Assembly (NCBI RefSeq): GCF_000522505.1
Contig: NZ_AZMV01000002.1
Location: 177-64,176 of the forward strand
Source of the DNA: Bifidobacterium moukalabense DSM 27321
GTDB taxonomy: Bacteria; Actinomycetota; Actinomycetes; Actinomycetales; Bifidobacteriaceae
Length of the DNA stretch: 64,000 bases
Reading direction: 5' to 3'
The translations under genes and the position numbers were made by a program. The notes below the pieces were generated by a model. It saw only the letters and a program-made list of their open reading frames with translations. It did no database searches and was not told the origin of the DNA. This document shows positions 1-64,000 of the stretch, one piece after another. Numbering within the stretch: position 1 is the first letter of the stretch; each line of letters starts with the position of its first letter.

Positions 1-29
1 TGAGTCGTCCGCAAGGTATGTATCATATC

Positions 30-864
30 ATTTCAATCCACGCTCTCCGTGAGGAGAGCGACCGACCTCATCGACGCAAGCAGCCAATGGCTCGCAATTT
101 CAATCCACGCTCTCCGTGAGGAGAGCGACGTCTGTGGAAACTCGCTGTTGAATGTCATGCTGATTTCAATCCACGCTCTCCGTGAGGAGAGCGACTTGCG
201 TGACCCATGGAGCGTTCATACCCTCGGTATTTCAATCCACGCTCTCCGTGAGGAGAGCGACTGTGATGAGTCCATCGTCCTCGGCCTTGCCTTCATTTCA
301 ATCCACGCTCTCCGTGAGGAGAGCGACGTGGCCAACCTGCTCAACCATGGCGTGGATCCGATTTCAATCCACGCTCTCCGTGAGGAGAGCGACGCTGTTG
401 GTTCAGATACTTGTGGTATTCGTCGATATTTCAATCCACGCTCTCCGTGAGGAGAGCGACCCAAATACGCGAACCTCAACAATCCAGTCAAGGAGATTTC
501 AATCCACGCTCTCCGTGAGGAGAGCGACGTCGGCGGACGGCTGACAAAAAGGAAACTATCATGATTTCAATCCACGCTCTCCGTGAGGAGAGCGACTGGT
601 GCTTGCAGTCGTACCGGCAGTTTTCGGATGATTTCAATCCACGCTCTCCGTGAGGAGAGCGACGAACATTTATGGACATTCATTCTCAATAATAAACATT
701 TCAATCCACGCTCTCCGTGAGGAGAGCGACCCTTAACAACGCCAGTCAAATAGTCAGTGACAATATTTCAATCCACGCTCTCCGTGAGGAGAGCGACGGC
801 ATCAACATGCATTTTGACTAAAATTGCGCATATTTCAATCCACGCTCTCCGTGAGGAGAGCGAC
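30..864 (-). CRISPR. Type I-C CRISPR array, 13 repeats seen, open at left edge
   Basis: Thirteen identical 33-nt repeats start at 30, 97, 163, 229, 295, 361, 428, 496, 564, 631, 698, 765 and 832. They are separated by twelve unique spacers of 33-35 nt. The first 29 bases of the window look like one more, cut spacer, so the array probably continues leftwards. Read on the minus strand the repeat begins GTCGCTCTCCTCACGG and ends GTGGATTGAAAT, which is the subtype I-C repeat type with an inner stem of CTCTCC/GGAGAG. The array lies just downstream of cas2 on the same strand, so transcription should run from right to left with the newest spacers near 831. All repeats are identical, including those nearest the window edge. 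The spacers could not be matched to any target here. Confidence 0.98.
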
Positions 865-1110
865 TGCACAGATGGACAGCATGTTTCACATTGTGGAACA
901 TCTATCCTTCGTACGAGTCCAAGAGTAGCAGGGTTTGAGGTCAAAACCTGTTATTCTAATCACTCGACCAAAAAATAATAACGATTCTTCTCTCTGAAAT
1001 TATCAAACAGCAAAGGAAAGTCGACTTACTTTTCGATTCCAAGTTCTATCCAAGTGCGAAGCTCGCCTTATCCGATGAGAGCTTCCACTTCGCACAACGG
1101 CGGACTTCGG
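865..1110 (-). promoter_or_regulatory. Probable CRISPR leader region
   Basis: About 245 bases between the last repeat and the cas2 stop, with no gene. This is where the leader of a type I-C array is expected, because the repeats read towards lower coordinates from here. The stretch is more AT-rich than its surroundings around 955-1050. Its right part holds the hairpin described separately. Assignment as leader rests on position and repeat direction only. Confidence 0.6.
1054..1095 (-). terminator. Hairpin downstream of cas2
   Basis: GTGCGAAG at 1054-1061 pairs with CTTCGCAC at 1088-1095, and the stem extends to GCTC/GAGC with a small bulge. It lies 19 bases past the cas2 stop. It may end the cas transcript or form part of the leader. 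No long T-run follows, so a terminator role is tentative. Confidence 0.45.
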
Positions 1111-1113
1111 TGC

Positions 1114-1404
1114 CTAGATCATCATTACATCGTCCACAGGAAGATGCCGTTGCACACCATAATATTCAATCTTCTCAGAATATTTCGTTCCTAATTTATA
1201 TAAGCGTAGGCTATCCTTCTCTTGATCCATGATTTTCATCACTTCATTTATTAGAGTTAGATAATCTGCTGGAGTGACCGAGCACTCGAACACACTATTC
1301 TGCACTCGCTGCCCGTACTTCATACAAGTCTTCGCAACGTTACGCAATCGTCTCTTTCCCGCAGTTGTCTCGGTATTGACATCATATGCCACGACCACCA
1401 TCAT
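1114..1404 (-). CDS. cas2: CRISPR-associated endonuclease Cas2, type I-C
   Basis: A 96-residue protein, the usual Cas2 size. It begins MMVVVAYDVNTET, with the beta1 strand and the conserved metal-binding Asp (YDV) of the ferredoxin-like Cas2 fold, followed by RLRNVAKTCMKYGQRVQNSVFEC, a typical Cas2 helix and strand. In known systems Cas2 forms the Cas1-Cas2 integrase that adds spacers. The start codon could be either of the first two Met codons. It begins 6 bases after the cas1 stop, as in I-C operons, and is followed by the array. The gene looks intact, but its partner cas1 carries a frameshift, so activity of the pair is doubtful unless that is corrected or is a base-call error. Confidence 0.95.
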   Translation of the reverse strand: MMVVVAYDVNTETTAGKRRLRNVAKTCMKYGQRVQNSVFECSVTPADYLTLINEVMKIMDQEKDSLRLYKLGTKYSEKIEYYGVQRHLPVDDVMMI

Positions 1405-1410
1405 GTCTTA

Positions 1411-2443
1411 TCACTTCCACATAAATGGTGGATAAGCGTCTATGTCCCCGCGTAGGAAGCGCGTTAATAAAAGTGCTTGTACATATGGAACCAGGCCCCA
1501 AGAAATTCTTTCCTGCAGATATGGATGAACAATTTGTTCAGTTTTCTTCCTTTGCCAAGCTCCGAGCACTGCCTTTCTTCCTGTTTCTGAGAGGAACACG
1601 CCTCCATTTTCACGTTCTTCAAAGTCTTTCGCCTGTATCACACCGGTATTGACCAGAGTCAGAGCAAATCTATCAGCTATCACCGGACGGAACTCTTCCA
1701 CTAAGTCCAAGGCAAGCGATGCACGTCCAGGTCGATCGACATGCATAAAACCCACGTAGGGGTCCAATCCCACTCCCTGTAGAGCCGCACAGCAATCATT
1801 GGTAAGTACGGAATAAATGAATGACAATAATGCATTCATTCGATCAAGTGGAGGTCTCCTTGTTCTCTCTTCAAAGAAAAAATCATCCTTACTTTTCAAA
1901 ATCAGATCATCAAAAGCATAAAAATATTCTTTAGCTGCCATTCCCTCCAGACCACGCAGCGCACCCATGGAATTGCATTGATGGATTTCAGGTAGTCGTT
2001 GTGTCAGTCGATCACTTTGCTGAGAAATCCGTTCCACATTCACTCGCAAAGCATGATCCCGTTTTGTTCGTTCCAGTACCCACTTTGCGTTAAAGATCTT
2101 GCCAATAATAAATGATTTAGCGACAGGGAGAGCATCCATCTCATTATCTGCTCGACGGAATTGCTCCCTCCTCAACAGAACATTACGATTCTTCTCCCCC
2201 CATGATTGAACAATAATAATGCCCCCTCGGCGAATAGAAGGACATGTTAACGCCCATCTCTCCACAACGTCCCATAAGTGACGGAGATGCTCCCTTATAT
2301 GAAAAGCATAGTATTGATTCAATGGAACGAAGTGGTATTTTCGCCAGAATCACATCTTCTCGATGCACAGCTACATTGTCATTTTCCAGTGCTAAGTATG
2401 CATCTTCGGTCATTACGAACAATGTGTTGAGAAGCTGTTTCAT
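1411..2443 (-). pseudogene. cas1: CRISPR integrase Cas1, type I-C, frameshifted
   Basis: Two overlapping frames together make one Cas1. The N-terminal part starts at 2443 (MKQLLNTLFVMTEDAYLALE) and reads to a stop near 2183. The C-terminal part, in another frame, picks up at KNRNVLLRREQF and runs to 1411. The break falls at a run of six G on the minus strand (C at 2196-2201 on the plus strand). Removing one G joins the frames into a 343-residue protein, the expected I-C Cas1 length. The C-terminal part keeps the catalytic Glu (LRGLEGMAAKEYF), His (FMHVDRPGR) and acidic motif (LDLVEEFRPVIAD). So the gene is either recently broken, phase-variable through the G tract, or affected by a sequencing error. 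The cas1 start lies 14 bases after the stop of a cas4 remnant. Confidence 0.9.
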
Positions 2444-2457
2444 CGCAATGCCTCGAT

Positions 2458-2601
2458 TCAGGAATTCATACCGTTAATTTGGAGATCAATATATTTCTGC
2501 GCAGACCTAGTTTTTGTTAACTCGGGTAAACACCAATTTCGCAAGGAGCATGCTGAGCACGCTTTTGTAGGTCTCACTTGTGGCGTATGAGCACGAGTAT
2601 T
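2458..2601 (-). pseudogene. cas4: cas4 remnant: last 47 codons only
   Basis: Reading the minus strand from 2601 to the stop at 2458 gives a short peptide with CSACSLRNWCLPELTK, followed by TRSAQKYIDLQINGMNS. The C-x2-C-x5-C-L-P pattern is the C-terminal iron-sulfur cluster motif of Cas4, and in type I-C operons cas4 lies directly before cas1, as here. Upstream in the same frame there are two stops (TAA TAG at 2602-2607) and no recognisable Cas4 nuclease domain in any frame. I infer that a deletion removed the rest of cas4 together with cas3, cas5, cas8c and cas7. The remnant was found by translating the gap by hand, so residue-level similarity to particular homologues was not measured. Confidence 0.82.
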
Positions 2602-2607
2602 CTATTA

Positions 2608-2970
2608 TGCAATTCCTACTGAGCCATAGCCGGCATATTGAGACCTTGTCGAACGGCCCCAACGAAAACTCGGGACTAAAAGAAAACCGGAAGGGCGGGT
2701 TGCCGCAGGAATGAACCCGCGATAACCCGCACCTCCCGGCAACGCGACTGCTTCTCATAATGTGTGCTTGACTCACATGGATGGTACTGAGAACCATTCG
2801 CTCAACGATCTGCTCCCGCATGCATGACCGAACATACGCGCGGAATACAAATCAAGTCGTAGGGCTTAAAGCCAATGCATAACTGTAGCCGCACGGTTGA
2901 ATAATCACAAATCCAGCCAACAGGCATGCAGATAGATGGCAAATACGTACATGCGAAGCCCCTATGTGAA
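2608..2970. other. Intergenic stretch, no gene recognised
   Basis: Between the cas4 stump and the hairpin after ileS. The open frames here show no domain or recognisable composition. This is probably the scar of the deletion that removed the cas effector genes. I see no direct repeats or insertion-sequence ends that would mark its edges. Confidence 0.5.
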
Positions 2971-3011
2971 AGGCGGCAAGCCACGCCCACACGGAACACG
3001 GCTTGCCGCCT
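2971..3011 (-). terminator. Hairpin downstream of ileS
   Basis: AGGCGGCAAGCC at 2971-2982 pairs perfectly with GGCTTGCCGCCT at 3000-3011, giving a 12-bp GC-rich stem with a 17-base loop. It lies about 30 bases past the ileS stop. On the minus strand it is followed by TTTC, a short U-run. Confidence 0.7.
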
Positions 3012-3039
3012 AGATATGAGGTACATCTCACAGTCCAGT

Positions 3040-6000
3040 TCAGGCTTTGGCAACCTCAACTGCCAGTTCGGAGCCTTCGGCGCCGGCCACAATCTCGAAG
3101 GAGGTGGCGAGCGTTTCGGAAGCCACGAGGTCCTTGAATTGCTCGACCTTCGCCACGTCACCCGCCGGAACGGTGAGCTTCAGGGCGATGCGGTCGGAGA
3201 TCTCCAGATCGGCGGCCTTACGGGCATCCTGTACGGCGCGGATTACGTCGCGGGCGTAGCCTTCGGCGATCAGGTCGTCGTTCAGCTCGGTGTCGAGGAT
3301 TACGAAGCCACCGGTCGGCAGTGCGGCGGACACGGAGTTGGCGGCCTCGTCGGCGTTCTTCTCCTCCACGCTGTTGATTAGTTCGTATTCGCCCTCCTCC
3401 AGCGCAATGTCGCCGTTCGGGGTCTCGCACACCGGAACACCGGAAGCGTCAACATGCCAGGCACCGGACTTGGAGGCCTTGATGGCAAACTGTACGTCCT
3501 TGCGCAGGCGCTTGCCGGCAACGCGGGCGTTCACGCGCAGCTCGTTGATGATCTTCAGACCACGGGATTCGGCATCCTCAAGCGTGCACAGCTCAACGTC
3601 CTTGACGTTGAGCTCGGACTTCAGGATTTCGGCATAGGCGGCCACGGCATCCGGATCAGACACGATCACGGTCAGCTTGCTCAACGGCTGGCGCACGCGG
3701 ATCTGCTTCGCCTTACGCATGGACAGGGTGCTGGAAACGACCTCGCGCACCTTCTCCATGGCGTCGACCAGAGCCGGATCGTCGACGAGCACGCGACCGA
3801 GCTCGGTCGCCTCACCGGAAGTCGGATCGGCGAGGAACGGCCAGTCGGCCAGATGCACGGATTCGCCGCCGGTCAGGCCACGCCACACGGCCTCGGCCTC
3901 CATCGGGGCGAGCGGGGCGATCACACGCATGAACGCCTCAAGCACGGTGTACAGCGTATTGAACGCGTTCTCGTCTTCGTTCCAGAAGCGGTCGCGATTG
4001 TTGCGGATGTACCAGTTGGTAAGCATGTCGATGAAATCGGACACCGCTTCGCAGGCATCGGAGATCAGGAAGTCATCCAGAGCGGACTGGGTCTTCTCGA
4101 TCAGACGGCGGGTACGTGCCAGCAGGTAGCGGTCCATTTCCGGCAGCGAAGCCACTTCGTCGGCACGCAGCGAACGTGCATCGAAACCGGCGCCGCCCTT
4201 GGCTGCATTGGCATACAGGGTAAAGAAGTAATAGGAGCTCCATACCGGCAGCATGACCTGGCGCACGGTATCGCGGATGCCTTCGGCTGTCACGATGAGG
4301 TTGCCGCCGCGCAGGATCGGCGAGCTCATGAGGAACCAGCGCATGGCGTCGGAACCGAAGTCGTTGAACACACCGTTCACGTCCGGGTAGTTGCGCAGGT
4401 GCTTCGACATCTTCTGACCGTCGGAGCCGAGCACGATGCCGTGGCAGATCACGTTCTTGAACGCCGGCTTGTCGAACAGGGCGGTGGCCATGATGTGCAG
4501 CACGTAGAACCAGCCACGGGTCTGGCCGATGTATTCCACGATGTAGTCGCACGGGAAGTGCTGTTCGAAGGTTTCCTTGTTCTCGAACGGATAGTGGTAC
4601 TGGGCGAAGCTCATGGAACCGGATTCGAACCAGCAGTCCATCACATCGGTGATGCGGCGCATGTGGCTCTTGCCGGTCGGATCGTCCGGGTTCACGCGGG
4701 TCAGCTCGTCGATATACGGGCGATGCATGTTGACATTACCCTCGTGGTCGCGCGGATAGTCGCCGAAGTCGGCCTTCAGCTCCTCGAGCGAACCATACAC
4801 GTCAACGCGCGGATATTTCGGATCGTCGGACACCCACACCGGAATCGGCGAACCCCAGAAACGGTTACGGGAGATGGACCAGTCGCGGGCGTTCTCCAGC
4901 CACTTGCCGAACTGGCCGTCCTTCACGTTGCTCGGAATCCAGTTGATCTGCTGGTTGAGCTCAAGCAAACGGTCCTTGATCTTCGTGACGGACACGAACC
5001 AGGAGCTCACCGGCTTGTAGATCAGCGGGGTGGCGCAACGCCAGCAGTGCGGGTAGGAGTGCACGTAGCTCTTCTCCTGGAAGAGGATTGCGCGCTGCTC
5101 TTCCGGCACACGTGCCAGCGGACCATCGCCGGCGCGCAGATTGCGCAGGATCGGCAGATTCGCGTCGAACACGTACTGGCCTTCATAATCCGGGCACAGC
5201 GAGGTGAACTTGCAGCCAGCGTCGAGCACGTCCACGCTCTTGATGCCCTTGGCGTTGAGCGTGTTCATATCGTCCTCGCCGTACGGCGCCTGATGCACCA
5301 GGCCCGTACCCTCGACGGTGTCGACATAATCGGCGGTGAAGATCTGGTAGCCTTCCGGCCCTGGAACCTGGCCTTCGGCCGCATGCTCTTCGCCGGCGAA
5401 GTACGGGAAGACCGGGTAATAGCGCCAGCCTTCCATTTCGGAGCCCTTGAGTTCGCGCACGATCTCGTAGTTCTCGCCGAGTTCCTTGGCGTAGGAGCCG
5501 AGCAACGGCTTGCCGAGATAGAACTTCTTGCCGGCGAACCTGCCTTCGGTCGGGCGCACTTCGACATAGTCGATGTCGGCGCCGACCACGATGGCGAAGT
5601 TGGTCGGAACGGTCCACGGGGTGGTGGTCCAGAACACGGCGTAGGCGTCTTCCTCGTCACGCAGCTTTACGGCCACGGACACGGTGGTGTCCTGGCGGTC
5701 CTGGTACACGTCGGCATCCATGCGCAGCTCATGTGCGCTCAGCGGCGTCTGGTCCTTCGGGCAGTATGGCAGCACGCGGTAGCCCTGGTAGGCCAGGCCC
5801 TTGTCGTACAGCTGCTTGAAGGCCCACATCACGGATTCCATGTACGGAATGTTCAGGGTCTTGTAGCCATGCTCGAAATCGACCCAGCGCGCCTGACGGT
5901 GCACGTAGTCCTTCCACTCGTTGGTGTACTTGAGCACGGAGGCACGGCAGGCATCGTTGAACTTGTCGATGCCGATCTCCTTGATCTGCTCGACGGAGTC

Positions 6001-6366
6001 GATGCCCAGTTCCTTCTGCGCTTCGAGCTCGGCCGGCAGGCCATGGGTGTCCCAGCCGAACACACGGTTGACCTTGCGGCCCTTCATGGTCTGATAGCGC
6101 GGAATCACGTCCTTGGCGTAGCCGGTCAGCAGGTGGCCGTAATGCGGCAGGCCGTTGGCGAACGGCGGGCCGTCGAAGAAAACGAATTCGTTCTGGCTGT
6201 GGTCTCCGGACGGACGGCGCTCGACGGACTTGGCGAAGGTGTCGTCCTTCTCCCAATAGTCAAGCACGGACTCCTCCAGCTTCGGGAAGCTGGGGTTCGG
6301 CGCGACGTTGGCGCTCTGCTCACCGGCAGCAGCCTTCGGATACACATGATTGGTGGTTTCGCTCAC
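3040..6366 (-). CDS. ileS: Isoleucyl-tRNA synthetase
   Basis: Charges tRNA-Ile with isoleucine in the cytoplasm. The 1108-residue product matches the long class I IleRS form found in actinobacteria. It has the HIGH-type motif HYGH at residues 75-78 (after DGPPFANGLP), the editing domain in the middle, and the KMSKS-type motif as DGQKMSKH near residue 650, followed by the anticodon-binding helical region. The start is GTG at 6366, with GAGGAG seven bases upstream. The 5' leader is a T-box, which links expression to uncharged tRNA-Ile. It is monocistronic, with hairpins beyond its end and the leader in front. Nothing odd was seen inside the gene. Confidence 0.97.
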   Translation of the reverse strand: MSETTNHVYPKAAAGEQSANVAPNPSFPKLEESVLDYWEKDDTFAKSVERRPSGDHSQNEFVFFDGPPFANGLPHYGHLLTGYAKDVIPRYQTMKGRKVNRVFGWDTHGLPAELEAQKELGIDSVEQIKEIGIDKFNDACRASVLKYTNEWKDYVHRQARWVDFEHGYKTLNIPYMESVMWAFKQLYDKGLAYQGYRVLPYCPKDQTPLSAHELRMDADVYQDRQDTTVSVAVKLRDEEDAYAVFWTTTPWTVPTNFAIVVGADIDYVEVRPTEGRFAGKKFYLGKPLLGSYAKELGENYEIVRELKGSEMEGWRYYPVFPYFAGEEHAAEGQVPGPEGYQIFTADYVDTVEGTGLVHQAPYGEDDMNTLNAKGIKSVDVLDAGCKFTSLCPDYEGQYVFDANLPILRNLRAGDGPLARVPEEQRAILFQEKSYVHSYPHCWRCATPLIYKPVSSWFVSVTKIKDRLLELNQQINWIPSNVKDGQFGKWLENARDWSISRNRFWGSPIPVWVSDDPKYPRVDVYGSLEELKADFGDYPRDHEGNVNMHRPYIDELTRVNPDDPTGKSHMRRITDVMDCWFESGSMSFAQYHYPFENKETFEQHFPCDYIVEYIGQTRGWFYVLHIMATALFDKPAFKNVICHGIVLGSDGQKMSKHLRNYPDVNGVFNDFGSDAMRWFLMSSPILRGGNLIVTAEGIRDTVRQVMLPVWSSYYFFTLYANAAKGGAGFDARSLRADEVASLPEMDRYLLARTRRLIEKTQSALDDFLISDACEAVSDFIDMLTNWYIRNNRDRFWNEDENAFNTLYTVLEAFMRVIAPLAPMEAEAVWRGLTGGESVHLADWPFLADPTSGEATELGRVLVDDPALVDAMEKVREVVSSTLSMRKAKQIRVRQPLSKLTVIVSDPDAVAAYAEILKSELNVKDVELCTLEDAESRGLKIINELRVNARVAGKRLRKDVQFAIKASKSGAWHVDASGVPVCETPNGDIALEEGEYELINSVEEKNADEAANSVSAALPTGGFVILDTELNDDLIAEGYARDVIRAVQDARKAADLEISDRIALKLTVPAGDVAKVEQFKDLVASETLATSFEIVAGAEGSELAVEVAKA

Positions 6367-6372
6367 CGTATG

Positions 6373-6655
6373 CTCCTCGTTTGGCAGATTTCCTGTTCTT
6401 CTTAACTACCTACGAGGACGACGACTTCCGTACGGCTTGCCGCACGTCCGCCACCGCGGTACCACCTCGCTTGCCGCTCTCCCCTGCGTACTGCGCAGTG
6501 CGATTACGACCGCTTGCGTTCGGCTGTTCGGGCCGATCCCGCCGGTTCTACTGGGCCTGCGACTGCTTCTGAGGGTTCGTACCCTGCAATCGCCGCCGTT
6601 CTTCCGGAAGCTCCCCGCTGATAACGGATCACAGCTATGCATTTCAGCAGTTTAG
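6373..6655 (-). ncRNA. T-box riboswitch leader of ileS
   Basis: On the minus strand the region contains the T-box core AGGTGGTACCGCGG (plus-strand 6454-6467), the part that binds the tRNA acceptor end. About 150 bases further upstream is a Stem I with GATCCGTTATCAGCGGGGAG and GGAAGAACGGC, typical of the short Stem I of actinobacterial ileS leaders; the ATC is the likely isoleucine specifier. Downstream, TCCTCGT (complement of 6412-6418) can pair with the Shine-Dalgarno segment ACGAGGAG (complement of 6373-6380). This suggests control of translation start rather than transcription, as known for actinobacterial ileS T-boxes. Ends are approximate. Confidence 0.9.
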
Positions 6656-6684
6656 CCTAGCACGCAGTGCGAACGTTACCTATG

Positions 6685-6720
6685 GAAGGAGCCGCATGGC
6701 GTCCACCATGCGGCTCCTTC
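6685..6720 (-). terminator. Hairpin after the GPH permease gene
   Basis: GAAGGAGCCGCATGG at 6685-6699 pairs with CCATGCGGCTCCTTC at 6706-6720: a perfect 15-bp stem with a 6-base loop. It lies between the permease stop and the ileS leader, so it probably ends the permease transcript. Confidence 0.75.
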
Positions 6721-6747
6721 AACCCACGAATCGCATACCGGTTGCGA

Positions 6748-8202
6748 TCAGGATTCGGACGGCTCCCCCTGCGCGAGCTGCGATTCGAGCTGCCTGACGA
6801 TGTCATCGTGCATCTTTTCGCTGATCTTCACCTTGAAAAGGAAAACGAGCAGGCTCAGTACGATGACGGCCAACGGCACGTAGAAGGCGCAGATCTGGAA
6901 GGTATGGATGTTGGAAGCGGTCATGTCGGCGGCCGTGGCGTTGCCGATCATGCCGGCGGCCACGGCCACGAAGCCGACGATGCCGTTGGAGCAGGCGCCT
7001 GCGATCTTGTCGAGCATCGGGCGCACGGACAGGGTCACGGCCTCGTTGCGCTTGCCGTTCTTCAGCTGACCATATTCGATGGAGTCGGTCAGGGACAGGA
7101 TGGCGGTCATCTGGATGAAGGTCTGCGGCAGGTAGAAGAAGACCAGTCCGACGGTGACCATCGGCAGGCTGGACGAGCCGATGATGAACAGCAGATAGCC
7201 TATGATCATAAGCGCCATGCCGCCGAGATACAGGTAACGGCGCGGAATGCGCTTGTTGAGGATCGGGTATGCCGGAGCCATGATCAGACCGGTGATGACC
7301 GGAATGACGCCCACGATGGAGTATGCGCCGGAATTGTTGAGGATGTACTTGAACAGGTACATGAGCACGCCGGTGGTGGCCACGTTGGCGATGGCGTACA
7401 GCAGGTAGCTCAGGGCGACCCACAGCAGCTGGTCGTTCTGGGCGAGGGCCTTGAACGCGGCGAGCGGGCCGCCGTTCTCCTCGGCGTTGGTTCGCAGCGT
7501 GCTGGAGCTTTCCTTGGTGCCGAACGCCACGGAGCATACGGTCAGAATGCCGAGAATGGCCACGATGATGGCGAAGCAGGTCCAACCGCTCTGGCTTTCC
7601 GTCCGATTGCCGGTGAACACGAAACTGAAGTAGGTGACGATCGGGATGACGATGATGGTCAGGCCGTTATAGCCGATGGAACCGCCGAAAGAGCCGAGCG
7701 CGGTATAGGTGGAACGCTCATGGGAGTCATTCGACAGCGCTGGGATCATGCCCCAGTAGGAGATGTCTCGCAACGAGTAGAACACGTCGAGCACGACGAA
7801 CACCACCACAAACAGCACGATGAACCAAGTGGTGTTGACATTGACCAGACCGAACAGGCCGGTGTACACCACGACGAGCAGCAACGCGGAGACCGTGCCT
7901 CCGATGAGCTGCCATGGCTTGAAACGGCCCCACTTGGTGTTGGTGTTGTCGATGATGTTGCCCAGCAGCGGGTCGATGAAGATCTCCGCAATGCGGATGA
8001 TCACGACGAGGCTGGTGATGATGCCGATGAGTTTGGTGGCGATGCCCTTGTCGACGCCCGCGAACAGCGAACTGGTCACATACACGATGAAGTATGTGCT
8101 CAGGGCGTTGTAGAACGCGGACTGGCCGACATTGCCGAACGCATATGCCATACGGGATTTCAGGTTTGAGCTCTGCTTATCCACGGTGAGGGTTTCTTCC
8201 AT
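6748..8202 (-). CDS. GPH-family sugar permease, probably for lactose or other beta-galactosides
   Basis: A 484-residue integral membrane protein with about 12 hydrophobic helices. The glycoside-pentoside-hexuronide:cation symporter signature DNTNTKWGRFKPW sits after the second helix, and NDSHERSTYTALGSFGGSIG lies in the expected cytoplasmic loop. It lacks the C-terminal IIA-like domain found in streptococcal LacS. The start at 8202 is preceded by AAGGAG. It is transcribed away from lacZ, with a shared 320-base control region, and the LacI gene lies beyond lacZ. Import of lactose or galacto-oligosaccharides for the GH2 enzyme is inferred from this context. Substrate cannot be read from the sequence itself. 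Confidence 0.85.
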   Translation of the reverse strand: MEETLTVDKQSSNLKSRMAYAFGNVGQSAFYNALSTYFIVYVTSSLFAGVDKGIATKLIGIITSLVVIIRIAEIFIDPLLGNIIDNTNTKWGRFKPWQLIGGTVSALLLVVVYTGLFGLVNVNTTWFIVLFVVVFVVLDVFYSLRDISYWGMIPALSNDSHERSTYTALGSFGGSIGYNGLTIIVIPIVTYFSFVFTGNRTESQSGWTCFAIIVAILGILTVCSVAFGTKESSSTLRTNAEENGGPLAAFKALAQNDQLLWVALSYLLYAIANVATTGVLMYLFKYILNNSGAYSIVGVIPVITGLIMAPAYPILNKRIPRRYLYLGGMALMIIGYLLFIIGSSSLPMVTVGLVFFYLPQTFIQMTAILSLTDSIEYGQLKNGKRNEAVTLSVRPMLDKIAGACSNGIVGFVAVAAGMIGNATAADMTASNIHTFQICAFYVPLAVIVLSLLVFLFKVKISEKMHDDIVRQLESQLAQGEPSES

Positions 8203-11638
<3,436 letters not shown>

Positions 11639-11668
11639 TGTTCCGCAACCGCTGAAAAACTCCGAACG

Positions 11669-12691
<1,023 letters not shown>

Positions 12692-12703
12692 TCATTCAGT
12701 GAA

Positions 12704-12716
12704 GTAAAAGCTTTAC
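12704..12716. promoter_or_regulatory. Candidate LacI operator
   Basis: GTAAAAGCTTTAC, arms GTAAA/TTTAC with 3 bases between, 22 bases upstream of the lacI start. It resembles GTAAAGGATTTTAC before lacZ (spacer one base longer). Autoregulation is inferred. Confidence 0.55.
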
Positions 12717-12764
12717 CAAATCAGGGTACCTCATCTTCCTATCAAAATGGTAATCAAAAGCACC

Positions 12765-13973
12765 CTAACGCATGGTCGCACCGCGGGCCGCACATTGCCG
12801 GTCATCGACCTTCAGCAGCACCGTCATCAGCACCGCCAACGCGGCGAAAACGGCACCGACCGGACCGAGCCAACGCAATCCGACGGTATCGTAAGCCACG
12901 CCACCAACCGCGGAACCAAGCGCGATGCCGAGATTGCAGGACGTGGAATTCAGCGATGAGGCAAGCGTGCCGCAGCCGGGATAACCGGTTTCGGCCACAT
13001 ATGAATACAGCACCTGCGAAGGCGAGTTCTGCAGATAGATCGTAAGGCCCAGAATCACCAGCAGCACGGCCCCGAGCACTGCGTTCGCCGCGGCAAGGGG
13101 AAGCAGCAGCATGCATACGAACTGCAGCGCGTAGGCCTTGCCCATGCCGACAAGCGGCCAGATGCCGGTGCCGCGCGTGGCGAGCCTGCCGCTGTACAGG
13201 TTGCTCCACAGGCAGCAGGCGCCGAATGCCACGAGCGCGATGCTCACGTAGGCCGCGGGCACATACAGCTCGTTGGTGAACATGGGGGTCAGGTAGGTGT
13301 ACCACACATAGCTTGAGGCGAGACCGAACACCACGGTGAGCACGCCGAGAATGATTCGGCGGTCGGAGAACAGTTTGAACTGGCTGAGAATCCTCACCTG
13401 CGAGGGCACCGAACGCTTCGGCAGCACCACGAACATGACGCCGATCATGGCCACCGTCAGCACGTCGATGATGACGAAGCTGGTGCGCCAACCCGCCAGT
13501 CCCGCAATCCACGTACCCATCGGCATGCCGAACACGGAGGCGATGGAAAATCCGGAGAACACCCACGACATGTATTTCGGCTGGTTTTCACGGCTCGTCA
13601 CGTCCGGCCCGAAGGTGAGCGCCACCGCCACGAGCACTCCCGAAACGGAGGCGGTGACCACGCGAGCCAGCAGCAGCATCGGATAGTTCATGGCGAAGGT
13701 GCAGAGCACATTGCCGGCGAGGAATACGAGCAGCAATGCGATCAGCGCGTGGAATCGTTGGAATTTCGAACAGATCGCGGCGCCGATCGGCGTGAGCGGC
13801 GCATACACGAACGCGAAGATGGCCACAAGATTGCCCACCATGGTCACGGCGATGTTGAGATCGGCGGCGATGTCGGGCAGCACGCCCACGATGATGAATT
13901 CGCTGGTGCCGAGCAGGAAGCTCTGAAAGACCAGAATGGCCACAGGAAGCGTGAAAAAGTGGCGCGATGCCAT
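12765..13973 (-). CDS. MFS transporter, DHA1 family (AraJ/sugar-efflux-like)
   Basis: A 402-residue protein with about 12 hydrophobic helices. The N-terminus FQSFLLGTSEFIIVGVLPDI and the region LARVVTASVSGVLVAVALTF are typical of DHA1 exporters related to AraJ and the sugar-efflux or purine-efflux groups. A GGAGAG site lies 8 bases before the ATG at 13973. It is divergent from an AraC-family regulator, which probably controls it. Export of a sugar or drug is the family role, and the substrate is unknown. It sits downstream of and in the same direction as lacI, with a 90-base gap, so it is probably a separate unit. Confidence 0.82.
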   Translation of the reverse strand: MASRHFFTLPVAILVFQSFLLGTSEFIIVGVLPDIAADLNIAVTMVGNLVAIFAFVYAPLTPIGAAICSKFQRFHALIALLLVFLAGNVLCTFAMNYPMLLLARVVTASVSGVLVAVALTFGPDVTSRENQPKYMSWVFSGFSIASVFGMPMGTWIAGLAGWRTSFVIIDVLTVAMIGVMFVVLPKRSVPSQVRILSQFKLFSDRRIILGVLTVVFGLASSYVWYTYLTPMFTNELYVPAAYVSIALVAFGACCLWSNLYSGRLATRGTGIWPLVGMGKAYALQFVCMLLLPLAAANAVLGAVLLVILGLTIYLQNSPSQVLYSYVAETGYPGCGTLASSLNSTSCNLGIALGSAVGGVAYDTVGLRWLGPVGAVFAALAVLMTVLLKVDDRQCAARGATMR

Positions 13974-14129
13974 ATTCGTATCTCTCCATCACTATAGAAA
14001 ATCTTCTTCTTTATATGGAGAGAGTAATATTTATCAGTATTCGGAACACACAATGCGATATCATTGCATTGTGTATAAATAGCAAAATCGTATCGTATTG
14101 CACGGAAGACTCCTCGAAAGCGGGAATGG

Positions 14130-15122
14130 ATGAAGCAACGTCAACCGTTACAACCTTTGGCGGTATTCTCGGATCTTTCCGAACGCATCTACTACAATCA
14201 GCCCGATCTGCCGCTGTATACACGCAATGATGCGCTCTCCCGCTTCGACTTCAGCATGGCCTGCCACTGGCATCGTGACCTGGAGTTCGTACATGCGCTC
14301 ACCGGATCGATGAAGTACTTCGTCAACGGCGCGATCGTCGACATTCCGACCGGCGACGGACTGTTCGTCAATTCGAATCGGCTGCATTACGGATTCTCAC
14401 CGACCCGTGAGGAATGCCATTACCCGGCGGCCGTAGTGAATCCTTCGCTGTTCGAATCATTATGGCGACCGGCGAGCGCTGAACTGGACATGCTATGCGG
14501 GCCGGGCGCACCGGATTACATGTTTTTGGATCATACCGACTCGCGGCATTGGCGCATTCTGCAACTGATTGACGATACCGTGCGGTTCAACGTGCCGAAT
14601 GCCGATGAAGCCGCCAATCCACGGTCCGATACGATTCAGGCGATCGGAACGGCGATCCAATTGTGCGGCGCGGCTTTGGCGTTGGTTCGGGAAAGCATGG
14701 CGAAAGCGTCCGGTCGTCCGGCTGCCGGACGACCGGAGCCGGCACAGGACCGGCGATCACCATCCTCGGATCATTCGGTCGCGCACTCCCCCGCCAATAA
14801 TCGTGATTTGATGAGTGCGTTGACCATGACCGGCTTCATTCATCAGCATTTTCCGGAACGGATTACCTTGGCCGACATCGCGGCGGCGGGTACCATGAGC
14901 CGCAGCCAATGCTGCATCGTGTTCCGCGAGTATGTGAATCGCACGCCGAACGAATATCTGACCGACTATCGCATTGAGCAGGCCATGCACATGCTTTCCG
15001 GCACTGCCTCCGACGTGGCCGAGGTGGCCCGTGCCTGCGGTTTTTCGACGTCCAGCTACTTCATCCGCGTATTCCGCAGGCGCACGGGCCTCACCCCGCA
15101 GCAGTGGCGGCGGGCGCACTGA
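14130..15122 (+). CDS. AraC-family transcriptional regulator
   Basis: A 330-residue protein. The N-terminal cupin-type sensor region contains MACHWHRDLEFVHALTGSMK, followed by GDGLFVNSNRLHYGF. The C-terminal 100 residues hold two helix-turn-helix motifs: ITLADIAAAGTMSRSQCCIVF and the AraC signature RIEQAMHMLSGTASDVAEVA with CGFSTSSYFIRVFRRRTGLTP. Such proteins usually activate a neighbouring sugar operon when ligand is bound. The likely target is the divergent DHA1 transporter. The ribosome site before 14130 is weak, so the true start may differ by a few codons. An acidic/proline-rich linker around residues 195-220 separates the domains. Confidence 0.88.
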   Translation: MKQRQPLQPLAVFSDLSERIYYNQPDLPLYTRNDALSRFDFSMACHWHRDLEFVHALTGSMKYFVNGAIVDIPTGDGLFVNSNRLHYGFSPTREECHYPAAVVNPSLFESLWRPASAELDMLCGPGAPDYMFLDHTDSRHWRILQLIDDTVRFNVPNADEAANPRSDTIQAIGTAIQLCGAALALVRESMAKASGRPAAGRPEPAQDRRSPSSDHSVAHSPANNRDLMSALTMTGFIHQHFPERITLADIAAAGTMSRSQCCIVFREYVNRTPNEYLTDYRIEQAMHMLSGTASDVAEVARACGFSTSSYFIRVFRRRTGLTPQQWRRAH

Positions 15123-15184
15123 ACCCATACTTGTCCGTATGATCCGCCATCCGCCGTTGGCAGACGGCCGATGACGGAACACAA

Positions 15185-15233
15185 ACGTCGTTGTGGCTCG
15201 ATTGGGGCAAACCCAATCGGGCCACAACGACGT
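15185..15233. terminator. Bidirectional terminator, AraC gene / sugar porter
   Basis: An inverted repeat with arms ACGTCGTTGTGGCTCGATTG and its near-complement ending in CCACAACGACGT, with a short loop around 15208-15211. It lies between two convergent genes. Confidence 0.75.
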
Positions 15234-15299
15234 GAGCGGTCAGAGGGGTCGTCGGAGTCCGGTCCCGTGGGAATCCGTCCAATCCATCCGGACGGGCAA

Positions 15300-16736
15300 T
15301 CAGCCTTCCATGTCCTCCAAGGCGACGCCCTTGGTCTCCTTCATGAACTTCAGCACGAAGAAGAAGGATACGAAGGCGAAGAAGGCGAACAGTCCGTAGA
15401 TCAGGCCGACGTTGAAGGCCAGCAGCACCGGGAAGCTCACCGTGACGATGAAGTTCGACGTGTACTGCACCGCGGTGCCGACGGACATGCCGGCCGAACG
15501 CATGGAGTTCGGGAACATTTCGGCGAGCATGGCCCACGAGACGGTGCCCCAGGTCAGGCCGAACGCGATCACGAATCCGTTGGCGCACACCAGTGCAAGC
15601 GGACCGGTGATGCCACCGAGCTGCGGAGCGCCGTTCACCAAGGGCGCGGTGCCGAAGAGCAGCGCCAGGCCGCCCTGGGTGATCACCATGCCGATGGAGC
15701 CGGCCAGCAGCATCGGACGGCGGCCGACGCGGTCGATCAGGAACGTGCCGCCGATGGTCGCGGCGATGTTGATCAATGAGGTGATGGCGGTGATGGTGAA
15801 GGAGTCCTTCTCGGTGAAGCCGACCGCACCCCACAGGGTGTTGGAGTAGTAGAAGATGACGTTGATGCCGGTGAACTGGTTGAGGATCATGAACCCAATG
15901 GCCACCCATACGATCGGCTTCAGGCGGCCGGCCGGAGTGATGAGGTCGCGGAACGACGGCCTGTGGTCGATGCCGATGGAGTAGCGGATGCGCCCGATCT
16001 GATCGGGGATCGGTGCCGGGTCGATGCTGATGCGGCTCAGCACGGCGGCCGCCTCCTCATCGCGATGTTGCGCCACCAGATAGCGCGGCGATTCGGGGAT
16101 GGTCATGGCCAGCAGGAAGTACAGCACGGACGGCACGGCCATGCACAGGAACATCCACTGCCAGGTTTCGAGCGGTCCCATGGGCACGCTGGCGCCGCCG
16201 GAGATGTGCACGAGCAACGCGTTGACGAGCAGTGAGATGAAGATGCCGATGACGATGCCGAGCTGCTGGAACGCTCCGAGCACGCCACGCTCGTCGGTAG
16301 GCGCGATTTCCGCGATGTACACGGGTGCGACCATGGCCGCGACACCTGCCGCGAAGCCACCGAGTACGCGGAAGATGACCAGCACGATGATGTTCGGCAC
16401 GATCGCGCAGCCGATCGCGCAGATCAGAAACAGTACGGCGGCGATTTTCATCATCGGCACGCGGCCGATCCTGTCGGCGATCCGGCCGGCGAGCAATGCG
16501 CCGATGCCGCCGGAGATCAACGCGGAGCCGACGGCGAGGCCGAGCAGGGCGTCGCCTGTGGCGAATTCGGTTTTGATCGCATTGGTGGCGCCATTGATCA
16601 CGGCGGAATCATACCCGTAGAGCAGGCCGCCAAGCGCCGCGATCAGCGCGAGACGACGGGCCACGGATCTGCGGGACTTGATGGTCGACTCGCTCAGGGC
16701 GGCCGGTTCAGCCGCATTCGCTTCAGCTGAAGACAT
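15300..16736 (-). CDS. MFS sugar porter (proton-coupled sugar uptake)
   Basis: A 478-residue transporter of the sugar porter family (XylE/GlcP/AraE type) with 12 helices. It shows LGGLLYGYDSAVINGA in helix 1, GRIADRIGRVPMM in loop 2-3, the PESPRYL motif after helix 6 and KETKG near the C-terminus. The start at 16736 is preceded by GGAAGAAGGA. It is the last gene of the leftward part of the rare-sugar locus, about 170 bases after the DUF4432 gene. It could import the sugar that the cupin isomerase and PfkB kinase then process. The family carries hexoses and pentoses, and which one is used here cannot be read from sequence. Confidence 0.9.
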   Translation of the reverse strand: MSSAEANAAEPAALSESTIKSRRSVARRLALIAALGGLLYGYDSAVINGATNAIKTEFATGDALLGLAVGSALISGGIGALLAGRIADRIGRVPMMKIAAVLFLICAIGCAIVPNIIVLVIFRVLGGFAAGVAAMVAPVYIAEIAPTDERGVLGAFQQLGIVIGIFISLLVNALLVHISGGASVPMGPLETWQWMFLCMAVPSVLYFLLAMTIPESPRYLVAQHRDEEAAAVLSRISIDPAPIPDQIGRIRYSIGIDHRPSFRDLITPAGRLKPIVWVAIGFMILNQFTGINVIFYYSNTLWGAVGFTEKDSFTITAITSLINIAATIGGTFLIDRVGRRPMLLAGSIGMVITQGGLALLFGTAPLVNGAPQLGGITGPLALVCANGFVIAFGLTWGTVSWAMLAEMFPNSMRSAGMSVGTAVQYTSNFIVTVSFPVLLAFNVGLIYGLFAFFAFVSFFFVLKFMKETKGVALEDMEG

Positions 16737-16903
16737 GATAAGGTCCTTCTTCCTTGAAAGATGGTGAATTGTATGGGAAATAGGTCCCTCTCGCCAAGAA
16801 TAGGGAGGGATGCCGGCCCGAGCGGGTATCCGGAGTTCAAACGGAGAAATCGGAGAGATCCAAATCCGTTCGGACCGGCAGGCATTGGCGGCGTGGCCTA
16901 CCG

Positions 16904-17971
16904 CTATGCGAGGAGTGCGTCGCGACGGGCCAGCAGCGCATCGATGGCTTCGGCGCCGTCGAGTACGGTGAAGGTGACGGTCTTGCGTTCGCAGGATTGC
17001 GCGGCGAGCGTATGCAGATTGCCACGTTCCTCATGCCAGCCGCGTCCGTACACCTTGGAATTCGAAGGTTCGAGACCGACCACATAGTCGCCGGAACCCA
17101 TCGACTTCCATTCCATGAAGTGCGGGAAGTCGGCCACGTTGAAGTCGATGACCACGCCCAGGCCGAGTTCGCGGTTGACGATTCCGGCGAAGCTTCCGCC
17201 GTCCGCGTCGGCCGCCAGCTCGTGGATGTACACGCTTTCCGGCTTGTTGGCCTCGGGAGCGCCGATCTCGTTCCACGGCGTGGTGTCGGCCGCGGTGGTT
17301 TCGTCACGCGGGGTCGCGCCACGGCTCGGAATGACCACTTGCGCGCCTTCGGCCAGCAACGGCCAACCAAAGTTGCAGTGGTACATCCACATGAGCGGCT
17401 CCTCACGGAACGACTCGTTGGCCACCTCATCCTCGACCGTGATCGACGGCCTGCCGTACACGGAACGGATGCGGCGGCGCAGCACCATGTTTTCACCGAA
17501 CAGTTCCGCCTCACGCATTTCACCGGACACCTCGAGCACATAATCGTCGCCATCCCAGTAGGCGTCGGAGCTCACATGTTCGGCCGGCGTGGTGCGGATA
17601 CGGCCATGCATCGGGTAGTCGCCGGCCGGGTACCGCGAACCTTCCGGCGTGGTGTACGGGCCGCAGATGTTCTCGAAACCGCAGGTGAAGAACAGGCCTC
17701 CCATGATGGAACGCAGCGCCTCCTGTCCGTTGGTGTCGAACTGGTTGCGGCCGTTCAGCCCCGGCTTCGACAGGAAGGTGAGATTCTCGCCCCTGTACTC
17801 GAACAGCGCCACGTCAAGGGCCTTGTCGGCCATCGACATGAAACGCAGTGGCCCGTTCTTGACTTCGACCGCCTTCAGGCCGTGCGTGCGGCCTTCCTGG
17901 TATTCGATCGGACGAACGTAGGCGGCTTGCTGCATGCTGCCGACGTGGGCGAGCATATCGGAACGCTTCAT
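16904..17971 (-). CDS. DUF4432 protein, aldose-1-epimerase-like fold
   Basis: A 355-residue cytoplasmic protein. Its family (DUF4432) is related to galactose mutarotase and usually sits in sugar operons. Typical features are MADKALDVALFEYRG, GGLFFTCGFENICGP, YPMHGRIRTTPAEH with a conserved His, and MWMYHCNFGWPLL. I chose Met at 17971 (MKRSDMLAHVG) because GGAGG lies just upstream and it starts 1 base after the kinase stop, implying translational coupling; a start at 18058 would overlap the kinase by 86 bases. The role is probably interconversion of sugar anomers or epimers in the pathway. The exact reaction is unknown. Confidence 0.8.
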   Translation of the reverse strand: MKRSDMLAHVGSMQQAAYVRPIEYQEGRTHGLKAVEVKNGPLRFMSMADKALDVALFEYRGENLTFLSKPGLNGRNQFDTNGQEALRSIMGGLFFTCGFENICGPYTTPEGSRYPAGDYPMHGRIRTTPAEHVSSDAYWDGDDYVLEVSGEMREAELFGENMVLRRRIRSVYGRPSITVEDEVANESFREEPLMWMYHCNFGWPLLAEGAQVVIPSRGATPRDETTAADTTPWNEIGAPEANKPESVYIHELAADADGGSFAGIVNRELGLGVVIDFNVADFPHFMEWKSMGSGDYVVGLEPSNSKVYGRGWHEERGNLHTLAAQSCERKTVTFTVLDGAEAIDALLARRDALLA

Positions 17972-17972
17972 C

Positions 17973-18875
17973 TCAATCCTCCCGCAGTTCCGCCGGGTAT
18001 TCCGGCCATGCACCCTGCTGGGTGCATACGAACGCCGAAACCTCGACCGCACGTTCATGGGCGGCGCGCAGGCTGAATCCGCGCAACCAGTATGCGAGGA
18101 ACGCCCCGGAGAAGGAATCGCCGGCGCCGACGGTGTCGGCGACCTCGACCTTCGGCGTCGGCAGCATCGAGATGGTCTCGTCGTCCATCACCAGACTGTA
18201 GGAGTCGCCGGCGGTGAGAATCACCACGTCGAGATCGAACATCTCCTTGATGGCCTTGACGCATTCGGTTTGCGACGGCACCTTGAACTCCGGTTCCTCG
18301 ATGCCGAAGAGCCGCGCCACGATCGGCAGCTCCTCGTCGTTGATCTTGAGAATCGTCGCACCGTTCAGCATGCGTTCGAGCACGTCGTGGTCGGCAAAGC
18401 CGGAACGGATGTTGATGTCGAAGAAACGCACGGTGTCGGGTCCGGCGGCATCGATCATCGCGTAGATCGCGTCGCGCGTGCCGTGTGGTTCGCGGGCCGC
18501 GATGCTGCCGTAGCAGATGGCGTCGGCGCTCTCGACCAGCTCGCGTACCTGGTCGGTGAAGGCGATGTGGTCCCACGCACGATCGCGCACCACGTCATAG
18601 GAGGGAATGCCGTTCTCGTCCAGGGAGACGGCGGTGATTCCGGTTGCGTATTCGTTGACCTGCGCGGCCACGTTGACGCCACGTTCGGTGAGCAGCTGCA
18701 CCAGTTCGCGGCCGAGTTCGTCGTCACCGACCGCGGTGACCGCGGTGGCCTCCACACCGTTCTGTGCGGCGTGGTAGACGAAGTTGGCCGGTGCGCCGCC
18801 GGGTTTCTTGCCGTCGGGAAGCATGTCCCACAGCAGTTCGCCCATGGTAAGCACGGATTTGGATTGCGCGTTCAT
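17973..18875 (-). CDS. PfkB-family sugar kinase (fructokinase-like)
   Basis: A 300-residue ribokinase-fold kinase. It has MGELLWDMLPDGKKPGGAPAN at the N-terminus (sugar-binding GGAPAN) and the ATP/anion-hole motif DTVGAGDSFSGAF with the catalytic Asp near residue 252. The best family match by eye is bacterial fructokinase, but other ketohexoses are possible. It lies between the isomerase (85 bases upstream) and the DUF4432 gene (start 1 base after its stop). In this context it should phosphorylate the ketose made by the cupin isomerase, probably at O6, giving the substrate for the AlsE-like or HxlB-like enzymes encoded on the other strand. That order is inferred. Confidence 0.88.
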   Translation of the reverse strand: MNAQSKSVLTMGELLWDMLPDGKKPGGAPANFVYHAAQNGVEATAVTAVGDDELGRELVQLLTERGVNVAAQVNEYATGITAVSLDENGIPSYDVVRDRAWDHIAFTDQVRELVESADAICYGSIAAREPHGTRDAIYAMIDAAGPDTVRFFDINIRSGFADHDVLERMLNGATILKINDEELPIVARLFGIEEPEFKVPSQTECVKAIKEMFDLDVVILTAGDSYSLVMDDETISMLPTPKVEVADTVGAGDSFSGAFLAYWLRGFSLRAAHERAVEVSAFVCTQQGAWPEYPAELRED

Positions 18876-18959
18876 TGCGAATGTCCTTGTTTTCGGGTGA
18901 GTTTGGCCAGAGGTACGGCAGTACGGCCGTACCTCCGCAGTGATGATGGGGAAAGAATC

Positions 18960-19649
18960 TCAGTCTTCCTTGGCTGCCGGATACTCGTTGCAGAGCAGAC
19001 GGTAGGCGGACTCGTCCTCTTCGATCTTCGGGAAGCGGCCAAGCGGCGCGAAGAAGCGGTTGTCGGTGTTGTCGTCGTTGCACATGGACACCTCGCCGAC
19101 CAGCGTCGGGACGGAGTCCTCCTTGATGTAGTACTCGTGGTAGGTGTACGGGTAGAAGGTCAGGGACTCGCCTTCGTTGAGCTCGATCGGCTCTCCGGCC
19201 GGCACATAGTAGCGGCGGCCGTCGCGGCACACCAGCACCGGGGTGTCGAGCTTCTCCTCGGTCTCCGGGTCGGCGTTGTACAGGTGGAACACCGCGGTGC
19301 CGCCGCCGCGCACGATGATGTCTTCCATCTTGTTCCAGTGGAAGTGCATCGGCGAGACCTGGCCCGGCATGCTCATCATGATCTTCTCGGCGTACACCTT
19401 GGTGTATTTCGGGTCCTTCACGTTGCCGTTGCGCAGGGTGATCAATGCCAGGCCCTTGTGTTCGAAATCGCCTTCGCCGTAATCGGTGATATCCCATCCC
19501 AGGGCGTTATCGCGGACCTCATCCCACTCATGCCCCTTTTCGGCCCATTCCTCCGGGGTGAAGCTCAGATACGGCGGGATGCGGAACTTGTACTGGTCGA
19601 GCAGGGCTTCGAACTGCTTGATGACTGCATTGACTTCAGAACGCTTCAT
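18960..19649 (-). CDS. Cupin sugar isomerase, D-lyxose/D-mannose isomerase family
   Basis: A 229-residue protein from Met 19649 (MKRSEVNAVIKQF). An AAGGAG site lies 8 bases upstream; a longer frame to 20042 runs through the promoter and is rejected. It resembles D-lyxose ketol-isomerases: the metal-binding cupin motif is PMHFHWNKMEDI (His, His and Glu near residues 103-110), with a later His in YPYTYHEYY near 172. Family members convert D-lyxose to D-xylulose and D-mannose to D-fructose, some with other aldoses. It is the first gene of the leftward operon, transcribed from a promoter that overlaps the DeoR promoter, so the regulator probably controls both arms. Confidence 0.85.
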   Translation of the reverse strand: MKRSEVNAVIKQFEALLDQYKFRIPPYLSFTPEEWAEKGHEWDEVRDNALGWDITDYGEGDFEHKGLALITLRNGNVKDPKYTKVYAEKIMMSMPGQVSPMHFHWNKMEDIIVRGGGTAVFHLYNADPETEEKLDTPVLVCRDGRRYYVPAGEPIELNEGESLTFYPYTYHEYYIKEDSVPTLVGEVSMCNDDNTDNRFFAPLGRFPKIEEDESAYRLLCNEYPAAKED

Positions 19650-19974
19650 GGCGAAAACTCCTTTGTCATAAACTGCGACGTTTACGCGTCCGTTGTTGTT
19701 TACTTTCGATTGTTGCGTGTTTTTTCGTTTTCGAGCGGTTCGCCTTTCGGCGTGTCGTTCTCGACAACAAGCATTTTTCGATTGATTTCGTTTTACTTGC
19801 GATTTCTTTCGTTTTGCTTGTTGACAACAACATAACACAAGGTTACGATAGTTGTCAACACCAAAACGAAAGGAAACGAAATGAAATTTTCGCCATAACG
19901 ATAAGTATCGAAAAGCGATTGCTAAGATGGATGGCAGCATCCAGTCCGGCGGCATACAGCAAGGAGCCTGCACG
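19650..19974. promoter_or_regulatory. Divergent promoter region of the rare-sugar locus
   Basis: No gene; AT-rich. TTGACA at 19821-19826 and TACGAT at 19844-19849, 17 bases apart, make a strong rightward promoter. On the other strand TTGACA (19853-19858) with TTATGT (19830-19835) makes a leftward promoter that overlaps it. The two -35 boxes lie in an inverted repeat, GTTGACAAC (19820-19828) and GTTGTCAAC (19851-19859). TTTCG[A/T]TT-like words recur at 19704, 19723, 19776, 19786, 19808, and as the complement at 19865-19882. These are candidate DeoR sites. Confidence 0.7.
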
Positions 19975-20727
19975 ATGATGAAAGCCGAACGCCAAGAGCA
20001 GATCTTGAGGAGGATCGACGCCAACGGCCGCGTCGTCGTCACCGATTACGCCAAGGAGCTTGGCGTCACCGAAGCCACCTTGCGCAAGGACCTGCAGGAA
20101 CTGGACGACCGAGGACTGGTGCAACGCGTGCACGGAGGCGCGATGAAGCCGGATACCGAACTCAGCCGATTCGAGAACCGAGTCGATCTGGGCAAGGACG
20201 TCAAAATGAGGCTGGCAGCGGCGGCGATGGATGAGATCGCCGAGAACCGCGTCATCTTCATCGACGGCGGCTCCACCAACTATCTGGCCGCACAGGCGTT
20301 CCCACGCGACTACACGGGAACCATCATCACCAACAGCCCGGCCGTGGCCCTATGGATGTCCGACTACGACAATGTCGAGGTGAATATGCTCACCGGCACC
20401 ATTCACCATAAATCCAAGGAGACCGTCGGCTCGGCGGCACTGGCGATGCTGCAGCAGCTGCACTGCGACCTGGTGCTGCTCGGCGTCTCGTCGATCGACC
20501 CGTCGCACGGCATCACCACGCCATACCTGGAATCCGCCGAGACCAAGCGTGCGCTGATCAAAGCCGGAACCAAGGTGATGAGTCTGATCACCCCGGAGAA
20601 ATTCGGGCATGTCTCCACTTACAAAATCGCTGATTGCAACGCGCTGGACGTCATCGTGACGAAAGGCACTCCGGAGTGCGCCGACGCACTCATCGCCATG
20701 GGAGTCTCATTGCGCATCATCCGCTGA
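19975..20727 (+). CDS. DeoR-family repressor
   Basis: A 250-residue protein from ATG 19975, with AAGGAG eight bases upstream; an alternative ATG lies at 19978. The N-terminal winged helix reads RQEQILRRIDANGRVVVTDY and TEATLRKDLQELDDRGLVQR, followed by VHGGAM. The C-terminal DeoR sensor domain has IFIDGGSTNYLAAQ and related phospho-sugar-binding segments. DeoR proteins usually sense a phosphorylated sugar, which fits a locus that makes hexulose phosphates. It heads the rightward operon and probably represses both arms from the overlapping promoters. The palindrome TTGTCAACGATTGACAA before the next gene may be another of its sites. Confidence 0.9.
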   Translation: MMKAERQEQILRRIDANGRVVVTDYAKELGVTEATLRKDLQELDDRGLVQRVHGGAMKPDTELSRFENRVDLGKDVKMRLAAAAMDEIAENRVIFIDGGSTNYLAAQAFPRDYTGTIITNSPAVALWMSDYDNVEVNMLTGTIHHKSKETVGSAALAMLQQLHCDLVLLGVSSIDPSHGITTPYLESAETKRALIKAGTKVMSLITPEKFGHVSTYKIADCNALDVIVTKGTPECADALIAMGVSLRIIR

Positions 20728-20844
20728 TTCGCAAATCCCCTCGGATAATCCAGAACCGACCTCCCACCCATCCGAGATGCGGCAATGCCGCACCTCCGGG
20801 CAAGCACACCCAAAAACATCCCAAAGACAGCCATCAACGGACTT

Positions 20845-20861
20845 TTGTCAACGATTGACAA
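20845..20861. promoter_or_regulatory. Perfect 7-3-7 palindrome before the AlsE-like gene
   Basis: TTGTCAACGATTGACAA: two 7-base arms around a 3-base centre, directly before the AAGGAG ribosome site. The same half-site, GTTGACAA/TTGTCAAC, flanks the promoters at 19820-19859. A shared operator for the locus regulator is likely. Confidence 0.65.
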
Positions 20862-20874
20862 GGAGCACACCATC

Positions 20875-21582
20875 ATGACCGCACCATTCAGCGATCCGCA
20901 CTTCGCCATTTCGCTGTATTGCAGCGATTTCCGCAACCCCGCCGCACAGGTCGAGGTGTTGAACAACTACGCCGATTCCTACCATGTCGACATCATGGAC
21001 GGCCACTTCTCCCCCAGCATGGGCCTGTGCACCACCTGGATCGAGCAGATGATGCCACTGTGCTCGCTGCGCAAGGAAGTGCACATGATGGTCACCGACA
21101 TCGACCATTGGATCGACCAGCTGGTCGCCGCGGGAGCCACCATGCTGACCCCGCACGTCGAATCACTGGGCGCGCACGCCTTCCGCACGCTGCGCATCAT
21201 CCGGGAGAACGGCTGCGGCGCCGGCATCGCCGTCAACCCGCTCACCTCGTTCTCCGAAATGGAGAATCTGCTGGAACGCATCGACCTCGTGACCGTCATG
21301 ACGGTGGAGATCGGCTACTCCGGCGAACCGCTGATTCCCGAAACCCTGAACAAGATCGAACGTCTGGCGCAGTTCCGCGACGCGCACGGACTCAACTATG
21401 AGATCCAGATCGACGGTTCGTGCAATGAGAGGAACTTCAAGCGCATGCGCGAAGTCGGCGCCGACACGTTCGTCCTCGGCAACACCGGCATCTTCAAGCG
21501 CTCCCCCGACATCGAAGAGGCCTGGCACATGACCATGGCGGCCTACGAGGAATCCACCGGCGAAAAGGTCCGCATCCGCTGA
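20875..21582 (+). CDS. Ribulose-phosphate-3-epimerase family protein, D-allulose-6-phosphate epimerase-like
   Basis: A 235-residue TIM-barrel protein from ATG 20875, with AAGGAG upstream. It has the metal- and phosphate-binding motifs of the family: YHVDIMDGHF (His37, Asp39), EVHMMVTD (His70), VMTVEIGYSG, and YEIQIDGSCNERNF with the catalytic Asp near 180. The IDGSCN and VLGNTGIF segments resemble E. coli AlsE, which converts D-allulose-6-phosphate to fructose-6-phosphate, more than housekeeping Rpe. I considered 3-hexulose-6-phosphate synthase because of the HxlB-like neighbour, but the motifs do not fit. The product would enter the fructose-6-phosphate phosphoketolase route. Natural substrate is inferred. 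Confidence 0.82.
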   Translation: MTAPFSDPHFAISLYCSDFRNPAAQVEVLNNYADSYHVDIMDGHFSPSMGLCTTWIEQMMPLCSLRKEVHMMVTDIDHWIDQLVAAGATMLTPHVESLGAHAFRTLRIIRENGCGAGIAVNPLTSFSEMENLLERIDLVTVMTVEIGYSGEPLIPETLNKIERLAQFRDAHGLNYEIQIDGSCNERNFKRMREVGADTFVLGNTGIFKRSPDIEEAWHMTMAAYEESTGEKVRIR

Positions 21583-21664
21583 CCGGCCGTTCCATTCCGC
21601 AATCCGCCTCATCCCGCAATCCCAGATCACGCACATACACCACACATACGTAAAGGAAATCATC

Positions 21665-22231
21665 ATGACCACCGCAACCTCTTTCCGTGAATGCGAGCGC
21701 ATCATCGTCAACGAGCTGGCCGACGTGCTCGACAACGTCGACGAGACCCAGATCGACCGGCTGGTCGACATGATCACCGGCGCCCGCAAGGTGTTCTTCG
21801 TGGGCGTCGGCCGCGTCGAACTCGCCCTCGAGGCCATCGCCAAGCGCCTGGCACACCTTGGCATCGACACCGTGATGGTCGGCCAGATCACCGAGCCGGC
21901 CATCTGCGACAAGGACCTGCTGATCGTCGGTTCCGGCTCCGGAAAGACCGGCTTCCCGCTGTTCATCGCGGGCAAGGCCAAGTCGTTCGGCGCGAAGGTG
22001 GCACGCATCGGCATCGTCGAGGACTGCCCGATGAAGGAATATACCGACCTGTTCGTGCATGTGCCGGCCGCGGGCAAGCCGGGTTCGGGCACCAAGCCGA
22101 GCGAGCAGCCGATGACCAGCCTGTTCGAGCAGTCGTTGCTGCTGGTCGGCGACGCGATCGCCATGAGCCTGGTGCGCGGGCGGGGCATCGACCTCGACTC
22201 GCTATGGGAGTTCCACGCGAATCTCGAGTAG
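21665..22231 (+). CDS. SIS-domain isomerase, 6-phospho-3-hexuloisomerase (HxlB)-like
   Basis: A 188-residue single SIS-domain protein. It aligns end to end by eye with HxlB: the phosphosugar-binding segment LIVGSGSGKTG at residues 86-96, QPMTSLFEQSLLL, and the C-terminal HANLE motif. HxlB interconverts 3-hexulose-6-phosphate and fructose-6-phosphate. In most HxlB proteins the loop reads GSGSGET; here Lys94 replaces the Glu, which may alter substrate or activity. AAGGAA lies before the ATG. It is the last gene of the DeoR/AlsE-like operon. No 3-hexulose-6-phosphate synthase is present in the window, so a formaldehyde-fixing role is unlikely and a sugar-catabolic one is inferred. Confidence 0.85.
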   Translation: MTTATSFRECERIIVNELADVLDNVDETQIDRLVDMITGARKVFFVGVGRVELALEAIAKRLAHLGIDTVMVGQITEPAICDKDLLIVGSGSGKTGFPLFIAGKAKSFGAKVARIGIVEDCPMKEYTDLFVHVPAAGKPGSGTKPSEQPMTSLFEQSLLLVGDAIAMSLVRGRGIDLDSLWEFHANLE

Positions 22232-22242
22232 TTTTCCGCGCT

Positions 22243-22281
22243 GTTTCGGCTTGGTCGCCTGCGTAGCGACCGGGCCGAAAC
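22243..22281. terminator. Hairpin after the HxlB-like gene
   Basis: GTTTCGGC and TTGGTCGC pair with GCGACCGG and GCCGAAAC around a CTGCGTA loop. It lies 12 bases past the stop and is probably the end of the rightward operon. Confidence 0.7.
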
Positions 22282-22299
22282 GGCACCCGCCGCAACGAC

Positions 22300-22356
22300 A
22301 ATGGCCGTGGCCCCTGCCGATTCACATGGGTGAATCCGGCGGGGGCCACGGCCATT
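22300..22356. terminator. Second long hairpin between convergent operons
   Basis: AATGGCCGTGGCCCC at 22300-22314 pairs with GGGGCCACGGCCATT at 22342-22356, with GATTCAC/GTGAATC extending the inner stem. It lies 37 bases beyond the ABC gene stop (22393) on the minus strand and is followed by TGTCGTTG there. Probably ends the ABC operon. Confidence 0.75.
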
Positions 22357-22392
22357 TCGGTCGGTTTGGAGTTCCGGCCAGCCGAACCGAGC

Positions 22393-24486
22393 CTACTCCA
22401 GTTCCACGGCGCCCGTGTACAGCTGGTAGTACTCGCCCTTCTGCGCGATGAGTTCGTCATGCGAGCCGCGCTCGATGATGCGGCCATGGTCGAGCACCAT
22501 GATCACATCGGAGTTGCGCACGGTCGACAGGCGGTGTGCGATCACGAACACGGTACGTCCCTTCATGAGGTTGTCCATGCCGGCCTGCACCACTTCCTCG
22601 GTACGGGTATCGATGGACGAGGTCGCCTCGTCGAGGATCATCGCCGGAGGATCGGCCACCGCGGCTCGCGCGATGGAAATCAGCTGGCGCTGGCCCTGCG
22701 ACAGGCCCGAACCATCGCCTTCAAGCACGGTCTGGTATCCGTTCGGCAGCATGCGGATGAAGCTGTCGGCATTGGTCAGGCGTGCGGCTTCGATGCATTC
22801 CTCATCAGTGGCGTCGAGCCGGCCGTAACGGATGTTGTCCATCACGGTGCCGGTGAACAGGTTCACATCCTGCAGCACGATGCCGAGCGAACGGCGCAGA
22901 TCCGGCTTGCGGATGCCCTTGACGGAGATGCCGTCGTACAGGATCATGCCTTCCTGAATGTCGTAGAAGCGGTTGATCAGATTCGTCACCGTGGTCTTGC
23001 CCGCACCCGTCGCGCCGACCAATGCGACCTTCTGACCGGGCTTCGCGAACCAGGTGATGTCATGCAGCACCGGCTTGTCGGGACTGTAGCCGAAGGTCAC
23101 GTCGGTGAAGCGTACGTCGCCCTGCAGCAGGGTCAGGCGGCCGTCAGGCGAGGTGATCGCGTTTTCACGGGCCTTCATCGCCACCTCGGCGGCGCGCGGG
23201 CTCAACGCGTGCGCGGCCTTGAGCGAACGGGTGCCGTCGTCGCCTTCCTCACGCTTCCATGCCCAGTGGCCGGTTTCATGGTCGACCTCGGTCATGGTGC
23301 GGCCATCGGAGGCGAGTTCCACATTCACCAATGTCACGGAGCCGCCGTCATCCTCCGGCTTTTCATCCATAAGCATGAAGATGCGGGAGGCGCCCGCAAG
23401 CGCCATCATCACCATGTTGAACTGCATGGAGACCTGGCCCAGCGGGTTGATGAAGGAACGGGACAACGTCAGCAGTGAAATCAGCGAGCCAAGCGTCAAC
23501 GTGCCAAAGCCGGACAGCCCGAAGTTGCCGACGCCGGACAGCGCCATGAAACCGCCGACGACGGCAAGCAGGATGTACAGCATGTACCCCATGTTGCCGA
23601 CGATCGGCATGGTCACGTTGCCCCACGTGTTCGCTTCCGCGGAGGCCTCGAACAGTCGCTCGTTCCTTACGTCGAAGTCCTGCTGCGTGGCGTCCTCGTG
23701 ATTGAAGACCTTGATGACCTTCTGGCCGTTGACCGATTCCTCGACGAATGCGTTCACGTCGCCGATTTCGATCTGCTGTTTGACGAAGTAGCGGCCGGAA
23801 CGGGACACTATCCTGCGCACCACCGCGAACAGCAGCGCGGAGAAGACCAGCACGAAGACGGTGACCGGCACGGAAAGCCACAGCATCGACACGAGTGCCG
23901 CGATTGCGGAGATCGCGGACGAGAACATCTGCGGGAACGACTGGCTGATGGCCTGGCGCAGCGTGTCCGTATCGTTGGTGTAGCGGCTCATGATGTCGCC
24001 GTGCTCATTGGTGTCGAAGTAACGGATCGGCAGACTCTGCTGATGCGCGAACATGTCGTCGCGGATCTTCTTGAGCGTGCCCTGTTCGACGGTGACGATC
24101 AGCCACTGCCACAGCCAGCTGCAGAAGATGCCGGCCGCATACAGGCATCCCATAAGCGTCAGCGCACGCAACAGCGGGCCCCAATCGGGATCGTCGGCCC
24201 CGACCATGGGCAGAATGTAGCTGTCGATCAGTGATTGCAGGAATAGCGCGGACCCGGCCTGCGCCGCGGCTGCGATCAGAATGCACAGCACCACGATGGC
24301 CACACGCCACTTGTATTGGAAGATATAGCCGAAGATGCGTTTGGTGGTGCCGGGAGCGGCTTTCTGCATCGGGCCGCCAGGTCCGCCCTGCGGCCTTCCC
24401 TGCTCACGCTCGGCGGTCTTCAGTTCGTCGACCGCCTCCTGGCGCTCGTTCATCTCGGTTTCTTCATCGATGATCATTTCAGTCAT
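22393..24486 (-). CDS. ABC exporter subunit (consensus ATP site), heterodimer half
   Basis: A 697-residue half-transporter with six membrane helices in the first ~360 residues and a C-terminal ATPase domain. The ATPase has Walker A GATGAGKTT, a variant signature LSQGQRQ, and Walker B AMILDEATSSIDTRTE with the catalytic Glu present. The N-terminus has a charged extension of about 60 residues (MTEMIIDEETEMNERQE), with AAAGGAGG upstream. It begins 15 bases after the preceding ABC gene, whose product has the degenerate site, so they should form an asymmetric exporter like TM287/288, LmrCD or BmrCD. Drugs, lipids or peptides are possible substrates. It is the last gene of the marR-ABC-ABC operon. 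Confidence 0.92.
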   Translation of the reverse strand: MTEMIIDEETEMNERQEAVDELKTAEREQGRPQGGPGGPMQKAAPGTTKRIFGYIFQYKWRVAIVVLCILIAAAAQAGSALFLQSLIDSYILPMVGADDPDWGPLLRALTLMGCLYAAGIFCSWLWQWLIVTVEQGTLKKIRDDMFAHQQSLPIRYFDTNEHGDIMSRYTNDTDTLRQAISQSFPQMFSSAISAIAALVSMLWLSVPVTVFVLVFSALLFAVVRRIVSRSGRYFVKQQIEIGDVNAFVEESVNGQKVIKVFNHEDATQQDFDVRNERLFEASAEANTWGNVTMPIVGNMGYMLYILLAVVGGFMALSGVGNFGLSGFGTLTLGSLISLLTLSRSFINPLGQVSMQFNMVMMALAGASRIFMLMDEKPEDDGGSVTLVNVELASDGRTMTEVDHETGHWAWKREEGDDGTRSLKAAHALSPRAAEVAMKARENAITSPDGRLTLLQGDVRFTDVTFGYSPDKPVLHDITWFAKPGQKVALVGATGAGKTTVTNLINRFYDIQEGMILYDGISVKGIRKPDLRRSLGIVLQDVNLFTGTVMDNIRYGRLDATDEECIEAARLTNADSFIRMLPNGYQTVLEGDGSGLSQGQRQLISIARAAVADPPAMILDEATSSIDTRTEEVVQAGMDNLMKGRTVFVIAHRLSTVRNSDVIMVLDHGRIIERGSHDELIAQKGEYYQLYTGAVELE

Positions 24487-24501
24487 TGCTCACTCCTCCT
24501 T

Positions 24502-26322
24502 TCACTGAAGTTCCTCAGGACGTGCCTGGTTCTTGGTCTGCGATTCGTAGATGGACCGGTACTCGTCGCAGCTTGCGAGCAGCTCGTCGTGCGTGCCGGA
24601 GGCCATGATATGGCCGGCATCCATGACGAGAATCATGTCGGACTCCTGCACCGAAGCCACGCGCTGCGCGATGATGATCTTCGTGGTATCGGGAATCTCG
24701 TTGTGGAACGCCGCACGGATCAGCTGGTCGGTTTTGGTGTCGACCGCGGAAGTGGAGTCGTCGAGGATGAGGATCTTCGGCTTCTTCAGCAATGCACGGG
24801 CGATGCACAGGCGTTGGCGTTGGCCTCCGGAGACGTTGGTGCCGCCCTGTTCGATGTACGTATCGTACTTATCGGGGAATTCCTGGATGAATCCGTCGGC
24901 CTGGGCCAGCTGGCATGCATGACGAATCTCCTCGTCGGTGGCGTTCGGATTGCCCCAACGCAGGTTTTCGGCGATGGTTCCCGAGAACAGCACGTTCTTC
25001 TGCAGCACCATGGCCACCTGGTCGCGCAGCACTTCGAGGTCGTAGTCGCGTACGTCGACGCCGCCGACCTTGAGCGAGCCTTCGCTCACGTCGTACAGTC
25101 GGGGCACGAGCTGCACCAGACTGGACTTGGCGGAACCGGTGCCGCCGACGATGCCGACGGTCATGCCGGAACGGATCCTGAGATTGATGTCGTCCAGCAC
25201 CGGCTTCTCGGAACTGTCGGAATAGCGGAAGGTCACGTGATCGAAGTCGATCGAACCATCGGCGACCTCCCTGACCGGATCGGCCGGATTGGTGACGGTG
25301 CTTTCCTCATTGAGGATCTGGCAGATTCGCTCGGCGGAGGCCTGGGAGATGATGAACATCACGAAGATCATGGAAAGCATCATCATGGCCATGAGGATCT
25401 GCATGGCATAGGTGACCAGTGCGGTCAGATCGCCGGTGGTCAGTCCCAACGCCGCATTGTTGCCGGAGGCGACGATCTGCTGCGCGCCCATCCATGCGAT
25501 GAGGATCATGGTGCCGTAGACGCAGATCATCATCAGCGGGTTGTTGAAGCTCATGATGCGTTCGGCCTTGGTGAAATCCTTGAAGATCCGCTCGGAAATA
25601 CGGCCGAACTTGCCGATCTCATGCGATTCGCGGTTGTACGACTTGACCACGCGGATGCCCTGCAGGTTCTCATCGACCACGTTGTTGAGCTCATCATAGG
25701 TGTGGAACACACGCTCGAACACCGGGTGCACGATGATGGCCAGACCGCACAGGCCGATCGCGAGAATCGGGATGCAGGCGAGGAACACCAAAGAGATCGA
25801 CGGGCTGATGCGGAACGAGAAGATCCATGCCACGACCACCATGATCGGGGCACGTACGCCCATGCGAATCATCATGCCGTAGGCGTTCTGCAGGTTGGTC
25901 ACATCGGTGGTGAGCCTGGTGATGATCGAACCGGTGGAGAACTTGTCGATGTTCGTGAAGCTGAAGCCCTGGACCTTCTCGAACTGATCCTTGCGCAGGT
26001 TCTTCGCAAGGCCCGCCGCGGCGATCGCCGCGAATTTTCCGGCAAGGAACCCCGATGCCAGAGAGAACATCGAACACACGAACAGGATCACGCCGAATTT
26101 GATGATCGCCGGCATGCTGCCACCGGAGATGCCCTGATCGATCAGGGACGCCATCACCGTCGGAATCAGAATCTCCAGCACGCTTTCCACCGCCACGAAC
26201 ACGGGCGCCAGCACGCTGTCCCTTCGGTATTCGCGCAGGGATCTGCCCAGCGTGCGTATTATATGCTGTTTCGGTTTCGGCTGGTTCTTCACGGCCGAAA
26301 CCGTTTGCGCTGTCACGCTCAC
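24502..26322 (-). CDS. ABC exporter subunit with degenerate ATP site
   Basis: A 606-residue half-transporter: six membrane helices, then an ATPase with Walker A GGTGSAKSS, a canonical signature VSGGQRQRL, and Walker B ILILDDSTSAVDTKTD. The residue after the Walker B Asp is Asp instead of the catalytic Glu, the hallmark of the non-hydrolysing site in heterodimeric exporters. Its partner, encoded directly downstream, has the intact Glu and an LSQGQ signature, so the two complement each other. The GTG start at 26322 overlaps the marR stop by 4 bases (GTGA), implying coupled translation. The exported compound is unknown; regulation by MarR suggests a toxic or phenolic compound. Confidence 0.92.
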   Translation of the reverse strand: MSVTAQTVSAVKNQPKPKQHIIRTLGRSLREYRRDSVLAPVFVAVESVLEILIPTVMASLIDQGISGGSMPAIIKFGVILFVCSMFSLASGFLAGKFAAIAAAGLAKNLRKDQFEKVQGFSFTNIDKFSTGSIITRLTTDVTNLQNAYGMMIRMGVRAPIMVVVAWIFSFRISPSISLVFLACIPILAIGLCGLAIIVHPVFERVFHTYDELNNVVDENLQGIRVVKSYNRESHEIGKFGRISERIFKDFTKAERIMSFNNPLMMICVYGTMILIAWMGAQQIVASGNNAALGLTTGDLTALVTYAMQILMAMMMLSMIFVMFIISQASAERICQILNEESTVTNPADPVREVADGSIDFDHVTFRYSDSSEKPVLDDINLRIRSGMTVGIVGGTGSAKSSLVQLVPRLYDVSEGSLKVGGVDVRDYDLEVLRDQVAMVLQKNVLFSGTIAENLRWGNPNATDEEIRHACQLAQADGFIQEFPDKYDTYIEQGGTNVSGGQRQRLCIARALLKKPKILILDDSTSAVDTKTDQLIRAAFHNEIPDTTKIIIAQRVASVQESDMILVMDAGHIMASGTHDELLASCDEYRSIYESQTKNQARPEELQ

Positions 26323-26900
26323 TCCTCTTCCTTTCCTTCGTTTCCCGCCGGCGGATCGCAGATCGCCAGACTGGAGTAACGGCTTTCGTCTCCGATCCTG
26401 CCCGTCTCCACCAAATTGGATTGCATCATGTCAAGCACCTGCATGAACCGACGGATGTCGTCGTCGCTCAGTCCCTGCAGCAGTATGCCTTCCATGGCGA
26501 TGGCGCTTTCACGCAACGCTTCGGCGATGTCACGGGATTTCTCGGTCAAGACTATTTTCTTGAGCCGTGCGTCCCGCGGCACCGATTCGCGCGCGATCAG
26601 CCCTTTTTTCTCCATGAGTCCGAGCACTCTGCTTGACGTCGATCTGGTCACGCCGAAGCGCCGCTCCACATCCTGCGGAAAGATCTCACGCTCCGAATGG
26701 CGAGCGAGGAAGGTGATGATGTCGATGTTGCCACCGCTCAATCCCTCCACCTGCTCGGGATGCGTCGCCGCAAGATACCGGTTGATGACGTTGTGCAGCG
26801 ATCGGATGGCGACGCTCGGCGGCTTGCATACGCCTTGGTCCCACGCTTCGGCGAACGCCGGGTTCACCGAAGCCGTCCCGTTGTTCCGTTCATCTGTCAC
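26319..26900 (-). CDS. MarR-family regulator of the ABC exporter
   Basis: A 193-residue protein with a winged helix-turn-helix: FPQDVERRFGVTRSTSSRVL, then GLMEKKGLIARESVPRDARL, the MarR wing. It is the first gene of the exporter operon and overlaps the next gene by 4 bases. The start is GTG at 26900 with no clear ribosome site. On the minus strand a TATCAT -10-like box lies only 9 bases before it, so the transcript may be leaderless. Two copies of GTTGCACATACAAC lie over the predicted promoter, probably its operator. Release by a transported compound is the usual model for such operons. Confidence 0.85.
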   Translation of the reverse strand: MTDERNNGTASVNPAFAEAWDQGVCKPPSVAIRSLHNVINRYLAATHPEQVEGLSGGNIDIITFLARHSEREIFPQDVERRFGVTRSTSSRVLGLMEKKGLIARESVPRDARLKKIVLTEKSRDIAEALRESAIAMEGILLQGLSDDDIRRFMQVLDMMQSNLVETGRIGDESRYSSLAICDPPAGNEGKEEE

Positions 26901-26917
26901 GCGTCACATGATAACCC

Positions 26918-26946
26918 GTTGCACATACAACAGTTGCACATACAAC
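26918..26946. promoter_or_regulatory. Tandem MarR operator candidate
   Basis: GTTGCACATACAAC occurs at 26918-26931 and again at 26933-26946. Each copy is itself an imperfect inverted repeat (GTTG...CAAC). The 15-base step places both on a similar face of the helix, just upstream of the marR start. Confidence 0.65.
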
Positions 26947-27055
26947 ATTCCGCGTGTCGCCGGAGCGAGCGTCCGGCGAGGCCATCCGTGCGACCATTCA
27001 TGAACCTCGCGCCGCCAAGCGGCCAGGGCACCTTGGAATTACATGACAGACAGGG

Positions 27056-27703
27056 TCACGCCGCGTCACGCGCCCTGATGCGCTCCATGAATCCGGTGCG
27101 GTCCTCTTCCGTGATCTCACGCAACACGCGCGCGGGATTGCCGACGGCGATGCAGTTCGCCGGAATATCGTGCGTCACGACGGCGCCGGCACCGATGACG
27201 GCGCCATCGCCGATGGTCACGCCACCGAGCACGGTCACATGGCCACCCAACCACACGCCGTTGCCGATCACGATCGGCTTGGCCTGGCATGCGCCGTTCC
27301 TGCGCTCCTCGAAATCCAAGGCGTGATTGGTGGCGAACAGGCCGACCATCGGCGCGATCCACACATAGTCGCCGAGTGTGATCGGCGCGTTGTCGAGCAT
27401 CACGCAATCGAAATTGATGTAGGCATGCGAGCCGATGGTGATGTTACGGCCGACCTCGCAGCGGAAGTTCGGTTCGATGAACACGTCCTCGCCGACCGAT
27501 CTGAACAGCCGCTCCATGATCCCGCGCCGGCGTTCGACATCCTCGTAATCGGTTCCGTTGTATTCGACGAACAGCTTCTTCGCTTCGGCGCGCTTGCGTT
27601 CGATGTCCGGATGCGAGTCCTGGTACACCTCACCGGCCACCATCAGCTCCCACTCGTGGCGACCAGCTTCGCTCATGCCCGCCGTTTCGTCAATCTCGGT
27701 CAT
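27056..27703 (-). CDS. Sugar O-acetyltransferase (maltose/galactoside acetyltransferase family)
   Basis: A 215-residue left-handed beta-helix protein. It has an N-terminal maltose-acetyltransferase-type helix region (MSEAGRHEWELMVAGEVYQD), then hexapeptide repeats with NFRCEVGRNITIGSHAYINF, NHALDFEERR with the catalytic His, and GNGVWLGGHVTVLGGVTIGD. Such enzymes acetylate sugars with acetyl-CoA, possibly to detoxify non-metabolised sugars. I chose Met 27703 because AAGGAGG precedes it at the right distance; 27718 would add five residues. It is a single gene, 180 bases before the next GH3 gene stop. Confidence 0.9.
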   Translation of the reverse strand: MTEIDETAGMSEAGRHEWELMVAGEVYQDSHPDIERKRAEAKKLFVEYNGTDYEDVERRRGIMERLFRSVGEDVFIEPNFRCEVGRNITIGSHAYINFDCVMLDNAPITLGDYVWIAPMVGLFATNHALDFEERRNGACQAKPIVIGNGVWLGGHVTVLGGVTIGDGAVIGAGAVVTHDIPANCIAVGNPARVLREITEEDRTGFMERIRARDAA

Positions 27704-27886
27704 TGTGCCTCCTTGCATGCACTCGTCGTTCCGCCCATATTACTTGTACTTGGGCGAAACGCCACTCACCAGCGGATACGCCGGTGGATTTCTCGGTAAT
27801 GGGGAAGGCCGGGAGCCTGGTCCGCACCGGTTCATTCGCGGACCAGACCCTCGGCCTAAGCCTGTTTGGGATTCCTCTCGACCGCC

Positions 27887-30133
27887 CTACTTGGCGACCT
27901 TGGCGTATTCGTCGAGCATGAATGCGGTGATCTTCTTGCCGCCCTCGCTCATGAGCATCGGCATGGAATTGATCGGCATGGACTTGAGGAACATGCGCAT
28001 CATGTCGTTGTCGGGCATCTTCGGCAGATTGCCGGCCTCACCTTCGGCATACACGGATGCGACGATCTTGGAGCCGGTCGGGTCCTCGGACCATTCGCCG
28101 AAGGTGGACCATTCGGTGAGCGGCTCGGACTTGCCGTCGCCGTCAAGCTCGACCACACCGGTGCCGGCGATGTCACGGCTGGAGGTGCCGACCTCGACGG
28201 TGTACGCGCCGGATTCGACATGCCAGCCGTTGAATTTCTCGGACCAGTAGGCGAAGGCGCGCTCGTCCAGGTCGAAGCTCACCTCGGCGGATTCGCCCGC
28301 CTTGAGGAACACCTTCCGGAAGCCCTTGAGCTCGTGGACCGGGCGCGCCACGGAGGCCTTGCCCGGAGCGACGTACACCTGCACGGTTTCGGCGGCGTCC
28401 ACGTCGGAGACATTCTTTACGACCGCGCTCACGGAAGCGGTGTTGTCTCCGGTCCTGGCGACCTTCACGTCGGACACTTCGAAGGTGGCGTAGCTCAGGC
28501 CGTAGCCGAACGGATAGTCGACCGCCTTACCGTAGGTGTCGTAGTAGCGGTAGCCGACGAACACGCCCTCACCGTAGTCGACGTGGCCTTCCTCACCCGG
28601 CCAGTTGATCATGCTCGGATCGTCGTTGATGTCCATCGGTACGGTCTGCGCGAGCTTGCCGGAGGGGCTGACATGTCCGAAGATCACGTCGGCGAGCGCC
28701 GGTCCGCCGGCCTGGCCGAGCAGCCAGGATTCGAGGATGCCCTTGGCATTGGCCGCCCACGGGGCCACGGAGACGACGGAGCCGTTGGAGAGCACGACCA
28801 CGATGTTCCTGTTTTCGGCGGCGACGGCTTCGAGCAGTTCGATCTGCTTGGCCGGAATGTCAAGGGTTTCGCGGTCGAAGCCTTCAGATTCCGCGGCTTC
28901 CGGCAGGCCCAGGAACATGAGCACCACGTCGGCGCCCTTGGCGGTTTCGACGGCCTCGGCGGCCATTGCGGCGTCGGCCGGCTCGAGGTCGAGGGTGAAG
29001 CCCGGCGCGAACCTGACATCCACACCGCGTGCGGTGAGCGTGTCGAGGAAGCCGGTCATCCTGGTCGGGGTGATATGCGAGGATCCGCCGCCCTGATAGC
29101 GCGGGGTGCGGGCGAATTCGCCGATGACGGCGACCTTCGCGTCGGAGGAGACCGGCAGGATGGCGTCGTCGTTCTTGAGCAGCACCATGGACTCCACGGC
29201 GGCCTGGTGGGCCACTTCGTCGTGGGCGTCCACGTCGAAACGGTAGCCCTCAACGCTCATGGCGGCGCGGGTCTTGTCGACCAGATCGATCATGCCCTGC
29301 GCCATCCTGTCGAGCTGTTCGGGCTGGATGCGGCCGTCGCGGGCGGCGTAGACGATCTGATCGTCGGTGTAGCTCGGCGGCATTTCGAGGTTGAGCCCGG
29401 CATTGAGGGAGGCGACGCGATCATGATCGGCGCCCCAGTCGCTCATGACGATGCCTTCGAAGCCCCATTCGTCACGCAGTACGTCGGTGAGCAGCCAGTG
29501 GTTCTGCGCGGAGTGCACGCCGTTGATGCGGTTGTAGGAGCACATGATGGTCCACGGCTGGGCCTCCTTGACGATGTGCTCGAAGGCCGGGAAGTAGATT
29601 TCACGCAGCGCGCGCTGGGAGATGTTGGCGGAGACGCGCAGGCGGTCGGTTTCCTGGTTGTTGGCGGCGAAGTGCTTGAGTGAGGTGCCGACGCCCTTGG
29701 ACTGCACGCCCGATACGATGCCGATGGCCTCGTGGCCGGCCAGATACGGGTCTTCGGACCAGTATTCGAAGCAGCGGCCGCCGAGTGGGTTGCGTTTGAT
29801 GTTGACGCCCGGGCCGAGGATCACGGCCACCTTTTCCTGGATGCATTCCTCCGCCATGGCCTCGCCCACTTGGTGGATGAGTTCCGGATTCCAGGAGCTG
29901 GACAGACCCGCGGCCGGCGGGAAGCAGGTTGCCGGCACGGAATCGTTCAGGTCGGTTTCGCCGGTGCTGGATGCCAGCGACTTACGCAGACCGTGGGGGC
30001 CGTCGGTGATCATATAGCCGGGGATGCCCTTGGATTCCACGCCCTGCAGATGCCATGCGTCGCCACCGGAGGTCAGTGATGCCTTCTCCTCGAGAGTCAG
30101 GTCGTTGACTTCAGGGTAGGTGCTTTCGCTCAT
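27887..30133 (-). CDS. GH3 beta-glucosidase, intracellular
   Basis: A 748-residue protein with GH3 N-terminal barrel, GH3 C-terminal alpha/beta-sandwich and a fibronectin-III-like C-terminal domain. The nucleophile Asp lies in GIVMSDWGADHD near residue 231. KHFAANNQETDR and the DGPHGLRK segment line the active site. There is no signal peptide, so it acts on imported beta-glucosides or oligosaccharides. GAGG lies before the start at 30133. It is divergent from a TetR gene, with palindrome TACCAACCGATTGGTA between them. No transporter is adjacent, so substrate import must come from elsewhere. Specific aglycone or linkage cannot be inferred. Confidence 0.93.
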   Translation of the reverse strand: MSESTYPEVNDLTLEEKASLTSGGDAWHLQGVESKGIPGYMITDGPHGLRKSLASSTGETDLNDSVPATCFPPAAGLSSSWNPELIHQVGEAMAEECIQEKVAVILGPGVNIKRNPLGGRCFEYWSEDPYLAGHEAIGIVSGVQSKGVGTSLKHFAANNQETDRLRVSANISQRALREIYFPAFEHIVKEAQPWTIMCSYNRINGVHSAQNHWLLTDVLRDEWGFEGIVMSDWGADHDRVASLNAGLNLEMPPSYTDDQIVYAARDGRIQPEQLDRMAQGMIDLVDKTRAAMSVEGYRFDVDAHDEVAHQAAVESMVLLKNDDAILPVSSDAKVAVIGEFARTPRYQGGGSSHITPTRMTGFLDTLTARGVDVRFAPGFTLDLEPADAAMAAEAVETAKGADVVLMFLGLPEAAESEGFDRETLDIPAKQIELLEAVAAENRNIVVVLSNGSVVSVAPWAANAKGILESWLLGQAGGPALADVIFGHVSPSGKLAQTVPMDINDDPSMINWPGEEGHVDYGEGVFVGYRYYDTYGKAVDYPFGYGLSYATFEVSDVKVARTGDNTASVSAVVKNVSDVDAAETVQVYVAPGKASVARPVHELKGFRKVFLKAGESAEVSFDLDERAFAYWSEKFNGWHVESGAYTVEVGTSSRDIAGTGVVELDGDGKSEPLTEWSTFGEWSEDPTGSKIVASVYAEGEAGNLPKMPDNDMMRMFLKSMPINSMPMLMSEGGKKITAFMLDEYAKVAK

Positions 30134-30179
30134 GCGAACCTCTTTCGTTTGCTCGGCAAGAATTCAACCCCGAATTCTT

Positions 30180-30195
30180 TACCAACCGATTGGTA
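30180..30195. promoter_or_regulatory. TetR operator candidate, GH3/TetR divergent promoter
   Basis: TACCAACCGATTGGTA: 6-base arms TACCAA/TTGGTA around CCGA. A looser copy, ACCAACCGACCGTAAGGT, lies at 30248-30265. Both lie between the divergent GH3 and TetR genes. Confidence 0.7.
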
Positions 30196-30321
30196 GGTAC
30201 TTTATCAAAATTAGATACACGACACGCCAATCATCTTTGGAATTTCAACCAACCGACCGTAAGGTAATCCCAGCTTCCCCGCTTTGGCGAGGAGTACCAG
30301 CTGAACTATCTAGGAGAGAAC

Positions 30322-30900
30322 ATGGCCAACGACGAAGTCGACCGCAGAAGAGAGATCCTTGAGGCGGCGGTCGAACTGTTCGGCACACTCGGCTACTACG
30401 GAACGTCGCTGCAGAAGATAGCCACCATGGTCGGCCTGACCAAGGCCGGCGTATTGCACTACGTCGGCAGCAAGGAAGGTCTGCTGCACGCGGTGCTCGA
30501 CGAGATGTACGATCGGGAAACCGAGGACCTCACCGCCGGCATGGTACGTGACGAACATCCGAATATCGCCGAAATGTGGCGTAAGACCGTGGCGATCAAC
30601 GCCAAACGCCCCAAGCTGGTGCACATGTTCTCCACCTTGAGCGCCGAGGCGCTGAATCCGGACCATCCCGCGCACGACTACTTCGCCACGCGCGAGGAAC
30701 GCATCGTGGACGTGGCCGCGAACATCCGCTGGCATGTGCCCGAAGGCGTGGACGCAGAACGGGTGCTACGTGCCGGATTCGCGATGATGGACGGCGTGCA
30801 GCTGCGCTGGCTTCGCAAACCCGGCCAGGATCTCAACGCCATGTGGGCCGAATGCGAGGACGTGCTCTTTCCGCTGCCTCAGTGGGATGGCTACCGCTAG
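30322..30900 (+). CDS. TetR-family regulator of the GH3 gene
   Basis: A 192-residue protein with an N-terminal TetR helix-turn-helix, RREILEAAVELFGTLGYYGT followed by LQKIATMVGLTKAGVLHYVG. Its C-terminal end, MDGVQLRWLRKPGQDLNAMW...LFPLPQWDGYR, is shared with the TetR proteins at 41.7, 46.8 and (less) 62.7 kb, so they form a paralogous group. GGAG lies 8 bases before the ATG. Control of the divergent GH3 beta-glucosidase through the palindrome at 30180-30195 is inferred from position. The inducer is probably a breakdown product of the sugar substrate. Confidence 0.88.
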   Translation: MANDEVDRRREILEAAVELFGTLGYYGTSLQKIATMVGLTKAGVLHYVGSKEGLLHAVLDEMYDRETEDLTAGMVRDEHPNIAEMWRKTVAINAKRPKLVHMFSTLSAEALNPDHPAHDYFATREERIVDVAANIRWHVPEGVDAERVLRAGFAMMDGVQLRWLRKPGQDLNAMWAECEDVLFPLPQWDGYR

Positions 30901-31061
30901 ACGCCAAAAACCTCCGCCCACTGGAACAATCACCCCGCTAAGAAGCATCCCAGCGGGGCATGACCTCCAGTGGGTGGAGGAATCAAGACGCGGAAGACGA
31001 AAGCACAAGGCGGCGCGCGACCCGTCCCACGAATCACCGCAGATCCACCGAAGACCGGTGT

Positions 31062-32099
31062 CTACAACGTCACCATGGCGCCTTCATCCGCCGCCTTCTT
31101 GACGGCGTTGAGCACCTCCAGCGATCTGATGGCGTCTTCCGGAGTGACAATCGGTTCCGCCTCGCCACGCAGCACCTTCAGATAGTGCGCCAGTTGCAGG
31201 CGATGCGGCAGTCCCTCCTTCACGCCCTGAATCTCACAGGTGAGCGGCTTCGTCCAGTCGCTCACGCCGTCCCGATAGGTGAAAAGCCGCAGCCTCGGCA
31301 AAGACAGCGACCCCTTGGTGCCCATGATGAGGTACGCGTCGGTGTCGAACGGCGCGAAGAACGGGTTCTCACGCGCGGTCGCCTCCCAATTCCACGGGCT
31401 GGCCGCCGCATCGGAAAGCGTGATCGACCCGAGTGCGCCGGATGCGAAACGCATATTGACCACCGCGGAATCCTCCACTTCGAATCCGCGGGTGCCGTTG
31501 GCCGACATGCCCTGTATTTCGGTGGGCTCCCCGATCAGGTAGCGCATGAGATCCACGTCATGCACCATGTTCACGAGAATAGGGCCGGCGCCCTGTTGCC
31601 TGCGCCACGGAATGTCGTAGTACGTGTCCGGCTTGTAGATGTTGTAGTGCACGGAAACCGTCACGATGCGGCCGAGCACGCCGGAATCGATGATTTCCTT
31701 GGCACGCTGCACTTTCGGATTATGGCGTCGATGCTGGCCGACAAGCACCGGCAGGCCGATTGTGCGAGCTTCATCCGCGAATGCGCGGGCGTCGTCCAGG
31801 TCGTCGCTGATCGGTTTTTCCACCAGCGGCGGCACGCCATGTTCGAGCGCCGCGCGCGCCATGGACAGATGCAGGCCGTTCGGCGATGCGATCACCACGC
31901 CGTCAAGCGCCACATGATCGAACATGTCATTGCAGTCCGCATACCATTCGACGCCGATGGATTTCGCCAATTCCTCCGACTCGGGCATCGGATCGGCAAT
32001 CGCCACCAGTTTCGCGTCGGGATTGTCCTGAATGTAGCGGATATGGTCGCGCCCCATGGCACCGGCGCCGATTACGGCAAGCTTGAGCTGTCGCGTCAT
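31062..32099 (-). CDS. Gfo/Idh/MocA-family NAD(P)-dependent oxidoreductase
   Basis: A 345-residue protein from Met 32099 (MTRQLKLAVIGAGAMGRDH), with AAAGGGG upstream. The Rossmann motif is VIGAGAMG; the family motif EKPISDDLDDARAF carries the conserved Glu-Lys-Pro, and VHDVDLMRYLIGEP has the catalytic Asp of the His/Asp region. Family members oxidise the hydroxyl groups of inositols, sugars or sugar acids. It is the third gene of an SDR-MFS-oxidoreductase operon, 82 bases after the transporter, so import followed by two dehydrogenation steps is likely. The sugar or polyol is not known. Confidence 0.9.
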   Translation of the reverse strand: MTRQLKLAVIGAGAMGRDHIRYIQDNPDAKLVAIADPMPESEELAKSIGVEWYADCNDMFDHVALDGVVIASPNGLHLSMARAALEHGVPPLVEKPISDDLDDARAFADEARTIGLPVLVGQHRRHNPKVQRAKEIIDSGVLGRIVTVSVHYNIYKPDTYYDIPWRRQQGAGPILVNMVHDVDLMRYLIGEPTEIQGMSANGTRGFEVEDSAVVNMRFASGALGSITLSDAAASPWNWEATARENPFFAPFDTDAYLIMGTKGSLSLPRLRLFTYRDGVSDWTKPLTCEIQGVKEGLPHRLQLAHYLKVLRGEAEPIVTPEDAIRSLEVLNAVKKAADEGAMVTL

Positions 32100-32180
32100 A
32101 AGAAACCCCTTTGTTTGCATTGTTTCGCAGTGTTTCACTGTCGGATTGTTCTTCGGACCGTTGTCGGATAATCCTTCGGA

Positions 32181-33464
32181 TCATTCCGAGGTCGCACCCT
32201 GCCTGCGTTTCGGCATCATGGTGCCGGCCTTCCTGACCCTCGCCGCAAGCAGCAACGTGACGGCGAGGCCGACGAGGGTGATCGCGGCCGCGGCATAGAA
32301 CGCGTTGCGGTACCCGACCGTCTCGTCGAACAGGCTGGTGGCGATGCGCGGGCCGATCCATGCACCCAGCGCGTAGCCCAGGAACATGATGCCGTAGTTG
32401 ATGCCCAGATGCTTCGTTCCGAACGTCTCGCCGGTCAGCGGCGGATAAATCACCAGCAGGGCGCCGAACGCGAATCCGAGCACGATCACGCAGGCGATGA
32501 AGAACGGCGCGTTCACCGCGAACGACATGGCCACCATCGCCAGCGCGGTGGCGACCAGCATCACGGCAAGGCACCTGAATGCGCCCAATTTGTCATAGAG
32601 GGCGCCGAACGCAAGACGACCCACGAAATTCGACAACGTGTTGATCGACACCACCATCGCCCCGAATGCGGCTGCGGTCATCGCACCGACCTGACCGACC
32701 TGATACTGGGCGATCGAGGACAGCGCACCGACAAGCATGGTGCCGGCGGTCGCTGCGGCCGCGTAGACGAGCAACAGCACATAGAATCGCGGCGAGGCGA
32801 GCATCGCCTTCCAATCGAAGCCGCCATCGTCTTCGGCATTGTCGGCGGAGGTTGCGGAAGTAGGCGGATTCCAGCATTTCGGACGGTACCCTTCCGGCAC
32901 CGGCGAGACGAACAGCGATCCCAGCGTGATGGCGATCCAGAATGTCACGCCAAGAATCTTCAGCGCGGTGGAGACACCGAACGTGCTCGACAGGAAGCTG
33001 GCTATCGGCGACAGCGTGGCCGGCCCGATGGCGGCCGCGGCAAGCAGGATGCCGGACGCCTTGCCGCGGATGTCGGGGAACCAGCGTTGCGCGGTGGTGA
33101 GCGTCGGGTTGTACACCAGGCCATTCCCCATGCCGGCGATCACACCGTGGCACAGATACAGCATCGGAATGCTGGTGGCCATGCCGGTCAGGAACCAGCC
33201 GAGGCCGAACACCAGACCGCCGACGAGCATGACCTTGCGCGGCCCGAATCTGTCGGAAATACGGCCCGAGAAGATGCCGGTGACGGCCATGACGGTCTGG
33301 AAGATGGAATACGAAAGGCTCACATCGGTTTTGCTCCACCCGTTCTGTTCGCTCAATGGCGTCAGGAACACGCTGAACAAGGCGATGGACGCCACGAAGA
33401 ACATGACCACGAACGCGGCGGACAGGATGCCGTAACGGTTGGGTTCCTTGGTTGCGGTTGCCAT
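32181..33464 (-). CDS. MFS transporter, OFA/monocarboxylate-like
   Basis: A 427-residue protein from Met 33464 (MATATKEPNRYGILSAAFVV) with AAAGGAAAG upstream and 12 hydrophobic helices. The segments WSKTDVSLSYSIFQTVMAVT, GRISDRFGPRKVMLVGGL and GMGNGLVYNPTLTTAQRWFP resemble oxalate/formate antiporter (OFA) and monocarboxylate transporters, which carry organic acids. Lying between an SDR and a Gfo/Idh oxidoreductase, it may import a sugar acid or polyol, or export an acid product. A hydrophilic loop of about 30 residues in the middle is normal for the family. Confidence 0.82.
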   Translation of the reverse strand: MATATKEPNRYGILSAAFVVMFFVASIALFSVFLTPLSEQNGWSKTDVSLSYSIFQTVMAVTGIFSGRISDRFGPRKVMLVGGLVFGLGWFLTGMATSIPMLYLCHGVIAGMGNGLVYNPTLTTAQRWFPDIRGKASGILLAAAAIGPATLSPIASFLSSTFGVSTALKILGVTFWIAITLGSLFVSPVPEGYRPKCWNPPTSATSADNAEDDGGFDWKAMLASPRFYVLLLVYAAAATAGTMLVGALSSIAQYQVGQVGAMTAAAFGAMVVSINTLSNFVGRLAFGALYDKLGAFRCLAVMLVATALAMVAMSFAVNAPFFIACVIVLGFAFGALLVIYPPLTGETFGTKHLGINYGIMFLGYALGAWIGPRIATSLFDETVGYRNAFYAAAAITLVGLAVTLLLAARVRKAGTMMPKRRQGATSE

Positions 33465-33521
33465 AGGGCTTTCCTTTCCCGCAGTCTCCTGCGATTGACG
33501 ACTGTCGTCGTTTGCCGGCAC

Positions 33522-34397
33522 TTACAGCAGTCCGCGTTGCTTGAGCGAGTTGATGGCGAACTGACGGCGGCCGCCCGGCTTCGGCGTCAGGTCACCCATC
33601 ATCAGATGGAAGCCGCCATCGACGCTCACCTCGTCGCCGTTGACGAAATCCGAACGCGGCGACGCCATCCACGCCACCGCGTTGGCGATGTCCTGCACTT
33701 CGCCGATACGACGGGAGGCGATCAGTCGTTCGCGATCCTTGGTGACCTGTGGGTCGGCGTAGAACGAGGCCGACATCGGGGTCTTCACGAAGCACGGGCA
33801 CACGCAGTTGGAACGGATGCCGAACGGCCCCCATTCGGCCGCGATCATCTTGGAGAGCATGCCAAGACCCGCCTTCGCGCAGGAATACGCGCCGGAGAAT
33901 GTCTCCGGAGAGTGCGAGGCGACCGTGGAGATATGCACGATCCGGCCGGATTTGTGCTGCAGCATCACCTTGCCGAACGCCTGTGAGAGGATGAACGCGC
34001 CGGTCAGGTTGACGTCGATCACGTCCTTCCAGTCCTGCAAAGGCAGATCCTCAAGCGGCGCGAACCGCAGGATGCCGACGGCGTTGACGAGCACATCGAC
34101 GGTGCCGAAGTCCGCGACGATTTTATTGCGCAGGATCTCCACGTCGGCGGCGTCGGAGACATCGCAGCCATAGCCCTTCGCCTCCACGCCGTAGGTCTGC
34201 GTGATTTCGGCGGCAAACGCACGGGTGGTCTCCTCGCTTACATCCACCAACGCCAGTCGGGCGCCGGCTTTGGCAAGCTCGCCGCAGATGGCCGTGCCCA
34301 TGCCACCGACCGCACCGGCCACCACGCATACGTCACCTGCCAGCCCCAGCCAGTCACGTTGCTCCGGAGCCGCATCTTCGATCATCTTTTCAGCCAT
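33522..34397 (-). CDS. Short-chain dehydrogenase/reductase
   Basis: A 291-residue SDR from Met 34397 (MAEKMIEDAAPEQRDW), with AAGGAG at the right spacing; upstream codons to 34589 would run through the divergent promoter. It has the dinucleotide motif VAGAVGGMGTA, the structural NAVG motif, the catalytic Ser in ISTVASHS, and Tyr/Lys in YSCAKAG. It ends with the C-terminal VDGGFHLM typical of classical SDRs. It is the first gene of the SDR-MFS-Gfo/Idh operon and is divergent from a MerR regulator. A polyol or sugar-acid dehydrogenase role is inferred. Confidence 0.9.
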   Translation of the reverse strand: MAEKMIEDAAPEQRDWLGLAGDVCVVAGAVGGMGTAICGELAKAGARLALVDVSEETTRAFAAEITQTYGVEAKGYGCDVSDAADVEILRNKIVADFGTVDVLVNAVGILRFAPLEDLPLQDWKDVIDVNLTGAFILSQAFGKVMLQHKSGRIVHISTVASHSPETFSGAYSCAKAGLGMLSKMIAAEWGPFGIRSNCVCPCFVKTPMSASFYADPQVTKDRERLIASRRIGEVQDIANAVAWMASPRSDFVNGDEVSVDGGFHLMMGDLTPKPGGRRQFAINSLKQRGLL

Positions 34398-34468
34398 AAG
34401 GGATTCTCCTTCAAAATTTTCCTCCAGTTCCACGTCTTTGTCGGAACAACCAGCACCGATGATAGACT

Positions 34469-34483
34469 TTGCCCCGAGGGCAA
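34469..34483. promoter_or_regulatory. Perfect palindrome before the MerR gene
   Basis: TTGCCCCGAGGGCAA: 6-base arms around CGA, 17 bases before the merR ATG and inside the divergent control region. A TTGTCG/TAGACT pair with a 20-base spacer at 34437-34468 resembles the long-spacer promoters bound by MerR proteins. Candidate operator. Confidence 0.55.
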
Positions 34484-34499
34484 GGTCAAGGAGGACGGC

Positions 34500-35381
34500 A
34501 TGGGCGCGGATGACGAACTGCTGACGATCGGCGAGGTGGCCAGACTGGACGGCATCACCACCAAGGCGCTGCGCTATTACGATGCGCACGGCATCTTGAA
34601 ACCCGCGGCTGTCGATCCGGTGACCGGATACCGCTACTACACGCCCGACCAGATGCTTGACGTGGATGTGATGCGTATCTGCGTCTCTTCCGGAATCCCA
34701 CTGGAATCACTGGAGCGGTACCGCTTTGAAAACGGTTCGCTGGATTGGCGAAGCGTGCTGGAAGCCGCGCAGTCACAGGTCGACAACCGCATCAAGCAGC
34801 TGAGATATCTGCAGACCACGATCAGCGATTACGCCGGCGAGCTGGTCCGCAAGGCACACTCCCCCGCCGACGGCGTGGTCCGTTCCGACCTGCTCCCGAC
34901 ATGGCTGGCCGCAACCGACTGGCCCATCGACTCCCCCTGCGACATGAAACGGTATCTGCGCACGATGACGGCCCTGCGCACGGCGATCCATGATGCGTCG
35001 GCACCGTATCTTCTACGCCGGGGCATACTTGTGGATCTGGAGCGGCGGCGGGCGTACGCCTTCCATCAGTTCGCGCCTTCGCAGCGCATGCTGGACATAT
35101 TCCATTCAGGCGACCGTTCGCAAGTGGTGTGCGACTGCGATTTCCCCGGTGACGTGACCGTCATCAATCCTCCCGGAGGCCCCGCCGAAAGCCAGGTCAT
35201 CGAACGCGATTCACTCGCGCGATGCTTCGACGACGGCATGACGACGGCCCAGGCGCTTACCCCTGAGGATTGGCCGCACGTCACCATGACGGAGATCTGG
35301 GGCAGCCACGCGCCCGACGGCTCGGTCCGCATCCGCCTCACCCGCCATCGCTGCACACCGCTCTATGCTTTGCAGCCGTAA
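34500..35381 (+). CDS. MerR-family regulator with GyrI-like effector domain
   Basis: A 293-residue protein from ATG 34500, with AAGGAGG upstream. The N-terminal HTH reads LLTIGEVARLDGITTKALRY and YDAHGILKPAAVDPVTGYRY, a MerR/BmrR-type motif. A coiled-coil follows around residues 80-115. The C-terminal 150 residues probably form a ligand-binding domain of the BmrR/GyrI type. It has no cluster of Cys for metal binding, so a small organic ligand is likelier. The divergent SDR-MFS-oxidoreductase operon is the probable target, through the palindrome at 34469-34483. Confidence 0.85.
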   Translation: MGADDELLTIGEVARLDGITTKALRYYDAHGILKPAAVDPVTGYRYYTPDQMLDVDVMRICVSSGIPLESLERYRFENGSLDWRSVLEAAQSQVDNRIKQLRYLQTTISDYAGELVRKAHSPADGVVRSDLLPTWLAATDWPIDSPCDMKRYLRTMTALRTAIHDASAPYLLRRGILVDLERRRAYAFHQFAPSQRMLDIFHSGDRSQVVCDCDFPGDVTVINPPGGPAESQVIERDSLARCFDDGMTTAQALTPEDWPHVTMTEIWGSHAPDGSVRIRLTRHRCTPLYALQP

Positions 35382-35494
35382 TTAAACTGGCACAGGACGA
35401 TCCGTCAATACGGCTGGTATCCGTTGAACGGCTCTACCAGTAACGACGCCATCAACGTATGCAGCGCGGAAAGGGCAACGCCGTGCGCACCCAG

Positions 35495-35944
35495 CTACTG
35501 GCCGTCCGCGAAACCATCCATGTCGGGACCGTCGAAACCATCGTCGAAACCCGGAGCCTCCGGGGCGGGGCCACCGGGACCACCGATGAATTCACGGGCC
35601 GACATGCCGTTTTCCTTACGGGAGACGTCCACGGCCTCCTGCAACATCTGCCGGACTTCGAAGCCACGCACGATGTTCTTCAACACCACGACGCCATTGC
35701 CGGACGACTGGTCACGCGTGTCAAGAACCAGCGTACTCATGCCGAATAGACGCTGCAGGAGCGAACGCTCGACACTGATGTCGACGATGCGGAACAGTTT
35801 GATCAGATTGAACTTCTCGTTCAGTATGCCCGTTTTGATGCTCATCTCCTTATCGGTGAGCGTGTACACGGTGAAGGTGAACGGCGTACGGCACCAATTG
35901 CGCTTACGCTGCCTCCACAGCACATTGCCGCTTGCAACTTTCAT
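35495..35944 (-). CDS. PH-domain (YdbS/YdbT-like) protein with acidic tail
   Basis: A 149-residue protein from Met 35944, with AAAGGAG just upstream. Residues 1-85 match bacterial pleckstrin-homology domains: FTFTVYTLTDKEMSIKTGIL, LFRIVDISVERSLLQRLFGM and LVLDTRDQSSGNGVVVLKNI. The C-terminus from about 120 is rich in Gly, Pro and Asp (GGPGGPAPEAPGFDDGFDGP), low complexity and acidic. There is no membrane helix, while many relatives are membrane proteins. Function unknown. It is a single gene on the minus strand, with convergent merR at one end and the DHA2 transporter on the other, so it is not clearly part of an operon. Confidence 0.8.
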   Translation of the reverse strand: MKVASGNVLWRQRKRNWCRTPFTFTVYTLTDKEMSIKTGILNEKFNLIKLFRIVDISVERSLLQRLFGMSTLVLDTRDQSSGNGVVVLKNIVRGFEVRQMLQEAVDVSRKENGMSAREFIGGPGGPAPEAPGFDDGFDGPDMDGFADGQ

Positions 35945-36117
35945 ATGGGCTCCTTTGTCTCGTACAGAAATCGCCACAACACGACGCTTCACGCACATCT
36001 TACCGGCTACCGGCCAAAACGGCCCATATCATCCGCAAGTTTTCAACAATCGATGGCATCGCAATCCGTCGGACCATGGCTGACGGATCACGATGCCATA
36101 AGCGGACCGCAGCGCCA

Positions 36118-37572
36118 TCAGCCCACGCGCCTGGAGAAGCGGAACATGAGCAGGGCGAACACCTCACCGACCACGGCCACGCCGAAGAACACCCACATAC
36201 TGGTGGAGAAGCCCGCCACATAGGCCGATGACTGGCTCATGCCCGAGGCCATGTTTGCGCTCGCGAATTCAGAGATCAGCGTGGAGGCCACGGCCGTGCC
36301 GATGGCGCCGGCAAGCTGCTGCACGGTGTTCATCACGGCGGATCCGTCGGCATTCATCGCGGCCGGCAACTGGTTCAGCGCATGGGTCTGGTCGGGCACG
36401 AGCACGAATCCGGAGGCGGCCATGAACAGCATGTAGGCCACGGCCAGCGCCCATTCATGTGAGCCCGTGCACATCATCGCAATATCCATAATGGCCACGC
36501 CCACGAATCCGCAGGCGATGAATTTCGGCGGGAAATGGCCTTTCAGGGCGCTGCCGATCAGCGGAGCGGAAATCGCGCCGATCACGGCTCCCGGCAGCAG
36601 GATCAGGGCCGCGACCATGCTGGTGTGGCCGAGGCCCCGCTGCAGCAGAATCGGCAGCAGGAAGTTGACGCCGAGCACTCCTCCGGACGACATGAGCAGA
36701 ATCACCATGCCGAACGTGAAGCCGGGATACGTGAACGTGCGCACCTCAATCAACGGGTGCTCCATCCTCAGCTGTACGACGGCGAACACCGCCAGCACCA
36801 CGACGGAACCGACAAGCACGGCCCAGAACCGCCAATCGCCGTTCCACTGCGCGAAGAAGCTGGCCGCGACGATGATGCCGGCCAGACCGAGCGCGATCAG
36901 CAGCAGCGACGGCGCCGACAGATACCCCTTCTCGCCATGACGGATATCGGGAATGGTTGCGGTGCCGAGCACGAAGGAAATCACCAGGAATGGAATCATG
37001 GCATAGAAGATCCAGTGCCAGTCGAGGAATTCCATGACCAGACCGCCGAATACCGGGCCGATGGCCGGTGCGGCGCAGGTCACCAGGCTGACCAGGCCGA
37101 GCATCATGCCACGCTTGTACAACGGCGCCTTCTCCAGAATGATGTTGGTCAGCAGCGGCAGCGAGACACCGGTGCCGAGCGCCATGATCAGACGGGCCGC
37201 GAGCAGCATCGGGAAGTTCAATGCGAGCGCGCCGATCAGCGTGCCGGCCGAAAACAGCACGACGGCGATGATGAACAGCATCTTCGTCGGGAAGCGACGC
37301 ACCAGGAACGGGGAGGTCGGAATCGCCACCGAAAGCAGCAGCAGATAGCCGGTGGTGAGCCATTGCACCACGTCGGCGGAGATGGCGAACTCCCCCATCA
37401 ACGTCGAGTAGGCGATGTTCAACGACGTTTCGGACAGGATGCCAAGGAACGTCAGGATGGCGAGCGCCACCACCACAACGATGAGCCGCCTCTCGTCCAT
37501 GTATCTGCCGGATTGCCGTTCCGTCTGCGCCGCTTCCATCGGTCGTTCCCGCCGTTCCTTACTTTCCGTCAT
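36118..37572 (-). CDS. MFS multidrug exporter, DHA2 (EmrB/QacA) family
   Basis: A 484-residue protein from Met 37572 (MTESKERRERPMEAAQTERQ) with GAGGAA upstream. It has the DHA2 pattern: LSETSLNIAYSTLMGEFAIS with the conserved Asn/Ala after helix 1, WLTTGYLLLLSVAIPTSPFL, RRFPTKMLFI, and about 14 hydrophobic helices. Family members export drugs and toxic compounds with protons. It lies 104 bases downstream of a MarR gene on the same strand, which probably represses it. Substrate unknown. A charged N-terminal extension of about 30 residues precedes the first helix. Confidence 0.9.
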   Translation of the reverse strand: MTESKERRERPMEAAQTERQSGRYMDERRLIVVVVALAILTFLGILSETSLNIAYSTLMGEFAISADVVQWLTTGYLLLLSVAIPTSPFLVRRFPTKMLFIIAVVLFSAGTLIGALALNFPMLLAARLIMALGTGVSLPLLTNIILEKAPLYKRGMMLGLVSLVTCAAPAIGPVFGGLVMEFLDWHWIFYAMIPFLVISFVLGTATIPDIRHGEKGYLSAPSLLLIALGLAGIIVAASFFAQWNGDWRFWAVLVGSVVVLAVFAVVQLRMEHPLIEVRTFTYPGFTFGMVILLMSSGGVLGVNFLLPILLQRGLGHTSMVAALILLPGAVIGAISAPLIGSALKGHFPPKFIACGFVGVAIMDIAMMCTGSHEWALAVAYMLFMAASGFVLVPDQTHALNQLPAAMNADGSAVMNTVQQLAGAIGTAVASTLISEFASANMASGMSQSSAYVAGFSTSMWVFFGVAVVGEVFALLMFRFSRRVG

Positions 37573-37675
37573 GGTTTGCCGTTCCTCTCTTTTCCATATG
37601 CGCGATGGCATCGTTTGTTCGCACGGTTCGATTTTCCGTGCGACCTACCGTTTCGTCGTATGCGATCGGGTCTCG

Positions 37676-38221
37676 TCATCCGTCATCAGTGTTTCGACGC
37701 GTGCCGGCCAGGCGTCGGCCACCTGCGTGGCCCATTCCCCTCCCCCGATCCGCACCCATCAGCCGATGCATGGCCCGCAGCGTGGCGACCGTGGTGGCGG
37801 CGTCCTGCGCACTGACGTCGGACAGCACGCCGCGCAGGTGTTCGTGGAACTGGCGTACGTACAGTTCGCGGATTTCCTCGGCGGCCGCGGTCAGGCTCAA
37901 CGTCACCGCACGACCGTCGATGTCGGACGAATGCTTGACCACAAGGCCTTTGCCGGCCAGCTCGTTGACCAGTTTCGTAATGCTCGGCGCGGTCACTCCA
38001 AGGAAGGCGCTGATGCCGCTGACCCGTGCGACCGGGGTCGGGGATTCGGCCTGATGATTGAGATTCCAGATGGCGTCGATGACGTGCACGTGCCGTGGTT
38101 TCATGCCTTTCGGCAGTTCCGGCAACGCTTCGGTGATACGTTTCGCCGTCCAGCATGCGTCGATCAGGTCACGCACGTCATCCAGCGACAGTTGCCGTTG
38201 CCCACTCCGCGATCCCGTCAT
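37676..38221 (-). CDS. MarR-family regulator of the DHA2 exporter
   Basis: A 181-residue protein from Met 38221, with GGAGG four bases upstream. The winged helix reads SGISAFLGVTAPSITKLVNE and LAGKGLVVKHSSDIDGRAVT, with the Asp/Arg wing of MarR. The C-terminus (GGRRLAGTRRNTDDG) is Arg-rich and less conserved. It is upstream of the DHA2 exporter, the classic arrangement for a drug-responsive MarR/exporter pair. TTACCAAAGGTAA at 38252-38264, just before its start, is the probable operator. Confidence 0.86.
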   Translation of the reverse strand: MTGSRSGQRQLSLDDVRDLIDACWTAKRITEALPELPKGMKPRHVHVIDAIWNLNHQAESPTPVARVSGISAFLGVTAPSITKLVNELAGKGLVVKHSSDIDGRAVTLSLTAAAEEIRELYVRQFHEHLRGVLSDVSAQDAATTVATLRAMHRLMGADRGRGMGHAGGRRLAGTRRNTDDG

Positions 38222-38251
38222 GACGCCTCCGCACATCGTTACCAATAGTCA

Positions 38252-38264
38252 TTACCAAAGGTAA
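38252..38264. promoter_or_regulatory. MarR operator candidate
   Basis: TTACCAAAGGTAA: 5-base arms TTACC/GGTAA around AAA, 31 bases before the marR start. TTACCAATAG at 38239-38248 resembles a second half-site. Confidence 0.62.
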
Positions 38265-38420
38265 GTATTATGAATGCTCTAGACAAACGGCGGGCGGGGT
38301 TCATCCATCGGCCCTTGCATCTGGATTCGGAAGAAAGCATGATGCATCAATGACCAAGCGCGCACCCGCTGGATGCGCGCCTGGATTTTACGGAAGATCC
38401 CGAACTCAGGAAGCCCAACG

Positions 38421-39779
38421 CTACGCACGGCGGGCGGCGAGCTCCCTGCCGACCTGGCCGATGCGCCCGTCAAGATCGTAGAAGAAGAGCAGTACGGCCA
38501 TGACCACGACCATGGCGACCGGCACCCATACGAAGGTGTTGACCATGGCGGACACGGTGGCGGCGGACTGCGTGGCCCGCGAACCGTCATAGCCGCTGGC
38601 GCCGAGGACCCATGCGATGGCGGCCGAGGAGACGCCCATGGCCACCTTCATGGAGAAGCTGGACGAGCTGAACACGATGCCGTCGGATCGCACGCCGCTT
38701 TGCCATTCGCCGTATTCCACCACATCGCCGCTCATGGCATTGAGCGCGGCGTTCATCGGGATGATGCCGATCATGCGCACGATGATGGAGACGAAGAACA
38801 CCCACAGATTGCTCGGATCGATGAATACCAGCAGACTGCCTGCGGCGACGAGCACAAGGCCCGCCATCGAGGAGTTGCGCTTGCCGAATCTGGCCACGAG
38901 AGGCCCGGCGAACGGCAGGCCGATGACCATCGGGATGACGGTGGCCAGGCCGATCACGGCGGTCAGATTGGAATTGCCGAGCACATACTTGGCGATGTAG
39001 GCGGCCATGCCGTTGGCGATGCCGTTATAGGTCCACAGCGCGAAATTCAATCCGAGCGTGAGCCACCAGTACCTGTTGCGCACAAGCGCCTTGAAATGGC
39101 CGCCCACGGACACCTTGCCGGATTTGCCGCCAGCCGGTTCGGCGGATGCGATCTCATGCGTGTTCGCGAAGGTGAACCAATAGCCGAACGGAATCATGAC
39201 GGCGATCACGCCGAAGAAGACGCTCCAGCCGATCGACGTTCCCCCGAACGCGTTCACGACCGGCATGGCGAGCACATAGACGAGCATGGCACCCACATTG
39301 GCGATGGTCATGCGGAAGATGTTGAGCTGCGTCTTTTCGTCGGAGTCGGCGGTCAGCAGCGAGGTGAGCGAGGCATACGAGACGTTCACGGTCGAATAGG
39401 CCACGTTGACGACCGCATACACGGCCCACGCATAGATCACGCCGGCCAGGGAGTTGCCGAACGGGTCGAGGAAGAGGAACAGGAACGCGATGCCGTAGGC
39501 GATGCCGCCGAACAGCATCCACGGGCGGGCCTTGCCCCAACGGGACTTGGTCTGATCGACCAGAATGCCGACGGTCAGATCCCAGAAGGCCACCACCAGA
39601 CGCACGACGAGCAGCATGGAGGCGACCATGGACGGCGAGAGCCTGACCACGTCCGTGTAGAACATGGTCAGATAGGTGGCCATGGCGATATTGCCGATGG
39701 ACGTCCAGAAATCGCCCATGCCGAAGGCGAATTTCGTCAGGAACGTCAGTTTGCCCTGGGGCTTGATGGTTGCAGGCAT
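38421..39779 (-). CDS. GPH-family sugar transporter next to DUF4038 hydrolase
   Basis: A 452-residue protein from Met 39779 (MPATIKPQGKLTFLTKFAFG), with AGGGAAGA upstream and about 12 hydrophobic helices. It has the GPH signature DQTKSRWGKARPWMLFGG and the late motif GDVVEYGEWQSGVRSDG, typical of beta-glycoside/xyloside symporters such as XynB/MelB relatives. It follows the DUF5060/DUF4038 hydrolase on the same strand after a 71-base gap holding a strong hairpin. Uptake of the oligosaccharide cut by that enzyme is inferred. Confidence 0.88.
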   Translation of the reverse strand: MPATIKPQGKLTFLTKFAFGMGDFWTSIGNIAMATYLTMFYTDVVRLSPSMVASMLLVVRLVVAFWDLTVGILVDQTKSRWGKARPWMLFGGIAYGIAFLFLFLDPFGNSLAGVIYAWAVYAVVNVAYSTVNVSYASLTSLLTADSDEKTQLNIFRMTIANVGAMLVYVLAMPVVNAFGGTSIGWSVFFGVIAVMIPFGYWFTFANTHEIASAEPAGGKSGKVSVGGHFKALVRNRYWWLTLGLNFALWTYNGIANGMAAYIAKYVLGNSNLTAVIGLATVIPMVIGLPFAGPLVARFGKRNSSMAGLVLVAAGSLLVFIDPSNLWVFFVSIIVRMIGIIPMNAALNAMSGDVVEYGEWQSGVRSDGIVFSSSSFSMKVAMGVSSAAIAWVLGASGYDGSRATQSAATVSAMVNTFVWVPVAMVVVMAVLLFFYDLDGRIGQVGRELAARRA

Positions 39780-39814
39780 AGTTCTTCCCTCATGTCGCTC
39801 GTTACGGAAGCCGG

Positions 39815-39840
39815 GATCCTCCCTCGCCGGAGGGAGGATC
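39815..39840 (-). repeat. Intercistronic hairpin, hydrolase/transporter
   Basis: GATCCTCCCTC pairs with GAGGGAGGATC around GCCG. It lies between the hydrolase stop and the transporter start. It may lower read-through or stabilise the upstream mRNA. Confidence 0.6.
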
Positions 39841-39850
39841 AGGGCATGAT

Positions 39851-41440
39851 TCAGGCCTTGCGGATGCGCACGGCCATGTACTGGCGGCCGAGATCGACGC
39901 GTACGGAGCCTTCGTAGGTGTTCGGCAGCGTCTCGACGGTCATGTTCCACGTATCGATCACGTCAACGGCATAGCGATTGCCGGACGGCAGCGGGATCTC
40001 ACGGTACTTCGGACGGAACCAGCCGAAGTAGATCAGCTGATAGTCGTCGCCGCTGCGCAGCACGGGAACGTCCCAGTACTGCGCGGCCTTTTCGACCGCC
40101 GGCGCCACCTCGATGGAGCCGTTGATCGGATTGGCGATCGGCCATGCCTGGTCGGCGGCAAGATCGCCGTCCAGCGGCGTTGCGTCGAACGGAACATCGT
40201 CGAAGATCGAACGCATGAACGCGATGCGCTCCGGAGCGTCGCCATGCAGTTCACCGCCATGCGCCCACCAGATCTGCTCGCCTTCATCGATGAATGTCTC
40301 GCCGTGGGTCACGTAGCCGCCGCGCATGGCGCCTTCCCAGAAGCGACGCATGAGCTCCTCGCCGGTCAGGTTGCCCCAGCCCCAATAGATATTGCCTTCG
40401 TATCCGGGCTCATCGCATACGACCGGCTTGCCGTAGGCCCTGCGCCAGTCGGCGATGCATTCGGTGGTGCGGGTCACGTCCACGCGCTGGATGGAGCAGT
40501 GGGTGCACCATGGCTCGTTGTAGTCGTAGATCGGAATGCAGTTGTGGATGGAGCGCAGGTGGCCGAACGCGTCGTTGGCCATGACCACGCGTGCGTATTC
40601 GCGCCAATCCTCAAGCGACTTCTGCGGCATGAGATCGTATTCGTTGGCCAGCGACCACCACACGTTCCTGTAGGCGCCGTAGCGGCGGGCCATGTAGGCG
40701 AGGTACATCTCGTCCTCGGCCTTGGTCATCGAGGAAAAGCCCCAGTCCGGCTTGTCATACGGGTGCAGCAGGATGATATCCGCCTCGATGCCGAGATCAT
40801 CGAGCTGGGCGATGCGGCGGTCGAGGTTCGCGAAGAACCCCTCGTCGAAACGGGTGTGGTCGAAGCCGGTTTCACGGGTTCCCGGATAGGCGTAGGCCCA
40901 CGGATCGGCGGTGTTGAAGTCGTAGAACTTCGGGAACACGCACATGCGGATCTTGTTGAACGGCGCCTTGGCGAGCGTGGCGACGGTACGGTCCTGCACG
41001 TCGGCCGGCTGGCTCACCCACGCATAGCAGGTGGTGCCATACGGCTGGTATGCGGTGCCGTCCTCATAGACGAAGCGATATCTGAGTTCGCTGTCGTAGG
41101 CTTTGCGGGCGTCGCCGGAGAGCGCTTCGGATGCGGTGAGCACGCGACCGTGGTTGCCCTGCGTCGCCGCGGTCACGGTGAAGATGCCGGTCTGGCCGTC
41201 GATCGCCGGATCGTCGCTGCGGGTCACGAAGGACCACCGCCCCGTCGTCGATGCCATGAAACGTACGGAGTAGTTGCCATCGCCCCGGTAGAAGCCGCCG
41301 ACGGAAACAAGCTGGCCGGTTTCGGCATTGGTGAAGTCGGCGGTCAGCTTTACATCCTGATACGGATTGCCCTCCGCCGTTCCGATGAGATCGATCTCGA
41401 ACAGCCGGTACTGCTCGACCTGAGTCTTGAATTCTGCCAT
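39851..41440 (-). CDS. DUF5060/DUF4038/DUF5605 glycoside hydrolase-like protein
   Basis: A 529-residue intracellular protein from Met 41440 (MAEFKTQVEQYRLFEIDLIG); upstream codons run into the promoter. Order: an N-terminal DUF5060-type beta domain (residues ~1-90, GGFYRGDGNYSVRFMASTTG), then a TIM-barrel DUF4038-type domain with YQPYGTTCYAWVSQ, FNKIRMCVFPKFYDF, WWSLANEYDLMPQK and KPVVCDEPGYEGN, and a C-terminal beta domain. The Glu in LANEYD and the Glu in VCDEPG fit acid/base and nucleophile positions of GH-A enzymes. DUF4038 relatives include apiosidases (GH140), but the substrate here is not known. It is followed by a GPH transporter and probably regulated by the TetR at 41.7 kb. Confidence 0.85.
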   Translation of the reverse strand: MAEFKTQVEQYRLFEIDLIGTAEGNPYQDVKLTADFTNAETGQLVSVGGFYRGDGNYSVRFMASTTGRWSFVTRSDDPAIDGQTGIFTVTAATQGNHGRVLTASEALSGDARKAYDSELRYRFVYEDGTAYQPYGTTCYAWVSQPADVQDRTVATLAKAPFNKIRMCVFPKFYDFNTADPWAYAYPGTRETGFDHTRFDEGFFANLDRRIAQLDDLGIEADIILLHPYDKPDWGFSSMTKAEDEMYLAYMARRYGAYRNVWWSLANEYDLMPQKSLEDWREYARVVMANDAFGHLRSIHNCIPIYDYNEPWCTHCSIQRVDVTRTTECIADWRRAYGKPVVCDEPGYEGNIYWGWGNLTGEELMRRFWEGAMRGGYVTHGETFIDEGEQIWWAHGGELHGDAPERIAFMRSIFDDVPFDATPLDGDLAADQAWPIANPINGSIEVAPAVEKAAQYWDVPVLRSGDDYQLIYFGWFRPKYREIPLPSGNRYAVDVIDTWNMTVETLPNTYEGSVRVDLGRQYMAVRIRKA

Positions 41441-41706
41441 GATTGCTGCCCTTTGGTTGGTCGGTGCCGCACGACGGCGTGCGACGCGTTGGTACATATT
41501 GATTGTTGCAACCAACAGCAACCGGACACCGGAACAACAATCCGCTTGTTATTGATTACTAACCAATAACTTACTGATTGATAACTTATCTGTCAACCCA
41601 CGACACGCCCAGAGGCACCCACGCACCGGCCAGAGGTCGGCCCCGCCCTGCCTCCCAAGCGAAAACCCAGCGCACCGACACCTTCCGCGCGAGCCCTCTT
41701 CAGACG
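41441..41706. promoter_or_regulatory. Promoter region of the DUF4038 operon
   Basis: No gene. AT-rich between 41545 and 41595, with ATAACTTACT and GATAACTTATC near 41567-41590. These resemble the TAACTTATAAGTTA palindrome before the MFS gene at 42646. Likely TetR-bound promoter. The right part holds the 3' flank of the TetR gene. Confidence 0.5.
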
Positions 41707-42411
41707 TCACCTATACCCATCCCACTGCGGCGACGGGAACAGATACGCCTCATACCTTTTCCACTCCTCCAGATAATCCACACCCTCCGGATCGGCGAGC
41801 CACCGCCCCTCAAGGCCATACATGGCGGCATTGGCCAACTGATACGCCAGCATGCCGTCCACACCATCGGGAACCGCCCACTCGAACTGCGCGAAATTGT
41901 CCCACATGCCTTTGGTGCGCTCCACGAAATATCGGTGCGCCGGATGTTCGGCCGACATGGCCTCGGTATTGAGCATCTGAAACAGCCTCACCATTTCAGG
42001 CTGACGCACATTCTGCTCGACCACCGCGCGCAACGCGGACGGAATGCGCGGACGCTCACCCGCCCTGTCGCCGCCGGCACGGAAATGACCCAGGTATTCA
42101 GACTCCGCACCCGACATGTCGTAATAGCGCTCCACCACCAGCACCAGCAGATTATGCTTGCTTTTCACACGATGGATCACGGCCGTCTGCGTCACGCCGA
42201 TTTCGGAGGCGATGTCCTGCAGCGACAGTCCGTGGTACCCCTTCTGCCCGATCAGCCGCACGGCCACGTCGATGATCTGGTTGAGACGCTCCTCGGCGCT
42301 CATCCTCTTCGATACCGTCTTCTTCCTCGGCTTCGCCTCCGCCATCAGCGCGGTGATGGCCGATTTGTCGAGCACGTCAAGATCGTCGGCATCCGTCTTG
42401 GCAACCGCCAT
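41707..42411 (-). CDS. TetR-family regulator, DUF4038/MFS/GH3 neighbourhood
   Basis: A 234-residue protein from Met 42411 (MAVAKTDADDLDVLDKSAIT), with GGGGAGG upstream. Residues 1-40 are a charged extension; the HTH is RLIGQKGYHGLSLQDIASEI then GVTQTAVIHRVKSK. The C-terminus EGRWLADPEGVDYLEEWKRY...LFPSPQWDGYR matches the TetR at 30.3 kb and 46.8 kb. It lies between the DUF4038 operon and the divergent MFS/GH3 genes; TAACTTA-type boxes occur before all three units, so it may control them together. Ligand unknown. Confidence 0.86.
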   Translation of the reverse strand: MAVAKTDADDLDVLDKSAITALMAEAKPRKKTVSKRMSAEERLNQIIDVAVRLIGQKGYHGLSLQDIASEIGVTQTAVIHRVKSKHNLLVLVVERYYDMSGAESEYLGHFRAGGDRAGERPRIPSALRAVVEQNVRQPEMVRLFQMLNTEAMSAEHPAHRYFVERTKGMWDNFAQFEWAVPDGVDGMLAYQLANAAMYGLEGRWLADPEGVDYLEEWKRYEAYLFPSPQWDGYR

Positions 42412-42551
42412 GTCAAACCTCCCCATACATTACGAAACCAATCATAAGTTACCCATTACTAATGATGTCGCAGCAGCATGTGCAAATCGCCTAAAATCAA
42501 CGAGACACACCGTAATCACATTCAGGATTTGACAACATAGTTACCGATAGC

Positions 42552-42565
42552 TAACTTATAAGTTA
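42552..42565. promoter_or_regulatory. TetR operator candidate before the MFS gene
   Basis: TAACTTATAAGTTA, a perfect 14-base palindrome, 81 bases upstream of the MFS ATG. Nearby AGTTACCGATAG and GGTAGTAACCAGTAACC add related half-sites. AAGTTACCCATTACT lies close to the TetR start at 42446-42460. Confidence 0.62.
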
Positions 42566-42645
42566 TCTGGTAGTAACCAGTAACCGGAACAACGAAGTCA
42601 TCCTACAAACCAACTGCAACAAACACCAAGGAAGGTGTATACAAC

Positions 42646-43920
42646 ATGGAATCGCAGACCATCGCCGCCGAGGAGCTCGCCCCCGACACCGGCAAGCCGG
42701 TAAGCAAACTCAACCTCGGCCGCTTCGGCGCAGGCTTCATCTTCTTCTGCATCGTCTTCATGATGTCCGGCACCATCGGATCCACCGTGCTGCTGCCGGC
42801 CCGCTTCAACACGCTGGGCATCGGCCAAGGCGAGACGATTCTCGGCACGATGAACTCCATCGGCATCATCTTCGCCCTGATCTCCAACGTGATCTTCGGC
42901 GCACTGTCCGACGCCTCGCATAGCCGTTTCGGCAAGCGCACGCCATGGATCATCGTCGGCGGCCCGATCGCCGGCCTCGGTTTCTACCTGACCTCCATCT
43001 CCCCCACACTGCCGACCATCGTCGCCTCCTGGTCGCTGCTGCAGATCGGCCTGAACTGCATGATCGCACCGTGCGTGGCGATTCTGTCCGACCGCGTTCC
43101 GCAGAAATACCGCGGCTCCATGTCCGCCTTCTACGGTGCCGGCCAGATCGTCGGACAGTCCATGGGCACCATCATCGGCTCCGCGTTCATCGACGCCCCG
43201 AAGACCGGCTTCATGATCGGCACCATCTGCTGGTGCCTGTGCGGCATCGGCACCGTGCTGCTGCTCCCGCGCGAGCTTTCCGCGGCCACCGATACGGCCG
43301 AGAAATTCGACATCAAGCAGGTCGCCATGCAGTTCCGCCCGCCGACCAAGGGCGCACGCGATTTCTACCTGGCCCTCATCGGCCGCCTGATGCTCATCTT
43401 CGGCTACAACATGATCGTCGGGTACCAGCTGTATGTGTGCATGAAGTACATCGGCCAGGATGACAAGGCCGCCGCGGCGACCGTGTCCACCATGGCCATG
43501 ATCACCATGGTCGTCTCGCTGGTCGTTTCCCTGGTCTCCGGCCCGATCTCCGACAAGATCGGCAAACGCAAGCTGCCGGTGTTCGTCTCCTCCGCCATCA
43601 TCGCCATCGGCATCGCCGTGCCGTGGATCCTGAAGTCCCAGTTCTCCATGTTCGTCTACGCCGCGCTCATGGGTCTCGGCTACGGCATCTACATGGCCGT
43701 CGACCAGGCGCTGAACGTCGACGTGCTGCCGAATCCGGACGAAGCGGGCAAGGACCTCGGCATCCTGAACCTCGCCAACACGCTCGGCCAGGTCATCGCC
43801 CCGATCGTCGTCTCCTCCATCGTGGTCGCCACCGGCGGTTACTTCCTGGTGTTCCCCGTCGCCATCGCCGCCGTGATGGCCGGCGCAGTGGTGATCCTGT
43901 TCATCAGGAAGGTGAAGTAG
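42646..43920 (+). CDS. MFS sugar transporter (GPH/SLC45-like)
   Basis: A 424-residue protein with about 12 hydrophobic helices. It has the loop motif DASHSRFGKRTPWIIVGG and the later VDQALNVDVLPNPDEAGKDL with GILNLANTLGQ, a pattern of the sucrose/maltose-type proton symporters in bifidobacteria. It is closely related, by motif and length, to the transporter at 61.1-62.4 kb. AAGGAAGG lies before the ATG. The GH3 gene lies 197 bases downstream beyond a hairpin, on the same strand. Import of the beta-glucoside used by that enzyme is inferred. Confidence 0.88.
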   Translation: MESQTIAAEELAPDTGKPVSKLNLGRFGAGFIFFCIVFMMSGTIGSTVLLPARFNTLGIGQGETILGTMNSIGIIFALISNVIFGALSDASHSRFGKRTPWIIVGGPIAGLGFYLTSISPTLPTIVASWSLLQIGLNCMIAPCVAILSDRVPQKYRGSMSAFYGAGQIVGQSMGTIIGSAFIDAPKTGFMIGTICWCLCGIGTVLLLPRELSAATDTAEKFDIKQVAMQFRPPTKGARDFYLALIGRLMLIFGYNMIVGYQLYVCMKYIGQDDKAAAATVSTMAMITMVVSLVVSLVSGPISDKIGKRKLPVFVSSAIIAIGIAVPWILKSQFSMFVYAALMGLGYGIYMAVDQALNVDVLPNPDEAGKDLGILNLANTLGQVIAPIVVSSIVVATGGYFLVFPVAIAAVMAGAVVILFIRKVK

Positions 43921-43951
43921 GCCCCGGCCGGCCGATCCCGGCCATCCACCA

Positions 43952-44006
43952 CAAGCCCGTTTTCCGCGATGGTTTCATTCTCTTCGCCATCGTGGAAACG
44001 GGCTTG
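43952..44006 (+). terminator. Hairpin between MFS and GH3 genes
   Basis: CAAGCCCGTTTTCCGCGATGG at 43952-43972, less its last base, pairs with CCATCGTGGAAACGGGCTTG at 43987-44006. Probably ends the transporter transcript; the GH3 gene has its own upstream box. Confidence 0.7.
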
Positions 44007-44078
44007 CACCGTTGTCACGAGCCTTCGCCGCATCAGGCAGGGAATCGCAATGGTAACTTGCGGAGCATCATCGGAACT

Positions 44079-44097
44079 GGTAAACTACCAAATGGTA
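44079..44097. promoter_or_regulatory. Overlapping TetR-type palindromes before GH3
   Basis: GGTAAACTACC (44079-44089) and TACCAAATGGTA (44086-44097) overlap and lie just before the GH3 start. TGGTAACT occurs again at 44051 and 44093. They resemble the TACCAA...TTGGTA site before the other GH3 gene. Confidence 0.6.
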
Positions 44098-44116
44098 ACT
44101 AAAGGACATCGCTTCA

Positions 44117-46471
44117 ATGAGGAAAGTGAGCAATCCCATGACCGGCAATACCACCGAACTGCCATACAAGAACCCCGAACTTCCCGCCGAAGAACGCATC
44201 GCGGATCTGCTCGGCCGCATGACCCTCGAAGAGAAGGTCGGTCAGATGATGCAGCTTGACGCCCGCAGCGGCGATCTGGACGACCTGATCGTCAACAAGC
44301 ACGTCGGCTCCATCCTGCACACCTCGCCGTCCGACCTGCCCCGCGCGGTCGAAACCGTGAACACCAAGACCCGCCTCGGCATTCCGCTGGTCATCGGTGA
44401 CGACTGCATCCACGGCTACTCCTTCTGGCCGGGCGCCACCATCTTTCCGGAACAGCTCGGCATGGCCGTCAGCTGGGATTCCGACAAAGTGCAGGCCGCC
44501 GGACGCGCCACCGCCGAGGAAGTATCCACCACGGGCGTGCACTGGACCTTCTCCCCCGTGCTGTGCATCGGTCGCGACACCCGTTGGGGACGCGTGGGCG
44601 AAACCTTCGGCGAGGACCCGTACCTGATCGGCGAAATGGCCTCCGCCATCGTCAAGGGCTATCAGGGCGGAGCCAAGGCCGGCGAGCCGCTCGCCAAGGA
44701 TGCGATCCTGGCCTGCGCCAAGCATTTCGCGGGCTATTCCGAAACCCAGGGCGGCCGCGACGCCTCCGAAGCGGACCTGAGCCACCGCAAGCTCGAATCC
44801 TGGTTCCTGCCTCCGTTCGAACGCGTAGCCAGGGAAGGCTGCGGCACGTTCATGCTCGGCTACGAATCCATCGAAGGCGTGCCGGTCACCTTCAACAAGT
44901 GGCTGCTGTCCGATAAGCTGCGCGGCGCCTGGAACTATCAGGGCACGCTGATCACCGATTGGGACAACGTCGGCCGTTCCGTATGGGAGCAGAAGATCAA
45001 GCCGGATTACGTGCATGCGGCCGCCGATGCGGTCAAGGCCGGCAACGATCTGGTCATGACCACCCCGCAGTTCTACGAAGGCGCGCTCGAGGCGGTACGC
45101 ACCGGCCTGCTCGACGAATCACTGGTCGATGCGGCCGTATCCCGCATTCTCGCACTCAAGTTCCGTCTCGGCCTGTTCGAGGATCCGCGCCTGCCCGACC
45201 AGGAACGCATCGATGCCGTCATCGGCTCCGACGAGCATCAGCGACTCAACCTCGAGCTGGCCCGCGAATCCGTGGCGCTGCTCAAGAACAACGGCTCCCT
45301 GCCGTTCGCCGCAGCCGATGCGAAACGCATCGCCGTGATCGGCCCGCTCGCCGACGACGCGCAGGCCCAGCTGGGCGATTGGGCCGGCAATTCGGGCCAG
45401 GTCAACTGGATGCCGGACGGCCATCCGCGCGACATGATCACCACCGTGCTTGACGCATTCAAGACGCTCGCCCCGGCGGACTGCGACGTGACGTATTCCC
45501 GCGGTGCGAACATCGTGGACCTCGTGCCCGATCCGGAAGGCGAATGCTATCCGGATGGCCAGCCGCGCCCGAAGATCGGCGTCTCCGCCGCAGTGGACCA
45601 GGCCATGCTTGACGAAGCCGTCGAAAACGCACGACGGTCCGATCTGGTCGTCGCCGTGGTCGGTGATGTGGTCCAGCTCATCGGAGAGGGCTGCTCCACC
45701 GGCACGCTGGAACTGCTCGGCGGGCAGAACGCATTGCTCGAGGCATTGTCCGGCGTAGCTCGCGAAACCGGCAAGCCGTTGGTCGTGGTGCTCATGAGCT
45801 CCAAGCCGATGGTGTTGCCGGCCTGCGTGATCGGCACCAATGGCGTGATCGTCGACGAATCCGCCGCCGAAGGCACCTCCGCACTGCTGTGGGCTCCAAG
45901 CCCGGGCATGAAGGGCGGTCAGGCCATCGCCGAGATCATCCTCGGCATCACCGAGCCGAGCGGACGTCTGCCGATCACCTTCCCGCGCCACGTGGGCCAG
46001 CTGCCGGTCTACTACAACCAGATCCGCGGCCAGCACGGCAACCGCTACGCCGACCTCACGCAGGATCCGGCATTCGCGTTCGGCGAGGGCTTGGGCTACA
46101 CCACGTTCGAGTACGGCGAGCCGGCCATCACCAACGTTCCGGACTCCGGCACCTTCACCGAAGCCGACACCGTGCATGCCGAAATCACCCTCACCAACAC
46201 GGGCTCCCGCAAGGGTACTGAGGTGGTGCAGGCGTATATCGGCGATATCGTAACCTCCTACAGCTGGACCGATCGTGAGCTCAAGGCGTTCAAGCGCGTC
46301 GAACTCGAGCCGGGAGAAAGCAAGACGGTCGCATTCGACATTCCGGTCACCGACTGCACCATCGTCGATCCCGATGCCAACCGCATCGTCGAGCCGGGCG
46401 AATTCGAGTTGCTCGTCGGCCATTCCAGCCGCCGCGAGGATCTCAAGCGCGCCGTCTTCACGGTCGCCTGA
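44117..46471 (+). CDS. GH3 beta-glucosidase (BglX-like), intracellular
   Basis: A 784-residue enzyme: GH3 N-domain, C-domain and C-terminal fibronectin-III-like domain. The barrel motifs are IGDDCIHGYSFWPGATIFPE, DTRWGRVGETFGEDPYL and KHFAGYSETQGGRDASE; the nucleophile Asp lies in LITDWDNVG near residue 281. The overall pattern is close to BglX-type exo-beta-glucosidases but there is no signal peptide. Start may be ATG 44117 or the Met at 44138, both with weak ribosome sites. It follows an MFS transporter and is convergent with a TetR gene, so it belongs to an uptake-then-hydrolysis unit for beta-glucosides. Confidence 0.93.
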   Translation: MRKVSNPMTGNTTELPYKNPELPAEERIADLLGRMTLEEKVGQMMQLDARSGDLDDLIVNKHVGSILHTSPSDLPRAVETVNTKTRLGIPLVIGDDCIHGYSFWPGATIFPEQLGMAVSWDSDKVQAAGRATAEEVSTTGVHWTFSPVLCIGRDTRWGRVGETFGEDPYLIGEMASAIVKGYQGGAKAGEPLAKDAILACAKHFAGYSETQGGRDASEADLSHRKLESWFLPPFERVAREGCGTFMLGYESIEGVPVTFNKWLLSDKLRGAWNYQGTLITDWDNVGRSVWEQKIKPDYVHAAADAVKAGNDLVMTTPQFYEGALEAVRTGLLDESLVDAAVSRILALKFRLGLFEDPRLPDQERIDAVIGSDEHQRLNLELARESVALLKNNGSLPFAAADAKRIAVIGPLADDAQAQLGDWAGNSGQVNWMPDGHPRDMITTVLDAFKTLAPADCDVTYSRGANIVDLVPDPEGECYPDGQPRPKIGVSAAVDQAMLDEAVENARRSDLVVAVVGDVVQLIGEGCSTGTLELLGGQNALLEALSGVARETGKPLVVVLMSSKPMVLPACVIGTNGVIVDESAAEGTSALLWAPSPGMKGGQAIAEIILGITEPSGRLPITFPRHVGQLPVYYNQIRGQHGNRYADLTQDPAFAFGEGLGYTTFEYGEPAITNVPDSGTFTEADTVHAEITLTNTGSRKGTEVVQAYIGDIVTSYSWTDRELKAFKRVELEPGESKTVAFDIPVTDCTIVDPDANRIVEPGEFELLVGHSSRREDLKRAVFTVA

Positions 46472-46488
46472 CGCTTTTCCTTCGCATA

Positions 46489-46563
46489 GTGGGTGAATGC
46501 GACGCATTCGCCCACGTTCCGACGAACACGATTTGCCGAAAATATCGTTTCCGGCAAATCGTG
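46489..46563 (+). terminator. Two consecutive hairpins after GH3
   Basis: GTGGGTGAATGC/GCATTCGCCCAC at 46489-46515, then CACGATTTGCCG/CGGCAAATCGTG at 46527-46563 followed by CTTTCTCTTTTT. The second has a clear U-run, a good intrinsic terminator for the GH3 gene. Confidence 0.85.
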
Positions 46564-46575
46564 CTTTCTCTTTTT

Positions 46576-46812
46576 CCGACCGAAGACATATGTCCGAGGT
46601 TAATTTTTAATCTAATGATGATTGTTGAAGGATATTTGCGATCCCAATAGAAAAATAAAGGCAACATGGAAAGTTGGGAGCAGGGCTTCGGAACACGATT
46701 CACACAAGGTGCCACAATACCGAATCGTGCACGACCGACCAGCCCCTGCGGACTCAGCCAGATTCCGGCGATCCCGACCAGATCCCCATCGGAATCGCCC
46801 GCTCCAAACCCA
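46576..46812. other. AT-rich intergenic stretch, no gene recognised
   Basis: The left part (about 46585-46665) is clearly more AT-rich than the surroundings. Short open frames here have no plausible start or domain. The right part approaches the convergent TetR stop. No repeats or insertion ends were found. Confidence 0.5.
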
Positions 46813-47448
46813 TCAGCGATACGCATCCCACAGCGGTGAGGGGAACAGCAGGTTCTCCATTTCGGACCACTCCGCGCACAAATCGACCTCCGGCTCGCGC
46901 AACCACCACAGCTGAACGCCATCCATGATCTCCATGGCCTTACGAACAGTCGGCCGCATACCCTCGTTCCACGAGCCCAGCTGAGGCGGAACCATCCACG
47001 GGTATCGCGAATAGTTCTCCCAAATGCCGTCCATGCGCGACATGAATTCGTCGTGCAATGGATGACCGGGGTTGAGCGATTCGGCCGCCAGCACCGTAAA
47101 CAGCTGCACCATCATGCGACGGCGTGAATTATGCCGGACCAGATAACGCAGGTAGGCCGGGAACAACGGCGCCGTTGGATCGCTGCCGGGCATGCCCGAC
47201 GCAAAGAAATCCTCCGGGGTGCCGGTGCCGTTGTAATACTCGCTGTATACCATCGCCAGCATGTGATCCTTATTGCCGACGTACCGCAACACACCCTGCT
47301 TGGAGATGCCGACCTTATCGGCCACATCCTGAATCGAAATGCCGTTGAATCCACGTTCGCTGATCAACTGCACCGCCGCATCCAGCACTTCCCCGCGACG
47401 CTCTTCCGGCGACTTGCGCACACGCCGAGCAACCTCTTCTTCAACCAT
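46813..47448 (-). CDS. TetR-family regulator
   Basis: A 211-residue protein. The N-terminal charged segment MVEEEVARRVRKSPEERRGE is followed by the HTH RGFNGISIQDVADKVGISKQ and GVLRYVGNKD. The C-terminus MDGVQLWWLREPEVDLCAEW...LFPSPLWDAYR places it with the TetR group at 30.3 and 41.7 kb. It is convergent with the GH3 gene and divergent from a different TetR-type gene at 47.5 kb. The likely target is the GH3 promoter with its overlapping palindromes, or the 47.5 kb gene. This is inferred. Confidence 0.85.
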   Translation of the reverse strand: MVEEEVARRVRKSPEERRGEVLDAAVQLISERGFNGISIQDVADKVGISKQGVLRYVGNKDHMLAMVYSEYYNGTGTPEDFFASGMPGSDPTAPLFPAYLRYLVRHNSRRRMMVQLFTVLAAESLNPGHPLHDEFMSRMDGIWENYSRYPWMVPPQLGSWNEGMRPTVRKAMEIMDGVQLWWLREPEVDLCAEWSEMENLLFPSPLWDAYR

Positions 47449-47515
47449 AATTTCGAGTCTAGCGCCGATGCCGCTTCATTCCCGTTATTTCCCATCAGGC
47501 ATTAGGCTTGATGCC

Positions 47516-48130
47516 ATGGTGAACGTGAAGAACAACGCGCGTTTTCTGGCCACGGACCGGCGCATCGAAGCGGCCGCGCTGCAACTGATGGACCGCGCCG
47601 ACGGCCCGCAGGTGAACATCGCCGCCATCTGCCGTGAGGCCGGCATCAACCGGTCAACGTTCTATGAGCATTTCAACGGCATCGACGACATGATCGACGC
47701 CATGCAGGAATATCTGTTCGGAGAGCTGCGCGAAACGTTCATCAGCAGGCGTACGGGCCACGATCCCCATGATTCCGGGGAAATGCCACTGTCGAACACC
47801 TCGGTCCGCATTTTTCTCGAACACATTCGCGAGCATCGCTATTTCTACCGGATCTCGTTGAAACAGGGACGCAACCTGCCATTCGACGTCGGCGACGCCG
47901 ATGCCGAGCTGTGGAAACGGATCATCCTGCCGCGCTGCACCGAGATCGGCATTACCGAACCGAAGGATATGGAATACTTCCGAATCAGCCTCATCTCCGG
48001 TCTTTCGGCGATTCTTTGCCGCTGGGTGTCACACGGCTGCGAGGAAAGCATCGAATCGATCACCACCATCATCGTCAATTCCGTACCCGTGGTCTTCTCT
48101 CCGATCGTCACCGGCATGGGCGGGCAGTGA
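47516..48130 (+). CDS. TetR/AcrR-type regulator (DhaS-like)
   Basis: A 204-residue protein from ATG 47516 (MVNVKNNARFLATDRRIEAA); upstream in-frame codons overlap the divergent TetR gene and are rejected. The HTH is GPQVNIAAICREAGINRSTF followed by YEHFNGIDDM, typical of the TetR proteins with a C-terminal TetR_C_8-like domain. That domain (RIFLEHIREHRYFYRISLKQ) is unlike the WDGYR group. Ribosome site is weak. It is followed at 200 bases by a small membrane protein that may be its target. Confidence 0.8.
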   Translation: MVNVKNNARFLATDRRIEAAALQLMDRADGPQVNIAAICREAGINRSTFYEHFNGIDDMIDAMQEYLFGELRETFISRRTGHDPHDSGEMPLSNTSVRIFLEHIREHRYFYRISLKQGRNLPFDVGDADAELWKRIILPRCTEIGITEPKDMEYFRISLISGLSAILCRWVSHGCEESIESITTIIVNSVPVVFSPIVTGMGGQ

Positions 48131-48332
48131 CGCGACCACCATCATTATTCCGACACTTGTTGGTTTATTGATGGTTGTTTGCCCGGCGAAGGCATCGTAA
48201 TGTCACTGTCGTGACCGATACGACCCTGCAATCCCCCATGCCCCAACCGACGAATGCGAATACCGTCGTAGACGGACCGGCCACCAACCATCGAATCATC
48301 AGCCGACGGCAACCAATCGACAAGGAGCAATC

Positions 48333-48686
48333 ATGAACGACCATATCGCCAACGAGCAGGACCGCAACGACGCCGATCGGATTCGCCGCCAGTACGCGAA
48401 TCCCGAAACCGACCCCATGAACCAGCTGCGCAAACTGGACGACGCCGTGAAAAGACCGGGACTCATCGCCTCCCTCACGTTGGGCATCATCGGCACACTG
48501 GTCATGGGTGCCGGCATGGCATTGGTCATGTCGTATGACAACATGACGCTCGGTTTGGTCCTGGGCATTCCGGGACTCATCATCCTAGCGGCCGCCTACC
48601 CGATCGGCCGCGCCATCACATCGCAGCGCAAGGCGCGGTACGCCGACGACATCCTGCGTCTGTCCAATCAGATCCTGCATTCCTGA
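48333..48686 (+). CDS. Small membrane protein of unknown function
   Basis: A 117-residue protein with AAGGAG before the ATG. Two hydrophobic helices are predicted, LIASLTLGIIGTLVMGAGMA around residues 44-63 and LGLVLGIPGLIILAAAYPIG around 73-92, joined by the short turn SYDNMT. The N-terminal 40 residues are hydrophilic (NEQDRNDADRIRRQYANPET). The pattern resembles small uncharacterised membrane proteins of Gram-positive bacteria. It is on the same strand as the TetR/AcrR gene upstream and its end abuts, 4 bases apart, the convergent histidine kinase gene. Role unknown. Confidence 0.75.
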   Translation: MNDHIANEQDRNDADRIRRQYANPETDPMNQLRKLDDAVKRPGLIASLTLGIIGTLVMGAGMALVMSYDNMTLGLVLGIPGLIILAAAYPIGRAITSQRKARYADDILRLSNQILHS

Positions 48687-48690
48687 AAAC

Positions 48691-50088
48691 TCACTTCACC
48701 AGCAGCGAGACCTGCACAGTGAAGATCGGCGGTACGGCGGTGACGAGAACGTCGCCGCCGTACCGCTTGGCTATCCGCCGTATGCTCTTCAGGCCCAATC
48801 CATGCGCGAACGCGTCCGCCTTGGTGGTCTCCGGCAACCCATCGACCATCGTCAGCCCGCCTTCGAAATGATTGTCGACCGACAGCACGATCAGGTTTCC
48901 CCGCTGCCGGGCGCTCACCGAAATCACGCGCTTGTCCACATCATCGAAACGCATCACATAATCACAGGCGTTATCGAGCGCATTGCCGAGAATCGTATAC
49001 AGGTCGACCACGTCGATCGCGCTCCAGTCGCAACCGGCCAACGAACAGGTCATACGGATGTCGTTTCGGGCGCAAAGGAAGTTGCGCTCCGTGATGAGCG
49101 TATCAAGCGCGTCATTGCCGGTGTTGGCCGTCGCGTCGTAGACGCTCAGCGATTTGCGCACCTCCCTGACCAGTTCGCTGCGGCGCGAGCCTTCCGTGTA
49201 TTCCAGTGCGTCGATCTGGTGCTTCAGATCATGCGACTTGCGGTTGATGTAGTCGATATTCGCGGAAATCGTATCGAATTGGCGACTCTTCTGTTCGGCG
49301 AGCACCTCCAGCAGCATGCTCTCCTGCTGCAGTTCGAACGTGTGGTAGATCGCGTACTGGAACAGGAAGATGAGCACGGCCATCAAACCGGCCATGCCGG
49401 TGCTGAAATACAGTATGAAGCCGAGCAGACGCTCCCCTTCCGCATCGCCGCCGATCAGGCTTCGCAGTTTGCCGACGTAGCTCTCGCTGATGCCCATGGA
49501 GGCGTTAGACACCACATACAGCCCCACGAATCCGAGCGCGTACAGCAGGCACATCGCCTTCCCCGGCGTGTGAGGCATCACATCCCGCGCGAACAACGGC
49601 GCCAGCCATAAGGCCGCAGCCCCCAGGAGCACGCCGTAGGAGAACAGGCTGATCGCCATGTAGGCCAGAGGATGGTCGGTTTCGAAATCCCTGACGATCA
49701 CCAGAAACAGCCAGTTATGCACGAACGACGTGATGAATCGTTCCACGCACAACCCCATCATCCAACGTGACATCGCATTCGTCCACGATGTGAGGAGGCA
49801 CAGTCTGATCGCCACCAATGCCAACAGGAACACCGCGGCTATCCAGATCCGCACGAAATTGGACTGGCTGAACCAGGGCAACGAGACGACCGCGCCCGAT
49901 CCCACATACAGCGGGTTCGCAACGGCCAGCAGCGCCCCAACCGCCATGATCACGCCGAGCCACGGGCGGTATCGGGTGCGCCGCACGGCCGATCCGCGCG
50001 CGAAAATCCATGTGGCGACGAGCACCGAGAATACGAATCGGAAGGAATCGAACCAGTTGCAGGCAACGTTCCAGTCGGCAGCGGTCAT
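48691..50088 (-). CDS. Sensor histidine kinase, LytTR-system type (GHKL)
   Basis: A 465-residue protein with about six hydrophobic helices in the first ~250 residues, then a coiled-coil-like region ending in NRKSHDLKHQIDALEY with the phospho-acceptor His, and a C-terminal GHKL ATPase. The ATPase has the N-box LYTILGNALDNACDYV and the G-box HGLGLKSIRRIAKRYGG. Kinases of this type (AgrC/NatK-like) pair with LytTR regulators and often sense peptides or membrane signals. Its start overlaps the response-regulator stop by 4 bases. No periplasmic carbohydrate-binding domain is visible, so the signal is unclear. Confidence 0.92.
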   Translation of the reverse strand: MTAADWNVACNWFDSFRFVFSVLVATWIFARGSAVRRTRYRPWLGVIMAVGALLAVANPLYVGSGAVVSLPWFSQSNFVRIWIAAVFLLALVAIRLCLLTSWTNAMSRWMMGLCVERFITSFVHNWLFLVIVRDFETDHPLAYMAISLFSYGVLLGAAALWLAPLFARDVMPHTPGKAMCLLYALGFVGLYVVSNASMGISESYVGKLRSLIGGDAEGERLLGFILYFSTGMAGLMAVLIFLFQYAIYHTFELQQESMLLEVLAEQKSRQFDTISANIDYINRKSHDLKHQIDALEYTEGSRRSELVREVRKSLSVYDATANTGNDALDTLITERNFLCARNDIRMTCSLAGCDWSAIDVVDLYTILGNALDNACDYVMRFDDVDKRVISVSARQRGNLIVLSVDNHFEGGLTMVDGLPETTKADAFAHGLGLKSIRRIAKRYGGDVLVTAVPPIFTVQVSLLVK

Positions 50089-50795
50089 CGTTCCACGCTT
50101 CCCAGGAACCGCAGATATTCCTGCATCAGCGACGTCTTGTACGCCCGCCCGATCGGCAGGGCCGTTCCGGCGCAGTCAAGCCCGGCGGCACCCAGCAGCT
50201 TGATATGGCGCAGATTCACGCAGTAGCTTTTGTGGATGCGCGCGAATCCATACGGTTGCAGCGTTTTCGTCTGCTCGTTGATGCTGCCTCGCGCCTTGTA
50301 CACACCGGATTGCGTATGGAACAGCAGATAGTGGTCAAGCACCTCGACGTAGTGGATGTCCCCTATCGCGAAGGAACGCAATCCGTCGACGGTATCGATT
50401 GTCACCGCCGTTTCGGCATGCCCCTTGGCCAGACGCAACGCCTTGGTGAACTTCAATTCAAAATCAAAATACGTCAGCGGTTTGACGATATAGTCCGAGG
50501 CCGCCACCTCATAGCCGTGGATCGCATACTGCGCCATATTCGTCACGAACACGATCGTCACGGCATCGTCCACCCGACGTATCCGGCGGGCGACCTCCAA
50601 TCCGTCGGTCCCGGGCATTTCGACGTCCAGAAACAGTATGGCGAAACGCCCACGCCGATAGTCCGCCAGCAGATCGTCGCCGTTGGAAAAGCGGTCGATG
50701 TCGAAGCGCATGCCATGCTCCTCGCCGTAACGCCGGCAATGGCCATCCATCACGACGCGCATGGCCATGTCATCGTCGACGATGGCGATTCGCAT
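50085..50795 (-). CDS. LytTR-family response regulator
   Basis: A 236-residue protein from Met 50795 (MRIAIVDDDMAMRVVMDGHC) with AAGGAG upstream. The receiver domain has the acidic pocket VDDD and phospho-acceptor Asp57 in FLDVEMPG. The C-terminal ~100 residues form a LytTR DNA-binding domain, IHYVEVLDHYLLFHTQSGVY followed by FARIHKSYCVNLRHIKLLG. It is cotranscribed with the kinase and divergent from the permuted GH3 gene. Two copies of CGTTC[G/A]CGACAA 21 bases apart at 50847-50879 make a good LytTR binding site between them. Control of the GH3 gene and itself is inferred. Confidence 0.93.
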   Translation of the reverse strand: MRIAIVDDDMAMRVVMDGHCRRYGEEHGMRFDIDRFSNGDDLLADYRRGRFAILFLDVEMPGTDGLEVARRIRRVDDAVTIVFVTNMAQYAIHGYEVAASDYIVKPLTYFDFELKFTKALRLAKGHAETAVTIDTVDGLRSFAIGDIHYVEVLDHYLLFHTQSGVYKARGSINEQTKTLQPYGFARIHKSYCVNLRHIKLLGAAGLDCAGTALPIGRAYKTSLMQEYLRFLGSVER

Positions 50796-50842
50796 GGCCA
50801 CTCCTTTTCGATTTCCATCCTTTTTCGATTCTACGCAACACA

Positions 50843-50880
50843 TTGTCGTTCGCGACAAAAAAAACGACGTTCACGACAAT
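50843..50880. promoter_or_regulatory. LytTR-type direct repeat, TCS/GH3 divergent region
   Basis: CGTTCGCGACAA at 50847-50858 and CGTTCACGACAA at 50868-50879 are direct repeats 21 bases apart, the known spacing of LytTR sites. TTGTCGTTCGCGACAA is also an inverted repeat. A TACACT -10-like box at 50907-50912 lies about 28 bases beyond the second copy, so the site would border the -35 of the rightward GH3 promoter. Confidence 0.75.
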
Positions 50881-50973
50881 CCAGATCATGAAATTTTTCT
50901 GCGAAATACACTGAAACTACCACAAATTCCAATGATGGAAACATGTGGGAGCATGAGCATGAAGGAGAACACC

Positions 50974-53895
50974 ATGACCCGCAAGGGCAAAGCGAAGAAG
51001 CCTCTGCCGCTGGCCGCGTCAATCGCCATGTACGTGATCGCGATCATACTGGCCGCAGCCACGGCGGTAGGCAATGTGTATGCCAACAAATATTCGGACC
51101 TGATCTCCGTCTATTTCAATCAGCCGACCTCCAAGGTCGTGTCGGCAAGCAATGAGACCACGGAACATTTCACATCGGATTACGCCTCCGACGAGGAGCG
51201 CGAACAGGCACTGGCCAACATGGGCACCGACATTCTTCGGGAAGGCGTGACCCTGCTCAGGAACGAGAACGACACGCTGCCACTGAAGAAGACGGCGAAG
51301 ATCTCCGTGTTCGGCCAAGACAGCGTCGACCCCGTATACGGCGGTGGCGGCGCGGGGTCCATCGACACCTCCAAGGCCCGGTCGCTGATGGACGCGTTCG
51401 GGAAAGCCGGATTCGACGTGAATCCGACCCTGACCGAGTTCTACACCACGGGTGCCGGCAAGGACTATCGCAAAACGTCCATCGATGCCTATGGCAAGGG
51501 CGCATTCGCAGTCAACGAGGTGCCGGCCTCCGCATACACCGACGATGTGAGGAAGTCGTTCGCCTCCTACCATGATGCGGCGGTCGTGGTCATCGGTCGT
51601 TCCGGCAGCGAAAGCCAGGATCTGCCGACCGACAAGCTGGCATCCGGCTACACGTATCTGCAACTCGATGATGACGAGCGCGCCATGCTGAAGATGGCCT
51701 CCGACAACTTCGATAAGGTCGTGGTGCTGCTCAACACCCAGAATCCGATGGAGCTCGCCGACTTGGAAGACGATGCCGTCGATGCCGTCATGTGGATCGG
51801 CTCGCTCGGGCAGACCGGCGCCGACGGCGTGGCCGAAGCGCTCAACGGCACGGTGAACCCGTCCGGACACCTGCCCGACACCTACGCATACGACCTGAAT
51901 TCCGCACCGTCCTCCGCCAATTCCGGCTCGTATGCCATCGCCAACGGCACCGACCGCTTCACCTCCTCCTACATGACGTATGCCGAAGGCATCTATGTCG
52001 GCTACCGTTATTATGAGACCCGTTACGAGGATGTGGTGCTCGGCAACGAAACCCGTTCGAACTACGATTACGCCAAACAGGTCGAGTACCCGTTCGGCTA
52101 CGGCCTGTCCTACACCGACTTCACATGGTCCGATTTCTCGATGACGAGGACCGATGGCGGTTTCGACGTGTCCGTGAAGGTCACCAACACCGGCAAGACG
52201 GCCGGCAAGGACGTCGTGCAGCTGTACATGCAGTCTCCGTACACCGACTATGACAAGGCGAACGGCATCGAAAAGGCTTCCGTCGATCTGGTCGGCTATG
52301 CCAAGACCGGTACGCTGAAGGCCGGCGCAAGCGAGACCGTCACCGTCCATGTCGATCAGGAATCGATGAAGGTGTACGATTCCGCGGGCGAAGGCACCTA
52401 CATCGTGGACGCGGGCGACTATTACTTCGCCGCCGGCACCGACGCGCACAACGCGTTGAACAACATTCTCGCGGCCAAGGGCAAGGCCACCGCTGACGGC
52501 ATGACCGAAGACGGCGACGCCTCCCTGACCGCCAAGCATACCGTGCACTCGCAGGACGGCACCACCTACGCCAAGTCCGCCGCGACCGGCGAGGAGATCT
52601 CCAACCGGTTCGACGATGTTGACCTGGCCACTTACGATGATTCCTTCACGTACCTGTCGCGCTCCGATTGGACCGGCAGCTGGCCCGCCACCTACGCAAA
52701 CGGCGAATGGACCGCCTCCCAGGAGTTTCTGGACGCGCTGAATATCGATACCGCACAAAGCGAGCCCGAGCGGAAGCCGACCACCGGCACCGAAAACTCC
52801 TCCTACGGCAAGCTGAATGCGTCAATGCTCATGGACACCGACTATGCCGACGAATCCTGGAATGCACTGATCGGGCAGATGAGCGTCAAGGAACTCGATC
52901 AGCTGGTGCGCATCGGCGGCTACGCCACTAAATCCGTGAACTCCACGCAGCTTCCGGCCACCACCGACAAGGACGGCCCGGCAGGCATCTCCTCCACCCT
53001 GGTCGGCGGCGAAAGCGGCATGGGATACCCGGGCGAAGTCGTGATCGCGGCAACCTGGAATTCCGATTTGGCCGAAGCGTTCGGCAAGGCGATCGGCGAG
53101 GACAGCATCGCTCTGAAGGTGGCCGTCTGGTACGGCCCGGCCTGCAACATCCACCGTAATCCATACGGCGGCCGGGCGTTCGAGTATTTCTCCGAGGATC
53201 CATATCTGTCCGGTGCGATGTGCGCCAAGGTGGTCGCCGGGGCCGGATCCAAGGGCGTGATTTCCACGGTGAAGCACTTCGCGCTCAACGACCAGGAGAC
53301 CAACCGTATGGGCGTCGCGATATTCGCCAATGAGCAGACCATTCGGCAACTGTATCTGAAGCCGTTCGAGATGAGCGTGCGCGATGGCGGCGCCACCGCC
53401 ATGATGGCCTCCATGAACCGTATTGGCTCCCGGTGGACCGGCGGCCATAAGGGCCTGATGACCGACACGCTGCGCGGGGAATGGGGTTTCAACGGTTTCG
53501 TGGTGACCGACCAGGCCTCCTACTCCGTGTTCGCCTATGAGGATCTGCGCGAGGGACTCGAGGCCGGCACCGACCTGTGGCTCAACACCGATGCCGAACT
53601 GTGGAAGTTGTCCGACAATGACATGACCGACGGCGTGATCGCCAATATGCAGCGCGCCGCGCACAACATCAGCTATGCGATCTCCCGCTCGAACGCGATG
53701 AACGGCCTGTCGGCCAACTCGAAGATCGTCAAGGTGACGCCGCTGTGGCGTTGGGGCGTGTATGCGCTCGACGGCGTGGTGACGGTCGGCTCGATCGCAC
53801 TGATCGCCATCGCGACCCTGCAGATTCTGCGCCGACGTAAAGGCGCAACGGTGGCTGCGGAAACCGATGAGCCTGCCGTCAATGACGGCGAGTGA
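50974..53895 (+). CDS. Membrane-anchored GH3 enzyme with reversed domain order
   Basis: A 973-residue protein from ATG 50974 (MTRKGKAKKPLPLAASIAMY), with GAAGGAG six bases upstream; the Mets before it lack this site. An N-terminal helix (~10-32) is followed by an outside domain that begins with the GH3 C-terminal sandwich (EGVTLLRNENDTLPL, VYGGGGAGSID, PFGYGLSYTDF), then a fibronectin-III domain, then the GH3 barrel (DKDGPAGISS, RNPYGGRAFEYFSEDPYL, KHFALNDQETNR). The nucleophile Asp lies in FVVTDQASY near 846. A second helix (~926-948, GVVTVGSIALIAIATLQIL) and charged tail end the protein. Permuted GH3 enzymes are known in R. albus and Butyrivibrio. Double anchoring suggests cell-surface hydrolysis. 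Divergent from a LytTR system. Confidence 0.92.
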   Translation: MTRKGKAKKPLPLAASIAMYVIAIILAAATAVGNVYANKYSDLISVYFNQPTSKVVSASNETTEHFTSDYASDEEREQALANMGTDILREGVTLLRNENDTLPLKKTAKISVFGQDSVDPVYGGGGAGSIDTSKARSLMDAFGKAGFDVNPTLTEFYTTGAGKDYRKTSIDAYGKGAFAVNEVPASAYTDDVRKSFASYHDAAVVVIGRSGSESQDLPTDKLASGYTYLQLDDDERAMLKMASDNFDKVVVLLNTQNPMELADLEDDAVDAVMWIGSLGQTGADGVAEALNGTVNPSGHLPDTYAYDLNSAPSSANSGSYAIANGTDRFTSSYMTYAEGIYVGYRYYETRYEDVVLGNETRSNYDYAKQVEYPFGYGLSYTDFTWSDFSMTRTDGGFDVSVKVTNTGKTAGKDVVQLYMQSPYTDYDKANGIEKASVDLVGYAKTGTLKAGASETVTVHVDQESMKVYDSAGEGTYIVDAGDYYFAAGTDAHNALNNILAAKGKATADGMTEDGDASLTAKHTVHSQDGTTYAKSAATGEEISNRFDDVDLATYDDSFTYLSRSDWTGSWPATYANGEWTASQEFLDALNIDTAQSEPERKPTTGTENSSYGKLNASMLMDTDYADESWNALIGQMSVKELDQLVRIGGYATKSVNSTQLPATTDKDGPAGISSTLVGGESGMGYPGEVVIAATWNSDLAEAFGKAIGEDSIALKVAVWYGPACNIHRNPYGGRAFEYFSEDPYLSGAMCAKVVAGAGSKGVISTVKHFALNDQETNRMGVAIFANEQTIRQLYLKPFEMSVRDGGATAMMASMNRIGSRWTGGHKGLMTDTLRGEWGFNGFVVTDQASYSVFAYEDLREGLEAGTDLWLNTDAELWKLSDNDMTDGVIANMQRAAHNISYAISRSNAMNGLSANSKIVKVTPLWRWGVYALDGVVTVGSIALIAIATLQILRRRKGATVAAETDEPAVNDGE

Positions 53896-53932
53896 TCACC
53901 AGTCTCCCGTCCATAACCAATAACCACATAAC

Positions 53933-53977
53933 AAAAGGCGCGGATGGCCCTGCCCCACAAGGCCGTCCGCGCCTTTT
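53933..53977. terminator. Bidirectional terminator, GH3/GH43
   Basis: AAAAGGCGCGGATGGCC pairs with GGCCGTCCGCGCCTTTT around CTGCCCCACAA. Flanking A and T runs fit termination in both directions between the convergent genes. Confidence 0.88.
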
Positions 53978-53998
53978 CCGTCAGCAGGCGCCCGAAAT

Positions 53999-55645
53999 TC
54001 AGTCGACCGGCTTGGTCTCGTCCGCCTCATAGTCGAAGAAATCAAAATCGGCGGTCTTCTCATGCAGCGAGGCGTCGGTGACGGCGATGCCCACCATCGT
54101 GCCGGTGAATTCGCCGTACTTGCAGTATTCGTCGGAGAACGTGGTGGTGTCGAAATCCGGACCGATCCTGGTCCAGGTCTCACCGTCATAGCCCCACTCG
54201 AACCAGGTGCGGCGGCCTTCGATCCTCAGGCGCATGTAGATCGGCTTGTCGTCCACGGCCACACGGGTGTCAAGCATCTCCGTCTTCTCGCCGTTCTCAA
54301 GGCGTACGATGGAGATCGCGGAGCCGCCGAGCGTCTCGGAGTGGTACTTGCGCAGGAAGATGTTGTTCATGTTGTCGTAGTAGATGGTCAATCCGGCGGA
54401 ATGCTGGTAGACCTCCGGCAGGAACTCCATCTTCGTGGTGACGGTGGTGTACACGCTGGTCAGCTTGCGGGCGATCAGGCTCGTGCGGTTGAGCGACGCC
54501 AGCGACTCCTCGCCGCGGATGCGCAGCCAGCCGGGGCGTTCCGTCACATTCGCGAAGGTCGTCGGCATTTGGCGCGGCGAGTAGTACCAATTGCCGATGC
54601 TGCCGTCATCGAAATCGTCGTACCGCGGGATTTCCGGCATCGGCGCATCCGGCAGATTCGGCTCCTCGACCTCCGATTTGGCCAGATTGGATCCGTCCGC
54701 CATACGCAGCCAGCCGTCGTCGGTCCACGTCATCTTCTCGATGGCGGTCTCACGGCCGAGCGTGCAGCGCAGTTCCGGCACGAACGGACGGCTGGTCAGG
54801 TGCACCAGATACGTTTCGCCGTTCGGCAGGTCCACATACGATCCGTGACCGGATTTCTGCAGCACCGATTCCGGATTGAAGTAGCGCGGCTTCAGATGGT
54901 CGTCGTCAGCACGCTCGTTGGATTCCTTCGGCTGGGAGGTGACGAGCGGACCGTTCGGATCCGGCTCGTACGGACCCCACACGTTGCGGGAACGGCCCAT
55001 GGTCACGGCATGGTTGTAGCCGGTGCCGCCTTCGGCGCACATGATGTAATACCAGCCATCGCGTTTGGTCAGATGCGGCGCTTCGATGCAGCCGCGGTCG
55101 GTGGCGCCTCGCCAGATGCGCTTCGGGTATCCGACCACGTGCCTGGTTTCCGGATCGTATTCCACGCAGCAGATCACGCCCGGCTTCTCATAGCCTTCGC
55201 GGGTCTCCCATTCGAGACTGACGATGTACTTCCTGCCGTCGTCGTCATGCAGGATGGATGCGTCGAAACCGGAGGAGGTCAGGTAGACCGGCTCGCTCCA
55301 CGGGCCTTCGATGCTCTTCGACTTGATGAGGTAGTTGTTCACATCGAAGTAGCGGGCGTTCATGGAGTTCATGACGCCATAGATCACGTAGAACATGTCT
55401 TCGGCCTCGTCATAGGTGAGGCACGGGGCCCAGATACCCTTGGCGGAAGGCAGTTTGGTGAGGTCCGGCGTGGTGTCGTCGGTGAGCACGTGGGTCAGGA
55501 GTTCCCAGTGTTTCATGTCCTTGGAATGGTAGATCGGGATGCCGGGGAACCATTCGAAGGTGGAGACGGCCACATAGTAGTCGTCGCCTTTGCGACAGAT
55601 GGCGGGATCGGGATTGAAGCCTTTGAAAATCGGATTGTGCAGCAT
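53999..55645 (-). CDS. GH43 beta-xylosidase/alpha-arabinofuranosidase-like enzyme
   Basis: A 548-residue intracellular enzyme: five-bladed GH43 propeller (residues ~1-320) and C-terminal beta-sandwich (~345-540, like the GH43 C2/DUF1349 domain; WYYSPRQMPTTFANVTERPG). Catalytic residues are the base Asp13 in NPDPAI, the pKa-modulating Asp near 128 in GFDASILHD, and the acid Glu near 187 in GCIEAPHL. The two-domain layout is typical of GH43 beta-xylosidases. There is no signal peptide. AAAGGAAAA precedes the ATG. It lies downstream of the GH5 gene on the same strand after a 200-base gap with a long inverted repeat. Substrate specificity is not certain. Confidence 0.92.
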   Translation of the reverse strand: MLHNPIFKGFNPDPAICRKGDDYYVAVSTFEWFPGIPIYHSKDMKHWELLTHVLTDDTTPDLTKLPSAKGIWAPCLTYDEAEDMFYVIYGVMNSMNARYFDVNNYLIKSKSIEGPWSEPVYLTSSGFDASILHDDDGRKYIVSLEWETREGYEKPGVICCVEYDPETRHVVGYPKRIWRGATDRGCIEAPHLTKRDGWYYIMCAEGGTGYNHAVTMGRSRNVWGPYEPDPNGPLVTSQPKESNERADDDHLKPRYFNPESVLQKSGHGSYVDLPNGETYLVHLTSRPFVPELRCTLGRETAIEKMTWTDDGWLRMADGSNLAKSEVEEPNLPDAPMPEIPRYDDFDDGSIGNWYYSPRQMPTTFANVTERPGWLRIRGEESLASLNRTSLIARKLTSVYTTVTTKMEFLPEVYQHSAGLTIYYDNMNNIFLRKYHSETLGGSAISIVRLENGEKTEMLDTRVAVDDKPIYMRLRIEGRRTWFEWGYDGETWTRIGPDFDTTTFSDEYCKYGEFTGTMVGIAVTDASLHEKTADFDFFDYEADETKPVD

Positions 55646-55705
55646 TGCTTTTCCTTTTTTGATTTGCTCTTTTGATTACGGTTTCTTGCGATTTGCGATG
55701 TCAGC

Positions 55706-55793
55706 CGTGGTCCGAGGCGCTCTATTGCCGAGACATGCTCCGGGCCGCTCAGGCCAGGTCTTTACGGTCTTCAACAGAGCATCGCGGACCACG
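55706..55793 (-). repeat. Long imperfect inverted repeat, GH5/GH43
   Basis: CGTGGTCCGAGGCGCTCT at 55706-55723 pairs, with three mismatches, with AGAGCATCGCGGACCACG at 55776-55793. Inner segments AGACATGC/GGTCT may pair too. It lies 50 bases past the GH5 stop and is probably a terminator or mRNA-processing hairpin. Confidence 0.55.
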
Positions 55794-55846
55794 ACTCGTT
55801 GCGTCGTCATGTTGCGGTAATGCAGCGTGCCGTCTTCTGGTGGGGA

Positions 55847-57055
55847 TTACTTTTGGGTCGGGAACCAGCCTTGCGCGATGCAGCGGCCGAGATCCCATGC
55901 GTCCCAGCCGATCCAGCCGGGGGTATTGACGGTGTCGGTGAGCAGCTTGTAGTTCCAGTAGTAGAAGCCGCGGCCCTTGCCCCATGCGTTGAGCTGGGAC
56001 TCGGCCACGCCTTGGTACAGGCTGCGCTTCTCTTCGGCGGACAGCGCCTCGACCTGCGCACCCTCCTCGCCGTTGAGCACGCTCTGGCCGCCATGGGTGT
56101 CCACGCCGCAACCGACGGAGTTGAACAGGCACCACTCACCCACGATCGTCGGGAAGTATTCGCTCATCTCCTCGATCATCGGAGCATAGGTGTTTCTTAC
56201 GAAATCGTCGTAGCCTTCGACGGTCTGCGGGCAACCCATCATTTCGGCGGTCATCAGATACTGGTGGGTGTCGAGGATCACGTTCTCGAATTCCGGCGCC
56301 AACCCGCCGTCGGCCCCGCGCATGAAACCCTTCCACTGTTCGATGTCGAAACCGTCGTGGAACACCACGGCCTTGTCGGTCGGCAACGCGCCCTTGTCGG
56401 CGTCGCGCAGGCGATGGTAGGCGGTGACGTAGAAATCCTTCAGCCAGCCGAATTCAATCGGGCCGGTGCCTTCGGCCAGTTCCGGATCGACCGCCTTGTA
56501 GCGCTCGGTCACGTTCATCATCGGCCAGGAGGTGGTGGTGTTCGGCTCGTTGATGATTTCGATGCCCATCAGCGATTCGCGCCCGCCGTAGCGCCTTGCG
56601 AGACGTTCAAGCACGGACAGTACGAATTCCACCTCATCCGGCAGCTGCGCCCACTTGCACACACCGGAGATGCCGCCGTTGTCGAAGCCGTTCTGGCTCA
56701 TCGGTGCGGTATGCAGGTCGATGAGGATGGTCAGACCGTACTTGTCGGCCCAATTGAACGCCTTGTCGAGCTCGTCGATGCAGCCGAGGAACGGCGCGCG
56801 GTCGCCGAAGATGAAGTACGGCACCGGGATGCGCACGGAGTTCAGGCCCCACGATGCGATGGTGGCGAAGTCGCGTTCGTTGATGTATTCCGCACGATGC
56901 GTTCTGATCCGCGCCTCGTAGACGGCCGGATCAAGCTGGGCCGGCAGATAGTATTCGTCGTCCGCGGTGGTGCCGTCGAACAAAGCCGGATTCATCCACT
57001 TCTCCAGAACCAGCCAGTTGCCGAGGTTCACGCCTTTGATATAGTCCAGATCCAT
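55847..57055 (-). CDS. GH5 glucanase-like enzyme, intracellular (copy 1)
   Basis: A 402-residue TIM-barrel protein from Met 57055 (MDLDYIKGVNLGNWLVLEKW), with AAGGAG upstream. The KGVNLGNWLVLEKWM start, RIPVPYFIFGD, the acid/base Glu in IEIINEPN near 170 and the nucleophile Glu in IVGEWCLF near 307 are GH5 hallmarks, close to exo-1,3-glucanase-type subfamilies. It has no signal peptide, so it probably cuts imported beta-glucan oligosaccharides. It is a paralogue of the gene at 58.3 kb. Its promoter has a TACTTAGTAACTACTTAG box also found before the MFS at 62.4 kb. Confidence 0.92.
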   Translation of the reverse strand: MDLDYIKGVNLGNWLVLEKWMNPALFDGTTADDEYYLPAQLDPAVYEARIRTHRAEYINERDFATIASWGLNSVRIPVPYFIFGDRAPFLGCIDELDKAFNWADKYGLTILIDLHTAPMSQNGFDNGGISGVCKWAQLPDEVEFVLSVLERLARRYGGRESLMGIEIINEPNTTTSWPMMNVTERYKAVDPELAEGTGPIEFGWLKDFYVTAYHRLRDADKGALPTDKAVVFHDGFDIEQWKGFMRGADGGLAPEFENVILDTHQYLMTAEMMGCPQTVEGYDDFVRNTYAPMIEEMSEYFPTIVGEWCLFNSVGCGVDTHGGQSVLNGEEGAQVEALSAEEKRSLYQGVAESQLNAWGKGRGFYYWNYKLLTDTVNTPGWIGWDAWDLGRCIAQGWFPTQK

Positions 57056-57101
57056 ATGCACTCCTTTGTACGCCAACCGTAGTTCCCATGTAGCTTCCAT
57101 G

Positions 57102-57129
57102 TACTTAGTAACTACTTAGTTAAATCATA
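57102..57129. promoter_or_regulatory. Shared TetR-type box, GH5 copy 1 promoter
   Basis: TACTTAGTAACTACTTAG then TTAAATCATA. The same 28 bases, with one difference, occur at 62605-62632 before the MFS gene and the TetR gene at 62.7 kb. Nested TTAGTAACT/ACTTAG arms suggest a repressor site overlapping the promoter. Confidence 0.75.
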
Positions 57130-57197
57130 ATATAATTATGTGCGACACGCAAATCCTTGCCGAACGGCACGGCGGCATCAGCCGTCGCACAACGACA

Positions 57198-57223
57198 AAG
57201 CCCCGGGCCATGGCCCGGGGCTT
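57198..57223 (-). terminator. Perfect GC palindrome after the NmrA gene
   Basis: AAGCCCCGGGCCA and TGGCCCGGGGCTT form a perfect 26-base palindrome 25 bases past the NmrA stop. On the minus strand it is followed by TGTCG. Probable terminator. Confidence 0.75.
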
Positions 57224-57247
57224 GGCGCTTGAGGCCGACGCCTCCCG

Positions 57248-58189
57248 TCACGCGTCCTTGGAGTGCCTGTCCCCGATCTGGAACTCATCCGCATGCTCGA
57301 ACATGTACCTGACCGTCAACGGTTCCGAACCGGTCAGCTTCCGGAAATCATCGGTCCTGACGGCCATCTTGCCCTCACGGATCGCCTGGGCGAACGTGAC
57401 CATGCCATCCGAGGAGAACGGCGCCTCCGATCCCTCCTTGAACTCACCATCGGTGGTGCGAGGCACGCCCATCGCATCGAAGACCCGATAGTTCTCCTCG
57501 TCGGTGATCTCCCTGTATTCCACATGGTTGCCGGTAACCGCATTGCCTATCTCGCAGAATTCCGAGATGGTCATAAGCTCCGGGCCGTTGATGTCCAGCA
57601 CCGCCTCATGTAGATCCCGGGCGGCCAACGCATACGCCACGGCCTTGGCGCAATCCCTGCGGGAGATATACGCCATCAGGCCATCGCCCTGGCTGTTCGT
57701 CAGCGGACCACCCATATGTACATAGGTGAAATAGTTGGTGATCATGGCCTCCGCATACTGCGAATTACGCAGGAACACATAGTCGAGACCCGCGTTTCTG
57801 ACGTACTCCTCGGTCCAGATATGATCCTTCTTCTCCACGCTTGGGTTCGTCGGGTCGGCGGCGTTCACCAACGACGTGTATACGATCTTCCGCACACCAG
57901 CGGCCTTGGCCGCATCCACGGCATTGCCATGCGCACGCTGACGTTTGACGCCGACGAACGGCATCGACACCAACGCCATCGCATCGCCGCCCTCGAACAC
58001 CTTCTCGAGGCCTTCGCGCTGATTGAAGTCCGCGATGCGGGTCTGCACACCCAATGCCGCGTATTGTTCCAACGAGGCCGGGTCGTATCCGGTGAAGATC
58101 AAATCCTTGGCTTCGGCGATCTGAAGCAGATAATCCGCGGCCTGCCCGCCAAGATTACCGTCGACACCAGTAAGAACAAGCCTGCCCAT
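57248..58189 (-). CDS. NmrA-like NAD(P)-binding protein
   Basis: A 313-residue protein from Met 58189 (MGRLVLTGVDGNLGGQAADY) with AAGGAGG upstream. The Rossmann motif is TGVDGNLGGQ, and MPFVGVKRQRAHGNAVDAAK, VRKIVYTSLVN and the C-terminal VRYMFEHADEF fit the NmrA/QorB quinone-oxidoreductase-like atypical SDR group. It lacks the usual Tyr-x3-Lys active site of classical SDRs. These proteins act as redox sensors or quinone reductases. It is a single gene between two GH5 genes on the same strand, with a terminator after it, so a link to glycan use is not clear. Confidence 0.86.
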   Translation of the reverse strand: MGRLVLTGVDGNLGGQAADYLLQIAEAKDLIFTGYDPASLEQYAALGVQTRIADFNQREGLEKVFEGGDAMALVSMPFVGVKRQRAHGNAVDAAKAAGVRKIVYTSLVNAADPTNPSVEKKDHIWTEEYVRNAGLDYVFLRNSQYAEAMITNYFTYVHMGGPLTNSQGDGLMAYISRRDCAKAVAYALAARDLHEAVLDINGPELMTISEFCEIGNAVTGNHVEYREITDEENYRVFDAMGVPRTTDGEFKEGSEAPFSSDGMVTFAQAIREGKMAVRTDDFRKLTGSEPLTVRYMFEHADEFQIGDRHSKDA

Positions 58190-58327
58190 GCAATCCTCCT
58201 TGATTAACGGACTCGAAATGAGTGGCATCATCGTATATCGCAAAGACTGGGCATTCACTGAGAAAAGTGGCATCCTTTCGGCCACGGACGTCGGTTCGTC
58301 CCGGAATCATGGGAGCCTCCGGCGATT

Positions 58328-59473
58328 TTATGGCCATGCCTCCCCGTCGCCCGGCTGTGCCATCCATCCGTTGCGCCATACCCGTGTCAGGTCCCATCCA
58401 TCCAGATTGCCGCCGCGGCGTTCTCCCTCCGCCGCATCGCCGCCCAGCAACTGGTAGCTCCAGTAGATCTGCCCTGCGGAAACGTTCCACGCATCCAATT
58501 CGAGACGAGCCACCTCGCGATACACCGCCTTGCGCTCCGCCGCATTGCGCTGCCGCTGCGCGAGAGCATTCATCAGGCACCACTCGCCCACCATGACCGG
58601 AACATGCCGGGCGGCCCGCCGGATCATCGCCTTGCCGTATGCGACGAACAACCGGTACAGCCACATCGAGGGCACCGGCACGAACGTCTCCATGGCGATG
58701 ATGTAGATATGCGTGTCCAGCATGACGTTCGTCATGCCTTCCTTCCCGAACCAGCTCCCCCAGGACCCCAACCGGAATCCGTCATGGAATACGATCACGC
58801 TCTCCGGCCTTAGGATGGCGCGCAGGCGCCGGTAAGCGTCACGATACAGGTTTTTGAGGAATCTCATGGGCACGTGTCCGCTGCCCTTGGCCTCCTCCCT
58901 GACTTTGGCGTGACCGGTGGACGGTGCCGTTCGATACACCAGCCAGCTGATCGGTTCGTTCAATACCTCCATGCCGTACAACGCCGGTTCGTCACGATAG
59001 CGTTCGGCGAGACGTTCCAGCACCGTCAGCGCATACTCCACGGCCTGCGGATCCCTGCACCACTTGCATACGCCCGTAATTCCGCCATTGTCGTAACCGT
59101 TCTGCGATCCCGGCACGGTGTGCAGGTCAAGCAGCACCCGCAATCCGCACCGCCCGGCCCAGGCAAAGGCCCGATCCACGTATTCGATGCATCCCGGATG
59201 CCCCTCCACATCACCGAAGACGAAATACGGAACGGGAATGCGCACCAGATTGTATCCACGCGAGGCGATGGCGATGAAATCCCGCTCGGTCACATACGAT
59301 TCGCGGTGCCGCCGTAGCAGCGCCTCCAGCCTGGACGGCTCCATCGTGCGATGCATCCAGATTTCATCATCCTCGCCGCATTGCGCGAACAGGGACGGTT
59401 TCATCCATTTCTCCAGCACCAACCAGTTGCCGAGATTCACGCCATTGATCTTCTCGTCGACTCCCAACGTCAT
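58328..59473 (-). CDS. GH5 glucanase-like enzyme, intracellular (copy 2)
   Basis: A 381-residue enzyme from Met 59473 (MTLGVDEKINGVNLGNWLVL), with AAAGGAAC upstream. It shares KxxNGVNLGNWLVLEKWM, LHTVPGSQNGYDNGG, the acid/base Glu in MEVLNEPIS near 173 and the nucleophile Glu in VGEWCLMN near 297 with the copy at 55.8 kb, but the mid-region (SWLVYRTAPSTGHAKVRE) has diverged. It is intracellular. It follows GH30 on the same strand, separated by a strong hairpin. Together with GH30 and the MFS it may degrade imported beta-glucan oligosaccharides; exact linkages are unknown. Confidence 0.9.
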   Translation of the reverse strand: MTLGVDEKINGVNLGNWLVLEKWMKPSLFAQCGEDDEIWMHRTMEPSRLEALLRRHRESYVTERDFIAIASRGYNLVRIPVPYFVFGDVEGHPGCIEYVDRAFAWAGRCGLRVLLDLHTVPGSQNGYDNGGITGVCKWCRDPQAVEYALTVLERLAERYRDEPALYGMEVLNEPISWLVYRTAPSTGHAKVREEAKGSGHVPMRFLKNLYRDAYRRLRAILRPESVIVFHDGFRLGSWGSWFGKEGMTNVMLDTHIYIIAMETFVPVPSMWLYRLFVAYGKAMIRRAARHVPVMVGEWCLMNALAQRQRNAAERKAVYREVARLELDAWNVSAGQIYWSYQLLGGDAAEGERRGGNLDGWDLTRVWRNGWMAQPGDGEAWP

Positions 59474-59572
59474 GTCGGTTCCTTTCACGGCATATTGCTG
59501 CCCGCAACGATTCCTCACCTGGCAAGGCGGGTCACGGGAAACGTCTCACCATGATATCCTGCGGACGGCGAA

Positions 59573-59623
59573 AAGGCGCTTGTCTGATGGAATCAATGAC
59601 CGATTCCACCAGACAAGCGCCTT
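59573..59623 (-). terminator. Long hairpin after GH30
   Basis: AAGGCGCTTGTCTGATGGAATC pairs, with one bulge, with GATTCCACCAGACAAGCGCCTT, a 20-plus-base stem. It lies 37 bases past the GH30 stop and is a likely terminator, so the GH5 gene may have its own promoter. Confidence 0.8.
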
Positions 59624-59659
59624 ACAGCGCGACACCGGCTTCGAAGCCGGCATCCACGC

Positions 59660-61006
59660 TCAGTCCGACACGAACGTATTGAACGAACGTGGGGCCAGCG
59701 TCACCTTGAATCCGCGGGTCCCGGAAGAGGGATCGGCGAATTCGAACGGACGCTCCCCATCGAGGGCGTTCTGCGCCACGACCACCACCGTGCCGTCCGG
59801 GTTGCGGAAGGCGATGGCCATCGAGTTGAAGTGACCGGTGGTGCCGAGCACCTTCGCACCCGGCTTGACGTAGTGCGAGAAGTGGCGCATCACGTAGTAT
59901 TCCGGATTGCGGCGCACCTCATGCCCGTCGGCGGTGATGGTGAACAGCGAGTTCTGCCACCAGCCCCATGTGGAATCCTGGTCGTCGAGGATCATGTTCC
60001 AGTAGGTGTAGGCGGTCGCGCCGTTGCGCAGATAGTGGTTGATCAGGTGGAACACGTATTCGGCGTATTCCCACGAGTTGGATCCGTCGCCGCATTCGGA
60101 TTCCGACTGGATCAGCTCGATTTCCGGCCACGACTCATGCGTGCGTGCGATGCAGTTCTGTCCGGCCCACTGGTAGGCGATGCCCTTGATGTACCTGCGC
60201 GCATCGTCGTCGAAGAGGATGTTGTCGACGAAGCGGTTGTAGTTGTTGAGCTTCATGCCGTAGCCACCGCCGGTCCACGCCATGTCTTCCGGGCCGTTGA
60301 GCGTACCCAGCCAGATGTCGGTGTCAATCCCGGCTTCGTCGAACGCAGGGCCGAGGTAGTCGCGGATGAACACCTTGAGCGCTTCGGCGTCCCATAGGGC
60401 GCTCGGGAACTTCTGGTCGGCGAACACCTCGTTCTGCACATGCAGCTGGTTCACGGTGATGCCATGTTCGGCGTAGGCCTGCACATACCTGACGAAATAC
60501 CTGGCGTAGGCGGTCAGGTTTTCCGGCGTCTGCACGAGACGGCCGTAGTTGTAGGCCTTCGGGCGCTTCATCCACGTCGGCGGGCTCCACGGGCTGGAGA
60601 ACAGCTGCATGTCCGGCTGCCATTCCTGTGCGCGGCGAATGTACGGAATCAGGGTCTTTTCGTCGTGTTCGACGGAGAAATGCTCCATCCCGTAATCGCC
60701 GTCGGTCTCGTCGTAGCTGTACCAGTGATCGGCGAAATCGTTGGCACCGACGGGCGCGCGATTGAAGGTGAAGTTCATCTCGTCAGGACTGAACAACTCC
60801 TTGATGATCTGGTCGCGCTCCTCCTCGGCGACCGTCTGCAGCGGCAGCCAGCCGAGCTCGTTGAAACAGCCACCGAAGCCGCGCAGGGCCTGGTATTCGT
60901 TGCCGTCGAGCTGCAGGTCCGGGGCGGAAACCGAGTTGGTGGATTCGATTTCGGCAGTCCTGTCGACGAGTTTGTCGTCTTGCGTGGTCGCAATCCAGGT
61001 GGTCAT
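59660..61006 (-). CDS. GH30 glycosidase, intracellular
   Basis: A 448-residue protein from Met 61006 (MTTWIATTQDDKLVDRTAEI), with AAGGAG upstream. The TIM barrel with side beta domain has GFGGCFNELGWLPLQ, SPWSPPTWMKRP, the acid/base Glu in HVQNEVFADQ near 193 and the nucleophile Glu in IQSESECGDG near 300, all GH30 hallmarks. GH30 includes beta-glucosidases, beta-xylosidases and beta-1,6-glucanases; lack of a signal peptide favours action on imported oligosaccharides. It lies 73 bases after the MFS gene on the same strand, with a hairpin between, so uptake and hydrolysis are coupled. Confidence 0.92.
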   Translation of the reverse strand: MTTWIATTQDDKLVDRTAEIESTNSVSAPDLQLDGNEYQALRGFGGCFNELGWLPLQTVAEEERDQIIKELFSPDEMNFTFNRAPVGANDFADHWYSYDETDGDYGMEHFSVEHDEKTLIPYIRRAQEWQPDMQLFSSPWSPPTWMKRPKAYNYGRLVQTPENLTAYARYFVRYVQAYAEHGITVNQLHVQNEVFADQKFPSALWDAEALKVFIRDYLGPAFDEAGIDTDIWLGTLNGPEDMAWTGGGYGMKLNNYNRFVDNILFDDDARRYIKGIAYQWAGQNCIARTHESWPEIELIQSESECGDGSNSWEYAEYVFHLINHYLRNGATAYTYWNMILDDQDSTWGWWQNSLFTITADGHEVRRNPEYYVMRHFSHYVKPGAKVLGTTGHFNSMAIAFRNPDGTVVVVAQNALDGERPFEFADPSSGTRGFKVTLAPRSFNTFVSD

Positions 61007-61042
61007 TGGACGCTCCTTGATATCGTCGCTGATGATTGAACC

Positions 61043-61079
61043 GGCCATTCCTTCCGCTCCCTTTCAGGGAGGGATGGCC
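61043..61079 (-). repeat. Intercistronic hairpin, MFS/GH30
   Basis: GGCCATTCCTTCCGCTCCCT pairs with AGGGAGGGATGGCC, with small bulges, at the junction of MFS stop and GH30 leader. Similar in place to the hairpin at 39815-39840. Confidence 0.6.
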
Positions 61080-62404
61080 TACTTGACCTTCTTGATGGCC
61101 ATGATGAAGAAGCAGCCGATGATGGCCAGGGCGATGGACGTCGGGAACGCGAAGTTGTAGCCGAGATTCACCACGAGGGCGGACATCACGATCGGGCCGC
61201 ACATCTGGCCAAGGGTGGTGGCCATGTTCAGAATGCCCAGATCCTTTCCGGCCTCCTCCTTGTTCGGCAGCACATCGACGAGCAGGGCCTGATCGACTGC
61301 GGAATAGACCGCGTAACCGAGGCCGGCGATGCCCGCGAACAGGTACATGCCCATGGACGACGGGAAGATCCACGGCATGGCGATGCCGATGGCGAACAGC
61401 ACGGATGCCACGATGACCGGAATCTTACGGCGACCGATGATGTCGGAGACCGGGCCCGCGATGAAGGAGCCGACCAGGGACATGATCATCATGATCATGG
61501 ACACGACGGACACGGTGACGGCGGAATCCTCAACGGACTGTCCGATGTAGTTCTGAATGATGTACAGCTGGTAGACGGCGATCATCTGATAGGAGACGAG
61601 CATGCAGAAACGGCCGACGAACGCCTTGTAGAAGTCGTGGGCGCCGTGGAATGCCGGCGGGCGGAAGGAGGCGAGAACGTCCTTGAAGGAGCCTTCGTCC
61701 TTCGGCAGGAAGTCGGCGGATTCCTCCTTCGGTATGATGAGCACGGAGACGACGCCGCCAAGGAACATGAGCACGCCTGCAACGGCGAAGCCGGGGATGA
61801 GGTTCTTGATGAACAATGCGCCGAGCATGGTGCCGATCGGGGAACCGATGGTGGCGCCGGCGCCATAGAAGGCGGACATGGTGCCGCGGATGCCGGATGG
61901 TACGCGATCGGACAGGATGGCGACCATCGGGGCGATCATGCAGTTCAGGCCGAACATGCAGGCGCAGTAGAAGATGGTGAGCAGCACCGCGTTATGCGTG
62001 GTGCCGGTCAGGAACAGGGTGACGCCACCGAGCACCGCGCCGAACAGGATCCACGGGGTACGGCGGCCGTGCTTGGAGCGGGAACGGTCCGAGAAATTGC
62101 CGAACATCAGGTTGGCGATCAGGGAAGCGACCGCGGTGAAGGCGTTGACGATGCCGATCAGCGCATCCGGATTGACGCCTTCAATGGTCTTGTAATGCAT
62201 CGGCAGGAGCACTGCGGAAACGATGCCGAGACCCGACATCCACAGCACGCCGAACACGATGAAACCGGCACCGAATCGGGCGATGGTGACCTTATCAAAC
62301 GGCTTGCCCGTTGCCGGAGAGAGCGACGGATCCTTCTCCGCCGCCGCGATGTTGGCGTAGTACGCCGCCAGACGCTCTTCTTTGCTTGCGATTGCTTCAC
62401 TCAT
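61079..62404 (-). CDS. MFS sugar transporter (GPH/SLC45-like), GH30 operon
   Basis: A 441-residue transporter with about 12 hydrophobic helices. It has the loop motif DRSRSKHGRRTPWILFGA and the late VDQALLVDVLPNKEEAGKDL with GILNMATTLGQ, matching the transporter at 42.6 kb; the two are paralogues. An N-terminal hydrophilic segment of ~45 residues is present. GGAGAG lies before the ATG at 62404. It is the first gene of the MFS-GH30 unit and divergent from a TetR gene. The shared box at 62605-62632 lies in this promoter region. It probably imports the oligosaccharide cut by GH30 and the GH5 enzymes. Confidence 0.9.
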   Translation of the reverse strand: MSEAIASKEERLAAYYANIAAAEKDPSLSPATGKPFDKVTIARFGAGFIVFGVLWMSGLGIVSAVLLPMHYKTIEGVNPDALIGIVNAFTAVASLIANLMFGNFSDRSRSKHGRRTPWILFGAVLGGVTLFLTGTTHNAVLLTIFYCACMFGLNCMIAPMVAILSDRVPSGIRGTMSAFYGAGATIGSPIGTMLGALFIKNLIPGFAVAGVLMFLGGVVSVLIIPKEESADFLPKDEGSFKDVLASFRPPAFHGAHDFYKAFVGRFCMLVSYQMIAVYQLYIIQNYIGQSVEDSAVTVSVVSMIMMIMSLVGSFIAGPVSDIIGRRKIPVIVASVLFAIGIAMPWIFPSSMGMYLFAGIAGLGYAVYSAVDQALLVDVLPNKEEAGKDLGILNMATTLGQMCGPIVMSALVVNLGYNFAFPTSIALAIIGCFFIMAIKKVK

Positions 62405-62732
62405 GAAACTCTCTCCTTCGATTCATGCTTCAGTAGTGAAATATGTGAGCTGCTTTGCTCCGTTTTTCGCTAACTACCACCCGGTAATTAACTTGTTTTC
62501 ATTATGGACCACCCTGCGGAAAAACGCAGGCCGGCGATGCCCGACCATCGATTTTCCTTAGGGATCGTCGTTGACCAATTCCCCGCAGCATCTAAGGTTT
62601 TACGTACTTAGTAACTGCTTAGTTAAATCATATTACAAAGATTGTCGACTATCGTTTTCGGCGTGTCACAACGCTTTTCCGCAATCCTTCCCCCGCTCTG
62701 CTATAACTTAGTAGGTACAAGAAGGAGAAGTC
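62405..62732. promoter_or_regulatory. Divergent control region, MFS-GH30 / TetR
   Basis: No gene. Contains TACTTAGTAACTGCTTAG then TTAAATCATA at 62605-62632, the same box as before GH5 copy 1. AACTTAGTAGGTAC at 62706-62719, near the TetR start, and CTAACTACC with GGTAATTAACTTG at 62470-62494, near the MFS start, are related half-sites. Three sites would let one TetR protein control itself and both hydrolase units. Confidence 0.7.
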
Positions 62733-63359
62733 ATGCGTCGCCGTGCGGAAACCACCACCAAGAAACGAATGAGCGCCGAGGCCCGCAGGAAAAGCATCCT
62801 CGAAACCACCATCTCGTTCATTTCACAGTTCGGTTTCTGGGGCTTCACCATCCGTGACGTAGCCCAGGCTCAGAACATCACCGAAGCGGGCCTCCTTTAC
62901 TACTACAATTCCAAGGAACAACTGCTTGAGGAAACCCTCAAGTACGCCGATCGCATCAATCAGATCGCCATCGCGAAGCACTTGGGCGTCGAAGGCGTGA
63001 CCGGCGAGGTCTTGCAGGACGGCATCGCATACCATTGCGATCTGGGGCTGAAGGCCATTTCCACAGGTACCGTGGAAACCAATGCCGACCGGCTGGAAAT
63101 GGTCCGTCTGTACACGCTGCTCGAAAGCGAGGCGTTAAGCAAGGACCATCCCGTGCATGAGTATTTCGAACAGCGCGAAACCAATCTGCTCAGGGAGTAT
63201 GCGTTCGCCGCGAAACGGGACGGGGTCGCCGATCCGGAGCGCACCGCCCTGCAGGTCCTCTCCGCCATGGAAGGCCTGCAGCTGCGGTGGCTCAACGGAT
63301 CTCACGACATCGACTTCGTGGCCGAATGGAAGGCCCTCATCGATCTGATCATCCCGTAA
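62733..63359 (+). CDS. TetR-family regulator of the MFS-GH30 and GH5 units
   Basis: A 208-residue protein with GAAGGAGAAG before the ATG. The N-terminus is basic (MRRRAETTTKKRMSAEARRK); the HTH reads FGFWGFTIRDVAQAQNITEA and GLLYYYNSKE. The C-terminal MEGLQLRWLNGSHDIDFVAEW resembles the MDGVQLRWL segment of the TetR proteins at 30.3 and 46.8 kb, but the last residues differ. Boxes related to TTAGTAACT before its start, before the divergent MFS and before GH5 copy 1 suggest autoregulation and control of those genes. The inducer is probably an oligosaccharide or its breakdown product. Confidence 0.88.
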   Translation: MRRRAETTTKKRMSAEARRKSILETTISFISQFGFWGFTIRDVAQAQNITEAGLLYYYNSKEQLLEETLKYADRINQIAIAKHLGVEGVTGEVLQDGIAYHCDLGLKAISTGTVETNADRLEMVRLYTLLESEALSKDHPVHEYFEQRETNLLREYAFAAKRDGVADPERTALQVLSAMEGLQLRWLNGSHDIDFVAEWKALIDLIIP

Positions 63360-63389
63360 GGTCGCCTACGGCAATCCGCTACCCGACGA

Positions 63390-64000
63390 TCACCGCAAGG
63401 TCCAGCGGCCAATCGTCAGCTCATCGCCTTCGGCCACAGCCGTACCGGCCCCGAGCGGAACCTGGGCCGTGGCGGCTTCGTCGATTTCGCCACTGGCACC
63501 GATAACCTTCGGCGCAACCACCACCGTACCCGCAACGGGGCTTGCGACCGTGACCGGTTCGGCGGAGTAGTTAAGCAGATACGTCACGTGTTCGCCACGC
63601 ACATTCACACCCTGGCGAACCGCGACCTTACCGGCGAGCGCGGTTCCCGCGCCGGCAACACCGGCATGTCCCACGGCCTCGCGCATCACCTCACGGATCG
63701 AATCCGCATCCAGCAGGGTGCCGATCCATTCCGCGTCGCCCTTGCCGAAGGCGTGGCGGGTCACCGCCGCATAGTCCTTCCACGCATAGTGCCCGTATGA
63801 TGCGAGCACCTCGGTATCGTCGTCGGCGACGAGCAGTTCGATCAGCGCCTGCGCGTCAACCGCCGGCATTTCGGCGAGCGGGCCCGCGAATTCGACGGAG
63901 ACATGACCGTTCGGACGCGTGAACTGATTGTAGGTCATACCGAATACGTCGGTGAGATGGTGCGGTGCACGGTCCGCCCATACCGTCACCTCGTCGTCGG
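63390..64000 (-). CDS. GH42-like beta-galactosidase, C-terminal part (cut by window)
   Basis: An open frame of 203 codons (including stop) that runs off the right edge; only the C-terminus is visible. The visible part has a trimerisation-like segment (HLTDVFGMTYNQFTRPNGHV), the line EVLASYGHYAWKDYAAVTRH, and the small C-terminal beta domain with QGVNVRGEHVTYLLNYSAEP. This pattern fits the end of GH42 beta-galactosidases. The catalytic Glu residues lie outside the window, so activity cannot be judged. It is convergent with the TetR gene, 30 bases apart. Assignment to GH42 is by eye and moderate. Confidence 0.72.
   Translation of the reverse strand, partial: DDEVTVWADRAPHHLTDVFGMTYNQFTRPNGHVSVEFAGPLAEMPAVDAQALIELLVADDDTEVLASYGHYAWKDYAAVTRHAFGKGDAEWIGTLLDADSIREVMREAVGHAGVAGAGTALAGKVAVRQGVNVRGEHVTYLLNYSAEPVTVASPVAGTVVVAPKVIGASGEIDEAATAQVPLGAGTAVAEGDELTIGRWTLR

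Follow-up and report, generated by a model that had tools for sequence, protein, structure and literature searches.

A recurrent divergent gene set in Bifidobacterium moukalabense with altered epimerase and hexuloisomerase motifs is a candidate route for a rare hexose

A divergent locus of Bifidobacterium moukalabense DSM 27321 brings together a sugar importer, a regulator and five enzymes of sugar metabolism, raising the question of whether these genes serve one pathway and, if so, which sugar enters it. We examined the locus within a 64,000-nucleotide stretch of the genome (hereafter, the window). All seven open reading frames are intact, each opening with ATG and ending in its only stop codon, and the placement and enzyme names proposed in an earlier sequence-only reading proved correct, with Pfam and NCBIfam in agreement (Table 1). 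The porter scored 311.0 bits against TIGR00879 (cut-off 237.8) and 317.8 bits against PF00083 (Sugar_tr), and is ~80% identical in other Bifidobacterium loci.

Table 1. Features of the divergent locus, in window coordinates
Feature	Position	Strand	Details
Sugar porter family MFS transporter (importer)	15300..16736	-	478 aa; TIGR00879 SP, PF00083
DUF4432 aldose 1-epimerase-like protein (putative mutarotase)	16904..17971	-	355 aa; PF14486
PfkB-family sugar kinase, fructokinase lineage	17973..18875	-	300 aa; PF00294
D-lyxose/D-mannose-type cupin isomerase	18960..19649	-	229 aa; PF07385
Divergent promoter/operator region	19776..19886	.	back-to-back TTGACA promoters (predicted), flanked by TTTCGTTTT-type repeats
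DeoR-family regulator	19975..20727	+	250 aa; PF00455 (DeoRC) 130.7 bits, PF08220 51.5
RPE/AlsE-family epimerase, altered motifs (SPSM, GYSGE)	20875..21582	+	235 aa; PF00834
6-phospho-3-hexuloisomerase-like SIS protein, altered subfamily (GRV, TEP, FPL)	21665..22231	+	188 aa; TIGR03127

The promoter/operator block between the two arms is conserved across four Bifidobacterium genomes, and its predicted promoters lie at 19821-19849 (+) and 19858-19829 (-); a promoter scan of the whole divergent region returned three sites, against 2.0 expected. When up to two mismatches were allowed, the TTTCGTTTT-type repeat pattern matched five times genome-wide, four of them in the divergent region, and the one extra match elsewhere in the genome equals the level of the reversed-pattern control (one match genome-wide). 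The DeoR-family regulator may control both arms via this one shared promoter region.

Few members of the genus have the set: the lyxose isomerase occurs in 4 of 112 Bifidobacterium genomes. Each of these four carries all seven genes in the divergent layout, while the six flanking genes that we tested reach at most 32% identity to anything at the other three; since the layout is shared while the flanks differ, the grouping is not due to chance. For comparison outside Bifidobacterium, we took the best 80 of 398 isomerase relatives in other genomes. In 52 of these 80 loci, nearly all from Clostridia and Synergistota, the kinase, epimerase, 3-hexuloisomerase and DUF4432 genes all lie beside the isomerase, and of the 62 loci in this sample that bear an epimerase, 60 also have a hexuloisomerase. 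Among the 61 loci with more than 4.2 kb of upstream sequence, two hold the isomerase and kinase only (L015 and L054) and five hold no partner at all (L031, L039, L048, L063 and L073). Absence of co-occurrence in other genomes had been set beforehand as a result that could overturn the idea of a single locus for a rare sugar; instead, the recurrence of the set and its completeness in four Bifidobacterium genomes support that idea. The claim that no described pathway has this gene set agrees with our searches of the open-licence literature, which turned up no paper on it. Both enzyme names appear in PMC5439011, PMC8879981 and PMC9727194, but the accessible parts of these describe no locus of this kind.

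Median identity between Bifidobacterium and clostridial proteins is 70% for the isomerase, 54% for DUF4432, 49% for the hexuloisomerase, 34% for the epimerase and 27% for the kinase. The kinase and epimerase lineages thus differ between the two groups, and the same two roles are filled by different genes. The surroundings of the clostridial cassettes showed no glycoside hydrolase pattern: among 10 proteins scanned of 131 flanking ones there was one GH2, the other nine being sensor kinases, M56 proteins, a cell-wall amidase, a DNA polymerase, a topoisomerase, a pyruvate-formate-lyase-like enzyme and one protein without a family. Those solved binding proteins that come closest to the ABC binding protein encoded in clostridial operons are remote (best 69 bits), and we inferred no ligand from them.

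Turning to the individual enzymes, the window isomerase is a member of the D-lyxose isomerase family (PF07385 Lyx_isomer, 301.5 bits against a curated cut-off of 20.8) that falls below the D-lyxose/D-mannose isomerase equivalog NF051472 (241.2 bits against 350). It aligns over residues 1-222 with 3kmh/3mpb, retains the MHFH..ED and YH blocks, to which we ascribe a metal role, and is 65-75% identical to its counterparts in non-Bifidobacterium loci. Known lyxose isomerases are most active on D-lyxose and D-mannose. The kinase (PF00294 PfkB, 136.1 bits) shares 47.8% identity with a further kinase encoded by this genome (at L103) and 43.9% with 2qhp 'Fructokinase'; it lies far below the Fructokinase model NF006957 (79.5 bits against 450), yet this is its best NCBIfam match, followed by 5-dehydro-2-deoxygluconokinase (79.1 bits). 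For the DUF4432 protein (PF14486, 324.4 bits), 3ty1 'hypothetical aldose 1-epimerase' is the sole structurally solved relative up to an E of 0.1. The His of HGR, the His of YHxN and the Glu of LEP, presumably catalytic by analogy with GalM, are retained in 57 of 57 cassette rows, and together with the family resemblance they suggest a mutarotase.

The epimerase departs from its family in a specific way. It scored 150.7 bits against PF00834 (Ribul_P_3_epim) and fell under the cut-off of the AlsE model NF007266 (253.7 against 271), though this is its best NCBIfam match, and it is nested inside the AlsE clade of our tree. The metal/acid-base residues H36, D38, H69 and D179 and the loop glycines G146, G149, G180 and G201 are invariant in the alignment. 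The Asn of VPN and the Gln of GGQ, defining residues by their status in the background rows (21/21 and 20/21, respectively), are replaced by Ser and Glu in all four Bifidobacterium cassette rows. These four rows carry the full SPSM...E signature, as do nearly all 54 clostridial and synergistotal rows (S 54, P 54, S 53, M 54, E 54). With the motif stretches removed, a single clade of Bifidobacterium and clostridial epimerases was rejected (p-AU 0.0115, for groups picked after a first tree that has long branches). The sequences thus place the two cassette epimerases as lineages with converged motifs. The accessible part of PMC9978339 (section 3.1) gives the roles of the two His and two Asp in RPE/AlsE epimerases and, being what the literature yielded on the altered epimerase and SIS residues, does not treat the structural role of the latter.

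A comparable change marks the hexuloisomerase. The window protein exceeds the cut-off of TIGR03127 (HxlB; 172.6 bits against 160) and shares 65% identity with a relative from Enterococcus raffinosus. The Ser of the GRS motif, which as a mark of HxlB is drawn from the background rows (Ser in 24 of 27, Glu in 3), is absent from it: Val takes its place in all four Bifidobacterium rows and in 57 of 59 clostridial and synergistotal ones, the two Ser-bearing rows being copies outside the cassette. By these residues the window protein belongs to an altered subfamily.

The epimerase and hexuloisomerase also travel together in other operons. In Enterococcus raffinosus, both accompany a mannitol-type PTS and a mannitol-1-P dehydrogenase, each of these two over its cut-off, and in a Paraburkholderia polyol operon they accompany an ABC importer, a polyol dehydrogenase and a xylulokinase; the former context comes from closely related operons, the latter from one record. 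The altered motifs of the two enzymes do not always go together: in Paraburkholderia the hexuloisomerase belongs to the ordinary GRSG type, and one Enterococcus operon combines an altered hexuloisomerase with an ordinary epimerase. Epimerisation and 3-keto to 2-keto isomerisation had been put forward as alternative steps; given the pairing in the cassettes and in these two further kinds of operon, this is probably wrong.

Gene families, common layout, recurrence and altered motifs are thus established at the level of sequence, and a recurring enzyme team with parallel alteration in two lineages points to an undescribed sugar route. The account we put forward, tentatively although it may well be correct, is that of a horizontally mobile catabolic cassette that converts one rare hexose to fructose-6-phosphate, the pair rearranging another ketohexose-6-phosphate, probably by C4 inversion via a 3-keto intermediate. 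An aldose would be taken up by the porter and mutarotated by the DUF4432 protein, and the isomerase would convert this aldose, of mannose-like C2 configuration, to a 2-ketohexose other than fructose. The association of the E. coli O157 isomerase with a ketose-bisphosphate aldolase suggests that the isomerase product is not fructose. The D-talose/D-tagatose series fits best as candidate substrate, the best-fitting step being D-talose to D-tagatose. Against it speak the rarity of D-talose and D-altritol and the preference of known lyxose isomerases for D-lyxose and D-mannose. Following O6 phosphorylation by the fructokinase-lineage kinase, the hexuloisomerase would shift the C2 carbonyl to C3; with C4 now adjacent to the carbonyl, the altered epimerase would invert that carbon, and the hexuloisomerase would return the carbonyl to give fructose-6-phosphate. 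Ribulose-5-phosphate is the normal substrate of the RPE/AlsE family, and hex-3-ulose-6-phosphate would mimic its C2-C5 end, so that the pocket would need to change at its carbonyl end alone. That the pair acts as a two-enzyme 4-epimerase, bringing tagatose-type sugars to fructose-6-phosphate without an aldolase, and that this epimerase role arose at least twice (from RPE-like and AlsE lineages) with the same active-site changes, is a joint proposition that we hold with more doubt.

D-allulose or D-allose had been the first candidate substrate. For these sugars or D-altrose, the isomerase and kinase would yield allulose-6-phosphate and an AlsE-like C3 inversion fructose-6-phosphate, the hexuloisomerase clearing a side product only. 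The epimerase's place in the AlsE clade, its best model match and its retained metal ligands and Asp acid/base residues all agree with such a route. However, the window epimerase does not reach the AlsE threshold and shares its altered motifs with a non-AlsE lineage; the same genome has a separate locus (L108) whose AlsE (315.7, cut-off 271) and allose kinase (396.7, cut-off 253) both pass; and C3 epimerisation alone would leave the near-constant hexuloisomerase partner without a task. We therefore demote D-allulose and D-allose, which the evidence does not support as first candidates, and consider this route unlikely. Somewhat less probable still is a generalist salvage in which isomerase, epimerase and hexuloisomerase each route their own sugar (mannose/lyxose, allulose and 3-hexulose) to fructose-6-phosphate via one kinase. 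Each of these families alone could yield fructose, xylulose or fructose-6-phosphate. The hexuloisomerase reaction is given in the accessible part of PMC8879981. Salvage predicts neither convergent motifs nor tight pairing in unlike operons.

A reading in which the epimerase and hexuloisomerase have lost phosphate recognition and shuffle the carbonyl of free sugars ahead of the kinase step was initially favoured on the Ser-to-Val change, at a SIS position that we take to contact phosphate, and the Gln-to-Glu change, adjoining what is presumably the epimerase phosphate loop. We lowered it to a slim chance once relatives appeared beside a PTS and mannitol-1-phosphate dehydrogenase, which supply phosphorylated sugars; the epimerase loop glycines, moreover, are retained. 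RuMP-type formaldehyde handling would fit the TIGR03127 match, but it is barely credible, as HxlA (hexulose-6-phosphate synthase) is absent among the proteins of the locus and the partner genes speak for sugar import and isomerisation.

Should C4 inversion by the pair be correct, genes named 'ribulose-phosphate 3-epimerase' and '6-phospho-3-hexuloisomerase' would, in the dozens of genomes we examined, be mis-assigned members of a single sugar pathway. The same would probably apply to many of the 398 genomes with a related isomerase, and there would be a new way of inverting a sugar carbon for making or breaking rare sugars. The combination of SPSM...E with GRV provides a signature for locating the pathway, and B. 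oedipodis DSM 109957 a named host in which to test it.

Among known systems, the E. coli als operon for D-allose (AlsBAC, RpiB, AlsE, AlsK) shares with the window locus the epimerase family, the predicted end product and a like logic of import, isomerisation, phosphorylation and epimerisation; the window locus has a cupin isomerase in place of RpiB and a PfkB in place of a ROK kinase, plus the hexuloisomerase and DUF4432. The E. coli O157 D-lyxose/D-mannose isomerase operon (relative solved as 3kmh and 3mpb) also places a PF07385 isomerase together with a sugar importer and a kinase of the PfkB family, but the importer is of the ABC type, a ketose-bisphosphate aldolase replaces the epimerase, hexuloisomerase and DUF4432, and a sensor kinase and response regulator adjoin it. 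With the RuMP HxlA-HxlB system the window locus has an HxlB family member in common, here with altered motif residues and with the epimerase in the partner place of HxlA. Finally, the Agrobacterium D-altritol/galactitol route employs a tagatose-6-phosphate 4-epimerase, a single GatZ/KbaZ-type enzyme; it would answer the same C4 problem that the route proposed for the window would solve by a two-enzyme carbonyl shift.

All seven ORFs of the locus in the window have an ATG start and an intact frame, and profile searches of their proteins returned the same families that the sequence-only reading had named. The block of promoters and repeats between the two divergent arms (see table) is kept in four Bifidobacterium genomes. 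At up to two mismatches, a pattern derived from the repeats matched five times genome-wide, four of these in the divergent region, and the reversed pattern, used as a control, matched once. This concentration of matches at the locus agrees with a single local DeoR protein that would regulate a single pathway.

Features of the loci and their positions
Feature	Position	Strand	Content or basis
Back-to-back TTGACA promoters	region between the two divergent arms of the seven-gene locus	both	inside repeats of type TTTCGTTTT
L108, second rare-sugar locus	G000:C2 (window's own genome), about 329-333 kb; L108 6751-11348		AlsE and allose kinase by profile score
L200, DUF4432 locus	G074 (another Bifidobacterium), about 7.8-10.1 kb		DUF4432 adjoining a hexuloisomerase fragment and a partial sugar porter

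Four of the 112 genomes of the genus Bifidobacterium contain a member of the D-lyxose isomerase family. The sequence-only reading had proposed looking for the seven genes together elsewhere, and the other six do adjoin the isomerase in all four. Six genes flanking the locus in the window matched nothing above 32% identity in the three Bifidobacterium loci tested (L006, L007 and L009), so the seven-gene unit stands at different genomic sites. DUF4432 is found in 20 of the 112 genomes (broken in G044) versus four for the isomerase, and thus lies in another setting in 16. L200, whose genome lacks the lyxose isomerase, appears to be what is left of the seven-gene cassette.

In a sample of the phylum, the isomerase was matched in 9 of 396 genomes, at full length only in the window's genome and one more. 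Searching other genomes' contigs with the isomerase gave 473 stretches and 398 relatives, of which the best 80 were analysed, with genes called mechanically; one is from B. oedipodis, and the titles of the rest point mostly to Lachnospiraceae, other Clostridia and Synergistota. All four partners (kinase, epimerase, hexuloisomerase and DUF4432) lay within 7.5 kb of the isomerase in 52 of these 80 loci. A few loci share a metagenome bin (L014 with L015, L073 with L077). Among the 61 of the 80 with more than 4.2 kb of upstream sequence, 47 carried all four partners, five none and two the kinase alone; contig ends account for some further missing partners. The commonest order elsewhere is PfkB, epimerase, hexuloisomerase, DUF4432, isomerase, frequently accompanied by an ABC importer of the ribose type and a ROK regulator, both judged by sequence inspection, with a database search for the ABC binding protein only. 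Family F9, with one member tested and assigned to the class II aldolases, lay within the stretch in 18 isomerase loci. A second block recurs by the clostridial cassette (L016, L022, L030, L049, L060, L066, L071, L076, L086 and others), made up of an F9 protein, a ROK-type protein, a further kinase similar to PfkB, and small proteins resembling P-loop kinase and glyoxalase.

Median identities between the window and the non-Bifidobacterium loci were 70% for the isomerase, 54% for DUF4432 and 49% for the hexuloisomerase, and 34% and 27% for the epimerase and kinase. Judged from sequence, the two kinds of cassette fill equal predicted roles with different kinase and epimerase genes. Among five sequences compared, the window kinase comes closest to a second PfkB from the same genome (48%) and to 2qhp, which carries the name fructokinase (44%); fructokinase is also the best match of the kinases of two other loci, L010 and L058, at 217 and 206 bits, below the cut-off of 450. 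The window epimerase clusters with another AlsE found in its genus, one of the ordinary type, at 49% identity.

Both groups of cassette epimerases carry the same altered motif. After the second strand, the 54 clostridial and synergistotal sequences have S in 54, P in 54, S in 53 and M in 54, with Glu after the sixth-strand loop in all 54; S-P-S-M and Glu are likewise present in 4/4 Bifidobacterium cassette epimerases (window, L006, L009 and L117, the last two from one genome). The 21 background AlsE/RPE rows have Val or Ala in the first place (21), Asn in the third (21) and Gln (20) or Arg (1) in the last. In a tree of 39 rows with the motif stretches deleted and 14 of the 54 clostridial/synergistotal rows kept, the two groups still stood apart, and a constraint placing them in one clade was rejected (p-AU 0.0115), a result to be taken with some caution since the groups were picked after a first tree and some branches are long. 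In the alignment, SPSM epimerases retain the metal-binding and acid-base residues, whose roles are described in PMC9978339, section 3.1.

The hexuloisomerase motif GRS is replaced by GRV in 57 of the 59 proteins from Clostridia and Synergistota and in 4/4 Bifidobacterium cassette rows; among 27 background proteins, 24 have Ser at this position and three have Glu. Both clostridial/synergistotal exceptions, which read GRS, are non-cassette copies: that of L047 sits past the ABC genes, and that of L055 is a second copy in a locus whose cassette copy reads GRV. The same combination, GRV in the cassette and GRS in a second copy, is seen in L065. Ordinary HxlB-type proteins also occur in other Bifidobacterium loci (L166-L178 and L180-L182, the latter with GRE in place of GRS), none of them near a lyxose isomerase.

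The pair of epimerase and hexuloisomerase recurs in other operons. An epimerase sharing 97-100% identity with an SPSM-type one is present on five megaplasmids of Enterococcus raffinosus. In the three examined, SPSM was confirmed by reading, and the gene immediately precedes those for a GRV hexuloisomerase, mannitol-1-phosphate 5-dehydrogenase, PTS IIA and mannitol PTS IICB; in one of the three, the dehydrogenase scores 368.6 (cut-off 356) and the PTS 639 (cut-off 589). A second operon on one plasmid combines a GRV hexuloisomerase with an ordinary epimerase, a ribokinase-like protein and a PTS IIC whose closest match is the galactitol type (180.4, below the cut-off of 542.2). In Paraburkholderia graminis, an SPSM-type epimerase is last in an ABC/polyol dehydrogenase/xylulokinase operon, and an ordinary GRSG hexuloisomerase diverges from the operon start. 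The two altered motifs are therefore not always coupled. Together, these contexts and the cassette indicate that epimerase and hexuloisomerase are kept as a pair across predicted aldose, hexitol and polyol feeds; where the pair is PTS-linked, a phosphorylated sugar would be the expected input. The Enterococcus plasmid loci L198 and L208 have a PTS IIC nearest the galactitol type, a LacI regulator, an epimerase and a ribokinase, with a hexuloisomerase beside the operon in L198 and none in L208.

D-allulose or D-allose, listed among the candidate substrates by the sequence-only reading, is disfavoured for the cassette. The window's genome has a separate locus, L108, whose AlsE (315.7 bits, cut-off 271) adjoins an allose kinase (396.7, cut-off 253) alongside proteins that resemble a ROK regulator and an MFS transporter; by profile score this is likely a D-allose/D-allulose locus. 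The window epimerase scores 253.7 on the same AlsE model, below the cut-off. By itself, such an epimerase would correct a wrong C3, and C4 would be reachable only with a carbonyl-moving partner. Hex-3-ulose-6-phosphate matches ribulose-5-phosphate in four carbons and the phosphate, is one carbon longer at the carbonyl end, and would fit an RPE-type enzyme. Such a fit would account both for the pairing of epimerase with hexuloisomerase and for the loop glycines, retained in the alignment, alongside changes elsewhere in the epimerase pocket.

The D-lyxose isomerase family favours a mannose-like C2, a preference matched by mannitol-1-phosphate dehydrogenase, and the isomerase of E. coli O157 is accompanied by an aldolase for ketose bisphosphates (579 bits, cut-off 406); these points suggest that the cassette ketose is other than fructose. 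The routes that would fit best are D-talose to D-tagatose, or D-altritol (D-talitol) to tagatose-6-phosphate, and the rarity of D-talose and D-altritol and the loose coupling of the two altered motifs are weak points of this D-tagatose-series proposal. In the O157:H7 record (L089), phnP/yjdP and yjcS border the D-lyxose isomerase operon, and in K-12 MG1655 (L107/L112) the same site holds the als (D-allose) operon, giving one site with two sugar operons.
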